45,576 nucleotides of DNA, taken from positions 1-45,576 of the forward strand of contig DXAB01000059.1 of the NCBI GenBank assembly GCA_019117265.1. The letters run 5' to 3'. The position numbers and the translations under genes were made by a program. Source of the stretch: Candidatus Olsenella pullicola (GTDB lineage: Bacteria > Actinomycetota > Coriobacteriia > Coriobacteriales > Atopobiaceae). Under the pieces are notes generated by a model. That model ran no database searches. It was not told the DNA's origin and saw only the letters and a program-made list of their open reading frames with translations. Positions 1-45,576 of this stretch are shown one piece after another; the first letter of the stretch is position 1; each line of letters begins with the position of its first letter.

Positions 1-11
1 GGCGCGGTGCG

Positions 12-857
12 GTGCGCTGCCAGATGCTTCAGCCTGTGCGCAAGGGCGATGTGATTATGCTCGATCGGGGGCTGTATCTCCTTTCACCCGAGCTGCTTTA
101 TCTTCAGCTTTCCCGGGGGATGGACGTCTCCCAGCTCTGGATGCTCGCATCGAAGCTCACCGCGCGCTACGGTCTCGACACCAGGGTCGAGACTTCTCGT
201 CAACATACCCATCGCGCCTCGGCGGCTCATTCGAAACGGTTCGAGGAGGCTGATCGCTCGTTTTCCGCGTCCGAACAAGCTGATGGGGATTCGAATTCGC
301 TCTTCGATCGTGCGCTGCTGACTACGCCCGAGGTGCTGCGGACCGTGGTCGAGAGCGCCGGGCATGGACCGAGGTCGCTGGCGCACCGTGTGGCTTCGCT
401 CGTGCTCGGCGGCGCGCGTTCGCCCAAGGAAGCACAGCTCGCGGCACTCCTCGCGCTGCCCCGTCGCCTCGGCGGGCGCGGTATCAGCGGTATGGAGCTC
501 AACCATGTCTTTGAGCTGCCCCGGCAGGCTCAGGTGATCGCTGGTCGCCGCACGGTCGAGGGCGATTTGTATATTCCCGGCATCCGTCGGAACATCGAGT
601 ACGATAGCGAGCAGCATCACGCCGATAGCGAACAGCGCGATCGCGACATTCGAAAAGCGAATGCCCTGCGTGCCATCGGCGTTGACGTGCGCACCGTGAC
701 GAGAACCCAGCTGTACACCTGGAACGTGTTCAACGCGCTCGCCGATTCGCTTGCTCGGGGAACCGTGGACCGCGCCCGCCCCGTTACCGCGCCTCTCAAA
801 ACACTCCAATATGAACTCTGGCATAACCTGCTCGTTCGAGACGAAGAGCGAGACTGA
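12..857 (+). CDS. Vsr/DUF559-like endonuclease-fold protein, probably 5'-truncated
   Basis: The reading frame is open to the left edge of the window, so the GTG at 12 may be internal and the gene probably begins upstream. The C-terminal third looks like a DUF559/Vsr-type restriction-endonuclease-like fold: an acidic residue in GDLYIP, then an EYDSEQHH motif, then a D-x-x-R-x-x-x-L helix and a final strand GVDVRTVT. This spacing is the usual core of that family. The N-terminal part (about 150 residues) resembles the AbiEi-like, winged-helix-containing hypothetical proteins found singly in Coriobacteriia, but I cannot assign it firmly. There is no neighbouring methylase or antitoxin in view. 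Catalytic activity and substrate are not shown by the sequence. Confidence 0.6.
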   Translation: MRCQMLQPVRKGDVIMLDRGLYLLSPELLYLQLSRGMDVSQLWMLASKLTARYGLDTRVETSRQHTHRASAAHSKRFEEADRSFSASEQADGDSNSLFDRALLTTPEVLRTVVESAGHGPRSLAHRVASLVLGGARSPKEAQLAALLALPRRLGGRGISGMELNHVFELPRQAQVIAGRRTVEGDLYIPGIRRNIEYDSEQHHADSEQRDRDIRKANALRAIGVDVRTVTRTQLYTWNVFNALADSLARGTVDRARPVTAPLKTLQYELWHNLLVRDEERD

Positions 858-955
858 AGAACGGGTTAGATAGGGATCGTTTCACAGTGCCAGCTTGCAT
901 CTTTGTTGATTCGGTTCTGCCTCGGGCGCGCCGGGGACGGGGAGGGTGCATACGC

Positions 956-961
956 TACAAT
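956..961 (+). promoter_or_regulatory. Putative -10 box of guaB (TACAAT)
   Basis: GCTACAATGG lies 107 bases before the guaB ATG. The same GCTACAATG string precedes leuS, which suggests a shared house-keeping sigma-factor -10. No convincing -35 is visible. The leader (about 100 nt) shows no riboswitch that I recognise. Confidence 0.4.
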
Positions 962-1067
962 GGACGCCGAATCGCTCAGCCAGGCGGTTCGAAGCGAAGA
1001 CGTGCGGCAGGACGCGGCGCCGCTGAGCCCGTGGACGGATCGCACCCAACCACAAGGAGGAGTATCC

Positions 1068-2579
1068 ATGGCCATGTTTTTCCCCGGTGAGTCCCATACG
1101 TTCTCTGAGTACCTGCTGGTGCCCGGATACTCGTCTTCCGAGTGCGTTCCCGCAAACGTATCGCTCAAGACCCCGCTCGTGCGCTTCAGGCGCGGCGAGG
1201 AGCCCTCGATCTCTCTTAACGTCCCGATGGTTTCCGCCATCATGCAGTCCGTTTCGGGCGAGCAGATGGGCATCGCGCTCGCTACTGAGGGCGGCATGTC
1301 CTTCATCTACGGTTCGCAGACGCCCGAGCAGGAAGCCGCGATGGTCAAGGCCGTGAAGGACCACAAGGCCGGGTTCGTGGTTTCCGACTCCACCCTCACG
1401 CCTGAAATGACGATGCGGGAGGTCATGGATCTCAAGGAGAAGACCGGCCACTCCACCATGCCCGTCACGGAGGACGGCACGCCGCACGGCAAGCTACTCG
1501 GCATCGTGACCAGCCGCGACTACCGTCCGAGCCGCGATGATCCGTCGTCCAAGGTCGCTACGTTCATGACTCCGCGCGAGCAGCTCATCGTGGGCGACAA
1601 GGACATCACCCTCAAGAAGGCGAACGACGTCATTTGGGACAAGAAGCTCAATGCACTGCCCGTCGTGGACGAGAACGATTGCCTGCTTGGTATCGTGTTC
1701 CGCAAGGACTACGACTCCCATAAGACCAACCCCAACGAGATGCTCGATGCCAACAAGCGCTACATGGTGGGCGCGGGCATTAACACGCGTGACTACGAGA
1801 CGCGCGTGCCGCTGCTCATTGAGGCCGGCGCCGATGCCCTCTGCATCGACTCCTCCGAGGGCTTCAGCGAGTGGCAGAAGCGCACCATCGAGTGGATTCG
1901 CGAGAACTACGGCGAGGACGTCAAGGTGGGCGCTGGCAACGTGGTCGATGCCGAGGGCTTCCGCTTCCTGGCCGATTGCGGTGCCGACTTCATCAAGGTC
2001 GGTATCGGCGGCGGCTCCATCTGCATCACGCGCGAGACCAAGGGCATCGGCCGCGGTCAGGCCTCCGCGGTCATCGACGTGTGCCGCGCGCGCGACAAGT
2101 ACTTCGAGGAGACCGGCGTCTACGTGCCCGTGTGCTCCGACGGCGGCATCGTCTACGACTACCACATGACGCTCGCACTGGCCATGGGCGCCGACTTCAT
2201 GATGCTCGGCCGCTACTTCGCGCGCTTCGACGAGTCTCCCACCGAGCGCGTCAACGTGAACGGCCAGTACATGAAGGAGTACTGGGGCGAGGGCTCCGCG
2301 CGCGCCCGCAACTGGCAGCGCTACGACCAGGGTGGCGCCTCCAAGCTGGGCTTTGTTGAGGGCGTGGACTCCTACGTGCCCTACGCCGGCTCGCTCAAGG
2401 AGGGCGTGCGCAACACGCTCTACAAGATCAAGTCCACGATGTGCAACTGCGGTGCCAAGACCATCAAGGAGCTGCAGGAGAAGGCCCGCCTCACGCTCGT
2501 GAGCTCGACCTCCATCGTCGAGGGCGGCGCGCACGACGTTGTGGTCAAGGACTCCCAGCACTCGGTGAGCTACCGCTAG
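1068..2579 (+). CDS. guaB: IMP dehydrogenase
   Basis: This enzyme oxidises IMP to XMP with NAD+, the committed step of GMP synthesis in the cytosol. The 503-residue protein has a TIM barrel interrupted by a CBS pair (about residues 105-225, with paired GIV(T/F)(S/R)(R/K)DY repeats). The catalytic Cys is at about 319 in [10 protein letters not shown]. The downstream flap has [12 protein letters not shown] and [15 protein letters not shown], typical of the GuaB subfamily of Bacteroidetes and several actinobacteria rather than the E. coli type. I chose the ATG at 1068 over the longer ORF because AAGGAGGAG sits 5-12 bases upstream and the protein then starts like family members. The gene is apparently monocistronic: a hairpin follows it and leuS has its own promoter box. 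Confidence 0.96.
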
Positions 2580-2600
2580 CGTCTGGCGAAAAGACCCTGC

Positions 2601-2643
2601 GAAGCCGCCGCCCCGGCGCCCCCTACGGCGTCGGGGCGGCTTC
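2601..2643 (+). terminator. GC-rich hairpin after guaB
   Basis: GAAGCCGCCGCCCCGGCGCC pairs imperfectly with GGCGTCGGGGCGGCTTC around a CCCTAC loop. There is only a TTCC tail, so it could act as a weak intrinsic terminator or mRNA 3'-end stabiliser. Confidence 0.5.
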
Positions 2644-2668
2644 CGTGAGCGGCGCTTCGAGATGCTGC

Positions 2669-2674
2669 TACAAT
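2669..2674 (+). promoter_or_regulatory. Putative -10 box of leuS (TACAAT)
   Basis: GCTACAATGACAC lies 38 bases before the leuS ATG and matches the box before guaB. The ORF-track start at 2673 overlaps this box, which argues against that start. No clear -35 is seen. Confidence 0.4.
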
Positions 2675-2711
2675 GACACGGTTGACCATCACGCACGAAG
2701 GAGTCACGCAG

Positions 2712-5273
2712 ATGAGCGACGCTGATAAGAACTTTGAGGTCCCAGCCTACGACGCCGAGGAGATCGAGACCCGCTGGCAGGCCGAGTGGGACGCCGAGGA
2801 GCTCTATAAGACCGAGGAGAGCCCCGAGAAGCCCAAGAAGTACGTTCTGGAGATGTTCCCGTACCCCTCGGGTGACCTGCACATGGGCCATGCGCGCAAC
2901 TACACCATCGGTGACGCCATGGCCCGCCAGGCGCGCATGCGCGGCTTTGACGTGCTGCACCCGATGGGCTACGACGCCTTCGGTCTGCCCGCGGAGAACG
3001 CCGCCATCAAGCACAACACGCAGGCGAGCGTCTGGACCCACCAGAACATCGAGCAGGCCACCAAGACCATGCGCCGCATGGGCTTCTCGTATGACTATGA
3101 CCGCATGTTCAACACCTGCGACCCCGAGTACTACAAGTGGGGCCAGTGGATCTTCCTCAAGATGTGGGAGAAGGGTCTCGTCTACCGCGACAACTCGCCC
3201 GTGAACTGGTGCCCCGGCTGCCAGACCGTTCTTGCCAACGAGCAGGTCGTGGACGGCAAGTGCTGGCGCTGCGGATCCGTGCCCGAGAAGCGCGCCCTCA
3301 GCCAGTGGTACTTCAAGATCACCGACTACGCGCAGGAGCTGCTCGATGACCTGGGGAAGCTCGAGGGCAAGTGGCCCGAGCGCGTCCGCGCGATGCAGGC
3401 CAACTGGATCGGCCGCTCCGAGGGTGCCGAGATCGACTTCACGCTTGCCGACGTTGACGGCGTGACCCCTACGGACACCAAGATCACCGTCTTCACCACG
3501 CGCCCGGACACGCTCTTTGGCGTCTCCTTCTTCCTGCTGCCGCCCGAGAGCCCGCTCGCGGCGGAGCTCGTGGCCGGGACCGACCACGAGGCCGCCTTCC
3601 TCGAGCTCAAGGCCGCCGCGGAGAAGGTCTCCTCGGTCGACCGCCAGGGCTCCGAGCGCGAGAAGCACGGCGTCTTCACGGGCCGCTACGTCATCAACCC
3701 GGTGAACGGCCGTCCGGCCCCCATCTGGGTCGCCGACTACGTCCTCATGGACTACGGCACCGGCGCCGTCATGGGTGTGCCCTGCGGAGACCAGCGCGAC
3801 TTCGACTTCGCCAAGAAGTACGGCCTCGAGATCGCCCCGATCATCTGCGAGAAGGACGACCCGCTGTACGAGCAGCTCAAGGACCAGCGCGAGCTCGTGG
3901 TGACCTCCGTCGACTGGGACCACGCGATGGAGGCTGAGGGCTACCTCGTGCAGTCCGGCCGCTTCACCGGCATGAAGGGCGGCAAGCACTCCGAGGCCGT
4001 CGACGCCATCATCGACTGGCTTGGTGAGCAGGGCCTCGGCCGCAAGACGGTGCAGTTCCGCCTGCGTGACTGGCTCATCAGCCGCCAGCGCTACTGGGGT
4101 AACCCGATCCCGATGATTCACTGCGATTGCTGCGGCGACGTGCCGGTGCCCTACGAGGACCTGCCCGTCACGCTTCCGGACGCGCTCGACCTCGGCGCCG
4201 GCGAGACGCTCGCCGCCTATGCGCCGTTCTACGAGACCACGTGCCCCAAGTGCGGCAAGCCCGCCAAGCGCATCACCGACACCATGGACACCTTCACGTG
4301 CTCCAGCTGGTACTACCTGCGCTACTGCGACCCGCACAACGAGGAGCTGCCCTTCTCGCGCGAGGCCGTGGACCGCTGGATGCCGGTCGACAACTACATC
4401 GGCGGCATCGAGCACGCCATCCTGCACCTGCTCTACAGCCGCTTCTTCACCAAGGTCCTGCGCGACCTCGGCATGATCGGCATCGACGAGCCCTTTGAGA
4501 ACCTGCTCTGTCAGGGCATGGTCAAGGACGCCAACGGTGACACCATGTCCAAGTCCAAGGGCAACGTCGTGCCGCCGTCCTCGGTGATCGAGCCCTACGG
4601 CGCGGACACCATGCGCCTTGCCATTCTCTTCATCGCCCCGCCCGAGAAGGACTTCAACTGGGACGAGGAGGCCGTTGCCGGCGCCAACCGCTTCATCAAG
4701 CGCGCGTGGCGCGTCGTCTGGCTGCTCAGCCAGGGCGCGGCCGCCGGTGCCGCGAGCGCGGGCACCCTCGACGCGGCGGGCAAGGAGCTCTGGCGCACGC
4801 TCAACGGCATGGGTATCAAGTGCACCACCGACTTCGACCGCGGCCAGTTCAACACCGCCATCTCGGCCGTCATGGAGATCACCAACGCGGCGTCCAAGTA
4901 CGTGAACGACGTGCCCGCCGAGAAGCGCGACCCGGCGCTCAGCTTTGCCGTGGCGCACGCGATCGTGACGATGCTCGCGCCGATCTGCCCGCACTGGGCC
5001 GAGGAGCTCTGGCACAAGGCGCTCTCCCAGGATGGCTCCGTCTACAACGCGGCCTGGCCTGAGTTTGACGCTGAGGCCGCCAAGGCCGACGAGGTGGAGA
5101 TCGCGGTCCAGATCAAGGGCAAGGTGCGCGGCCGTGTGACGGTTGCTGCCGACGCCACCGACGACGAGGTTGCCGAGGCAGCCAAGGACGCCGTGGCCGA
5201 GCAGCTCGCCGGCAAGAACATCAAGAAGGTCATCGTCATCAAGGGCCGTTTGGTCAACATTGTCGCTGTGTAG
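2712..5273 (+). CDS. leuS: Leucyl-tRNA synthetase
   Basis: Class I aminoacyl-tRNA synthetase charging tRNA-Leu with leucine. The 853-residue protein has the HIGH box ([12 protein letters not shown], about residue 54), a zinc-binding knuckle with CPGC...CWRCG, the CP1 editing domain with TTRPDTLFG, the KMSKS loop (DTMSKSKGN, about residue 610) and the C-terminal tRNA-binding domain ending in RLVNIVAV. Start ATG 2712 has GAAGGAG upstream. The last four codons plus the stop (GTC GCT GTG TAG) lie within the prophage attachment core, so the enzyme is complete despite phage insertion. The integrase gene converges on it 29 bases beyond the stop. Confidence 0.97.
5261..5273. repeat. attL: attL core: 13-bp direct repeat TGTCGCTGTGTAG
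   Basis: This sequence is the 3' end of leuS and recurs exactly at 40703-40715, beyond the endolysin terminator. Flanking bases are also partly alike (TTGGT before the left copy, CTGGTAC before the right). The left copy is beside the integrase gene, as expected for attL. The exact crossover point cannot be read from one sequence. Confidence 0.8.
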
Positions 5274-5302
5274 ACATCTTAATAAAATCGCAGGTAGACG
5301 GT

Positions 5303-6466
5303 TTAATGTGATGCGGATTGTCCCAAATCGTCCCTATTGCACCCGTTTCCTGCGGCACGATAGCGCATCCAAGCGCCTGCGACCGTCTGCGCGAAAACCT
5401 CCTCGCGTGGGCGGTCGTAGTGCATCTCGCCGACATTTCGACCGGCATGGCCCATCATCGACTCCAGCATGTCCTCCGCAACGCCCAGCTCCCAGCGCAT
5501 GAAGGTGCGCCACGAGTTCCGGAGGTTCTGAAGCGGGATGGGAGAGACCCCTGCGCGCTCGCACGACGCGAGCCAGGCGTCGCGCGCGGCCCTGCGAGAC
5601 ACTGGGCTTCCGCACCCGTCGTCGCACAGCCACGGACCCTCCTGGGCGATGACGTCAGCCGACCATGGCTCCGGGACGATGACGGGGCGCTCACTCTGGG
5701 GCGTCTTGAGCGACGGGAGCTCGTGGCCGCGCGCGTCTATCTGCCGCGTCACGTCAACTACAGCAACAGTCATGCCGCTGGCCGTCACTGTGCGCACCTC
5801 GCCCATGTCGACGCGCGGCCCGAAGGCCTCGCCGACGCGGCACGACGAGAGGCCGCACAGGATGGCTGGCAGGTATGCTACGGTCCCGCGAGCGGCGTCG
5901 ATGGCAGAGACGGTCTCGGAGAGCGTCAGCACGTCTTTGGGCCTCACGCGCTCGATGCCGCGCGGCAGGCGGTACCGCGCGGCAGCCGTATTGTGATCCA
6001 TCGCCTCGTACCTAACGCACATATCGAGGACCTGCCGGAGAAGGCACAGGCTTGCGCTCGCCATCGAGCGCGTCATGCCGGACAGCAGCCACGACTGTAT
6101 GTCGAGCGGTCGCACGTCCGTTACGGGAAGCTCGCCGAAGGCCGGTCGTATGTGGCTCTCCCAGCGGCTCAGGTAGTTGCTGACGGTCGACTTCGACGCC
6201 TCCCCGCGCTCGAATCGGTCCATGAGGTCCGGCAGGTACCACGCCTCCCACGCCTGCCTGAGCGTGGGCGTGGGCCTGTCCTGCGAGTGCTCCACGCGCA
6301 GCCGCGCGAGCGCCTCGTCGCCGTCGCGGCGCGAGCCGACTATGGTCACGGAGTGGCGGACGTACCCGCGCCCGTCGTGAAGGTCGGCCCAGTAGCGCAG
6401 GCGGCGCCTGCCGTTTCCGGCGTCCTCGTTGGTGCCCCACGTGCTGCGGTGTCTCTTACGTGGCAT
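5303..6466 (-). CDS. int: Tyrosine recombinase, prophage integrase
   Basis: Catalyses attP x attB recombination. The 387-residue protein has an N-terminal arm-binding region, a SAM-like core-binding domain (about 68-165) and a C-terminal catalytic domain. Visible catalytic residues are R210 (SSCRVGEA), K254 (LKTPQSER), R316 (QNLRNSW), H340 (MMGHAG) and Y350 (EMHYDRP). The usual first His of H-x-x-R is Gln here, as in some actinophage integrases. I chose ATG at 6466 because GGAGGA lies about 7 bases upstream; the ORF-track start adds 12 residues without a ribosome site. The 3' end lies 29 bases from attL and converges with leuS. A hairpin-T-tract reading toward it from the host side overlaps its leader on the opposite strand. 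Confidence 0.95.
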   Translation of the reverse strand: MPRKRHRSTWGTNEDAGNGRRRLRYWADLHDGRGYVRHSVTIVGSRRDGDEALARLRVEHSQDRPTPTLRQAWEAWYLPDLMDRFERGEASKSTVSNYLSRWESHIRPAFGELPVTDVRPLDIQSWLLSGMTRSMASASLCLLRQVLDMCVRYEAMDHNTAAARYRLPRGIERVRPKDVLTLSETVSAIDAARGTVAYLPAILCGLSSCRVGEAFGPRVDMGEVRTVTASGMTVAVVDVTRQIDARGHELPSLKTPQSERPVIVPEPWSADVIAQEGPWLCDDGCGSPVSRRAARDAWLASCERAGVSPIPLQNLRNSWRTFMRWELGVAEDMLESMMGHAGRNVGEMHYDRPREEVFAQTVAGAWMRYRAAGNGCNRDDLGQSASH

Positions 6467-6504
6467 AATGGTGTCCTCCATCCTGTCGTAGGGTGGACTC
6501 ACTT

Positions 6505-6549
6505 GCGCTCGCAGGCTTGTCTTGGCGGACCCTGCGGGCGCGGTTTTTT
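6505..6549 (+). terminator. Rightward intrinsic terminator between int and the lipoprotein gene
   Basis: GCGCTCGCAGG pairs with CCTGCGGGCGC and is followed by GGTTTTTT on the plus strand. No plus-strand gene lies between leuS and this site. It would stop transcripts that run on from leuS into the prophage before they reach the repressor. On the minus strand the hairpin has no U-tract. Confidence 0.6.
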
Positions 6550-6553
6550 GTGG

Positions 6554-7147
6554 CTAGGCTATGGGGCGGTCCCCCTCGGTGAGAGTCAGCGGCACACGCA
6601 CGCCATCAACTACGGCGGTGTAGTCCGTGGATCCCTCACGGAGCATGAAGGGTACGGCCACGCGCACGGTTTGGCCGTCCTCGTACAGCTCGAAGCTGTA
6701 GTCGAATCCGAGGCCGTATTCGCCGTAGCTGAAGCCAGTATTTGCGGGACTGACTGTCACTCCGTCGGCGTCCTCAAGCCACATCCTGCCAAGACGCATT
6801 GACGGGGTGGAAGTGTCTACGCCGTCGTTAGTCAGTGTGAAGAGCAGGAAACCCATGTAGTATCCATCGCCGAAGCCACTGTTGTCGGTGGCAAGCTGGC
6901 TCCATTCGAGACCGTCTACCGTTACGATGAAGGAGCCGCCAGTGTTGGCGGCGTAGGTAATCGGCTCGCCTACTGCCGCCGTCTTGACATCCGGCTCGGT
7001 CTCCTCCTCGACCGCCTCTTCTGGTTCCTCCTCCATGGTGGCATCCTCAATCACCGGAGTCTCGTCCACTGTTTCGGCGGGTTGCGAGGTGCAGCCGACG
7101 AGCGCGAGCGTGCCAACTAGCGCGGCCGCGATTACTTTACGTTTCAT
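6554..7147 (-). CDS. Prophage lipoprotein, candidate superinfection-exclusion or lysogenic-conversion protein
   Basis: The 197-residue protein starts MKRKVIAAAL and has a lipobox LVGC with Cys19, so it should be an exported, lipid-anchored surface protein. Residues 20-55 are a Glu-rich, low-complexity linker. The rest (about 60-195) is a single beta-rich domain resembling the DUF4352/immunoglobulin-like fold of small Gram-positive lipoproteins. It lies between the integrase and repressor in the same direction as the repressor, the position where Siphoviridae such as TP-J34 encode a lipoprotein (Ltp) that blocks DNA entry of related phages. The role here is inference from signal and place. GGGAGGAG precedes the ATG. 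Base composition looks less GC-rich than the late genes. Confidence 0.8.
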   Translation of the reverse strand: MKRKVIAAALVGTLALVGCTSQPAETVDETPVIEDATMEEEPEEAVEEETEPDVKTAAVGEPITYAANTGGSFIVTVDGLEWSQLATDNSGFGDGYYMGFLLFTLTNDGVDTSTPSMRLGRMWLEDADGVTVSPANTGFSYGEYGLGFDYSFELYEDGQTVRVAVPFMLREGSTDYTAVVDGVRVPLTLTEGDRPIA

Positions 7148-7214
7148 TACTTGTGCTCCTCCCTCTCCAGCAATATGTCGTCAATCACTTCTGCTCGAAT
7201 TGAGCTAGTCGTGA

Positions 7215-8105
7215 TTAGAGATGGTTGACAAGCCCTGAGGCCGTTATGACCTCATCGACAATTTGGGGCAGATGTTCATATGACCCCACTTCGCAAAGAG
7301 TTGACAGGATCAGCCCTTCTTTCAGGTACCTCATTTGGGAAAAAACGATAGATTTCGCTTCACCTGATGGGTTCCTCATGGGTAAGATCTGTCCGTTTAC
7401 CTCTATTAGCCCAAGTTGATTTCCTGGGAGATGCTGGGTGGGCCAGGTCATCGTTGTAATCAGCCCAAGGGACGAAAGTGTGTCGAGATCTTCAACCTTA
7501 ATAAGGCCGTCGTTATACGTTCCGCCTGCGTTGTCTTTGCGAAGAACCGCAACTAGCGAGCGGTTGCTCTGAGGATTAGCGAAGATGGACGCAGAGCACA
7601 GTCTCGAGAAAACAAGAGCCTCGTCACGGCTCATGTCGGAAAGAATCGACATGGCACGCTTTGTGTATGTGCCTGGCTGTTCGAGCTCTCCGGCAAGAAG
7701 CTTTCCCCAAATCACTCTCATCTCGTCGTCGCACTGTTCCGATGCGTGTCCCGACCATTTCAGGAACCAGCCGTGGTCTATGCCGCTCGCGTCAAAGTCA
7801 TCCCCAACCACATCTTGAGCGAACGACAGGCATGAAGACAGATTCTCCGATCTTCCGAACTCATTTGCGACGCGTAGGCACATAGCATCCGTGGTCTCCT
7901 GCGGGAGTCCCATCTTCCTGCATCGGTTGATCGTTTCCTCAATAGTGTCGAGCATAATCGAGCTGGCGTGTGCTACTCCACGTGCCTCGCTTGCTACGGC
8001 AAGTCCGGGGCGGAGCTTGAGTAGCGAGTCCATGAATTTGCTCGTGCCGGAAAGCACCGTTCCTCCGGCCTCCGCAATCGTCTTGACGTCATCGACCGGA
8101 TCCAT
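7215..8105 (-). CDS. DUF2806-like protein of the lysogeny operon
   Basis: About 296 residues, soluble, without signal peptide or membrane segment. The middle (WFLKWSGHASEQCDDEMRV, then IWGKLLAGELEQPGTY and RAMSILSDMSRDEALVF) matches the pattern I know from DUF2806 proteins: a helix, a WG(K/R)ILAGE-x-x-x-PG motif and a helical repeat. DUF2806 has no established biochemical function. The ATG at 8105 overlaps the repressor stop as TAATG, with GGGGG just upstream, so translation is probably coupled to the repressor and the protein should be made in the lysogen. The ORF-track TTG start is less likely. Placement suggests a host-benefit gene, for example phage exclusion, but nothing in the sequence proves that. 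Confidence 0.75.
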   Translation of the reverse strand: MDPVDDVKTIAEAGGTVLSGTSKFMDSLLKLRPGLAVASEARGVAHASSIMLDTIEETINRCRKMGLPQETTDAMCLRVANEFGRSENLSSCLSFAQDVVGDDFDASGIDHGWFLKWSGHASEQCDDEMRVIWGKLLAGELEQPGTYTKRAMSILSDMSRDEALVFSRLCSASIFANPQSNRSLVAVLRKDNAGGTYNDGLIKVEDLDTLSSLGLITTMTWPTQHLPGNQLGLIEVNGQILPMRNPSGEAKSIVFSQMRYLKEGLILSTLCEVGSYEHLPQIVDEVITASGLVNHL

Positions 8106-8749
8106 TAGAACCCCCAATCAAACGGCACACAGTACCAGACCACACGGCCTATGACGGTAATCGTCTCAGTATCCTCTACGCCGTAGTCGTAGACCACGGG
8201 CTTATAGGTCGGGTCAGTAGAGTCCGGGTCCAGCTCGAACCCGTTGGCAAGCACCCTCACGCGCTTTATCGTCGCGTCGTAGCCGTTCACGCAGACTGCG
8301 TACGGCTCGCCGTCGTACTCGACCGTATCGCACGGGTCCACGAGGGCCATGCAGCCGTTGGGGAGCACGCGGTTCATGGACTCGCCCTCGACGCGCAGGA
8401 GGAAGGCATCCGGATATCGGCGGTGCATCTCGGAGGGGACTGGGAAGGTGTCCTCGACCTCGACCATCTCGATGGGAGTGCCGGCTGCGATGGATCCGTA
8501 GAGTGGGCAGTCGTAGAACTCGTCCGGCTCGTTGCCAACCTCAATGAGTCGATTCTTGAGAATCCAGTTTGAGTCGATTCCGAGCTTCGAGAGCATGGTG
8601 AGTACCGTGCTAACGGACCCGCCGCTAATTCCCTTGTTTAGAACCGTGTAGATGGTTGATTTCGGAATCCCGATTTCATTGGCGAACTTTGGCACTCCTC
8701 CATAACGGAAGCTGATGATTTCTTTTAGCTCATCTTCGAGTTTCCCCAT
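8105..8749 (-). CDS. CI/LexA-type self-cleaving phage repressor
   Basis: Maintains lysogeny by binding operators upstream of the early genes. The 214-residue protein has an N-terminal XRE helix-turn-helix (about 15-60, KFANEIGIPKSTIYTVLNKG) and a C-terminal S24 peptidase-like domain. The predicted cleavage site is A89-G90 (GSIAAGTP), with nucleophile S124 (EGESMNRV) and general base K162 (ATIKRV). So RecA-stimulated autocleavage, and hence SOS induction, is expected. ATG 8749 has GAGGAGGTG upstream; the longer ORF start lacks this. It is divergent from the Cro-like gene and its stop overlaps the DUF2806 start. Confidence 0.93.
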   Translation of the reverse strand: MGKLEDELKEIISFRYGGVPKFANEIGIPKSTIYTVLNKGISGGSVSTVLTMLSKLGIDSNWILKNRLIEVGNEPDEFYDCPLYGSIAAGTPIEMVEVEDTFPVPSEMHRRYPDAFLLRVEGESMNRVLPNGCMALVDPCDTVEYDGEPYAVCVNGYDATIKRVRVLANGFELDPDSTDPTYKPVVYDYGVEDTETITVIGRVVWYCVPFDWGF

Positions 8750-8792
8750 CTCAAGCACCTCCTCAAAATGCGTAATCGCGTAAATGAGACTC

Positions 8793-8882
8793 GATATTCT
8801 TGAATATCGTAACAATTCTCCCCAATCCCATTGAAAAATTGCGGAACTCCGTATAGGATGTAATCGTTACGGAATTACGGAA
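8793..8882. promoter_or_regulatory. Lysogeny operator array between repressor and cro-like genes
   Basis: Three symmetrical or repeated elements lie in the divergent spacer. CGATATTC-TT-GAATATCG (8793-8810) is a perfect 8-bp inverted repeat nearer the repressor. CGGA-AC-TCCG (8842-8851) sits between the -35 and -10 of the rightward promoter. TTACGGAA occurs twice in tandem (8867-8882) just after the -10. They may be sites for two different regulators (CI and Cro). Which protein binds which is not shown. Confidence 0.6.
8831..8859 (+). promoter_or_regulatory. Putative early rightward promoter PR
   Basis: TTGAAA (8831-8836), a 17-base spacer and TAGGAT (8854-8859), about 45 bases before the cro-like ATG. 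The palindrome CGGAACTCCG occupies the spacer, so a bound repressor would block polymerase directly. Confidence 0.55.
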
Positions 8883-8904
8883 TCCCGAAACGGGGGTGAG
8901 AAAT

Positions 8905-9237
8905 ATGGCGTTCTGTAATCTGAAAGCAGAGATGGCTCGCGTGAAGGTATCCCAGGCAGATGTTGCCGAATTTCTCGGCATGTCAACGAGCAACTTCAAT
9001 TTGAAGGTCAACGAGCGAATTCCAATCACTGTGCAAGAGGCGGAGGAAATCAAGAATCGATTCTTCCCTGGTATGACGCTCGACTATCTGTTTGCTTCCG
9101 ACGGCGACCTCCCATCCGAGAAGGAGGAACGCCTCGCGAACCTCGATGCCATCGAGGACATCCTCGATGAGGCGTGCGCGAGCTCCGAGTTCTACAGAGT
9201 GCTCGCGGACATGAGGCGTGAGGTAGAGGCTTCGTAG
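8905..9237 (+). CDS. Cro-like XRE-family regulator
   Basis: 110 residues with an N-terminal helix-turn-helix (about 15-40: VSQADVAEFLGMSTSNFNLKV) and an acidic helical tail. It is the first gene rightward from the operator array and divergent from the repressor, which is the Cro position. ATG 8905 is preceded by CGGGGGTG; the upstream GTG at 8896 lies inside that ribosome site. The HTH is followed by a region with ITVQEAEEIKNRFFP, common in small XRE proteins of Gram-positive phages. It likely represses CI transcription or tunes early expression. Confidence 0.8.
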   Translation: MAFCNLKAEMARVKVSQADVAEFLGMSTSNFNLKVNERIPITVQEAEEIKNRFFPGMTLDYLFASDGDLPSEKEERLANLDAIEDILDEACASSEFYRVLADMRREVEAS

Positions 9238-9290
9238 CACTACCAACCGCCAAGACATACTCCGACCGAATCAAGAGAGGAGGAACACCA

Positions 9291-10109
9291 ATGACCAACG
9301 CAATTCAGGCCTTCGAGTCCGCCAGCTTCGGAACCATCCGCGCCCTCACCGTGGACGGCGAGCCGTGGTTCGTCGCGACCGATGTCGCAAAGGCGCTCGG
9401 GTACCGGGACGCCGACAAGCTTGCCCGGAACCTTTTTGATGACGAGAAGGGTACCCAGATTGTGGGGACCCCCGGCGGTGACCAGCGAATGAGGGTCATC
9501 AACGAGCCGGGACTCTATCACGCAGTGATGATGCGTCGCTCGGCGTGCATCGGCGATGACGCGACCCGTGCAACGGTCGAGGCCTTCCAGCGCTGGGTGA
9601 CCCACGAGGTGCTGCCCGCGCTCCGCCGCGACGGCGCCTACGTCGCCAGCGACGGCACCGAGGACGACGCGACCCTCATGGCCCGCGCCCTTCTCGCCGC
9701 CAAGCGGCAGATGGACGCCAAGGACCGCCAGCTCCGCGAGCAGCGCGAGCGCATCGCGATCCTCGCCGAGTCCAACGAGCGGATGCGCCCGATGGCCGAC
9801 TACGCCGAGACCACGCTCGACGCCGTGGGCTGCATCACGGTCACGGAGGCCGCGCGCCAGCTGAAGCAGCAGGACGCGAGCATCGGGCAGCGCCGTCTCT
9901 TCGGCCTGCTCCGCGCCGACGGCCTCGTGTGCCAGCACAGCAACCAGGCCACGGCGGCCGCCATCGAGCGCGGCTACCTGCGCAACGTGCAGAAGACCTA
10001 CCTCGACTCCGAGGGCGTCAGGCACCTGCGCGACCCCTACGCGGTGGTGACGCCCAATGGCCTCGCGTGGATGGTCCGGCGCTACTGCCGCCAGGCCGCG
10101 CTGGCCTAG
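9291..10109 (+). CDS. Phage antirepressor, Bro-N plus KilAC domains
   Basis: 272 residues. The N-terminal Bro-N domain (about 8-115) shows GEPWFVATDVAKALGY and INEPGLYHAVMMRRS. A helical linker (about 125-160) leads to a KilAC/ANT domain (about 165-265) with ITVTEAARQLKQ and GQRRLFGLLRADG. Such proteins antagonise phage repressors or regulate early genes by DNA binding. AGGAGGA precedes the ATG by seven bases. It is second in the rightward early operon, after the Cro-like gene. Confidence 0.93.
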   Translation: MTNAIQAFESASFGTIRALTVDGEPWFVATDVAKALGYRDADKLARNLFDDEKGTQIVGTPGGDQRMRVINEPGLYHAVMMRRSACIGDDATRATVEAFQRWVTHEVLPALRRDGAYVASDGTEDDATLMARALLAAKRQMDAKDRQLREQRERIAILAESNERMRPMADYAETTLDAVGCITVTEAARQLKQQDASIGQRRLFGLLRADGLVCQHSNQATAAAIERGYLRNVQKTYLDSEGVRHLRDPYAVVTPNGLAWMVRRYCRQAALA

Positions 10110-10141
10110 CACGTCACCGACGGCCCGCCGGGGCGCGGCGT

Positions 10142-10312
10142 GTGAAGGCCGCGCGGGCTGGTGAGGCCACGTGGAAGCGCGCGGGCGCCGCGTCCCGCCG
10201 GGCCGTCGGGCCTCGTACCTTGAGAAACGGATACCGGATTTGGCGCGAGCAGGGGGAGCCTGTGGCGTCTGCAATCCGCATGTTGTCGGCTCTCAGAGAA
10301 GAACCGTCATAA
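10142..10312 (+). CDS. Small hypothetical protein, doubtful
   Basis: A 56-residue basic ORF from GTG 10142, 32 bases after the antirepressor stop. The C-terminal part (YRIWREQGEPVASAIRMLSA) looks like a real amphipathic helix rather than a random translation, and it ends in TAA. There is no clear Shine-Dalgarno site and the N-terminus is low complexity (Ala/Arg/Gly). No family recognised. Confidence 0.35.
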   Translation: MKAARAGEATWKRAGAASRRAVGPRTLRNGYRIWREQGEPVASAIRMLSALREEPS

Positions 10313-10408
10313 GTACGCGCGCCCGCCACGCTGGCGGCTCGTCGGGGGCGACCGTTACCCGCCCCCCGCGACTCGGCGAGCCGTCGGCGCGGTGGGCGCG
10401 CAAGGGCG

Positions 10409-10597
10409 CTACAGGGTGCCCTCCTCCATCGACCACTGCTCGGCGACGGCGCCGAGCGCGCACACGGCGGCCTGCAGGGCCGACCTGCGCAGCTCGGGGA
10501 CGAGCCAGGAGTGGTAGGCGCGGAGGAGCGCGATGGTGCGCTCGTCGCGCTCGGCGTCGTCGCCGAGCGTCGTCAAGAAGTCCTCGAAGTCCGGCAT
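10409..10597 (-). CDS. Small minus-strand early-region protein, unknown
   Basis: 62 residues from an ATG with GGAAAGGGGAA upstream (MPDFEDFLTTLGDDAERDERT..). Acidic N-terminus, helical body with LLRAYHSWLVPELRRSALQAAV. It is the only minus-strand gene I support inside the rightward early region, so it is transcribed separately, perhaps during lysogeny. No homologous family recognised. The ORF track extends it by 55 residues, but that extension has no ribosome site. Confidence 0.6.
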   Translation of the reverse strand: MPDFEDFLTTLGDDAERDERTIALLRAYHSWLVPELRRSALQAAVCALGAVAEQWSMEEGTL

Positions 10598-10923
10598 GGG
10601 TTCCCCTTTCCACGTTCCCTGCTGACGAGACGAGGCTATCGCAGGACCGGCCCGGCCATCGCCGTCGCCATGGCTCCGCGTCCCAGGGAAATTGGCTTCG
10701 CGATACCTGGGCGCGCCGCAACGGCGCTGCGAAGACGGCATGACAAGGGATGCCACCAGCAACGGCGGGGACTACTCCTTTCGCCCACCGGGCGCACGTG
10801 ACCCGTGGCGGCGGCGGTGGCGGGGCCGGGAGGGCTTGACCGGATTTTCTGTTTATCGATGCCAAAAGGAGCGCCCCCGTCGTGGTGGCTCACGGCGAGG
10901 GCAAAGACCAACGGAGGTCACAC
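10598..10923. other. 326-base stretch without a convincing gene
   Basis: Between the divergent minus-strand gene and the HTH gene at 10924. ORFs here are short, Arg/Pro-rich and without ribosome sites. Visible structure: an interrupted inverted repeat CCCAGG...CCTGGG (about 10683-10712) and a TTGACC at about 10837 in a locally AT-richer patch that could be part of a promoter, though no good -10 follows at 17 bases. Likely a regulatory spacer. Confidence 0.4.
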
Positions 10924-11154
10924 ATGAGTATACCAGCAACGACGTGGGGGTGCCCGCCGCCGGAGGACGGCGAGCGCCCGGTCAGCGTGGCCGAGGCCGC
11001 GCTCATCACCGGATACAGCAGGGACCGCATCCAGAAGCGCATCAGGCGGGGCATCCTCCCGGCCGTCATGCCGATGGGCTACCAGCGCGGGCGGATGGTG
11101 TTCGTCTCGCAGCTGCGCTACGTCATGGAGAGGCCGGTGGTGGTCGGTGTCTAG
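10924..11154 (+). CDS. Small winged-helix/MerR-like DNA-binding protein, excisionase candidate
   Basis: 76 residues from ATG 10924, with GGAGGTCACAC before it. The core VSVAEAALITGYSRDRIQKRIRRGILPAV, then a strand with RGRMVFVSQLRYV, is the helix-turn-helix plus wing of the AlpA/Xis/MerR group. Such small proteins either direct integrase toward excision or act as transcription factors. No other excisionase candidate is visible, so this is the best one, though it is not beside int. Confidence 0.65.
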   Translation: MSIPATTWGCPPPEDGERPVSVAEAALITGYSRDRIQKRIRRGILPAVMPMGYQRGRMVFVSQLRYVMERPVVVGV

Positions 11155-11251
11155 CGGAATCGACGCAATCTTCGAGCGCCACCCCGGCGCGGCGCTCGCC
11201 TTCATGCTGCTCTGCGCGCTGGCCGTCATGACGGCGGACGGGTGGTGGTAG
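11147..11251 (+). CDS. 34-residue single-pass membrane protein
   Basis: Starts at GTG 11147, overlapping the previous gene by 8 bases. One hydrophobic stretch (GAALAFMLLCALAVMTA) preceded by a short basic/acidic head and ended by DGWW. Too short for the ORF track. Its fit in an unbroken chain of overlapping genes supports translation. Function unknown. Confidence 0.45.
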   Translation: MSSGIDAIFERHPGAALAFMLLCALAVMTADGWW

Positions 11252-11253
11252 CG

Positions 11254-11433
11254 ATGGCGAGGTGGAGGAGGCCCCCCGCCTGCACGACTGGAGAGCCGTT
11301 CGAGCGCTGGGCGCACGAGATGCTTCGGCGCGGCTTCACGGCGTGGCAGGTGGCGAGCAAGGCGGGGGTGCCCGAGACGCGCGTCACGCAGGCGTGGCAC
11401 AGGGAGGAGGCGCGACGTGCAGAGCGAGGCTGA
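11254..11433 (+). CDS. Small HTH-like hypothetical protein
   Basis: 59 residues from ATG 11254, three bases after the previous stop. WAHEMLRRGFTAWQVASKAGVPETRVTQAW has helix-turn-helix spacing (AWQVASKAGVPETRV), suggesting a DNA-binding role. It overlaps the next gene by 17 bases. No family named. Confidence 0.55.
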   Translation: MARWRRPPACTTGEPFERWAHEMLRRGFTAWQVASKAGVPETRVTQAWHREEARRAERG

Positions 11434-11680
11434 GGCCGTGCGCGCGGCGGAGAGCTGCGTGCTGGGCGCGTCGGAGCGTCACATGGAGGAGGCGCCGGTC
11501 GAGCGCAGGTGCGTCAACTGCGCCTACTTCCGCGAGCTTGGCGGGACGCTCGGGCTGTCCGTCGAGGTGGAGCGCGCGCTGTCCTTCTGCGGGTCGTGCG
11601 AATGGGACGGCACGCCCTACGTGGTAGACCGCTCGAACACCGATGACATAGAGGAGTGCTTCACTCCGAGGAGGGACTAG
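11417..11680 (+). CDS. Small CxxC protein (zinc-ribbon-like)
   Basis: 87 residues from GTG 11417, with GGAGGAGG six bases upstream. Two cysteine pairs, CVNC (about 32-35) and CGSC (about 58-61), with CAYF and FCGSCEWDGTP contexts, suggest one zinc site. Such small ribbons are very common in early regions of Coriobacteriia and clostridial prophages. Function not known. The stop abuts the next start. Confidence 0.65.
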   Translation: MQSEAEAVRAAESCVLGASERHMEEAPVERRCVNCAYFRELGGTLGLSVEVERALSFCGSCEWDGTPYVVDRSNTDDIEECFTPRRD

Positions 11681-12202
11681 ATGGAGCTGACGGACATCCA
11701 GCGCCTCGCCGTGGCGGAGGCCATGGGCAAGGCGATCAAGGAAATGACAAACCCGCGCGGCGGGGCGCACGGCGCGCCGACGCTGCGCACGGAGTGCGAC
11801 GACGCCCTGCGGGCGGACTTCGAGGAGGACGGCACCGACCGCCGCCGCATCATCATCAACGGGCAGGAGGTCGGCACGCTCTCGGCCCGAGTCTCAAAAC
11901 CCGAGATCGGGACGCGGGTGGTGATGTCGAACAGGGCGGCGATGCTCAACTGGCTGCGCAGCTCCGACGACGGACGCGACGCGCTCGAGCGCCTGCTCGC
12001 GGACGGCAGGACCCGCGACGCCGTGGTCGCCGCTGCGACCGCCGACGGCATCCTGCCCGACGGGTGCCGCGTCGAGGACTACGAGAAGCCCGCCGCGTGG
12101 CTCGGGACGACCCTGCGCGTCTCCGTCCCCAAGGTCGGCGCCGCGCTCGGGGCTGAGCTGCCGTCCGCCGTCGTGGGGCTGCTCGGGGGCGCCGATGCCT
12201 AA
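11681..12202 (+). CDS. Hypothetical phage early protein
   Basis: 173 residues, ATG directly after the previous TAG. No recognised motif; mixed alpha/beta, acidic, with a conserved-looking segment RRRIIINGQEVGTLSARVSKPEIG that resembles a beta-hairpin domain seen in phage recombination gene clusters. It overlaps the following nuclease gene by 8 bases and lies upstream of RecT and the SSB-like gene, so a role in DNA metabolism is plausible but not shown. Confidence 0.7.
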   Translation: MELTDIQRLAVAEAMGKAIKEMTNPRGGAHGAPTLRTECDDALRADFEEDGTDRRRIIINGQEVGTLSARVSKPEIGTRVVMSNRAAMLNWLRSSDDGRDALERLLADGRTRDAVVAAATADGILPDGCRVEDYEKPAAWLGTTLRVSVPKVGAALGAELPSAVVGLLGGADA

Positions 12203-12641
12203 GACCAAGCCCAAGGCGCTCGGAACGTCGTGGGAGACCGCCGTCGTGCGCTACACCAGGGAGCAGCTCGGCGACGAGCGCATCGAGCGCCGCGCCCTCC
12301 ACGGCGCGAAGGACATGGGCGACATCCACGGCCTCTTCGCTCACGGATACGAGGGCATCATCGAGTGCAAGCGCGTCCGCGACATGGGCGCCAAGGCCCT
12401 CGCGGAGTACCAGCGGCAGACGCTCGACGAGCGCGAGAACGCCGACGCGGACTTCGCCCTGCTCGTGGTCAAGAACTTCAACCACTCGGTCGGCGAGGCA
12501 TTCTGCTGGGTGACGCTGCGCGACCTCTCCCGAATCGCCCTGCCGCTCATGGTCAACGACGGGTGGCTCGACGCCGCCGACGAGACGTGGGTGTGCATGC
12601 CGTACTCGACGGCCTGCGCGCTCATGCGGGGCGACCGGTGA
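12195..12641 (+). CDS. PD-(D/E)XK nuclease, Holliday-junction-resolvase-like
   Basis: 148 residues. The early motifs are GTSWETAVVRY (E14), GAKDMGDIHGL (D43) and GIIECKR (E57, K59), the full PD-(D/E)XK set seen in Hjc/phage resolvase-type enzymes and VRR-like nucleases. It probably cleaves branched or recombination DNA during phage replication. It sits between a hypothetical gene and the gene before recT, and its stop overlaps the next start as GTGA. Exact structure specificity is not visible. Confidence 0.8.
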   Translation: MPKTKPKALGTSWETAVVRYTREQLGDERIERRALHGAKDMGDIHGLFAHGYEGIIECKRVRDMGAKALAEYQRQTLDERENADADFALLVVKNFNHSVGEAFCWVTLRDLSRIALPLMVNDGWLDAADETWVCMPYSTACALMRGDR

Positions 12642-12982
12642 CGGAGTCCTGGCAGGCCGCGCTGCAAAGGCAGGTCGAGGAGCGCAGGGAGTGGGCCGAG
12701 AGGCAGCCACACCCGTGGTGGGTCCGCGCCGACGGCCTCTTCCATGACCTCTTCGCCGAGGGGGACGACCGGCACGTCATCGACCGCACGCTCTACGCGA
12801 TGCGTATGGCCGTCCCGAGGGAGCCGACCGACCGCGAGACCTGCTCCGTCTACCGGCTCGGCGGCATAGAGCGCATCGTAGCCGACGAGGAGGACATGCC
12901 CGCAGTCATGCGGTGCGTGCGCATGAGCGGGTACCACGGCCACTACCGCAAGGCGGGGGAGGAGAGGAAGTACAGGTTCTAA
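12638..12982 (+). CDS. Hypothetical early protein
   Basis: 114 residues from GTG 12638, overlapping the resolvase stop by four bases. Rich in Trp, Arg and Glu, no signal or membrane segment. No domain recognised. The close coupling indicates co-translation with the nuclease and RecT. Confidence 0.65.
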   Translation: MTESWQAALQRQVEERREWAERQPHPWWVRADGLFHDLFAEGDDRHVIDRTLYAMRMAVPREPTDRETCSVYRLGGIERIVADEEDMPAVMRCVRMSGYHGHYRKAGEERKYRF

Positions 12983-13007
12983 GTCTTATGCAGATTAAGG
13001 AGGAATA

Positions 13008-13691
13008 GTGTCAGAGATAGTCAAGTACACGACCACGGACGGGCTCGAGCTTGAGCTCACGCCCAAGAAGGTAATCGAGGAGCTCGTGAGCGCCAAGGAC
13101 AGGCCCGCCATGACCGACCGCAACGTCGCGATGATCATGGCCCGCTGCGCCGCCCTGCGCATGAACCCGCTCGCCGGGGACTGCCACATAGGCGTCTTCA
13201 AGGGGCGCCCGACCATCATGCCGAGCATCGACTACTACCAGCGCGTCGCGGCAATGCAGGAGGGCTACGACGGCATGGAGAGCGGCGTCATCGCGAGCTA
13301 CGGAGACGCCGACATGAGGAAGTTCGACGGCTGCGTGCTGCCCAAGGGCTGGACGCTCGTCGGCGGGTGGGCGACAGCATATGACAAGGGGCGCAGCCAC
13401 CCGGTCCACGTCGAGGTGGCGCTCGAGGAGTACGACCAGGACAACACGATGTGGGACGCAAAGCCGGCGACCATGATCCGCAAGGTCGCCAAGGCGCAGG
13501 CGCTGCGCGAGCTCTACCCGGGGTGCTTCAAGGGGACCTACGTCGCCGAGGAGATGCCCGCCGAGGACCCGCGCGCCGTCTCCTACTACGTGCCCGAGCC
13601 CGAGATTCCCAGCTTTGATGAGGACAGCCTCGTGGACGACGACTCCAGCGACGATACCATCGCTTCCGAGGTCGTCCCCGACTTCGAGTAA
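13008..13691 (+). CDS. recT: RecT/Bet-family single-strand annealing recombinase
   Basis: 227 residues, GTG start with a strong AAGGAGGAA site. Contains the RecT/Bet pattern: NPLAGDCHIGVFKGRPTIMP, then IDYYQRVA, and later MWDAKPATMIRKVAKAQALRE, followed by an acidic C-terminal tail. It anneals complementary single strands in phage recombination. No exonuclease partner of the RecE/YqaJ type is visible beside it; the PD-(D/E)XK protein upstream could fill such a role. The SSB-like gene follows after 12 bases. Confidence 0.92.
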   Translation: MSEIVKYTTTDGLELELTPKKVIEELVSAKDRPAMTDRNVAMIMARCAALRMNPLAGDCHIGVFKGRPTIMPSIDYYQRVAAMQEGYDGMESGVIASYGDADMRKFDGCVLPKGWTLVGGWATAYDKGRSHPVHVEVALEEYDQDNTMWDAKPATMIRKVAKAQALRELYPGCFKGTYVAEEMPAEDPRAVSYYVPEPEIPSFDEDSLVDDDSSDDTIASEVVPDFE

Positions 13692-13703
13692 GGAGAAAAG
13701 TTT

Positions 13704-14384
13704 ATGCGAGCAAACGGAAACTTCGGTCAGGTCGAGGCGAGGCAGGGCGGCGCGGGAGGCATGCTCGCCCCCGGCGGCTACGCCTGCCTAATCCACGAGG
13801 TCGAGGACGGGACGGAGGAGTCGAGCCCCTACATCGGGCTCGTCCTCAACGTCCTCGACCAAAAGACCAAGAGGCTCATGGACACGCAGGACCTCGCCGA
13901 CCCAGAGAACCACTGGCGGCACACCTATAAGTACTTCGTGAGTTCCTTCGACGCGCCCGGTATCGACTGGGCACGCTACAAGGCGCTCGTCGAGGCCGTG
14001 GAGGGCACCGCCCAGAACAAGGGATTCGTCTACCAGGACGTCGACGGCGGCGAGCGCCAGCTCGTCGGAAAGTGGGTCGGCTGCGTCTTCCGTCGCTACC
14101 TCTACGTCCCCAAGCGTGGCAAGCACGCCGGCCAGCAGCGCGAGGGCGTCGAGCTCTCCTACGTGCTCCCTGCGGCGGACGCGATCGCAGGGAACTTCGA
14201 CCCGAAGCTCGCCGAGCGCCGCGACGCGCGCCCCAAGGAGCTGCAGGGCACCCCGTACCCGCCCGAGCAGCAGGTCACCAAGGCCCCAGCCGCGCCACCT
14301 GCCCCCGCTCCCGTTGCACCCGCACCCGTGGCCGCGCCCCCGGTGCCCGCTCTCGACATCGCGGACGAGGACATCCCCTTCTAG
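13704..14384 (+). CDS. SSB-like single-stranded DNA-binding accessory protein
   Basis: 226 residues. The N-terminal about 170 residues form a beta-rich domain of the phage DUF669/SSB-like kind (LAPGGYACLIHEVEDG, YIGLVLNVLD). A Pro/Ala-rich linker (about 185-215) leads to the terminal peptide DIADEDIPF, which is the SSB-type acidic tip that recruits host replication and repair proteins. AAGGAG precedes the ATG. It is probably the partner of RecT. A TTCG-loop hairpin follows. Confidence 0.8.
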   Translation: MRANGNFGQVEARQGGAGGMLAPGGYACLIHEVEDGTEESSPYIGLVLNVLDQKTKRLMDTQDLADPENHWRHTYKYFVSSFDAPGIDWARYKALVEAVEGTAQNKGFVYQDVDGGERQLVGKWVGCVFRRYLYVPKRGKHAGQQREGVELSYVLPAADAIAGNFDPKLAERRDARPKELQGTPYPPEQQVTKAPAAPPAPAPVAPAPVAAPPVPALDIADEDIPF

Positions 14385-14411
14385 AGTGACCTAGACAACT
14401 GACGTAATTAC

Positions 14412-14431
14412 GGGGCCTCTTCGGAGGCCCC
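14412..14431 (+). terminator. TTCG-loop hairpin after the SSB-like gene
   Basis: GGGGCCTC-TTCG-GAGGCCCC, a perfect 8-bp stem with a UUCG tetraloop, but only CTTC follows. It may be a partial terminator or an mRNA-stability element separating recombination from replication genes. Confidence 0.6.
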
Positions 14432-14456
14432 CTTCATGCTGCGAGGAGGTGAGAAG

Positions 14457-14663
14457 GTGTCAAGCGTAAGGTACAAGAAGGACCATGACGGGAAGACCTT
14501 TTGCCCGGTCGTGTCGGCGGCGTGCCGCCAGTGGTCAAGGTGCATCGAGAACGAGTGCGAGTGGTGTTTTGAGAGCGGAAACGACGACTACTCGTGCTGC
14601 GCGCTGCTCAAGATGGTTCGCGACACTTCGAGCATCGGTTACGCGCTGGCACGCGGCGAGTGA
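14457..14663 (+). CDS. Small cysteine-rich protein
   Basis: 68 residues from GTG 14457, with GGAGGTGAG upstream. Eight cysteines, in FCPVVSAAC, CIENECEWC and YSCC contexts, are likely to bind zinc. The stop overlaps the next ATG as TGATG. No family recognised. It precedes the replication initiator, so it may belong to that unit. Confidence 0.55.
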   Translation: MSSVRYKKDHDGKTFCPVVSAACRQWSRCIENECEWCFESGNDDYSCCALLKMVRDTSSIGYALARGE

Positions 14664-15118
14664 TGGCGACCGACAGCTTCAAGTTCTGGGACAGCTACTA
14701 CGAGGCCCTCAAGATGGCCCCGACGCCGGAGGATGGCTACCGGCTGGTCATGGCGCTTTGCGCTCAGGTCTTTGACGGCGAGGAGCCCGACTTCTCCGAC
14801 AACCCGATTCTCGGAATGGCCTACCAGATCATGGCCGGGCAAGCCATACAGTCCCGTGACATAGCAAGGCGTGGGCGAGAGAACGGCAAGAAGGCTCGCG
14901 GCGTTCCAAAGCAAAGGTGGCCTAAAGGGGGCCTTAAGGGGTCGCAAAGGGGTGCGAAAGCGAATAGAAAAGAAGAGAAGGGAGGGGAAGCGATAGCTTC
15001 TCCTCTCCCTTCTCCTACATGGCGCGATGCGCCGGGCGCTGACGCGCCGGCGCCCGAGCCCTGCTCTGAGCCCTGGGACGTCCCGGACGGTGAGCTCCCG
15101 ACGCCGCCTGACGTATGA
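14663..15118 (+). CDS. DUF6291-like phage replication initiator candidate
   Basis: 151 residues. The N-terminal about 75 (SFKFWDSYYEAL, YRLVMALCAQVFDGEEPDFSDN, MAYQIMAGQAIQSRD) match DUF6291, a helical domain common at the start of phage DnaD-type replication proteins. A basic linker (GRENGKKARG, then KGGLKGSQRGAKANRK) and a Pro-rich tail follow. It lies directly before the helicase, overlapping it by ATGA. The linker DNA carries 11-bp iterons and a large inverted repeat, so the gene probably contains the origin it acts on, as lambda O does. I infer origin binding and helicase loading. Confidence 0.75.
   Translation: MATDSFKFWDSYYEALKMAPTPEDGYRLVMALCAQVFDGEEPDFSDNPILGMAYQIMAGQAIQSRDIARRGRENGKKARGVPKQRWPKGGLKGSQRGAKANRKEEKGGEAIASPLPSPTWRDAPGADAPAPEPCSEPWDVPDGELPTPPDV
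14913..15014. repeat. Putative replication origin: 11-bp iterons plus large inverted repeat
   Basis: AAAGG(T/G)GGCCT-like units start at 14913, 14924, 14935, 14946 and 14957, exactly 11 bases apart, with core AAAGGGG. Eleven is not a multiple of three, so protein repetition does not explain the period. A purine-rich AT-enriched run (14962-14980) follows. Then an inverted repeat, GAGAAGGGAGGGGAAGC-GATA-GCTTCTCCTCTCCCTTCTC (14975-15014), near-perfect but for a two-base insertion. Iterons, a purine-rich run and a palindrome inside the initiator gene are the classic lambdoid origin design. Confidence 0.6.
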
Positions 15119-16041
15119 GCGCGTGGGACGAGGCGCGCGAGCGCTGCGCCCCTCCGCGCGGGTGGGCCGTCGACTGCTACCTCGGCGGACCTGACCCGCT
15201 TCCCACGGGAACCCCGCTCGACGACGCACTTGGCGGCGGCCTCATGCCGGGGGTCACGGTCGTCGGCGGCGTGGCCAGCGCCGGAAAGTCCGCGCTCGCG
15301 TGCCACGCGTCGGCCAACGTCGCGTCTCGCGGAGAGCGGGTGCTCTACCTCACGCTCGACGACTCCTGGGGCAACGTCGTCTCACGATGCATGAGCGCGT
15401 GGAGCGTCGACCATGCGGGTTCGTGGGGATGCGGGCCGTTCTCCTGGTCGGCGCTCCCGGCGATGCGCCGGCAGCTCGCGCCGATGCGCTCGCCCGACCC
15501 GTCAAGGGACGCCTTCGAGCTGCGCAGGCGCGACGCGGCCCTTATGGCGTGCGCCCACTGGGACGACGGCCCTGCGCGATGGCTCGCCGTCGTCGACTCG
15601 ATGACCGACGTCGGGCAGATAGAGCGGCTCTTGCGCGACCTCGCCGACGCAGGCGAGACGCCGGCGCTCGTGGTCGTGGACTACGTGCAGCAGTACCAGA
15701 GCGGCGAGCCGGAGCTCGACAAGGGCGAGTACGGGCGCGTCTCGGAGGTGTCAGGCAGGCTCCAACGCCTGAGCCTCTGGGGAGGATTCCCGATGCTCGT
15801 GCTCAGCAGCCTCAGGAAGCTCTCGAGGCAGGACGACGAGCCGACGCTCGACTGGTTTCGCGGCTCAGGCGTGGTCGGCTACTCCGCGTGGGCCGCGTGC
15901 GTGATCACGAAGGGCGAGCGCGAGGGCAAGGGATGGCGCGAGGCGGTCATAAACGTTGTCAAGAACAAGGGGGGCCGCTCCGGCATCGCAGTACCGATGC
16001 AGCTCTGGGGCGCCTTCTCATGGACGAGGGGGATCGAGTGA
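15115..16041 (+). CDS. DnaB/RecA-fold replicative helicase-like ATPase
   Basis: 308 residues, shorter than full DnaB. It has a Walker A GGVASAGKS (51-59), a following LYLTLDDS strand, and a Walker B-type strand ALVVVDYVQQY in the DnaB C-terminal style, then LSSLRKLSRQ and a GSGVVGYSAWA segment. It lacks the DnaB N-terminal domain, so it is a stand-alone RecA-like motor of the phage replication kind. It overlaps the initiator gene by four bases. It probably unwinds DNA after loading at the iterons upstream, with host primase. Confidence 0.82.
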   Translation: MSAWDEARERCAPPRGWAVDCYLGGPDPLPTGTPLDDALGGGLMPGVTVVGGVASAGKSALACHASANVASRGERVLYLTLDDSWGNVVSRCMSAWSVDHAGSWGCGPFSWSALPAMRRQLAPMRSPDPSRDAFELRRRDAALMACAHWDDGPARWLAVVDSMTDVGQIERLLRDLADAGETPALVVVDYVQQYQSGEPELDKGEYGRVSEVSGRLQRLSLWGGFPMLVLSSLRKLSRQDDEPTLDWFRGSGVVGYSAWAACVITKGEREGKGWREAVINVVKNKGGRSGIAVPMQLWGAFSWTRGIE

Positions 16042-16077
16042 TCAAGACGAGGAGCTTCGACGAGGAGAGGAGGTCGC

Positions 16078-16242
16078 ATGAGCGACGAGAGCTCGGGGGC
16101 AAGGGGGTGCCTGCTCGTTGTCGGGCTGGCGCTCGTGTCCGTCGCGGTAGGGCTCGCGCTCGAGCCGTGGGCGGGCTTTGCCGTCATGGGGTGCGCGCTC
16201 GTCCTCGGCGCGGCGTGCGGGGGCTCAGATGGCCGCGGGTGA
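16078..16242 (+). CDS. Small two-pass membrane protein
   Basis: 54 residues from ATG 16078 after GAGAGGAGG. Two hydrophobic segments (CLLVVGLALVSVAVGLAL and FAVMGCALVLGAAC) with a short WAG turn. Overlaps the next gene by 14 bases. Not in the ORF track. Position is early, far from the lysis cassette, so it is not the holin. Function unknown. Confidence 0.55.
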   Translation: MSDESSGARGCLLVVGLALVSVAVGLALEPWAGFAVMGCALVLGAACGGSDGRG

Positions 16243-16429
16243 CGCGACGCGGCGCCGCCGGAGCCACGGCGAGCCGGACTGCATGGGCCTCTACGAGGGC
16301 GGGGAGTGCGAGCTGTGCCTCTTCCGCCGCGAGTGCCGCCTGAGGGCGTGGGAGGTCGAGGAGGCGAGGGAGAGCGCGGCGAGAGTTGACCGAGAGATGC
16401 GTCGACATCGGAAGGAGTGCTCTGAATGA
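16229..16429 (+). CDS. Small CxxC-type early protein
   Basis: 66 residues from ATG 16229. A cysteine cluster in CMGLYEGGECELCLFRRECRL suggests zinc binding; the remainder is a basic/acidic helix. The next ATG overlaps its stop. No family recognised. Confidence 0.55.
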   Translation: MAAGDATRRRRSHGEPDCMGLYEGGECELCLFRRECRLRAWEVEEARESAARVDREMRRHRKECSE

Positions 16430-17616
16430 CCGGAACCGAGCGCCTGCGCGAGCTGGCGAAAGACACGTGCAAGATTTACCTCTGGGGCATTATTCGCGCA
16501 TACAGAGAGGACAAGTACGACACCGTCGAGGGGGACGGTAAGACCCTCAACGGCCTGCTCTGCGAAATCGCCGACCAGATAGAGCTTGAGGACGAGCGGG
16601 GCTGCGACGTAGAGACCGTGCGACACGACGCGTACGAGGCGTGGGAGTGGGTGCGCAAGCACGGCGGGCTGGACGCGGTGAGGCGACGCTGGGGGTGCCT
16701 GGACTACTACGCCGACCCCGTTCCGCGCTCATGCATGGAGAAGCGTCTCGCGCGGCTCCAGCGCCAGATAGACGAGAGCCACGCGGCGCTCGGGCGGCGC
16801 AGGGTGCGCATCGAGGAGCTTGGCCACCGCGTCGGCGACCTCACGCGCGAGAACGCCGAGCTGCGCAGGAGGGCCATGCCCGATGGCATGGAGTGGCCGA
16901 CTGTTGACGGGCGCAAGGTCGATTTCAAGACGCCATACCAGCCAGACCTCGGAGTACTTGAAGCCGTGAGCATCTACAACAACGGCGCGGTCGAGGTGAT
17001 GAGCCATGACGGAATAATCAAGCCAGTTTCCGAAATCCATACCGCCGTCCTCGCAGCCGACGGCGAGCCGCTGGAGGTCGGGCAGACGGTGTGGGATACG
17101 AATGGCGATGAGCTGCAGGTCCTGAGCATCGAGAACGACCACGAGCGCCACGTCACGTGCCACTACGAAGGCGTCGACGGAATCAAGGCGAACGGCTGGT
17201 GGCTCACCCGCGAGCTCACCCACAAGCGCCCCGTGCTGGACGCGGACGGCGCGCCAATCAAGAAGGGCGATACGGTCTACCTGCTCACCGGCGAGTGGTG
17301 CGACGAGTTCCCGTGCCTCGGGTTCCACGGCGGCGAGGAGCTTGAGGTGTTCGATGACGGAGAGGCCGATCACGTGCCAGGCGGCGTCCAGTGCCGCGAG
17401 AAGGAGAAGGGGACTGGCTATCGCTACACCTGCTACCCGCAGCCGTCGCAGCTCACCCACACCAAGCCCGCGCCGCCCGACAGCTGGGAGCGCATCGAGG
17501 AGGACATCGCCGAGGGATTCATGGCGACAGAGGAGACGGCGCGCGACCTCCGCGAGGAGGCCAGAGACATTGTGCGCCGCTGCCGCGCGCTGGCCGAGCG
17601 AGAGAGGGGCGAGTGA
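16426..17616 (+). CDS. Large hypothetical early protein with repeated beta modules
   Basis: 396 residues. A helical N-terminal region (1-100) with several Trp, a coiled coil (about 105-150, RLQRQIDESHAAL...LTRENAELRRR), then a series of short beta modules that each begin like VLDADGAPIKKGDTVY or VLAADGEPLEVGQTVW and carry Trp/Thr-rich strands. The tail is helical. Related modular proteins occur in many Coriobacteriia prophages, to my knowledge without assigned function. The modules resemble short SH3-like barrels; binding of protein or nucleic acid is possible. Overlaps both neighbours. Confidence 0.7.
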   Translation: MTGTERLRELAKDTCKIYLWGIIRAYREDKYDTVEGDGKTLNGLLCEIADQIELEDERGCDVETVRHDAYEAWEWVRKHGGLDAVRRRWGCLDYYADPVPRSCMEKRLARLQRQIDESHAALGRRRVRIEELGHRVGDLTRENAELRRRAMPDGMEWPTVDGRKVDFKTPYQPDLGVLEAVSIYNNGAVEVMSHDGIIKPVSEIHTAVLAADGEPLEVGQTVWDTNGDELQVLSIENDHERHVTCHYEGVDGIKANGWWLTRELTHKRPVLDADGAPIKKGDTVYLLTGEWCDEFPCLGFHGGEELEVFDDGEADHVPGGVQCREKEKGTGYRYTCYPQPSQLTHTKPAPPDSWERIEEDIAEGFMATEETARDLREEARDIVRRCRALAERERGE

Positions 17617-17873
17617 TGAACCGCGAGTACGTATGCCTCGCCGTGCCGCACCTTGAGGCGTACGCCGGAGAGACCCACACCGACTACATCCCGCGCGAGG
17701 AGGTCGTGCGGTGCCGTGACTGCAGGCACGGGGACCCGTTCTGCGACTCGAGCAGCTATGCGGGCATGATCGACTGCCTTCACTTCGCGCAGTGGGACTA
17801 CTACGACGACGAGCCAGGGGTCTGGCCGGTCAAGCCGGACGGCTTCTGCGCGTGGGGAGAGAGGAGAAGGTGA
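17616..17873 (+). CDS. Small zinc-ribbon phage protein
   Basis: 85 residues from ATG 17616, one base overlap with the previous stop. Motifs VVRCRDCRHGDPFC, DCLHF and DGFCAWGERR are the usual zinc-binding pattern of a very common small phage protein in clostridial and Coriobacteriia prophages. Function unknown. Confidence 0.7.
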   Translation: MNREYVCLAVPHLEAYAGETHTDYIPREEVVRCRDCRHGDPFCDSSSYAGMIDCLHFAQWDYYDDEPGVWPVKPDGFCAWGERRR

Positions 17874-18175
17874 TGGAGCACATCATCCAGTTCGGCGTCA
17901 ACATCGACGACGACGCGATTCGCCGCGAGGTCGTGAGGCTCGCGACGCGGGAGATCATCGAGGACCTCAAGGTCGAGTGCCGCAAGGAGCTCGGGCTGAC
18001 GGGAAGCAGCTACAGCCGCTCCGGGTTCGTGAACTCCATGGTCGACGGCATCCTCGCTGACTGCCGCGAGCAGGTCGTGAGGGAGGCCGCCTCAGCCCTC
18101 GCCGACAAGGCGCCTAAGCAGAAGTGGTACCGCGAGATGATACCGGGCGCCGTGGGGGAGGCGGTGGAGCGATGA
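17873..18175 (+). CDS. Hypothetical helical early protein
   Basis: 100 residues, ATG preceded by GAGAGGAGAAGG. Mostly helical and charged (FGVNIDDDAIRREVVRLATREIIEDLK), no cysteine cluster that forms a ribbon, no membrane segment. The pattern NIDDDAIRREVV...EII is seen in small phage proteins of Gram-positives. Function unknown. Confidence 0.6.
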   Translation: MEHIIQFGVNIDDDAIRREVVRLATREIIEDLKVECRKELGLTGSSYSRSGFVNSMVDGILADCREQVVREAASALADKAPKQKWYREMIPGAVGEAVER

Positions 18176-18408
18176 GCGTCTGCAAGCCGCCCAAGCGCCG
18201 ATGCGAGACATGCGGCTTCTGGGACGCGCTCAGCGAGCCTGGCGAACGCAAGAGCACGGGCCAGTGCTTCCGCCACCCGCCCGTCTTCTGCGGGGAGTTC
18301 GACCCCGACGGGCTCCCGCGCTTCGAGTGTCCGGTGACCGGCGTCAACGCCACGTGCGGCGACTGGGCCAAGGAGGACGAGAGGCACAGGGAGAGGTGGC
18401 CGGAATGA
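18172..18408 (+). CDS. Small zinc-ribbon phage protein
   Basis: 78 residues from ATG 18172. Cysteines in RRCETCGFWD, GQCFRHPP, FECPVTG and TCGDW form a probable zinc site; the CETCxFW...CxRxPP...P.T...CG order is a common phage ribbon. Overlaps both neighbours by four bases. Function unknown. Confidence 0.68.
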   Translation: MSVCKPPKRRCETCGFWDALSEPGERKSTGQCFRHPPVFCGEFDPDGLPRFECPVTGVNATCGDWAKEDERHRERWPE

Positions 18409-18731
18409 CGCAGAGCAAGTGGGTCCGCGTCGGCAGCGTCCGACGGTTCGACGACATGAGCGACAAGACAAAATTCGTGCGTGACATCAAGGGCGCAGCC
18501 GGCGACGTCGATGACGCGATGTTGGCATACCGCTACGGCGACAGGAGCACACGAACTCTCGAAGAAGCCTACCGAGACATCGTGCTCTACTGCTGCGCCG
18601 ACGTCGTCCAGGCCACGCTCAATCTCGTGGCCGCGCTGGGCGTGGAGGACTTCAGGCCGTACCTCAAGGCGTGCGAGCGGCGCAACCGGGAGATGGGGCG
18701 GATCACGGACGGGAAGGCGGTGGACGAGTGA
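18405..18731 (+). CDS. MazG-like nucleotide pyrophosphohydrolase candidate
   Basis: 108 residues. The helical pattern TLEEAYRDIVLYCCADVVQATLNLVAALG followed by a short CERRNREMGRI tail matches the all-alpha MazG-like group found in phages (E-x-x-D in the last metal-binding helix: ADVVQATLNLV). Such enzymes hydrolyse NTPs or dNTPs and may alter ppGpp or nucleotide pools. Metal ligands are only partly clear here, so the activity is inferred. Overlaps neighbours by four bases. Confidence 0.5.
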   Translation: MTQSKWVRVGSVRRFDDMSDKTKFVRDIKGAAGDVDDAMLAYRYGDRSTRTLEEAYRDIVLYCCADVVQATLNLVAALGVEDFRPYLKACERRNREMGRITDGKAVDE

Positions 18732-19420
18732 GCGAGGAGACCATGGAGCCCAGGACGTTCGAGGACCTGTGGCTCATGCGCGAGACGTCGAAGGAGTGGT
18801 TCGACGGCCAGCTGAGGTACGAGAACGTTCGCAAGGGGGCCGACCCCGAGGTCGGGATGGTGGACAGCATGAGCTGGCACGTGGTCCCGTTCTCGGACAG
18901 GGTCAACGTGGAGCTCCACACCCACGTCATCGAGGAGGTCCGACAGAACGGCCACTCGATGTCGCTGAGGACCAAGTTAGAGACGCTGGCCAGCTACGAC
19001 ACCATGGAGGCGTTCCGCGCCAGCGAGTGGTGGGACCTCACCATGGAGAGGTTCGCCGGAGGGGACGCCGACGCGTCGTGGCTGCGAACGGTCGAGCTGG
19101 ACGGCGAGGAGATCGGAGTCGAGCTCACGTGGGTGGGGTACGGGCCCGACGTCACGCTGTCCGTGGAGGTTGGAAACCGGTACCGAGACTGGCTGGGCAA
19201 CCACCGGCAGGGCAAGGGTCACGACACCCTGGACGTGAGGGTGGACCGCATGTCCGGGACGCTGTCGCTGTACCTTGACGGCCACCAGGTCGAGGGAACG
19301 GTGGGGGAGATCGAGGCGGCCATGACGCTCATGGAGCGTTTGGTTGACCTCGGCGTCAAGGTCGATGACGGGGCGATAACGGTTCCGCTTCCGAAGAGCG
19401 AGAGCGAGGTGGGCGAATGA
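18728..19420 (+). CDS. Hypothetical early protein
   Basis: 230 residues, GTG start overlapping the previous stop. Mixed alpha/beta, acidic. It has an alternation of Val/Leu strands after residue 120 (TVELDGEEIGVELTWVGYG, LSLYLDGHQVEGTV). No motif, membrane segment or Cys cluster. No family recognised. Confidence 0.65.
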   Translation: MSEETMEPRTFEDLWLMRETSKEWFDGQLRYENVRKGADPEVGMVDSMSWHVVPFSDRVNVELHTHVIEEVRQNGHSMSLRTKLETLASYDTMEAFRASEWWDLTMERFAGGDADASWLRTVELDGEEIGVELTWVGYGPDVTLSVEVGNRYRDWLGNHRQGKGHDTLDVRVDRMSGTLSLYLDGHQVEGTVGEIEAAMTLMERLVDLGVKVDDGAITVPLPKSESEVGE

Positions 19421-19590
19421 GCTGCAAGTACTGCAAGTGGCCGCCGAAGGACATACAGGTCAAGGGCGGCGGCAAGTACGGGCACGCCTACATATACGGC
19501 TGCGTGGTCCACGTCACCGACCGCGAGAGGACCATGACGTTTCGCGCAAAGTACTGCCCCATGTGCGGGAGGAGGCTGGTGGAGGAATGA
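19417..19590 (+). CDS. 57-residue zinc-ribbon protein
   Basis: Starts MSCKYCKWPP and ends YCPMCGRRLVEE: a CxxC pair at each end, the textbook four-Cys ribbon, here with nothing else. Too short for the main track. Overlaps both neighbours by four bases. Likely a DNA- or protein-binding micro-ribbon; function unknown. Confidence 0.65.
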   Translation: MSCKYCKWPPKDIQVKGGGKYGHAYIYGCVVHVTDRERTMTFRAKYCPMCGRRLVEE

Positions 19591-19865
19591 GCCTAGAGAA
19601 GCTGCGCGACAAGTACCAGCAGAAGGCCGACTACTACTGGGAGTGCTACCAGATGGACGGCCAGGCGAGCGCCCTGCGCGCCCACGATCGAAACGAGGAG
19701 CTTGCCGACGCTCTAACCAAGGCCATCAACGCCGGGCACATATCCGAGGAGCTTGCCGTCCTCAAGATAGCCGTGCTCGACATCGACCCGGACGACGAGC
19801 GAGGCGACCTCGTGACAGCCGTGAAGCGTCTCCAGAAGCGCGTGCGAGAGGGGAAGGTGATCTAA
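19587..19865 (+). CDS. Hypothetical helical early protein
   Basis: 92 residues, charged and helical throughout (LRDKYQQKADYYWECYQMDGQ). ATG overlaps the previous stop; its own TAA shares one base with the next ATG. No family recognised. Confidence 0.62.
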   Translation: MSLEKLRDKYQQKADYYWECYQMDGQASALRAHDRNEELADALTKAINAGHISEELAVLKIAVLDIDPDDERGDLVTAVKRLQKRVREGKVI

Positions 19866-20497
19866 TGCCGACTGACGAGGAGCGCCGCGAGGTGGCGCGG
19901 AGGCTGCGGGAGACGAAGGCGGAGTGCGAGGAGCGGGGCTACCCGTGGATGTGCGACGACCTGATTCTCGCCCTCGGGTACGACCACGACTACGAGGCGG
20001 GGGACGAAATCTTCGACCGCCTCGCCGACCTCATAGAGCCGCAGCCGATAACCGGTGACACGAGCGACGGGTACCACACGTTCGACGAGTTGTACGACCA
20101 CAGGGCGAGGCTGTTCTCCGTGGTGGTGCGAGACTACCGCGAGATCGCGTGGAAGTCCAGGCTCCATCGCGACGGCACGATGTACGACGGGATGTTCATC
20201 GTCGGCGTCGAGACGCCCCAAGGCCAGGCGACGTACCACTACGACATCGACCCGTACTGGGACATATTCGACTGCAAGGAGCTTGTCCGCGCTCCCGAGT
20301 GGGACGGCCATACGCCTGAACAGGCGATTTCTCGCATAGCGTCGCTGCGACCGTCCTGCGACCTCGAGGCGCTGCTGGCATTGGCCGACGAGATGGATGC
20401 CGAGAAGAACTTCGTACTCGTCGGAGGCTACGCCCGACGCATCCGCGAGGCGCTGGGTGTTCCTGACGAACGAACGACTAATGCCACTACCTGCTAG
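19865..20497 (+). CDS. Phage protein with a WDGH-type domain
   Basis: 210 residues. The central segment SDGYHTFDELYDHRARLF, WKSRLHRDGTMYDGMFIVGVET, YHYDIDPYWDIF and APEWDGHTPEQAISRI is a recurrent domain of phage early proteins ending in WDGH. It has no proven function that I know. The N-terminal 60 residues are a helical, acidic add-on. It is the last gene before the late regulator. Confidence 0.7.
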   Translation: MPTDEERREVARRLRETKAECEERGYPWMCDDLILALGYDHDYEAGDEIFDRLADLIEPQPITGDTSDGYHTFDELYDHRARLFSVVVRDYREIAWKSRLHRDGTMYDGMFIVGVETPQGQATYHYDIDPYWDIFDCKELVRAPEWDGHTPEQAISRIASLRPSCDLEALLALADEMDAEKNFVLVGGYARRIREALGVPDERTTNATTC

Positions 20498-20530
20498 AAT
20501 GTGAGAAGCCTAAAGCGGAGGTGTAGGGTT

Positions 20531-21037
20531 TTGCGCGAGCCGAGACTTGAGGACTACAGCAGCGCTCGAGACTTCTTTGAGTCCGTCCGCGAGGCCAGCC
20601 GCGAGGCCGAGCGCACGAGGCTTACGCTCCTCCGGATGGAGGCCCGCGAGGGCGTTCGTGCGCAGGGCTACGAGGCGCAGGGCCGCTCCGGCCACACGTC
20701 GGACCGCACCGCCGCGACAGACGCGCGCATGGACTACGAGGAGAGGATGCGCGAGCGCATCGAGGAGGACTATGCGCTCATCGACCTCGCGTGCAGGGTG
20801 CTCTACGGCGAGGAGTCCGGCAAGGGCGGGCTCGACGCGCTCATGGGCTCCGCCGTGGCGGACTGCATCAGCTTCCGCTACGTGGACGCGCGCCCGTGGC
20901 CGGAGGTCGCCGCGCTGCTCGGGTACAGCAAGTGGTCGCGGCGCAGCCTGCGCGACCTGTGCCAACAGGGGTTTGACGCCATTGACTTCTTCGGGTGGGA
21001 CAACGTGCTCGGAGGGACGGGGACAGCTTCAGATTGA
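20531..21037 (+). CDS. ArpU/sigma-like late transcription regulator candidate
   Basis: 168 residues. I favour TTG 20531 because CGGAGGTG lies just upstream; a GTG at 20501 is possible. The C-terminal third (IDLACRVLYG, DALMGSAVADCISFRYVDARPWPEVAALLGYSKWSRRSLRDLCQQG) has a sigma-70 region-4-like helix-turn-helix. Proteins of this kind just before the packaging genes activate late transcription in Gram-positive phages (ArpU/RinA type). A strong terminator follows at once, so the late operon needs its own promoter or antitermination. Confidence 0.65.
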   Translation: MREPRLEDYSSARDFFESVREASREAERTRLTLLRMEAREGVRAQGYEAQGRSGHTSDRTAATDARMDYEERMRERIEEDYALIDLACRVLYGEESGKGGLDALMGSAVADCISFRYVDARPWPEVAALLGYSKWSRRSLRDLCQQGFDAIDFFGWDNVLGGTGTASD

Positions 21038-21066
21038 AGGGAACGCTCCGCTCGCTCCCCACATGT

Positions 21067-21098
21067 GGGCCGTGGCCTTCGGGCTGCGGCCCTTTTTT
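21067..21098 (+). terminator. Strong intrinsic terminator, end of the early region
   Basis: GGGCCGTGGCC-TTCG-GGCTGCGGCCC followed by TTTTTT. UUCG tetraloop, long stem. Confidence 0.85.
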
Positions 21099-21115
21099 CA
21101 TGCGCCGGCGAAAAT

Positions 21116-21155
21116 CGGCACCACGCGGAACCATGCGGAACCATCCGGCACCGCC
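21116..21155. repeat. Four tandem 10-bp repeats, candidate terminase/cos-binding site
   Basis: CGGCACCACG, CGGAACCATG, CGGAACCATC, CGGCACCGCC: consensus CGG(A/C)ACC at exact 10-bp spacing, one helical turn. They lie between two terminators and just upstream of HNH-terS, where packaging sites commonly lie. An 8-bp palindrome GTGCGCAC follows at 21177-21184. No start codon or frame links them to a protein. Confidence 0.55.
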
Positions 21156-21198
21156 TCCGCTGTGATATAGGTATGGTGCGCACGAGCGCGAGACAGTC

Positions 21199-21225
21199 AA
21201 GGGCCGTCCTTCGGGGCGGCCCTTT
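21199..21225 (+). terminator. Second TTCG-loop terminator before the HNH gene
   Basis: AAGGGCCGTCC-TTCG-GGGCGGCCCTT with a short T-tail. Together with the terminator at 21067 it isolates the repeat region from early and late transcription. Confidence 0.65.
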
Positions 21226-21244
21226 GCGTGAGGGGGCGGTGGAC

Positions 21245-21649
21245 GTGTCGGCATCCCGCTACTCCAACGGGCACCGGCGCCGCGCCCTCGTAGCCCGCGT
21301 CCGCGCCATGGGGGAGCCGTGCCACATATGCGGCCTTCCCATCCCGCCGGACGCGCCCGCCGGCACGCCGCTCGCCTTCGAGCTGGACGAGCTGATGCCG
21401 GTGTCCAAGGGCGGCTCGCCGATAGACCCGGCCAACGTGGCGGGGAGTCATAGGGTCTGTAATCAATGGCGCGGGGACAAGCCCATGGGTCGCGTCGAGG
21501 CCGTCCGCTCCGAGGTCCGCGCACGATTCGGGCCGTGGCCGTCGGCGCTCGCGTTCTGCGAGGGCGCGAGAGCCGTTCTGAGGGGTGCCGCCGGACGCTC
21601 CGGTCAAGCACCAGTGAGGCACCCCAAGCGCTCGTCTGGCGCGCTCTGA
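21245..21649 (+). CDS. HNH endonuclease of the packaging module
   Basis: 134 residues from GTG 21245 (GTG 21239 also possible). Zinc knuckle CHICG and a later HRVCNQWRG enclose the core FELDELMPVSKGGSPIDPANVAGSH. The usual first HNH His is Asp/Glu here (DELMPVS), a variation common in these small actinobacterial HNH proteins. HNH proteins adjacent to TerS/TerL are needed for specific cos cleavage in HK97-like phages. It lies directly upstream of terS. Confidence 0.82.
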   Translation: MSASRYSNGHRRRALVARVRAMGEPCHICGLPIPPDAPAGTPLAFELDELMPVSKGGSPIDPANVAGSHRVCNQWRGDKPMGRVEAVRSEVRARFGPWPSALAFCEGARAVLRGAAGRSGQAPVRHPKRSSGAL

Positions 21650-21734
21650 GAGGGCTAGGGGGGCATCCCCTCCCCGTGGGCCGACGGCTCGCCCCGCGGC
21701 ATAGCGCCAAAACAGATATCCGCTATTTCCACAG

Positions 21735-21754
21735 GCCCGGAGACGGGCTTTTTT
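21735..21754 (+). terminator. Intrinsic terminator between HNH and terS
   Basis: GCCCG-GAGA-CGGGC followed by TTTTTT. The 21650-21734 stretch before it has an inverted G/C run (GGGGGGCATCCCC) but no gene. Readthrough or a separate promoter is needed for terS. Confidence 0.75.
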
Positions 21755-21785
21755 CATTTCCATAGCTATAGGACGGTGATTTCGC

Positions 21786-22004
21786 ATGACGCTGCTCGAG
21801 GCGGTCAGGACCGGCGACCGGCGCACGGCGCTCGTGGCCCTGCGCGACGCGGTGGCCGAGACCATCGACGCCAAGGACAGCGCGCGCGACATCGCCGCCC
21901 TCTCCAAGCGCCTCATGGAGGTCATGGCAGAGATCGACGCGCTGCCGGACCCGGAGGACGATGCGAGCCCGCTCGACGCGGCGCGCAACAAGCGCGGGGC
22001 ATGA
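21786..22004 (+). CDS. terS: Terminase small subunit
   Basis: 72 residues, much shorter than HK97-type TerS but matching the small actinophage form: LRDAVAETIDAKDSARDIAALSKRLMEVMAEIDAL. It recognises phage DNA and regulates the large subunit. Its stop overlaps the terL start (ATGA), indicating coupled synthesis. No helix-turn-helix is obvious, so DNA binding may need oligomerisation. Confidence 0.7.
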   Translation: MTLLEAVRTGDRRTALVALRDAVAETIDAKDSARDIAALSKRLMEVMAEIDALPDPEDDASPLDAARNKRGA

Positions 22005-23431
22005 GGCGCGGGCGCCAGACGCCGACCTTCGAGCGCGTGGGCATCTGCGACCACAGCGACGGCCCGGAGGCGGTCGCGCTCTTCGAGGGCTACGGCGTGC
22101 GCTTCATCCCGGCGCAGGAGTACGAGATGGAGCTCTACCTCGCCAAGAACGAGCTGGGCGAGTGCGAGGCCATCACCATCGGGCTGAGCAGGCCGCGACA
22201 GAACGGGAAGTCGTTCGCGGCGCGCTACTACGCGCTGTGGTGCGCTTTCGTGGAGGGCAGGAGCGTCCTCTACAGCGCGCACAACGGCTCCACCACGCGC
22301 AAGATGTTCAAGTTCATGTGCGACTTCATCGAGGCGCACGAGGACTTCCGCCGCAAGCTCAAGCCGGGCAGCCAGGGCATCTACAAGGCGCAGGGCTCCG
22401 AGGGCATCTACCTCGCAGACGGAACCGTAATCGAGTTCTCCACCCGCACCAACAGCGGCGCGCGCGGAGGCACCTACGACGTCATCATCGTTGACGAGGC
22501 GCAGGAGCTCACCGACGAGCAGCGCGACGCCATGATGCCCACGACCATCGCGTCGGACTCCGGCGACCCGCAGATGATCTACATCGGCACGCCGCCGAAC
22601 GCGAAGTGCCCAGGTACGGTGTTCCGCGGGCTCCACGACGATGCGCACAGCGGCGAGCTTGGAGGCGCGTGGTGGCTCGAGTGGGCCGCGACCGAGATAG
22701 GCGACACGCAGGACGTGGAGCGCTGGTACGAGTGCAACCCCATGATGGGCTACCGCATCAAGGAGCGCTCGATGCGCAACATGGCCGAGACCGTGGGGAG
22801 GACGTCGCCCGACAGCTTCGCCCGAGAGTACCTGGGCTGGTGGGACGCCTCGACCGCCGCCGTGGAGCACGTCATATCGGAAAAGGCGTGGGCGCTCTGC
22901 GAGACCGACGAGCCGCCCGAGCCGCGCGTCACGTGCGCCGGCGTCAAGTTCGGCCCCGACCGCGCGACGCTGGCCTACTGCCTGCGCCCCGCCGAGGGCG
23001 CCGCCTACGTGGAGTGGGTGGACACCCGCCCGCTCTCCGAGGGCGTCGGCTGGGTGGCCGCGTGGCTGGACGCCCGCCGCGACAAGGTCGCGACCGTCGC
23101 CATCGACGGCGGCAGCACGGCGGCGCTCACGACGAGGCTCGCGGACGTGGGCTTTCCAAAGAAGGCAATCGTCACGGCAGGCCCGCGCGACATGGCGAGA
23201 GCCGTGTCCATGCTCACGAACGCCGTGGCCGAGCGCGACCTCTCCCACTACGGGCAGGACGAGCTGACCGCCTCCGCGACCCTCACCGCGAAGCGCCGCA
23301 TCGGCGGCGACGGCGTGGGCTTCGAGGACGCGGGCGGCGCCGACGCGACCCTCATAGAGGCCTGCGCGCTCGCGCTGTGGCAGGCCAAGACGACGAAGAG
23401 AAACCCCGCGAGGAAGCTGAGGATTGGCTGA
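22001..23431 (+). CDS. terL: Terminase large subunit
   Basis: 476 residues. The packaging ATPase-nuclease: Walker A GLSRPRQNGKS (61-71), Walker B YDVIIVDEAQE with D165/E166, a coupling motif IYIGTPP, and a C-terminal RNase H-like nuclease whose first acidic strand is VAIDGGST. ATG 22001 overlaps terS. The ORF-track extension upstream is another frame through terS. It is followed directly by the portal. Confidence 0.95.
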   Translation: MRRGRQTPTFERVGICDHSDGPEAVALFEGYGVRFIPAQEYEMELYLAKNELGECEAITIGLSRPRQNGKSFAARYYALWCAFVEGRSVLYSAHNGSTTRKMFKFMCDFIEAHEDFRRKLKPGSQGIYKAQGSEGIYLADGTVIEFSTRTNSGARGGTYDVIIVDEAQELTDEQRDAMMPTTIASDSGDPQMIYIGTPPNAKCPGTVFRGLHDDAHSGELGGAWWLEWAATEIGDTQDVERWYECNPMMGYRIKERSMRNMAETVGRTSPDSFAREYLGWWDASTAAVEHVISEKAWALCETDEPPEPRVTCAGVKFGPDRATLAYCLRPAEGAAYVEWVDTRPLSEGVGWVAAWLDARRDKVATVAIDGGSTAALTTRLADVGFPKKAIVTAGPRDMARAVSMLTNAVAERDLSHYGQDELTASATLTAKRRIGGDGVGFEDAGGADATLIEACALALWQAKTTKRNPARKLRIG

Positions 23432-24837
23432 TGGACCTTTCGGGAATCACGAGCGCGGCGGGGCTGGACGCTGCCGACAAGGATGCGCTCAACGAGCTGG
23501 TCGAGGTCGCGCAGGCCGTTGAGCCGCGCAACCGCACGCTCGACGCCTACTACGAGGGCGAGCATCCGACGCCCAGGATAGGCATCGACAACATCCCCGA
23601 CAGCGTGGACCCCGGCGTGCGCAGCGACTGGGCGCGCAAGGCCGTGACCAGCGTCTCGGAGCGCGTCCGGATGGACGGCTTCACCTTCGCGGGGGACTAC
23701 GAGGACGAGGACTTCGACCGCATCGAGCTCGAGAACGACCTCTCCGGCGCCTTCAACCGCACCGTGGCGAGCGAGCTCACGCACGGGTGCATGTTCGCGA
23801 CCGTCCAGCGCGTCAGCGACCGCGCGGTCGTGCGGATGCACAGCGCGGAGACCGCCGTCGCGACGTGGGACGTTGCCGAGCAGCGCGTCGGCAGCGGCCT
23901 CGTCATCGCCGACATGCGCCGCACGGACTGGGGAGGGCTCAAGCCGGTGCCCGTGCAGGCCAACCTCCACCTGCCGGGGCGCGTTGTCGTGCTCCGGCGC
24001 GTCCTCAGCACGTCATGGGTCGCCGAGACCCTGCCCACGCCGCTCGACCGGCCCATGATGGAGGCCTTCTGCTTCCGCCCGACGGGCACCAAGCCGTTCG
24101 GCCAGACCCGCATCACGCGAGCGGTGCGCTACCTCGTGGACGAGGTGGAGCGCACGCTGCGCTACATGGCCGTGTCCGGCGCATTCTACGCCATCCCCAT
24201 GATGGCCGCGACGGGCCTCACCGACGAGCAGTTCGACGCGATGAGCAAGAGCAAGTGGCTCATGCGCGTGGGCAGCTGGTTCCTAGCCACGAGGGACGAG
24301 GACGGCAACGTCCCGGAGCTGCAGCAGTTCTCCGGCGTCTCGCCGCAGCCCTACATCGACGCCATCATGACCTACGCCAAGCTCTTCTCGGGCGCCACGG
24401 GCGTGCCGCTGAACTCGCTCGGCATCGTCCAGGACAACCCCAGCTCCGCCGAGGCGATAGCGGCCCAGCGCGAGGACATATGCGTGGCCGCCGAGGACTG
24501 CATCGAGTCCAACCGCGCCTCCATGCGAAACGTCGCGCTCATGGCCATGGCCGTCGCCGGAAACACGACCATCGACGGACTCACCGACGATCAGCGCAGC
24601 GTCATCCCGCACTTCCGCAACCCCATGCGCCCGTCGCTGGCCTCCACGGCGGACGCGATGACCAAGATAGCAGCGGTCGTGGACGGATTCACGATGACGC
24701 GCGAGTTCTGGGCGGGCCAGGGCTTCGACACGGCCGAGGTGGACAGCATCCTCTCGCAGGTCAACGCCAACCGGAACTCGGCGGCCATCATGAGCATCAT
24801 GGCGGGCGGCTCTGCGACCGCGCGACCGTCGGAGTAG
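23431..24837 (+). CDS. Portal protein (SPP1 gp6-like)
   Basis: 468 residues. Forms the dodecameric portal through which DNA enters. Matches the SPP1-type portal by length and by features such as YYEGEHPTPRIGI, the WARKAVTSVSERVRMDGF core, the GTKPFGQTRITRAVRYLVDE wing and TGVPLNSLGIVQDNPSSAEAI. Overlaps the terL stop by one base. The MuF gene starts 3 bases after it. Confidence 0.93.
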   Translation: MDLSGITSAAGLDAADKDALNELVEVAQAVEPRNRTLDAYYEGEHPTPRIGIDNIPDSVDPGVRSDWARKAVTSVSERVRMDGFTFAGDYEDEDFDRIELENDLSGAFNRTVASELTHGCMFATVQRVSDRAVVRMHSAETAVATWDVAEQRVGSGLVIADMRRTDWGGLKPVPVQANLHLPGRVVVLRRVLSTSWVAETLPTPLDRPMMEAFCFRPTGTKPFGQTRITRAVRYLVDEVERTLRYMAVSGAFYAIPMMAATGLTDEQFDAMSKSKWLMRVGSWFLATRDEDGNVPELQQFSGVSPQPYIDAIMTYAKLFSGATGVPLNSLGIVQDNPSSAEAIAAQREDICVAAEDCIESNRASMRNVALMAMAVAGNTTIDGLTDDQRSVIPHFRNPMRPSLASTADAMTKIAAVVDGFTMTREFWAGQGFDTAEVDSILSQVNANRNSAAIMSIMAGGSATARPSE

Positions 24838-24840
24838 CGA

Positions 24841-26088
24841 ATGGTCGCGACCATACCGCGCGCCGTCCTCGAGTACGTCACCGAGGAGGTGAACGAGCTC
24901 TCGGCGGACGCTCAGGCGCGCGTGCTCGCCGTGCTGGAGTCCATAACGTGGACGCCAGAGACCATCGCCGAGTGCCGCGACGTCGTGATCCAGGCGCTCG
25001 CGGCGATCATGCCGACCTACACCGACGCCGCCGCTCAGGTCGGGGCCGACATGTACGACGCCGTGCGCGAGGCTGCGGTGGGCGAGGCTATGGGGGCGAC
25101 CGCCGTCAGCGGCTACGAGCCCGAAGCCATCGCCGGGGCCATCAGGGCCTTCGTCCAGGGTATCGTGGACGGCAAGCCCGTCGAGCAGTTCAACCGCAAG
25201 GTGCTCGCCCGCGTCGACCGCGACGTGCGCCGAGCCGAGAACGTGAGCGTCGCCGAGAACGCGATGCGCGACCCGCTGAGGCCGAAGTACGCCCGCGTGC
25301 CCAGCGGCTCCGAGACGTGCGGGTTCTGCCTCATGCTCGCCTCGTTCGGGTTCCACTATTCGGACAAGAGCGCGGCGAGCCATGCGCACGAAAACTGCGA
25401 CTGCCGCGTGGTGGCCCGGTTCGACAAGTCGGGGGTGGAGGGCTACGACCCCGACGAGATGTACCGGCACTACAACCAGTGCCTCGACTCGCTCGGTGGC
25501 ACCTCTGGGATACGGAAGCAGTGGAACAGTCTCCCGGAGGGGGAGCGGAAAAGGCTCATCGAGAAGCACGGGGGCAAGGAGTCCGATGCGTTCCAGGCCT
25601 TCCTCAACGGGCGCATGGCGGCGGAGATCGAGACGCGAGACCCCGAGTGGTTCAGGACCGGAAAGGTCCCCGCATACCGTGAGGAGAGCGGGGCGTCCCC
25701 TGATGAGTTCGAGAGGGCATGCGGAGAGCTGCTGAGGTCCAACGGGCTTCCCGTCGAGTTCCGAAAGACGAGGGGAGACCAGCCGGGCGGATTCAGGCGC
25801 CGGACATCAGACGCGTTCATAAAGGGCGTTGCGTGGGAGATGAAGAACCCCGAAGGCAACGGCCACCTGACCGTCTGGAACCAGTTCAAGAGTGCCGTGT
25901 ACGGAAACGACAAGAAGACCCCGAACCCACAGAGCGACAAGCTGATCATCAGCAACGTAAGGAGCGAAAAGACCTTCGGGCAGATGGTCGATGACGCTCG
26001 GAAGGTTCTCGATGACGGGGAATTTCCTGAGATAACCGAGGTCATCATCGTCGGGAGGGATGGGTCCATGAGAAGGCTCGAGAGATAG
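24841..26088 (+). CDS. MuF head protein with a C-terminal PD-(D/E)XK (CdiA tRNase-like) toxin domain
   Basis: 415 residues. The first about 215 are a MuF/VG15-type minor head protein, with ETCGFCLMLASFGFHYS (Cys near 160) and HAHENCDCRVVARF, found beside portals. Typical family members in this clade end soon after that motif. Here another 200 residues follow: a linker (220-280) and a domain with SDAFIKG (D324) and WEMKNPEG (E333, K335), then TVWNQFKSAVYG, SDKLIISN and ITEVIIVGRDGSM. That is the D...E-x-K layout of the CdiA C-terminal tRNA-nuclease family. MuF proteins with toxin tails are a described class of phage polymorphic toxins. The tail codons look less GC-biased, suggesting acquisition. 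No immunity gene follows; a tRNA-Leu does. Confidence 0.85.
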   Translation: MVATIPRAVLEYVTEEVNELSADAQARVLAVLESITWTPETIAECRDVVIQALAAIMPTYTDAAAQVGADMYDAVREAAVGEAMGATAVSGYEPEAIAGAIRAFVQGIVDGKPVEQFNRKVLARVDRDVRRAENVSVAENAMRDPLRPKYARVPSGSETCGFCLMLASFGFHYSDKSAASHAHENCDCRVVARFDKSGVEGYDPDEMYRHYNQCLDSLGGTSGIRKQWNSLPEGERKRLIEKHGGKESDAFQAFLNGRMAAEIETRDPEWFRTGKVPAYREESGASPDEFERACGELLRSNGLPVEFRKTRGDQPGGFRRRTSDAFIKGVAWEMKNPEGNGHLTVWNQFKSAVYGNDKKTPNPQSDKLIISNVRSEKTFGQMVDDARKVLDDGEFPEITEVIIVGRDGSMRRLER

Positions 26089-26158
26089 CGAGAAAGCCGA
26101 CGGTCGTTCCGGCACACTGGCCGGCGCGCATCGGCTTCTCATGAGAAGTATACCCCAG

Positions 26159-26243
26159 CGGGGCGTGGCGGAAACGGCAGACGCGCCGGTCTCAGGAACC
26201 GGTGGGGGAACCCGTGCGGGTTCGAGTCCCGCCGCCCCGACCA
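26159..26243 (+). tRNA. tRNA-Leu(CAG), complete with encoded CCA
   Basis: Acceptor CGGGGCG pairs fully with CGCCCCG (26233-26239), followed by A and CCA. D-stem GCG/CGC, anticodon stem CCGGT/ACCGG with loop CTCAGGA (anticodon CAG), a class II long variable arm with GGG...CCC, and T-stem GCGGG/CCCGC around TTCGAGT. It reads CUG leucine codons. It lies inside the late operon, 70 bases after the MuF toxin gene and before the scaffold gene, and is followed by two terminators. Confidence 0.95.
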
Positions 26244-26260
26244 ACCATTTTTCAGAAATC

Positions 26261-26281
26261 AGCCCCGCACGGGGCTCTTTT
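26261..26281 (+). terminator. Hairpin terminator after tRNA-Leu
   Basis: AGCCCCG-CA-CGGGGCT followed by CTTTT. It probably helps define the tRNA 3' end or attenuates late transcription. Confidence 0.7.
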
Positions 26282-26288
26282 CATATCG

Positions 26289-26311
26289 GGCCGCAGAAGT
26301 GCGGCCTTTTT
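26289..26311 (+). terminator. Second hairpin terminator before the scaffold gene
   Basis: GGCCGC-AGAAGT-GCGGCC followed by TTTTT. Two more GC palindromes with a CGCACGG core (26320-26335, 26342-26357) follow before the scaffold ATG. Confidence 0.7.
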
Positions 26312-26371
26312 CATGCCGCGACGCCGCACGGCGTCAAGACGCGCGCCGCACGGCGCGGAAAGGGGGCCTGA

Positions 26372-26917
26372 ATGGCCGAGAACGGGCAGGGCGCACAGAC
26401 CACGGAGCCGACCGGGGCGGAGCCGCACGGCACCGAGCCGACCGAGCCAGAGAGGGACTGGAAGGCCGAGTACGAGAAGGCAATCGCCCAGTCCCGCAAG
26501 TGGGAGCAGCGCAGCAAGGACAACGCCGCAGCCGCGAAGGAGCTTGAGGCGCTGAAGAACGCCTCCAAGACCGACGCCGAGAAGCTGGCCGACGCCACCA
26601 AGCGAGCCGAGAAGGCCGAGGAGAAGCTCGCCGATTACGAGCGCAGGGCCGAGCGAGCCGCAATCGTGGCGGAGGTGGCGGCTGCCAAGGGCGTGGACGC
26701 CGAGTGGCTGGGCCGAATGACCGGAGACACGGAGGCGGAGATCAACGCCAACGCGGACTACATCGCGTCAAAGCTCAGCGGCGCGCCCATCTACCCGAGC
26801 GTGCCCGACAACGGCGGGCGCAAGGCCGCGCCCATCACGCGCGAGCAGATCGACGCCATCAAGGACCCCAGGGAGCGCGTGCGAGTGCGCGCGCAGCATC
26901 TGAACCTCTACAAGTAA
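26372..26917 (+). CDS. Capsid scaffolding protein
   Basis: 181 residues, mostly an acidic-basic coiled coil (about 30-105, KAEYEKAIAQSRKWEQRS...AEKAEEKLADYERRAERAAI), with a Thr/Pro/Glu-rich head and a basic tail (RVRVRAQHLNLYK). This is the DUF4355/gp20-type scaffold that directs shell assembly and is later removed. It lies directly before the major capsid gene. Confidence 0.85.
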   Translation: MAENGQGAQTTEPTGAEPHGTEPTEPERDWKAEYEKAIAQSRKWEQRSKDNAAAAKELEALKNASKTDAEKLADATKRAEKAEEKLADYERRAERAAIVAEVAAAKGVDAEWLGRMTGDTEAEINANADYIASKLSGAPIYPSVPDNGGRKAAPITREQIDAIKDPRERVRVRAQHLNLYK

Positions 26918-26929
26918 GGAGGGCCGTCA

Positions 26930-27853
26930 ATGGCCGTACTTGACAACACCACCCTCGCCGAGAACATCGCCAAGGCGCAGGACATCGAGATGATCCAGAA
27001 CTTCGACGGCGACGTGAACCAGCTCACCGAGGTCCTTGGCATCATGCCGCCCGAGATCATCGCGGCCGGCTCCGCGATGTACCAGTACTCCGTGACCGGA
27101 ACGCTCGAGACAGACGCCGTCGCAGAGGGCGACGAGGTGCCGCTGTCCGAGTACAACGTCACCCAGACGCCCATCGGCGCCATCACGGTGAAGCCCTACC
27201 GCAAGCTGACCACCGCCCAGGCCATCCTCAAGGGCGGCTACGAGAACGCCATCGCCAAGACCGACAAGAAGATGGTCAACCAGGTGCGAGACGGCATCCT
27301 CGCCGACTTCTTCACCTTCCTCGACAACGGCACGTCCACCGCGACCGGCGCCGGCCTCCAGGCCACGCTCGCCCAGATGGCGGCCAAGCTCCAGGACGAG
27401 ACCCAGAAGAACTCCGACCCCACGGGCTCCGTCGTGTACTTCGTGAACCCGTTCGACATCGCGGACTACCTCGCCAACGCGCAGGTGACCACCCAGACCG
27501 TCTTCGGCATGACCTACATCCAGAACTTCCTTGGCGTGCAGAACATCATGGTCACCAACAAGGCCACGGCCAAGACCGTCTACGCGACCCCGGTCGAGAA
27601 CATCCACATCTACGGCATCGACTTCGCCACGCTCGCCGACGCGGGCCTCTCCTACACCACGCAGGACGGCTCCCTCATCGGCGTCCACCACACGCCCGCG
27701 TACAACCGCACGTCCGCCGAGACCTACGTGCTCTCCGGCGCGCTGATGGTCCCCGAGTACAAGAACTACATCGTCAAGGGCACCGTCGCCGCCGCAGACC
27801 CGCAGAAGGTCTCCGTGGTCGGCACCGTCCAGACGGAGGCCCAGTCTTCTTAG
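26930..27853 (+). CDS. Major capsid protein, HK97 fold
   Basis: 307 residues with an AAGGAGG-type site. Typical phage capsid segments: EVLGIMPPEIIAAGSAMYQYSVTGTLE, then YRKLTTAQAILKGGY, the P-domain helix region, and GVQNIMVTNKATAKTVYATPVENIHIYGID near the C-terminus. The N-terminal arm lacks a long delta domain, in line with the separate scaffold. Rich GC-optimised codons suggest high expression. A HeH-like ORF in another frame begins 29 bases later. Confidence 0.93.
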   Translation: MAVLDNTTLAENIAKAQDIEMIQNFDGDVNQLTEVLGIMPPEIIAAGSAMYQYSVTGTLETDAVAEGDEVPLSEYNVTQTPIGAITVKPYRKLTTAQAILKGGYENAIAKTDKKMVNQVRDGILADFFTFLDNGTSTATGAGLQATLAQMAAKLQDETQKNSDPTGSVVYFVNPFDIADYLANAQVTTQTVFGMTYIQNFLGVQNIMVTNKATAKTVYATPVENIHIYGIDFATLADAGLSYTTQDGSLIGVHHTPAYNRTSAETYVLSGALMVPEYKNYIVKGTVAAADPQKVSVVGTVQTEAQSS

Positions 27854-27882
27854 CCAAGGCTAGCGCCCATGACGCGGGGGCG

Positions 27883-28032
27883 GTGTCGCTCAGCACCGCC
27901 CCCGGCGCGACGCCGACCATGAGCAACACCGCCGCCGAGATTCGCGCCTACGCCGAGGCGAACGGCATCGAGGTGCCGTCCAAGGCCACCAAGGCCGAGA
28001 TGCTGGCCGCAATCGAGGGGGCGGGAGCATGA
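27883..28032 (+). CDS. Small HeH/Rho-N-like head protein
   Basis: 49 residues from GTG 27883 (or 37 from ATG 27919). AAEIRAYAEANGIEVPSKATKAEMLAAIE is the helix-extension-helix pattern of HeH/LEM/Rho-N domains, often found as a capsid or head-fibre appendage after the capsid gene. The frame is open upstream through the capsid stop, so a frameshifted capsid extension is possible. Its stop overlaps the next ATG. Confidence 0.6.
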   Translation: MSLSTAPGATPTMSNTAAEIRAYAEANGIEVPSKATKAEMLAAIEGAGA

Positions 28033-28403
28033 CGCCCTTCGCTGACGTGGCCGACTACGAGGCCCGCTACGGCGAGGTGGAGGACGAGGCGCGCGTCTCA
28101 GCGCTCTTGCAGGACGCAACCAACATCATCGCCAGCCAGCCCGGCTTCGAGCTGCGCGACGGAGACGACACCTTCATTGGCGTGCTTGAGACGGTCGCCT
28201 GCGCGATGGTACACCGCTCGCTCATGAGCGGGGCGTACGCGGGACTCTCCAACGTCTCGCAGGGCGCGGGCGGCTACACCGCGAGCGTCGCCGTCTACAA
28301 CCCCGGCGGAGACCTCTACCTCACGCGCAACGAGAAGAGGGCGCTCGGCATCGGCTGCGGTCGCATCGGGCAGACGGACCCATACGGGCGTGACGCCCGA
28401 TGA
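28029..28403 (+). CDS. Head-tail adaptor (HK97 gp6/SPP1 gp15-like)
   Basis: 124 residues, mostly helical: FADVADYEARYGEVEDEARVSALLQDATNII and a long C-terminal loop. Size, position directly after the capsid region and the DVADYEARYG start are typical of adaptor proteins that extend the portal ring. Overlaps both neighbours. Confidence 0.82.
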   Translation: MTPFADVADYEARYGEVEDEARVSALLQDATNIIASQPGFELRDGDDTFIGVLETVACAMVHRSLMSGAYAGLSNVSQGAGGYTASVAVYNPGGDLYLTRNEKRALGIGCGRIGQTDPYGRDAR

Positions 28404-28759
28404 TCGCGCCGATTCCAGACCTCGGCCTCATCGCCGGGGAGACCGTCACCGTGCGTACGCCGACCGTGGGCTACGGCGAGCACATGGAGGAGGTCGTGAC
28501 GTGGGACGAGGCCACCGTGGGAAACGTCGTGGTCACCCCCGGGACGACCTCAGACGTGCTCGACGGCACGCGCCCGGACGGAACGCGCGTTGCCTTCACG
28601 CTGGGCTTCCCGAAGTCATTCACAGCGCCGCTGCGTGGCTGTCGCGTGCTCGTGCGCGGCATCGAGTGCGACGTCATAGGCGACCCGCAGCCCTACGCGG
28701 CCGTCAACGTCCCCGGCGCGTGGAACTACACGGCGGAGGTGGAGCGCGTCGATGGCTAG
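28400..28759 (+). CDS. Head-closure (stopper) protein
   Basis: 119 residues, beta-rich with VRTPTVGYGEHMEEVVTWDEATVGNVVVTPG and FPKSFTAPLRGCRVLVRGIECDVIGDPQPY. The strand order and length match SPP1 gp16/HK97 gp7-type closure rings. Fourth gene of the connector set, overlapping both neighbours. Confidence 0.78.
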   Translation: MIAPIPDLGLIAGETVTVRTPTVGYGEHMEEVVTWDEATVGNVVVTPGTTSDVLDGTRPDGTRVAFTLGFPKSFTAPLRGCRVLVRGIECDVIGDPQPYAAVNVPGAWNYTAEVERVDG

Positions 28760-29048
28760 GGGAATCAAGGTCAGGCTCAACAGGGCGGGGGCGCGGGCGA
28801 TCCTCACGAGCGACGCCGTCAAGGCAGACCTCATGGCCCGCGCCGAGCGCATCGCGGCACGCGCAAACGGCATGGTGAGCCAAGACAAGATGCGAAACGA
28901 CGCCTTCAGGGCGAGCGACGCGTCAAGCCCCAACCGTGCCCGCGCCCACGTCTACACCGCATCGCCGCACGGCATCAACGCCCAGAACAAGGACGACGTC
29001 CTGCTCGAGGACAGCATCCTGCTCAAGTCGCTCGACGCGGGGAGGTGA
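28752..29048 (+). CDS. Tail-completion/neck protein (HK97 gp10-like)
   Basis: 98 residues with a basic N-terminus, then helices ARAERIAARANGMVSQDK and a beta tail ARAHVYTASPHGINAQ. This is the usual order for the HK97 gp10-type neck protein. Overlaps the closure gene by 8 bases; a GGAGGTGA site for the next gene overlaps its stop. Confidence 0.75.
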   Translation: MARGIKVRLNRAGARAILTSDAVKADLMARAERIAARANGMVSQDKMRNDAFRASDASSPNRARAHVYTASPHGINAQNKDDVLLEDSILLKSLDAGR

Positions 29049-29052
29049 GCGC

Positions 29053-29403
29053 GTGGACATCGAAGGGGTTGTCATCGACTACCTGAACGGCGCGGGCGTG
29101 GGCGCCACGGCCTACCCCGACGTGCCGCGCAAGCGCCCCGCCGCCTTCGTGGTGGTGGAGCGCGTCGGCGGGCCTCGCGGGGAGGGCGGCACCTTCGCCG
29201 CGATGCTCGACATCCAGTGCTGGGCGGCAGCGAGGAGCGCCGCCGCCAGCCTCGCAGGCGCCGTGGAGGACGCAATGGCCGACATCCCCGCGAGCGTGGG
29301 CAGCGTGGCCGGCTCCGACCTCACCTCCACCTTCCGCGACCGGGACCTCGAGAGCGGCACGCCGCGCTACCACGTCGTATGCACCATCTACTGCAACGGA
29401 TAG
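29053..29403 (+). CDS. Tail terminator protein
   Basis: 116 residues from GTG 29053 after GGAGGTGAGCGC. An N-terminal VIDYLNGAGVGATAYPDVPRKRPAAFVVVERVGG and strand-helix-strand with LDIQCWAA are typical of gpU/tail-terminator proteins, which cap the tail tube. Directly before the major tail gene. Confidence 0.8.
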   Translation: MDIEGVVIDYLNGAGVGATAYPDVPRKRPAAFVVVERVGGPRGEGGTFAAMLDIQCWAAARSAAASLAGAVEDAMADIPASVGSVAGSDLTSTFRDRDLESGTPRYHVVCTIYCNG

Positions 29404-29413
29404 GAGGGGCACC

Positions 29414-29989
29414 ATGCCCGAGACCGCAAACAACACCGCAAACGTCAGCTACGGAAAGTTCAAGAGCGGCGGCTACTTCTTCGTCGCGCCCTACGGAACC
29501 GCCCTGCCCACCGACAACACGACGGAGCTCAACCAGGCCTTCGTGAACATGGGCTTCATGGGCGACGACGGCTTCGCCTTCGACAACTCCGTGACCACCA
29601 ACACGGCGCAGGACGCCAACGGCGACACCATCGCGTCCGACTCCGCCGCGCCCACCAAGACCATGACCACGACCTTCCGCGAGATCAAGGCCGCGTCGAT
29701 GAAGGTGGTCTACGGCTCCGACAACGTGACGGACTCCGACGGCCTGCTCACCATCCACGACAAGGGCCCCAACAACGAGACCCTTTCCGCCGTCATCGAG
29801 ATCCTGCTCAAGGACGGCCGCAAGGACCGCAAGGTAATCGAGCAGTGCTCGCCCAACCAGCTCGGCTCCGAGAGCATCGTCTACAGCTCGCTCGTGGGCA
29901 AGCCGCTCACGTGGTCGATCATGAAGGGGAAGACGACCGGCGACTACATCACCGACTACGTCGACTCCACCGAGACCGAGGGGGCGTGA
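29414..29989 (+). CDS. Major tail (tube) protein
   Basis: 191 residues with a GGAGG site upstream. Beta-rich with GKFKSGGYFFVAPYGT, DNSVTTNTAQDANGD, REIKAASMKVVYGSDNV and SLVGKPLTWSIMKG. Length, position and strong optimal codons mark it as the tube protein of a siphovirus. The gpG gene overlaps its stop by one base. Confidence 0.9.
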   Translation: MPETANNTANVSYGKFKSGGYFFVAPYGTALPTDNTTELNQAFVNMGFMGDDGFAFDNSVTTNTAQDANGDTIASDSAAPTKTMTTTFREIKAASMKVVYGSDNVTDSDGLLTIHDKGPNNETLSAVIEILLKDGRKDRKVIEQCSPNQLGSESIVYSSLVGKPLTWSIMKGKTTGDYITDYVDSTETEGA

Positions 29990-30285
29990 TGGCCGGGGCC
30001 AAGGGGAGCGCCGTCGAGGTGGACGGCATCGAGGTCACGGTCGTAGTCGACCCGGCGGACGACTACGAGCTCATTGAGTGCGCCTGCGTCTCGAGCGACC
30101 CTGGCGCGGGCGTGGAGGAGAGGAACCGCGCCTACTTCAGGCGCAACCACATCCTGCTCGGCGACGGGTACGACCGCGTGATGGGCGAGCTGCGCGCCGC
30201 GAACGGCGGGAGGCTGCCGCGCGACGTCGTGGCGAGCTTCATGTCCCGCGTCGTCGCCGGGGTGGCGGAGGCAAAAAACTCCTAG
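29989..30285 (+). CDS. Tail assembly chaperone gpG
   Basis: 98 residues. Starts MAGAKGSAVEVDGIEV; helical, acidic. It ends at a TAG just beyond the A-AAA-AAC slippery site, so most ribosomes make gpG and a minority continue in the -1 frame to make gpGT. The pair chaperones tape-measure folding and tube polymerisation. Confidence 0.9.
   Translation: MAGAKGSAVEVDGIEVTVVVDPADDYELIECACVSSDPGAGVEERNRAYFRRNHILLGDGYDRVMGELRAANGGRLPRDVVASFMSRVVAGVAEAKNS
30273..30279 (+). other. Programmed -1 frameshift site A AAA AAC
   Basis: The gpG codons read GCA AAA AAC TCC TAG. The heptamer A-AAA-AAC is a canonical -1 slippery sequence and a GC-rich, foldable stretch follows. Slippage gives AAA CTC CTA GGG and leads into the downstream open frame. 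Confidence 0.92.
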
Positions 30286-30677
30286 GGCTCGGCGCGGCGA
30301 TCGCCCTCCACGAGGGGGCCGTCCGCGCCGACCTCATGCGCTTCTACGGCGTCTCCCTGGACGAGGGCGGCAAGGGCGTGTCGTGGCGCGACATGGCCGC
30401 GATGGTGGCCCACCTCCCCTCGGAGAGCGCGCTCAGGCGCGAGGAGGGCGACGGCTGGAGCGAGGCGGAGCGCCTGCTCGCCCAGATAGCCGACAGCGCC
30501 TACATCGCGTGGTGGCAGCGCATCGACCACGACAATCCCGACGCGCCTCCCCTCAGGCGCGTGCTCTCGCCGCGCGAGCGGGCCGAGAGGGCCGACGCCG
30601 CGCGCGAGGACGTGTACACGCGGGCCGACATGGACCGCATCGCCGACGCGCTCGGCATCCCCGAGGACAGGAGGTAG
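30279..30677 (+). CDS. gpT extension of the tail assembly chaperone (gpGT, -1 frame)
   Basis: The -1 frame continues LLGLGAAIALHEGAVRADLM...WRDMAAMVAHLPSESALRREEGDGWSEAERLLAQIADS for 132 residues to a TAG before the tape-measure gene. It has no ribosome site or good start of its own, which supports expression only as a fusion of about 229 residues. gpT binds the tape measure protein and tube subunits. Confidence 0.88.
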   Translation, partial: LLGLGAAIALHEGAVRADLMRFYGVSLDEGGKGVSWRDMAAMVAHLPSESALRREEGDGWSEAERLLAQIADSAYIAWWQRIDHDNPDAPPLRRVLSPRERAERADAAREDVYTRADMDRIADALGIPEDRR

Positions 30678-30680
30678 CGC

Positions 30681-33011
30681 ATGGCAAGGGGCAGGGGCAC
30701 CGAGCTCGCGAGCGCCTACGTCACGCTCGTCCCGTCGCTCGACGGGGCCCAGAAGGCCATCGAGGCCGACCTCGCGAAGGTGGACGTCACCGGCGCGGGC
30801 AAGAAGATGGGCACCAAGCTCGGCGAGTCCATCGGCGACAAGGCGGGCAAGGACGCGTCCGGGGGCATCGAGAGGGGCGTCGAGAAGGCGGACGTCAAGT
30901 CACGAGGCGGCAAGCTGGGCTCCGCGCTAGGCAGCGCGCTAACGGACGCCCTCTCCGGCTCCTTTGACACGTCGTCCGTCACGGACGCGCTGGGCGACGT
31001 CGTGTCCGACGCCTCCGGCTCGGGCGGCGCCCTCAGCGCGCTCGGCGAGACCGGCGCGGGGGCGCTCGGCGCCATCGCAAAGGCCGCTCCCATCGCGGGC
31101 GCCGCGGTCGCCGCAATCGGTGGCGTGGCCATAGACGCGGCCGCGGACTTCGAGGTCGCCGAGGCACGCATCACCGCCGCCGTGGGCGGCGTGGGCGAGG
31201 AGGCCGAGGCCCTCACGGAGGCGGGGCGCACCCTCTACAGGGACGGGTGGGGCGAGTCCATGACCGACCTCTCGGACGCCCTCATAACGGCCCGGGAGAT
31301 TCTGGGCGACATCTCCGAGGAGGACATGTCGGCCGCCGTGGAGGGCGCGCTCGCGCTCGAGCAGACATACGGCAGCGACCTCTCGGAGACCCTGCGCGGC
31401 GCGCGGGTGCTCATGGAGCGGTTCGGGCTGTCGGCCGAGGAGTCCATGGACCTCATGGTCGCGGGCACGCAGCGCGGCCTGGACTACACCGACGAGCTCG
31501 GCGACAACCTCTCCGAGTACGCGGGCCGCTGGGCAGACGCCGGCATCGAGGCGTCCGAGTACTTCTCGCTGCTCGAGGCTGGCGTCGACAACGGCGCGTA
31601 CAGCCTCGACAAGGCGGGGGACTTCCTCAACGAGTTCCTGACCAGCCTCACGGACGGCCGCATGGAGGAGGCCATCGGGAGCTTCTCCGAGGGCACGCAG
31701 GACACCTTCGAGGCCTTCAAGTCCGGGGGCGCGGACGCGCGCGACGTGCTGGACGCTGTCGTGGGCGAGCTCGCCGAGATGCCGAGCGGCTACGAGAAGG
31801 CCCAGATAGCGTCCGGGCTGTGGTCGTCTCTGGGCGAGGACAACGCCATGTCCATGATCGAGAGCTTCGCGGGCGTCGAGGACACCTTCGACGACGTCGC
31901 GGGCGCGTCCAAGGACATGACCGACCAGGTGAGCAACGACCTCGGCAGCAGGTGGGAGACCGCCATGCGCAAGTGGCAGGCGCTCCTCGAGCCCGCCGGG
32001 GAGGCCGTGACCGGCTTCTTCGGCGGCGTCGCGGACGCGGTCGGCGGCGCCGCGGACGCCCTGGACGGCTTCATAAACCAGCAGTCCGCCTACGGCGAGC
32101 TCGACTCGTGGTTCGGGCTGGAGAGCAGCCTCTCCGGCGCGCTCGACGACATGGGCGTGAACGTGGACTACCTCAAGCTCAAGCTCTCAGAGGTGGGCGT
32201 GGGCATGGAGGAGATGGACGCCATCGGCTCGGGCCGCATCCGGGCGCTCGCGACCACCTTCAACGGCAGCGTCCAGACGATGGTCTGGGCCATCGAGAAC
32301 TACAACGAGGTGCCGCTAATCGACAAGGACGGCACCGTCGACGTCAACGACGCCGAGCTCGTGGACGCCCAGGGCAACGTCTACACGTGGAACGGCTCCG
32401 AGCTGGTCGACCAGAACGGAAACGCGGCGGTCAACGACCAGCAGCTCATCGACGCGCAGGGCCGCATCTACGTGTGGAACGGCTCGTCGCTCAAGTGGCA
32501 GCAGACCGGCATCACCGTGGACACCTCGTCCATCGACTCGGCAGTGGGCAAGTGGGCGCGAACGAACTTCCCGGCGAAGGTGACGCGAGTGGCTGTGCAA
32601 GGCGCGACCGTGGGCCAGCTCACGCAGGCCGAGGGTGGCATCATCCCGGGCGCGAGCACCAAGGGCTTCATTGCCACAGGCCCGACGCTCCTTGACGGAG
32701 GAACGCGCCTCGTGGGCGAGGCCGGGGCAGAGGCCGTCTTCGACTACGGCGGCTCAAACTACGTCGTCCCCCTCACCAACCGCAAGTACAGCGCGCCCTT
32801 CGCCGACGTCGTGGCGCAGCAGGTCGCGGGCTACCTCGCCGGCGGAGCCGGGCGCGCGGACCAGTCGGCCGTGGTCGCGGCCATCGCGGCCCTTCGCGCG
32901 GACATCGCGCAGATGGGCGTCTACCTCGACACGGGCAAGCTCGTGGGCGGCATATCTCCGCAGGTCAACCGCACGCTCGGCAGGATGCAGAGGAGGGGGT
33001 CGCTGGCATGA
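30681..33011 (+). CDS. Tape measure protein
   Basis: 776 residues. N-terminal MARGRGTELASAYVTLVPSLDGAQKAIEAD, then long Ala/Gly-rich helices, a hydrophobic segment (about 120-155: GALGAIAKAAPIAGAAVAAIGGVAIDAAAD) and the conserved phage TMP core. Near residues 546-610 a tandem repeat of about 30 residues reads DGTVDVNDAELVDAQGNVYTW and DQNGNAAVNDQQLIDAQGRIY. At about 1.5 angstrom per residue the tail would be about 115 nm. Preceded by AGGAGG. Confidence 0.93.
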   Translation: MARGRGTELASAYVTLVPSLDGAQKAIEADLAKVDVTGAGKKMGTKLGESIGDKAGKDASGGIERGVEKADVKSRGGKLGSALGSALTDALSGSFDTSSVTDALGDVVSDASGSGGALSALGETGAGALGAIAKAAPIAGAAVAAIGGVAIDAAADFEVAEARITAAVGGVGEEAEALTEAGRTLYRDGWGESMTDLSDALITAREILGDISEEDMSAAVEGALALEQTYGSDLSETLRGARVLMERFGLSAEESMDLMVAGTQRGLDYTDELGDNLSEYAGRWADAGIEASEYFSLLEAGVDNGAYSLDKAGDFLNEFLTSLTDGRMEEAIGSFSEGTQDTFEAFKSGGADARDVLDAVVGELAEMPSGYEKAQIASGLWSSLGEDNAMSMIESFAGVEDTFDDVAGASKDMTDQVSNDLGSRWETAMRKWQALLEPAGEAVTGFFGGVADAVGGAADALDGFINQQSAYGELDSWFGLESSLSGALDDMGVNVDYLKLKLSEVGVGMEEMDAIGSGRIRALATTFNGSVQTMVWAIENYNEVPLIDKDGTVDVNDAELVDAQGNVYTWNGSELVDQNGNAAVNDQQLIDAQGRIYVWNGSSLKWQQTGITVDTSSIDSAVGKWARTNFPAKVTRVAVQGATVGQLTQAEGGIIPGASTKGFIATGPTLLDGGTRLVGEAGAEAVFDYGGSNYVVPLTNRKYSAPFADVVAQQVAGYLAGGAGRADQSAVVAAIAALRADIAQMGVYLDTGKLVGGISPQVNRTLGRMQRRGSLA

Positions 33012-33784
33012 CCCACGACGTCACGTGGGGCGACACGCCCCTGTGCGGGGAGTATGGCCTCTTCGTCGAGTACGGCAGCATCAGCTGCCCGCCGCCCTCG
33101 CCGAAGCTCTCCATCGTGAGCATCCCGGGAGGCGTGGACCTCGACCTCACGGACGCGCTCACGGGCCACGCGGCCTACGAGCTGCGCACGGTGTCCTTCG
33201 CGCTGCGCTACGACGGGCGCGGGGGGCGGACGTGGCAGGAGGTGGCCAACGACGTCACCAACCTGCTCCACGGGGCAGAGTCCGACTTCGAGCTGTCGTG
33301 GGACCCCGGCTTCACCTACCACGGCAGGGCGAGCGTGACGGGCGTGACCTACATCGCCCCCAGGTCCTGCCGCATATCCGTCGAGATCACCGCCGAGCCC
33401 TGGAAGCTCAGGGAGCTCCACACCGAGACCCTGAGCGCCGCGGGCGGCGTCACGGTCGAGTGCCAGTCCGGCCGCCGCCCCGTCCACCCCCTCATCAGCT
33501 GCACGTGGCCGGTGACGGTGGGCTGGCAGGGGGCCGAGTACGTGGTGCCCGCGGGCCAGACCTACCGGCTCGCCGACGTCACCTTCCGCCAGGGCGCGAA
33601 CCGGCTCTGGCTCTGCACCTACCGATGGAGGACGGCCACGTGGGCCGACGTCGCGTCGGTCACGTGGGACGACCTCGCGGGCATCGAGTGGGCCAAGGTC
33701 GTCGTGGGCGACGACCCGGACCCCTCCGAGGGCGCCCCGGGCAACGTCTCCGTGACCCTCCAGTGGGAGGAAAGCTACCTGTAG
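33008..33784 (+). CDS. Distal tail protein (Dit)
   Basis: 258 residues, start overlapping the tape-measure stop. N-terminal belt domain (TPLCGEYGLFVEYGSISCPPPSPK, DLDLTDALTGHAAYELRTVSFALRYDG) of the SPP1 gp19.1/TP901-1 Dit family. Near the C-terminus a triplet repeats as TWADVASV, TWDDLAGI and EWAKVVV. It forms the hub that attaches tail tip and fibres. Confidence 0.85.
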   Translation: MTHDVTWGDTPLCGEYGLFVEYGSISCPPPSPKLSIVSIPGGVDLDLTDALTGHAAYELRTVSFALRYDGRGGRTWQEVANDVTNLLHGAESDFELSWDPGFTYHGRASVTGVTYIAPRSCRISVEITAEPWKLRELHTETLSAAGGVTVECQSGRRPVHPLISCTWPVTVGWQGAEYVVPAGQTYRLADVTFRQGANRLWLCTYRWRTATWADVASVTWDDLAGIEWAKVVVGDDPDPSEGAPGNVSVTLQWEESYL

Positions 33785-33804
33785 ACAAGTGAGGGGGTGC
33801 GGGA

Positions 33805-36800
33805 TTGTACCGCGTCTACCTGGGCGGCGCGCTGGCCTTCGACGCGCTCGAGGACGACAGCGTCGTCGTCTCCGCGTCCATATCGCAGGCCATCAACGCC
33901 GCCGCGTACCTCGACATGGAGCTCTCGCCGGCGGCGAGGCCCGAGGCGGGGCAGTCCGCCGAGGTCCTCTGGGACGGCGCGCGGCTCTTCCACGGCCGCG
34001 TGACCGAGGTGGAGCAGCGCGCCGACGGCACGTGGGCGGCGAGCGCCGTCTCCGACCTCGACAGGCTCAACGACGTGCTCGTGCCGCCGCACTCCACGGA
34101 CGGCGGGACGGGCTCCGAGTGCCCGGGGACGCTCTCGGGCTACGTGCGGTGGCTCGCGGAGACCTTCAACGCCCGGCAGGGCGGGGGCTTCCGCGTCGAC
34201 GTCGGCACCAACCAGGCGGACCTGCTGCGCGAGGGCGCGCTCTCGCTCGAGGACGACTCGTGGCCCACCGTGGCCGCGGCCCTCGAGGACCACGTCCTCG
34301 CCCTCGGCGGGTACGTGGACTGGGAGCCGCACGCGACCTCGGGCACGCTCTCGGTGTGGTCGGACCTGCACGAGGCGTCCGCGCAGCTCGTCGACCTCGG
34401 GGCGAACGTCACGGACATCAGCGTCACGCGCAGCGTCGAGGGCCGCGCCACGGCCATCGTGCCCCACTCCGGGAGCGGCGAGGGCGAGGTGACGCTCGCG
34501 GGGCTCACGGCCGCCGAGCGCCAGCTCGTGTCCAACGCGGGGATGTCTCTCACGGCGGGCGGCGACGGCATCATGGACCCGGCCTCCGTCTCCGAGTGGG
34601 GCTACCGCGAGGAGCGCGTGGAGATGGGGGGCGTGTCGTCGCGCGCCGACCTCGTGCGGGCCGCGATAGCGCGCCTGCGCACCATGGCCGGTCCGCAGGT
34701 GACGGTCGAGTGCCGCGCCGTGGACATGGCGCTCTACCGCGAGGACATGGCCCACCTGCGCGTGGGGCAGGCCGTCCGCGTGAGGGCCGAGCCGCTGGGC
34801 GTGGACGAGTACCTGGCGGTGCAGGAGATGTCGCTCGACCTCATGGACCCCGCGCAGACCACCTACGTCCTCGGCGTCACCTACGACACCCTCACCGGGC
34901 GCCAGAGCGCCTTCCTGCGCGGCCTCAACGGCTCCATCAACCACGCCCTCGACGTGGTGACGGGCGTGGAGGACACCATAGACCGCGTCGTCAACGACGC
35001 GGACACCGACTACTACCTCAGCGACTCCCCGGACGAGCCGGTGGGCGGCGAGTGGGGCTCGGCCAACGTCGTGCCGATAGACAACAAGTACCTCTTCAGC
35101 CGCCCCCACAACACGCTCGTGGACGGCTCCGAGGTCATCGGCGAGCCGACGCTTCTCACGCCGTCGGTCCAGCGCTCCCTCAAGCTCCACCGCGACGTGG
35201 GCGACGAGCCCGTGTGGGTGGCCTTCGTGGCCGCGAACTCGGACGTCGCGGACGACGAGGCGCAGGGCATGTGCCGAATCACCGGGCAGATGGGCGGCTG
35301 GGACGCGAGCGAGCAGGGCGCCGTGACGGTCGCCTTCGGCTTCCAGGACAGCGCCTACGCCTCGGGCGAGGGATCGGCGGGCGTGGGCGTGGTCACGGAG
35401 AGGAGCGCCGACATCGACACCTCGAAGGTGTCGATACAGGCGTACGAGTCCCAGGGCCGCATCGGCGTCTACGTGATGCTCACCGGCAAGGTGACGGTCT
35501 CGCTCTACGCGGAGGGCGACGGCTTCTCCACGCCCTTCGTGGAGCAGTCCACGCAGCCCTCCGGCACCAAGGTGTTCGACCTCGCGGACGTCCAGACCAC
35601 CTACGAGAGCGCGATACTGCAGGCCGACAACGCCATCCGCGCCTACGTCGCGGCGACCTACGCCACGCAGGGCGCGCTCGGCGAGGTCCAGTCAACCTTC
35701 GACATCCGCGCCAACCAGATACAGGCGCAGGTCGAGGAGAAGATGGACACGTCGGTCGCCGAGACCAGGTTCACCGAGAAGTCCACCTTCAACCAGTTCA
35801 GCGACTCCATCTCCGCCGAGGTCGAGCAGGTGCGCGAGACGGCCGACGCCGCCTCCACCAAGGCCGCGCAGCTCGAGGTGTCGCTCGACGGTATCACCGC
35901 GACGGTCTCAGAGACGGTGTCCGAGGCCCTGGGTGACGTCAGTGTCGGGGCGCGCAACCTCCTGCGCAACAGCAGGACGCTCGTCTGGGAGGGCTACGAG
36001 GTGGCCGACCCGCAGGTCGTCGAGTACGCCGTCGCGGCCATGGCTGTCGACCACCAGGGCCAGCCCACCGACCTCGGCTCCGTCGACGTGGGCGACGGCC
36101 TCTACGAGGAGGGGGAGACCGTGACGCCGGTCATCGAGGCGTCCGACGGAGCCGTCGAGGTCGCGCGCTTCGTCTATGACGCGTCCACGATGGGGGAGGA
36201 CGCGGGGCTCACGGCACAGCTGTCCTCCACGGGGTCCTTCGCCATGCCCGCCCGCGATCTCGTCGTCGTGGGGGCCTTCGCCGCCCTGCGCCTCGTGACC
36301 GTCGTCAGGTCGGGCGAGGGAGACGTCGACGTGGAGACATGGGCGACCGTCGGGACCGATATGGTGGTCACGGTCACGCCGGGCGAGGGATGGGAGGTCA
36401 GCCACGTCTGGGTCGAGGGTGACGAGACCGGGGAGGTCTACGATGTGTCCACCTCCGGCGGGTCCGGCGCGGCTCTCTCGTACACCTTCGTCATGCCCGA
36501 CGAGAACGTCACCGTCGACGTGAGGCTCGAGGAGGCTGAGGCGGCCGAGGAGCACCCCATCTCGTACACCCACACGGGGTACGGCAAGGTCTCAGGCCCC
36601 GACGCGGCCGCCGCGGGCTCCACCGTGGAGTGCGTCGCGGAGCCGAACATGCTCCAGTACGCGTCGTCGATATCCGTCAAGGGCGACTCGACCGGCTCGG
36701 TCGTCTACTCGGACTCAAGCCCCGGCTCCGGGGACGTCGCGTTTTCGTTCGAGATGCCGGACGAGGCCGTCACCGTGTCGGTCGCGTTCAAGGTCAGCTT

Positions 36801-36807
36801 CGGGTGA
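33805..36807 (+). CDS. Tail-associated tip/fibre protein with C-terminal Ig-like repeats
   Basis: 1000 residues from TTG 33805, supported by GAGGGGGTG. Residues 1-400 are a gp44/Tal-type hub (MYRVYLGGALAFDALEDDSVV, VRVRAEPLGVDEYLAVQEMSLDLM). A jelly-roll-like middle (430-600) and a coiled coil (610-700, QTTYESAILQADNAIRAY...VEEKMDTSVAETRF) follow. At about 715 comes GARNLLRNSRTLVWEGYE, a start of a carbohydrate-binding-like module. Then three repeats end in FAMPARDLVVVGAFA, FVMPDENVTVDVRLEE and FEMPDEAVTVSVAFK, a beta-repeat (InlB-B/Flg_new-like) motif. It probably contacts the host surface. The next gene looks like its original C-terminus. Confidence 0.82.
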   Translation: MYRVYLGGALAFDALEDDSVVVSASISQAINAAAYLDMELSPAARPEAGQSAEVLWDGARLFHGRVTEVEQRADGTWAASAVSDLDRLNDVLVPPHSTDGGTGSECPGTLSGYVRWLAETFNARQGGGFRVDVGTNQADLLREGALSLEDDSWPTVAAALEDHVLALGGYVDWEPHATSGTLSVWSDLHEASAQLVDLGANVTDISVTRSVEGRATAIVPHSGSGEGEVTLAGLTAAERQLVSNAGMSLTAGGDGIMDPASVSEWGYREERVEMGGVSSRADLVRAAIARLRTMAGPQVTVECRAVDMALYREDMAHLRVGQAVRVRAEPLGVDEYLAVQEMSLDLMDPAQTTYVLGVTYDTLTGRQSAFLRGLNGSINHALDVVTGVEDTIDRVVNDADTDYYLSDSPDEPVGGEWGSANVVPIDNKYLFSRPHNTLVDGSEVIGEPTLLTPSVQRSLKLHRDVGDEPVWVAFVAANSDVADDEAQGMCRITGQMGGWDASEQGAVTVAFGFQDSAYASGEGSAGVGVVTERSADIDTSKVSIQAYESQGRIGVYVMLTGKVTVSLYAEGDGFSTPFVEQSTQPSGTKVFDLADVQTTYESAILQADNAIRAYVAATYATQGALGEVQSTFDIRANQIQAQVEEKMDTSVAETRFTEKSTFNQFSDSISAEVEQVRETADAASTKAAQLEVSLDGITATVSETVSEALGDVSVGARNLLRNSRTLVWEGYEVADPQVVEYAVAAMAVDHQGQPTDLGSVDVGDGLYEEGETVTPVIEASDGAVEVARFVYDASTMGEDAGLTAQLSSTGSFAMPARDLVVVGAFAALRLVTVVRSGEGDVDVETWATVGTDMVVTVTPGEGWEVSHVWVEGDETGEVYDVSTSGGSGAALSYTFVMPDENVTVDVRLEEAEAAEEHPISYTHTGYGKVSGPDAAAAGSTVECVAEPNMLQYASSISVKGDSTGSVVYSDSSPGSGDVAFSFEMPDEAVTVSVAFKVSFG

Positions 36808-36820
36808 TGGGGGTGGTCGC

Positions 36821-37873
36821 ATGAGCACGCTTTCGGCCGCGCGCGTGGCATCGCCGACGGGCGAAGAGGACGACTGCTGCGAGGTGGTCGCGACGTCGGC
36901 GGGCGCGACGCTGACCCTCTCCGGCGCCACCGCCGCGCTCGGCCGCCACACGTTCGGCTGCTGGGCGAGGTCGGAGGGCCCCGGGTCCCTGTCGGTCGCC
37001 GGAGGGGAGGGGGAGCCTACCTCGTCGTCGTGGGCGCGCGTCGAGCGCACCTTCGACGCCGAGGGCCCGGACCTCGTCATCGCCTTCGGCGAGCCGGGCA
37101 CCTACCACCTCTACGAGTCCAAGCTCGAGGCCGGCGACTTCGCCACGGGGTGGACGCCGGCGCCGGAGGACGTTGAGGACGAGGTGGCGGGTGCGTCAGC
37201 CAGCCTATCGGTGGCCATCGACGGGATATCCGGACGCGTCTCCAGCGCCGAGGGCAACATCTCCGTGCTGGAGCAGACGGCGGAGGGGCTTGAGGTGACG
37301 CTGGGGACGGTCGGGTCGAAGGCAGACTCCGCCGCGGCGAAGGCCGACTCCGCCGCGACGAGCGCGAGCAACGCCGCCAAGACCGCCACCAACTACCTGT
37401 CATTCAGCAGCTCCGGCCTCTGCGTCGGCAACTATACCGGAACTCTGCAAGGAAACGTTTTGCTCAACTCTTCCGGCATGCAGGTGAGAAACGGCTCGAC
37501 GATCTACGCGACCTACGGGGCGAGCACGGTCGAGCTGGGAAGGAACAGCACGAGCTCGACGGTCAAGTTCTGCGCGGGCTCGGCGTCCGTCTCCGCGGCC
37601 ACGAACACGGCCACGTTCAATTCCTCGAAGAGGCTTATCGTTGGCGGCTCTCAGGGGACGGACGTCGGCCTGGGAACGTCGAAGACCGACATCTACGGCA
37701 ACATCGTCAGGGCCTACTGCGGCGGGGCCTTCCGCCAGCTCAAACCCGTCTATCGACTCTACAACCCGTACGATAAGTGCTATCTCGAGACGGCTGACTC
37801 CAGTGAGGCGAGCAGTCTGGTGTCTCAGGGCTGGCAGCAGCACAGCTCGAACGTCTTCTACGCCTTCAAGTGA
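36821..37873 (+). CDS. Tail fibre protein with DUF5648-like C-terminal domain
   Basis: 350 residues, ATG 13 bases after the previous stop. N-terminal 110 residues form a beta domain (CCEVVATSAGATLTLSGATAALGRH, PGTYHLYESKLEAGDFATGWTPAPEDV) that reads like the end of a carbohydrate-binding module. Then a heptad linker (VEDEVAGASASLSVAIDGI..EQTAEGLEVTLG) and a repetitive beta-helix-like region. The last 43 residues (KPVYRLYNPYDKCYLETADSSEASSLVSQGWQ) match the repeat of the endolysin (EVYRLYNPYDGGHNW), a DUF5648-like unit. It is likely a receptor-binding subunit. Confidence 0.75.
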   Translation: MSTLSAARVASPTGEEDDCCEVVATSAGATLTLSGATAALGRHTFGCWARSEGPGSLSVAGGEGEPTSSSWARVERTFDAEGPDLVIAFGEPGTYHLYESKLEAGDFATGWTPAPEDVEDEVAGASASLSVAIDGISGRVSSAEGNISVLEQTAEGLEVTLGTVGSKADSAAAKADSAATSASNAAKTATNYLSFSSSGLCVGNYTGTLQGNVLLNSSGMQVRNGSTIYATYGASTVELGRNSTSSTVKFCAGSASVSAATNTATFNSSKRLIVGGSQGTDVGLGTSKTDIYGNIVRAYCGGAFRQLKPVYRLYNPYDKCYLETADSSEASSLVSQGWQQHSSNVFYAFK

Positions 37874-37885
37874 TTGGAGAGGGAC

Positions 37886-38509
37886 ATGTTCTACGGAATC
37901 CTCATCGGCGACAACGTCGTGGCGCTCACGGACATGGCGCACGGCCGCCCCATCGTGGAGACGGCGGCGCCCTACGTCCGGGAGGGCTACCGAATAAGGG
38001 AGCGCTGGCAGGACGACGGCGCGACCATCACGCACTGCTACGACGTGGTGCCCACCGAGGGCACGGCGGAGGAGGCGGCGCTGGCGCTCTCGCGGCTCCA
38101 GTTCCAGAGCCTGCCCGACGAGGCGGCCTACGAGCTGCGAGCGCTCGCCGACGAGTACGTGGACGGCATGACCTGCTACGGCGAGGGCAACAAGGAGGGC
38201 ATGCCCGTAACGCGCTGCCGCTACGTCGGCAGGCTCTTCCGCTTCATCGGCGCCGGCGTCCAGGTCATGCAGCCCGGGTGGAACCCCGTGGACGCGCCGT
38301 CGCTCTGGGCCGAGATACTGCCAGGCCAGGACGGCGCGGTCGGCCCGTGGGAGCCGCCGGGCTCAACCAACGGCTACAAGACGGGCGACCGGGTGACGCA
38401 CCACGACCACCTGTGGGAGTCGCTGGTCGACGACAACGTGGACGAGCCCGGGACCGACAACGGCTTCCGCTGGAAGGACCTCGGCCCCGTGGAAGGCGGT
38501 GAGGAGTAG
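37886..38509 (+). CDS. Tail fibre protein with CBM5/12-like chitin-binding module
   Basis: 207 residues from ATG 37886 after GGAGAGGGAC. The C-terminal about 45 residues (GPWEPPGSTNGYKTGDRVTHHDHLWESLVDDNVDEPGTDNGFRWKDL) match the chitinase-type carbohydrate-binding V/XII pattern W...Y..GD.V.....W.S..D.N..EPG....W. The N-terminal part is typical of small phage fibre proteins. It likely binds cell-wall sugars. Confidence 0.75.
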   Translation: MFYGILIGDNVVALTDMAHGRPIVETAAPYVREGYRIRERWQDDGATITHCYDVVPTEGTAEEAALALSRLQFQSLPDEAAYELRALADEYVDGMTCYGEGNKEGMPVTRCRYVGRLFRFIGAGVQVMQPGWNPVDAPSLWAEILPGQDGAVGPWEPPGSTNGYKTGDRVTHHDHLWESLVDDNVDEPGTDNGFRWKDLGPVEGGEE

Positions 38510-38949
38510 TGGCGACCACGAACCTCGGCCTCGAGACCATCCAGCCGAGCGAGAACGTCTCCCCGGACAAGATCAACTCCAACATGGAGCGGCTGGACAG
38601 GCTCGGCGTCGACTACGTCACGCAGTCCGGCGCGACCGGGACCTGGCTGTGGAGGCGCTGGAAGAGCAGCCGCTTCGAGTGCTGGGCCACCGCGATGCGC
38701 CAGTCGCTCGCGCCCACGCTCGAGGGCTACAGCGAGCAGGGCTACGCGCAGGTCACCGAGACCTACCCCGTGACGTTCACGACGCCGCCGCTCCTGTTCG
38801 CCTCCGCCCGCGCCGACGGCAACCCCAAGGCGCACGTCGCCTACGTAGAGCACGCCAAGGACCAGGCGCAGGTCTACGTGGGCGGCCTCGACTGGGGCAA
38901 GCCCGGCGTGGACGTCGAGGTCAACCTCTACGCGATGGGGACGGTGTGA
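38509..38949 (+). CDS. Putative tail-tip/receptor-binding head domain protein
   Basis: 146 residues, GTG overlapping the previous TAG by one base. DYVTQSGATGTWLWRRWKSSRFECW resembles the start of trimeric fibre head domains, followed by beta strands (YPVTFTTPPLLFASARADGN). Rigid assignment is not possible, but the place between fibre and lysis genes fits. Confidence 0.7.
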   Translation: MATTNLGLETIQPSENVSPDKINSNMERLDRLGVDYVTQSGATGTWLWRRWKSSRFECWATAMRQSLAPTLEGYSEQGYAQVTETYPVTFTTPPLLFASARADGNPKAHVAYVEHAKDQAQVYVGGLDWGKPGVDVEVNLYAMGTV

Positions 38950-38950
38950 C

Positions 38951-39391
38951 GTGGAGCCGACGGGGGACCTCTGGGCTGGGGTCGGGGCCGGCATCGCCAA
39001 CTCGCCCGGGTGGATGGTGGTGGGGGCGCTGCTCGTGGTCAGCGTCGCCTACATCGTGGCGAGGTACATCGTGCCGAGCCACGAGCGCGTCCGCATGAGG
39101 CGCATCGAGATAGAGCAGAGGCAGGCCGAGACGGACGCCGAGCGCGTGCGCGCCAACGCGATGCTCGCCGAGCAGCAGCGCCAGACCAACGTGCTCATAG
39201 ACGGCATGAGGCAGAGCCTCGAAGCCTCGACCGCCCACACCGACGTGCTCGTCGCCGAGCTGCGCGGGAGCCGCGACCGCAGCCACGCGATGGGGGAGCG
39301 CGTCGAGCGCATAGACATGACGACGAGCCACACCGACACGCTCGTCGAGGACATCCACCGCCTCATCATCGGCGGGGAAGGGACGGACTGA
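38951..39391 (+). CDS. Membrane-anchored coiled-coil protein beside the holin
   Basis: 146 residues from GTG 38951. One transmembrane segment (about 21-42, WMVVGALLVVSVAYIVARYIV) and a long cytoplasmic or extracytoplasmic coiled coil (RMRRIEIEQRQAETDAERVRAN...). It sits at the start of the lysis cassette, so it may assist or regulate the holin. Spanin function is unlikely in a Gram-positive host. Inference only. Confidence 0.65.
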   Translation: MEPTGDLWAGVGAGIANSPGWMVVGALLVVSVAYIVARYIVPSHERVRMRRIEIEQRQAETDAERVRANAMLAEQQRQTNVLIDGMRQSLEASTAHTDVLVAELRGSRDRSHAMGERVERIDMTTSHTDTLVEDIHRLIIGGEGTD

Positions 39392-39392
39392 C

Positions 39393-39638
39393 ATGCTTGA
39401 CGATTTCCTGACATCCGAGAGGACCGAGATGCGCCTCGCGCGCTCGGTCGTCCAGGGGCTGCTCTCGGTCGCCATCGTGGCGGTGCCGCTCGCGATGGGG
39501 GGCGTCGTGGAGGACCCCACCACCGCGTCGCTCGCGACCGCCGCCATCATGTGCGTGCTCTCGCCGCTCATGGCGATGATGCGCACGGGCGACCCCGAGG
39601 ACGGCACCGTCGACGCGACGGGCGGTGACGCCGAGTGA
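39393..39638 (+). CDS. Holin
   Basis: 81 residues with two hydrophobic segments (about 17-40 GLLSVAIVAVPLAMGGVV and 46-66 SLATAAIMCVLSPLMAM) and charged ends, ATG one base after the previous stop. It is followed with overlap by the endolysin gene. This is the classic class II holin layout. Confidence 0.75.
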   Translation: MLDDFLTSERTEMRLARSVVQGLLSVAIVAVPLAMGGVVEDPTTASLATAAIMCVLSPLMAMMRTGDPEDGTVDATGGDAE

Positions 39639-40513
39639 CGGGCGTCGAGCGCGGCATCGCGACCGTCCTGCAGTACGCGGCCGACGACGGCCACGGCTAC
39701 GTCCTCTGCTCGGGCCACCACGCCACGTACGACCCCGGGACCGACTGCGCGGGCCTCGCGAGGCTCTACGCGGCCACGGCGGAGGGGGCGGGCGTGAGGG
39801 GCTACCCCGACTTCGGCACCTGGTCGATGCGGGCGGCCCTCGTGGCGCGCGGCTGGAGGGCAATCGCCTTCGCAAAGTCGAAGCTCCGCCGCGGCGACCT
39901 GCTCCTGCGCGAGCGCCGGGACGGCACCGGCCACGTGGTCGTGTGGCTCGGCGGCGGGCGCATCGTCGGTGCCGAGGGCAACTGGGACGGGCGCGCGGGT
40001 GACGGCTCGGGCCGCGAGGTCTGCGAGAGAAGCTACTACGACTACGGATACAACTGGATCCTGCGCCCGCCCGCGTGGTGCTTGCAGGAGCCGGAAGAGG
40101 AGGAGCCCAAGGTGGCAATCGAGAGGGTCAATGGCGGCGTCTACCGCCTCCACAACGCGAGCAGCGGCCAGCACATGTACACCGCCGACCACGGCGAGGC
40201 CGAGGCGCTGGCCACGGCCGGCTGGTCCTACGAGGGCGCTCCCTTCCGGCAGGGCTCGGGCGCCGAGGTCTACCGCCTCTACAACCCCTACGACGGCGGG
40301 CACAACTGGACCGCGTCCCCGCTCGAGGTCGGCCAGAGCGTCATCGCCGGCTGGTCCTACGAGGGCGTGGCGTGGCGCGCCGGGACCAGGACCGAGCTGC
40401 GCCGCCTCTACAACCAGTGGAGCGGCGACCACGTGCTCGCCGCGCAGCCCGAGGCGGCGTCGCTCGTCACGTCCGGATGGACGGACGAGGGCGTGCTGTG
40501 CATGGTCGACTAG
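39635..40513 (+). CDS. Endolysin: NlpC/P60-like peptidase plus DUF5648-like wall-binding repeats
   Basis: 292 residues from GTG 39635, overlapping the holin by four bases. N-terminal 140 residues are a cysteine peptidase: TDCAGLARLYA (C38) and a TGHVVVWLGGG (H100) strand, as in NlpC/P60 or CHAP enzymes, cutting peptidoglycan. Residues 158-292 have three repeats (VYRLHNASSGQHMYTAD, EVYRLYNPYDGGHNWTA, LRRLYNQWSGDHVLAAQ) of the DUF5648 type, expected to bind the wall. No signal peptide, so it depends on the holin. A strong terminator follows the stop. Confidence 0.92.
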   Translation: MTGVERGIATVLQYAADDGHGYVLCSGHHATYDPGTDCAGLARLYAATAEGAGVRGYPDFGTWSMRAALVARGWRAIAFAKSKLRRGDLLLRERRDGTGHVVVWLGGGRIVGAEGNWDGRAGDGSGREVCERSYYDYGYNWILRPPAWCLQEPEEEEPKVAIERVNGGVYRLHNASSGQHMYTADHGEAEALATAGWSYEGAPFRQGSGAEVYRLYNPYDGGHNWTASPLEVGQSVIAGWSYEGVAWRAGTRTELRRLYNQWSGDHVLAAQPEAASLVTSGWTDEGVLCMVD

Positions 40514-40516
40514 GGC

Positions 40517-40554
40517 AAGGCCCCTCTCTCGCTTCGGCGGGGGAGGGGCCTTTT
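40517..40554 (+). terminator. Strong intrinsic terminator after the lysis genes
   Basis: AAGGCCCCTCTC and GGGGAGGGGCCTT around a short loop, followed by TTTT. Ends the late operon before attR. Confidence 0.92.
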
Positions 40555-40702
40555 CGCATGTCTATACGGTTGCGAGTTTGATGCTATTTCCGCGTCCCAA
40601 GATTGTCCATAGTTGCCGCTTATTGCGGCTCTTGCGGCTTTTGTGACGCTAAAACCGCAGCTAGAGGCACGTGTGACTCATGCTGAGCTCTATCTGGTAC
40701 TA
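40555..40702. other. attR-side spacer, no gene supported
   Basis: 148 bases of lower GC with short repeats: TTGCGGCT twice (40623-40630, 40632-40639), and TCCCAAGATTGTCCATAGTTGC (40595-40616), an imperfect copy of TCCCAAATCGTCCCTATTGC at 5321-5340 near attL. These could be integrase arm-type sites. The ORF-track frame here crosses attR and has no ribosome site. Confidence 0.5.
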
Positions 40703-40715
40703 TGTCGCTGTGTAG
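40703..40715. repeat. attR: attR core: 13-bp direct repeat TGTCGCTGTGTAG
   Basis: Exact copy of the attL core. Sequence after it leads straight into the rimP promoter, so this marks where chromosomal sequence resumes. Confidence 0.8.
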
Positions 40716-40753
40716 GCCCTCCTGCCGCTTGTGGGGTTATCGTGGAGGCGCGC

Positions 40754-40782
40754 TTGACGCAAACGACAGAACAACGTACACT
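40754..40782 (+). promoter_or_regulatory. rimP-nusA-infB promoter
   Basis: TTGACG (40754-40759), 17-base spacer, TACACT (40777-40782). A textbook sigma-70-type promoter, on the chromosomal side of attR. Confidence 0.85.
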
Positions 40783-40809
40783 AGCTGCGTATTCGAAGCT
40801 TTAACCGTA

Positions 40810-40846
40810 GGAAGTGGGGTGGATCTTCTCGCCCCGCTTCCTTTCT
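40810..40846 (+). promoter_or_regulatory. Terminator-like hairpin in the rimP leader
   Basis: GGAAGTGGGG pairs with CCCCGCTTCC, followed by TTTCT, about 25 bases after the predicted transcript start and before the rimP ribosome site. It may be an attenuator or read-through terminator; NusA, encoded by the operon, commonly acts at such structures. Confidence 0.55.
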
Positions 40847-40867
40847 GTATGCAGGTGAGGAGGAAGC

Positions 40868-41359
40868 ATGCCCAAGGCAGGTCTTGAGCAGACCATCATC
40901 GACGCTCTTGAGTCCCGAGCCGCCGAGAGGGGCATTGACGTCGTTGACGTTGAGGTCGTTGGTGCCACCAAGGCCCCGTGCGTCCGCGTTCGCATCGACC
41001 ACGCAGACGAGTCTCTGCCCACGATCTCGCTCGATGAGGTGACGGCCGAGACCGAGTGGATCTCTGCCGTGCTTGACGAGCTCGACCCCATTCCCTCGAG
41101 CTTCACGCTTGAGGTCTCGTCCCCGGGCATGGCGCGGCCCCTGCGCAAGCCGCGCGACTTCGAGCGCTTTGCGGGCGAGACGGTCTCGGTCGGGCTTGTC
41201 CCGGGTGAGGGGAGGCGCCGCTTCACGGGAACTCTGTTGGGCATCGAGGGGTCCGTGGTGACCCTTGACTGTGACGGCGAGCGCGTCGAGCTCGCCCTCG
41301 ACGACATCAAGAAATGCACGATCAAGCCCAATTTCAACGATGCGGGCAAGAAGAAGTAA
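40868..41359 (+). CDS. rimP: Ribosome maturation factor RimP
   Basis: 163 residues, cytoplasmic, needed for 30S assembly. The N-terminal domain has the alpha/beta RimP start (LEQTIIDALESRAAERGIDVVDVEVVG) and EVSSPGMARPLRKPRDFERF, the family signature; the C-terminal domain is SH3-like (VVTLDCDGERVELALDDIKKCTIKPNF). AGGAGG precedes the ATG. First gene of the rimP-nusA-infB operon. Confidence 0.95.
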   Translation: MPKAGLEQTIIDALESRAAERGIDVVDVEVVGATKAPCVRVRIDHADESLPTISLDEVTAETEWISAVLDELDPIPSSFTLEVSSPGMARPLRKPRDFERFAGETVSVGLVPGEGRRRFTGTLLGIEGSVVTLDCDGERVELALDDIKKCTIKPNFNDAGKKK

Positions 41360-41374
41360 GGAGCGAGAAGAACC

Positions 41375-42616
41375 ATGGCATCTGAGATGATGGAAGCCCT
41401 CGAGCTTCTGTGCCAGGAGAAGCACATCGACCAGCTCTATCTCATCGAGCGTCTTGAGCAGTCGCTCGCCAAGAGCTACGCCGACGTCCTGCACCTCCCC
41501 TTTGGCGCGCGCGTGACCATCGACCGCACCACGGGAAGGGTCTATGTCTACGAGCTCGTCCCCAAGGGCGAGGAGGATCCGGAGACCGGCGAATACTCCG
41601 AGTTCGACGAGGTTGACGTCACGCCCCCCGACACGAGCCGCATTGCCGCGCAGCACGCCAAGGCCGAGATTCGCGCCATCGTGCGCAACGCGGCGCGCCA
41701 GCAGATCTATGAGGAGTTCTCGCAGCGCATCGGCGACATCATCACCGGCACGGTGCTTCAGACCACGCCGGACTTCACGATCATCAAGATTCGCGAGGGC
41801 GTGGAGGCCGAGCTTCCGCACTTTGACCAGCGCCGCTACCCCGAGGAGCGCAACGAGCGCCCGGCGGGGGAGCGCTACGGTCACAATCAGCGCATCAAGG
41901 CCATCATCATTGACGTGCGCGACCCCAACTCCACGCAGCCCGTGGTTCGCGGAGAGCGTCAGCGTCCGCCCATCGTGGTCTCCCGCACCCACCCGGACCT
42001 GCTTCGTCGCCTCTTTGAGCTCGAGGTCCCCGAGGTCTATGACGGCATCGTCGAGGTCCGCAGCATCGCCCGCGAGCCCGGCATCCGCTCCAAGGTGGCC
42101 GTCTCCTCAAACGACGACCGCCTCGACCCGGTGGGCGCCTGCGTGGGCCCCAAGGGCAGCCGTGTGCGCACCGTCGTCTCCGAGCTTCGCGGTGAGCGCG
42201 TTGACGTTGTCCTTTGGAGCGACGACCCCGCCAGGTGCGTGGCCTCTGCGCTCTCCCCGGCCCGCGTCTCCCGCGTGATCATCGACCCCGAGACCGGTTA
42301 TGCCACGGTCATCGTGCCCGACGACCAGCTTTCTCTCGCCATTGGCAAGGAGGGTCAGAATGCCCGCCTCGCCGCGCGACTCACGGGGCTTCACATCGAC
42401 ATCAAGAACGAGTCCCTCGCTGCGGGCATCCTTCGCGACCTCCCGCGTGCCACCGTCGAGGAGGAGGCGGACGAGGAGGGCGAGCACCGTTGCGAGTATG
42501 TGGGCGCCAACGGCATCCAGTGCCGCAACATGGCCCGTCCTGGCTCGCGCTTCTGTGGCGTTCACGAGCAGATGGCGGACGCCGAGGTCAGCTCCGATCC
42601 CGACTCCCTCATCTAA
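41375..42616 (+). CDS. nusA: Transcription termination/antitermination factor NusA
   Basis: 413 residues. N-terminal RNA-polymerase-binding domain (ALELLCQEKHIDQLYLIERL), S1 domain (about 135-200, GDIITGTVLQTTPDFTIIKI), two KH domains (about 205-345, VGACVGPKGSRVRTVVSELRGERVDVV and AIGKEGQNARLAARLTGLHIDI). A 45-residue tail after residue 365 has CEYVGANGIQCRNMARPGSRFCGVH, three Cys and one His in zinc-finger spacing. The ylxR gene that often follows nusA is absent. AAGGAG site upstream of ATG 41375. Confidence 0.95.
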   Translation: MASEMMEALELLCQEKHIDQLYLIERLEQSLAKSYADVLHLPFGARVTIDRTTGRVYVYELVPKGEEDPETGEYSEFDEVDVTPPDTSRIAAQHAKAEIRAIVRNAARQQIYEEFSQRIGDIITGTVLQTTPDFTIIKIREGVEAELPHFDQRRYPEERNERPAGERYGHNQRIKAIIIDVRDPNSTQPVVRGERQRPPIVVSRTHPDLLRRLFELEVPEVYDGIVEVRSIAREPGIRSKVAVSSNDDRLDPVGACVGPKGSRVRTVVSELRGERVDVVLWSDDPARCVASALSPARVSRVIIDPETGYATVIVPDDQLSLAIGKEGQNARLAARLTGLHIDIKNESLAAGILRDLPRATVEEEADEEGEHRCEYVGANGIQCRNMARPGSRFCGVHEQMADAEVSSDPDSLI

Positions 42617-42638
42617 GGGGCGCCAACTAGATCAGTCC

Positions 42639-42656
42639 CGGGCACGCGCCCGTTTT
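42639..42656 (+). terminator. Short hairpin with T-tail between nusA and infB
   Basis: CGGGC-ACGC-GCCCG then TTTT. A 5-bp stem, so weak, but in place to reduce infB read-through or be acted on by NusA. Confidence 0.4.
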
Positions 42657-42673
42657 CCTGGAAGGTAGGTCAC

Positions 42674-45300
42674 ATGGCAAAGACTCGCGTACATGACCTT
42701 GCTAAAGAGTACGGGATGTCCAGCAAGGAGATGCTCGAGCATCTCCAGGACATGAAGATCCCCGCAAAGTCCGCGTCCTCAACGCTGGAGGACGCCTACG
42801 TCTCCATGGTGCGCAAGAAGCTCAAGCCCATCCTCGAGGCCCGTGCCGCCGAGATTGAGGCCGCCAAGCGCGCCGAGGAGGAGGCCAAGGCCGAGGAGGC
42901 CCGCATCGCCGCCGAGAAGGCCGAGGCGGAGCGCATCGCCGCCGAGGAGCGCCGCGAGCGCGAGCGCGCCGAGGAGGAGCGCCGTCGTGCCGCCGCCGAG
43001 GCTGAGCGCAAGGCTCGCGAGGCAGAGAAGGCCGAGGCCGAGCGCCGCGCAAAGGAGGAGGCAGAGCGCAGCCGCGTTCGTGACAACGCCCCCAAGAGCG
43101 TGCCCTCGTTCACCTCGCTGCTGGACCAGATCGCTCAGCAGGAGGAGATCCTCAAGAAGCAGGCGGAGGAGTCCTCGCAGAAGAAGGCCGCCGAGAGAAA
43201 CCGCCCGGCCCGTCACGCCGATGGTGCGCGCGGCGGAGCCCGTCACGCTGCCCCCGCCCCTGCCGCCGCTGACGCCCCCGCGGCACCGAGCGGGGATGCC
43301 GGCGGCCGCCGCCGCGGCAAGAAGGGCCGCCGTGGCGAGGATGGCGGCGAGGACCGCTACAGCCGCATGGCTCGCGAGGCCGAGGCCTATAACCGCAGCC
43401 GCGTTCTCGAGGAGGCCCGCGTGGCCGTTGAGGAGGCGTCCCGCGAGTCCGGCGGCCGCCGCAAGCGCCGCAAGGAGCGTCGTCAGAAGCAGGCTGCCGA
43501 GGCCGCGATGGAGCAGCGCATCGAGGAGGCGCTCGCCAACGACCAGGACCTCTCGCAGCTCGACACCGTGAAGGTCCCGCAGGGCTCCACCGTGGGCGAG
43601 CTCGCCGAGCTTCTCGGCGTTCCCGCCAACGACATCATCAAGCGCCTCTTCCTCCTGGGCACCCCGCTCACGCTCACTGAGTCCATGTCCGACGAGCTCA
43701 TCGAGCTCGTCGCGGATGACCTCGGCCGTGACGTCAAGGTCATGACCAAGGAGGAGGAGAACTCCTTCACCTTCTACGACGACCCTGCAGACCTCAAGCC
43801 GCGCCCGCCCGTGGTTACCGTCATGGGCCACGTCGACCACGGCAAGACGTCGCTTCTCGACGCCATCCGCCACACGGGCGTTGCCGCGGGAGAGGCCGGC
43901 GGCATCACCCAGGCCATCGGCGCCTCGCAGGTCACCATCAACGGTCGCATCATCACCTTCATCGACACCCCGGGCCACGAGACCTTCACGGCCATGCGCG
44001 CCCGTGGCGCCAAGGTGACCGACATCGTCATCCTCATCGTCGCGGCCGATGACGGCGTCATGCCGCAGACCATCGAGTCCATCAACCACGCCAAGGCCGC
44101 GGGCGTGCCCATCATCGTTGCCGTCAACAAGATCGACAAGCCCGGCGCCAACCCCGACAAGGTGCGTCAGGAGCTCACCGAGTACGGTATCATCCCCGAG
44201 GAGTGGGGCGGACAGAACATGTTCGTCAACATCTCCGCCAAGCAGAAGATCGGCATCGACGACCTGCTCGAGACCGTTCTTCTCCAGGCGGACGTCCTCG
44301 AGCTCAAGGCCAACCCCGACACCTTTGCCTCGGGAAATGTGCTCGAGGCCAAGCTCGACCGCGGGCGCGGCTCCGTTGCCACCGTCCTTGTCACGCGCGG
44401 TACCCTCCACATCGGTGACGCCCTCGTTGCCGGCATGTCCTACGGTCGCGTCCGTGCGATGCTTGACCCGAAGGGCAACGCCGTCACCGAGGCCGGCCCC
44501 TCCGACGCCGTTGAGATCCTCGGTCTCCAAAGCGTGCCCATGGCTGGTGACGAGTTCCGCGTCTTCCACGACGAGCGTGACGCCCGCCAGCTCGCTGACG
44601 AGCGCGCCCTCAAGGCCCGCATCGAGGAGCAGAACCGCGTGAAGCACGTCACGCTCGAGAACCTCTTCGACACCATGGCGGACGCCGAGGTCAAGGAGCT
44701 CAACCTCATCATCAAGGCCGACGTCGTTGGCTCGATCGAGGCACTCCAGGACTCCCTCGACAAGATGGACCAGTCCGAGGTTCGCATCAACACGATTCAC
44801 TCCGCCGTCGGCGCCATCACCGAGACCGACGTCATCCTCGCGGACGCGTCCAACGCCATCATCATCGGCTTTGGCGTGCGCCCGGAGGCCAAGGCCAAGA
44901 CTGCCGCCGAGCGCGACGGCGTGGAGATTCGTACCTACAGCGTCATCTACAAGGCCATCGAGGACATCGACGCAGCCCGCATCGGCATGCTCAAGCCCAC
45001 CGAGGTTGAGGTCCAGACCGGCGTTGCCGAGGTCCGTGACACCTTTAAGGTCCCCAAGGTCGGCATTGCCGCCGGCTGCATGGTCCAGGAGGGCGAGATC
45101 TCTCGCGACGATCAGGTCCGTCTCGTGCGTGACGGCATCGTCGTCTACGACGGCAAGATCGCCTCGCTGCGCCGCTACAAGGACGACGTCAAGAGCGTCA
45201 AGGCTGGCTTTGAGTGCGGTATTGGCCTGGAGAACTTCCAGGACGTCAAGCCCGGCGATCAGATCGAGGGCTATCGCATCGAGCAGGTCGCACGCACCGT
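42674..45300 (+). CDS. infB: Translation initiation factor IF-2 (C-terminus cut by contig junction)
   Basis: GTPase that places initiator tRNA on the ribosome. N-terminal IF2_N domain ([24 protein letters not shown]), a long Glu/Arg/Ala coiled region typical of the family, G1 GHVDHGKTS (near 384), DTPGHE, and NKID, then domains II-IV. AAGGTAGG precedes the ATG. The native reading runs to RIEQVART at about 45300 and then enters foreign sequence, so about 876 residues are seen and the normal last few codons and stop are replaced. The ORF-track end at 45379 is an artefact of that junction. Confidence 0.95.
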
Positions 45301-45483
45301 CATGGTCTTGGTCAGGATCTTATCCTCTTCATGGCGCTTGGTGGAACTGAGCTGCTCCTCCATGAAGGTGGTGACCTGATCCATGTAGAGATCAATATTG
45401 GGGATGTCTTCCGGTTTTACATAGTCGATCCGCGCAATGCTGGACAGAATGCTGTTCAGCATGTCCTTTGTATCAATTGTCAT
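45301..45483 (-). CDS. 5' fragment of a clostridial DUF1836-type gene (chimeric sequence)
   Basis: The minus strand encodes about 61 residues: MTIDTKDMLNSILSSIARID, then NIDLYMDQVTTFMEEQL and KRHEEDKILTKTM. This is the start of a DUF1836 protein of Lachnospiraceae-type Firmicutes, including the KILTKTM motif that normally goes on as INNY. The frame breaks into infB-complement at 45300. It has a GAGGTGA ribosome site and its own promoter. Base composition is much AT-richer than the rest of the window. DUF1836 function is unknown. Confidence 0.8.
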
Positions 45484-45576
45484 AACTTCACCTCAGTAAA
45501 TCTATTATATAGTTTTTAAAACTATATGACAAGGATTTTTTCCATTCACGGAGAGTAATTTCTTACATATTTTTAT
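45484..45576. other. AT-rich foreign contig end
   Basis: Leader, promoter and upstream sequence of the DUF1836 gene, followed by AT-rich bases to the window edge. No other gene seen. Confidence 0.75.
45504..45532 (-). promoter_or_regulatory. Promoter with spacer palindrome for the DUF1836 gene
   Basis: On the minus strand TTGTCA (45527-45532), 17-base spacer, TATAAT (45504-45509). A perfect 10-bp inverted repeat ATATAGTTTT-T-AAAACTATAT (45507-45527 on the plus strand) fills the spacer, an operator arrangement. It belongs to the foreign sequence. Confidence 0.8.

What the first reader, a model, noticed from the sequence alone, without database searches (positions are those of the whole stretch)
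24841..26088. MuF head protein carries a CdiA tRNase-like PD-(D/E)XK C-terminal toxin domain
The head protein extends about 200 residues past the usual MuF motif. The extension has D324, E333 and K335 in SDAFIKG and WEMKNP, a core typical of CdiA C-terminal tRNA nucleases, and its codons look less GC-biased than the MuF part. MuF-linked polymorphic toxins of temperate phages are known, but a structural, packaged toxin in a Coriobacteriia phage is notable. No immunity gene follows.
Basis: partly seen in the sequence, partly recalled or inferred. Interest (0 to 1): 0.82.

Follow-up and report, generated by a model that had tools for sequence, protein, structure and literature searches.

The report
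Phage capsid toxin with RNA immunity
A phage head protein carries a bacterial toxin domain that probably cuts tRNA, and where a protective protein gene would normally follow there is instead a tiny hairpin-RNA gene plus a tRNA gene, which suggests that RNA rather than protein protects the cell from the toxin.

Summary
ORF 24841-26088 is a VG15/MuF-type head protein (residues 6-214), a linker, and a C-terminal PD-(D/E)XK nuclease. D324, E333 and K335 are invariant in 19 relatives. The AlphaFold model (pLDDT 89) has one significant PDB match, the CdiA-CT tRNase of B. pseudomallei (4g6v). Relatives swap this tail for other toxin domains or for none.

"No immunity gene follows" is true for proteins but misses what does follow. 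On the minus strand, converging on the toxin stop, there is a candidate small-RNA gene: an extended -10 promoter and a ~50-nt hairpin. A tRNA-Leu(CAG) gene, distinct from the host's, comes next. Across Coriobacteriia MuF loci this promoter-hairpin occurs in 22/32 nuclease tails and 0/62 others under strict criteria (p=4e-14). A tRNA lies within 350 nt in 20/35 versus 3/59. The hairpins accompany orphan toxin cassettes, vary with the toxin rather than the phage backbone, show strong covariation in one subfamily (27 sequences), and occur alone in chromosomes, including this host's.

Best reading: a MuF polymorphic toxin whose immunity is a trans-acting RNA, with the tRNA as a replacement or cleavage-resistant substrate. 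The toxin is a new member of a known kind. RNA immunity for a polymorphic toxin appears new. No function was tested.

The parts
24841..25485 (+). VG15/MuF head-protein domain of the fusion protein
   Evidence: PF25310 5e-54 over residues 6-214; PHROG head maturation protease hits; follows terminase and portal genes
25486..25662 (+). linker / pre-toxin segment, helical, shared by some siblings with other tails
   Evidence: L003, L004, L006 align only to about residues 220-277; helices in the AlphaFold model
25663..26085 (+). PD-(D/E)XK nuclease toxin domain; D324 at 25810-25812, E333 at 25837-25839, K335 at 25843-25845
   Evidence: invariant D, E, K in 19 relatives; AlphaFold pLDDT 89.2; Foldseek 4g6v_A; CdiA_C in 15 of 19 relatives
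26086..26088 (+). toxin stop codon; no convincing protein gene between here and the scaffold gene at 26372
   Evidence: ORF scan of 26086-26371 gives only frames crossing the tRNA or running into the scaffold gene
26090..26140 (-). candidate small RNA: hairpin with an asymmetric internal loop, convergent to the toxin gene; its U-rich end is weak in this copy
   Evidence: folds at -29.6 kcal/mol, z -3.96, 0 of 200 shuffles as stable; identical over 70/70 nt in the T. provencensis prophage; same place in nuclease-tail relatives
26147..26156 (-). extended -10 promoter-like element GGGGTATACT (minus strand) for the small RNA
   Evidence: position and motif shared with relatives whose form is GTGGTATAAT; a strict two-hexamer scan finds no sigma-70 site here
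26159..26243 (+). tRNA-Leu(CAG), distinct from the host copy
   Evidence: ARAGORN, Rfam RF00005 52.1 bits; acceptor stem and anticodon loop differ from host tRNA-Leu(CAG)
26261..26307 (+). two terminator-like hairpins before the scaffold gene
22606..24837 (+). portal protein gene (context)
   Evidence: phrog_104 4.6e-79
26372..26917 (+). head scaffolding protein gene (context)
   Evidence: phrog_9857 6.5e-28
26930..27853 (+). major head protein gene (context)
   Evidence: phrog_544 4.3e-40
5303..6502 (-). integrase gene (temperate phage context)
   Evidence: phrog_1 1.5e-23

Best explanation
The gene makes a head protein with a packaged antibacterial toxin: a VG15/MuF domain, a linker, and a CdiA-type PD-(D/E)XK nuclease that most likely cuts tRNA. 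The immunity element of the cassette is not a protein. It is a ~50-nt hairpin RNA transcribed convergently from its own extended -10 promoter just past the toxin stop; it acts in trans, most simply by binding the nuclease as a decoy or inhibitor, and could be made in lysogens while the late operon is silent. The adjacent, phage-specific tRNA-Leu(CAG), on the same strand as the late operon, probably supplies a tRNA that survives or replaces what the toxin destroys when the fusion protein is made. Shown here: architecture, fold, invariant catalytic residues, tail swapping, association of hairpin and tRNA with nuclease tails, movement as one cassette, covariation in one hairpin subfamily, and stand-alone chromosomal copies. 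Inferred: transcription, toxin binding, tRNA as target, delivery by the virion, the role of the tRNA.
For: Fold and active site. Association of promoter plus hairpin with nuclease tails: 28/35 vs 5/59, p=1.4e-12; strict version 22/32 vs 0/62, expected 1.4% from shuffles, p=4e-14. tRNA within 350 nt: 20/35 vs 3/59, p=2.2e-8. Loci with other toxin tails such as ADP-ribosyltransferase or Gln_amidase mostly have a small ORF there instead. The unit moves together: window vs T. provencensis prophage identity is portal 89%, VG15 90%, nuclease 97.9%, hairpin 100%, tRNA 95%, scaffold 78%, capsid 41%. Orphan nuclease cassettes, some in arrays, carry their own promoter-hairpin. Hairpin similarity follows toxin similarity (Mantel r 0.20, p=0.0008) and not VG15 similarity (r 0.03, p=0.32). 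One hairpin subfamily, 27 distinct sequences: 96.3% of cells paired vs 31-45% when slid; 55 cells with both sides changed vs 14 in shuffles. Stand-alone genes of this subfamily: 37 of 300 Coriobacteriia genomes have a match at E<=0.1, including G000:C142, and one locus has a tandem pair of two hairpin types. Phage tRNA-Leu differs from the intact host copy in acceptor stem and anticodon loop.
Against: No transcription data, and no test of toxicity, of RNA binding or of protection. The window's own hairpin type occurs only in the window and in T. provencensis, so its own covariation cannot be tested; the subfamily model R1 does not find it, and its U-tract is weak. Two of 32 nuclease-tail loci (L092, L126) lack a clear hairpin, and several hairpins score below the strict threshold or sit further downstream. 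Twelve nuclease-tail loci have no tRNA within 350 nt, and L125 and L146 share toxin and hairpin type but carry Leu and Trp tRNAs, so tRNA isotype does not track toxin specificity strictly. A related CdiA_C-like group of short proteins lacks the hairpin. The window's CdiA_C hit alone is below the Pfam cut-off. Independent tree-based pairs on well-supported branches number only five. Stand-alone hairpin copies could have another function.
Confidence: 0.62

Rival explanations
1. The toxin is as described, but its immunity is an unrecognised protein encoded elsewhere in the prophage; the minus-strand hairpin is a regulatory sRNA or terminator and the tRNA is incidental.
For: The PD-(D/E)XK CDI toxins with solved complexes have protein CdiI partners (PMC9086364), and 89.4% of MuF toxin genes are followed by a small ORF (PMC5576092). 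Not every window ORF was tested.
Against: In this set small ORFs follow other toxin tails, whereas nuclease tails have the hairpin. Orphan cassettes keep the hairpin away from the MuF gene. Stand-alone copies with no converging toxin argue against a purely local regulatory role.
Confidence: 0.22
2. The hairpin RNA is an antisense regulator of the toxin mRNA 3' region (type I-like), limiting toxin synthesis in the producing cell rather than inhibiting the protein.
For: It is convergent and fully complementary to the mRNA just past the toxin stop.
Against: It covers only the 3' untranslated part, could not neutralise injected toxin protein, and stand-alone chromosomal copies have no toxin gene beneath them. 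The conserved core (ACGCCC ... GGGACACGG) is kept while the outer stem changes by compensatory pairs, which suits protein binding better.
Confidence: 0.08
3. The tRNA alone is the antidote: a cleavage-resistant or replacement copy of the tRNA that the nuclease destroys; the hairpin is secondary.
For: Most tRNAs next to nuclease tails are Leu(CAG), Trp(CCA) or Gln(CTG); they differ from host tRNAs. Phage tRNAs with altered anticodon loops are proposed to evade tRNases (PMC10264068).
Against: Twelve nuclease-tail loci lack a tRNA within 350 nt but mostly keep the hairpin. Phage tRNA-Trp keeps the host's anticodon loop. L125 and L146 share toxin and hairpin type with different tRNAs.
Confidence: 0.1
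4. The tRNA serves tRNA-dependent lysogeny, complementing a host tRNA gene disrupted by prophage integration.
For: The mechanism is shown in actinobacteriophages (PMC10865867).
Against: Host tRNA-Leu(CAG) is intact in the window's genome and in several others with such prophages. The tRNA sits by the toxin rather than the integrase, and follows the nuclease tail.
Confidence: 0.03
5. The nuclease is a DNase, like the TA271 and YPIII CdiA toxins of the same superfamily, rather than a tRNase.
For: The PD-(D/E)XK CDI superfamily includes both DNases and tRNases (PMC9086364).
Against: The only significant structural and sequence match is the tRNase 4g6v, and tRNA genes accompany the cassettes.
Confidence: 0.15

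Closest known systems
MuF polymorphic toxins of temperate phages (PMC5576092; MuF phage-capsid-like systems of PMC3482391)
   Same: head-protein N-terminus with swappable C-terminal toxin domains, encoded in temperate phages
   Different: known ones are mostly followed by a small ORF taken as the immunity protein; here a convergent hairpin-RNA gene and often a tRNA gene take that place
CdiA-CT Bp1026b tRNase (PDB 4g6v) and Pfam CdiA_C PF18451
   Same: PD-(D/E)XK fold with D...ExK core; best structural and profile match
   Different: delivered by CdiA with a protein partner CdiI; only 12% identity; no protein partner seen here; activity untested here
Type III toxin-antitoxin systems (ToxIN-like; from general knowledge)
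   Same: works like: an RNA antidote for a protein nuclease
   Different: there the antitoxin is a tandem-repeat RNA upstream of the toxin on the same strand; here a single convergent hairpin with its own promoter, attached to a polymorphic toxin, with stand-alone copies
Phage tRNAs that counter tRNA-cutting nucleases (PMC10264068, PMC11555353)
   Same: phage tRNA with altered anticodon loop
   Different: there the tRNase belongs to the host; here tRNA and probable tRNase lie in the same phage cassette
tRNA-dependent lysogeny (PMC10865867)
   Same: prophage-encoded tRNA in an actinobacterial temperate phage
   Different: host tRNA of this isotype is intact; tRNA lies beside the toxin

Membership tests
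MuF polymorphic toxin (Jamet et al. 2017) | N-terminal MuF-type head-protein domain | tested here: met
   VG15 PF25310 5e-54; relatives annotated MuF-like
MuF polymorphic toxin (Jamet et al. 2017) | variable C-terminal toxin domain swapped between relatives | tested here: met
   nuclease, ADP-ribosyltransferase, Gln_amidase or no tail on related VG15 domains
MuF polymorphic toxin (Jamet et al. 2017) | encoded in a temperate phage | tested here: met
   integrase, anti-repressor, terminase, portal, head and tail genes
MuF polymorphic toxin (Jamet et al. 2017) | small downstream ORF encoding an immunity protein | tested here: not met
   no such ORF between 26086 and 26371; that paper reports it for 89.4% of MuF toxin genes, so it is usual rather than universal
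CdiA-CT PD-(D/E)XK tRNase (CdiA_C, 4g6v) | PD-(D/E)XK fold and D...ExK catalytic residues | tested here: met
CdiA-CT PD-(D/E)XK tRNase (CdiA_C, 4g6v) | Pfam CdiA_C curated cut-off | tested here: inconclusive
   window 22.0-24.0 of 26.6 bits; 15 of 19 relatives match, best 9.4e-10
CdiA-CT PD-(D/E)XK tRNase (CdiA_C, 4g6v) | cognate CdiI-type immunity protein gene adjacent | tested here: not met
CdiA-CT PD-(D/E)XK tRNase (CdiA_C, 4g6v) | tRNase activity | not testable with these tools
   inferred from the nearest structure only
Type III toxin-antitoxin | antitoxin RNA of tandem repeats upstream of the toxin gene | tested here: not met
   single hairpin, downstream, opposite strand
Type III toxin-antitoxin | RNA directly neutralises the toxin protein | not testable with these tools
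   inferred from trans-acting distribution
tRNA-dependent lysogeny | host tRNA of the same isotype disrupted by integration | tested here: not met
   intact host tRNA-Leu(CAG) in G000, G092, G098, G059, G296, G131, G179

The most novel reading that the evidence does not exclude
A family of polymorphic toxins with RNA immunity: a convergent hairpin-RNA gene takes the place of the immunity protein, moves with the toxin cassette, accumulates as orphan immunity RNAs in bacterial chromosomes, and is paired in many cassettes with a phage-type tRNA that replaces or survives the toxin's target.
Probability: 0.55. Interest if true: 0.93.

Novelty: new variant of a known kind. Interest (0 to 1): 0.85.

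Why it matters
Immunity in the polymorphic toxin systems cited here is a protein, and annotation pipelines look for a small ORF. If a hairpin RNA does the job, many apparently immunity-less toxins deserve a second look, orphan immunity RNAs become a searchable class (this subfamily already appears in 37 of 300 Coriobacteriia genomes at E<=0.1), and phages of common gut bacteria would be using RNA to decide which cells survive a packaged toxin. It also gives a testable reason for some phage tRNA genes: they travel with a probable tRNase in the same phage. The hairpin family matched no Rfam 15 model at curated thresholds.

Tried and rejected
Tail searches in the annotated phage collection found no related toxin domain: no match for three queries and only chance-level hits for a fourth. 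A loose pattern for the window's own hairpin in 300 genomes and viral contigs returned chance matches, with only the window and T. provencensis real. G041:C1 near 1954551 is a decayed MuF fragment, not a stand-alone toxin. The idea that tRNA isotype reports toxin specificity was weakened by L125 vs L146. The idea that the hairpin is a plus-strand element was dropped because TATACCAC reads as GTGGTATAAT on the minus strand and T-runs lie at the minus-strand 3' end in most copies. Three loci classed as nuclease tails by profile (L088, L004, L116) were removed by hand in the strict test as lacking the catalytic core. In the tree-based count the hairpin labels of six loci were set by hand. Two strand folding ranges (L125, L346) were mis-set and are not used.

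Full report
What is in the window. The window is one whole contig (C194) of a 2.26 Mb draft genome; a same-genus genome with a 93% identical copy of the protein is Thermophilibacter provencensis. It carries a temperate phage: integrase, anti-repressor, RecT-like protein, helicase, terminase, portal, head and tail genes. The ORF at 24841-26088 is exactly as described. Residues 6-214 match VG15 (PF25310, 5e-54) and residues 321-409 match nearly all of CdiA_C (PF18451) just under its cut-off. GC3 falls from 94.0% in the VG15 part to 78.0% in the nuclease part.

The tail is a CdiA-type nuclease. Nineteen related tails from Coriobacteriia prophages share invariant D324, E333 and K335 (window numbering). 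Fifteen of the nineteen match CdiA_C, the best at 9.4e-10. An AlphaFold model of the window tail has pLDDT 89.2 and pTM 0.82. Its only PDB match at E<=0.001 is 4g6v_A, the CdiA-CT/CdiI complex of B. pseudomallei 1026b, E=1.7e-5, probability 1.00. A profile search of PDB sequences also puts 4g6v first at 6e-4, with nothing else below 0.2. That enzyme cuts tRNA-Ala in the acceptor stem; other members of the superfamily are DNases (PMC9086364).

The tail is swapped. VG15 relatives carry nuclease tails of three groups, an ADP-ribosyltransferase (PF03496, 2.3e-22), a Gln_amidase papain-fold toxin (PF15644, 9.9e-16), tails with HExxH-like motifs, or no tail. On a tree of 83 VG15 domains the nuclease-tail state changes 18 times, at least 5 times on well-supported branches. 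L095 and L102, two prophages of one genome with nearly identical VG15 domains, have different tails: L095 has nuclease, hairpin and tRNA, L102 has neither hairpin nor adjacent tRNA. Between the window and the T. provencensis prophage, identity is 89% in the portal segment, 90% in VG15, 97.9% in the nuclease, 100% (70/70) in the hairpin region, 95% in the tRNA, 78% in the scaffold gene and 41% in the capsid gene, so toxin, hairpin and tRNA look exchanged as one block.

What follows the toxin. No protein gene lies between the stop and the scaffold gene. Two RNA features do. First, tRNA-Leu(CAG) at 26159-26243. Second, on the minus strand, an extended -10 element (GGGGTATACT; GTGGTATAAT in many relatives) is followed by a hairpin that ends at the toxin stop codon, in most relatives with a T-run. 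The window hairpin folds with z -3.96 and none of 200 shuffles is as stable. A simple two-hexamer promoter scan did not flag it, which is expected for an extended -10 site without a -35 box.

Association tests. With a lenient definition the promoter-hairpin occurs in 28/35 nuclease tails and 5/59 other loci (p=1.4e-12), and a same-strand tRNA within 350 nt in 20/35 and 3/59 (p=2.2e-8). With a strict definition of position, motif and fold it is 22/32 against 0/62, with 1.4% expected from dinucleotide shuffles (p=4e-14). Most of the ten strict misses do have a hairpin with a weaker -10 or a different distance; L092 and L126 lack a clear one. These tests treat loci as independent; the tree-based test has only five usable pairs on well-supported branches and cannot reach significance.

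The hairpin belongs to the toxin. Hairpin similarity follows toxin similarity (Mantel r 0.20, p=0.0008) and not VG15 similarity (r 0.03, p=0.32). Nuclease domains also occur as orphan cassettes away from MuF, some in arrays, and many have their own promoter and hairpin at the same distance, some with a tRNA.

The hairpin is a real RNA family acting in trans. A covariance model of one subfamily finds it at toxin 3' ends and in 37 of 300 Coriobacteriia genomes at E<=0.1. Many of these are stand-alone genes with no converging toxin, including one in the window's own genome (G000:C142, 50.2 bits), and one prophage-like locus holds two different hairpin types in tandem, each with its own -10 element. 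Over 27 distinct sequences 96.3% of cells pair, against 31-45% when the partner is slid, with 55 double-sided changes against 14 in shuffles (the alignment was fitted to the model, which favours the structure, but the six-sequence alignment not fitted to it gives the same answer). The unpaired core ACGCCC...GGGACACGG is nearly invariant while the outer stem changes. Rfam has no matching family. Orphan copies without a toxin are what orphan immunity genes look like in other polymorphic toxin systems, and they argue against a local antisense role.

The tRNA. Phage tRNA-Leu(CAG) genes from many prophages mostly form one type (CGGGGCG acceptor stem, C1-G72, loop CT[CAG]GA, in two cases CC[CAG]GA), unlike the intact host tRNA-Leu(CAG) (GCGGGCG acceptor stem, loop TT[CAG]GT). 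Phage tRNA-Trp keeps the host's anticodon loop but differs in the rest. The intact host copy argues against tRNA-dependent lysogeny (PMC10865867). Because L125 and L146 share toxin and hairpin type but have Leu and Trp tRNAs, the tRNA is probably an exchangeable helper. Supply of a replacement or resistant tRNA during late expression is my preferred reading.

Novelty. Work on MuF toxins predicts small protein immunity genes (PMC5576092). Literature searches for RNA immunity of polymorphic toxins found nothing relevant, but only open-access papers were searched. RNA antitoxins exist in type III toxin-antitoxin systems, so the idea of an RNA antidote is not new; its use as the immunity element of a packaged polymorphic toxin, with orphan RNA copies, appears to be.

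Limits. Everything is computed. Transcription, toxicity, target, binding and protection are untested. The window's own hairpin type is seen in only two genomes, so its case rests on position, promoter motif, stability and analogy with the better-sampled relatives.

Noticed in passing
G000:C142:25742-25788 (L339), L340, L341, L343-L356: Stand-alone hairpin-RNA genes with -10-like element and terminator in many Coriobacteriia chromosomes, no toxin beside them; several share flanking sequence across families, suggesting mobile islands.
   Followed up: partly
L365 (G308:C21) about 2080-2240: Tandem pair of two different toxin-type hairpin RNAs, each with its own -10 element, in a prophage-like locus without a nuclease beside them.
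   Followed up: partly
L340, L347, L355, L365 just past or near the hairpin: A recurring stretch TTTTGGAGCAGTG..TCTGACTGGTAATC lies near several stand-alone hairpins; origin unknown.
   Followed up: no
L009:5685-6917: A HINT/intein-like segment interrupts the VG15 domain at its Cys-rich motif in a viral contig.
   Followed up: no
L093, L107, L159, L131, L143, L149: Other MuF tails: ADP-ribosyltransferase, Gln_amidase papain-fold toxin, and HExxH-like tails, mostly followed by small ORFs.
   Followed up: partly
L265, L266, L267, L270, L279: Short proteins with a CdiA_C-like domain in same-order genomes (family f2) that lack the promoter-hairpin; role unknown, possible control group.
   Followed up: partly
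L162 (G041:C1), about 5600-6230: A repeat array resembling a CRISPR beside decayed MuF remnants.
   Followed up: no
window 42674-45379: 901-aa ORF with a partial match to a PHROG called translation elongation factor near the window's right end.
   Followed up: no
L125:648-766: Rfam DUF3800-I RNA (73.3 bits) upstream of the MuF gene.
   Followed up: no
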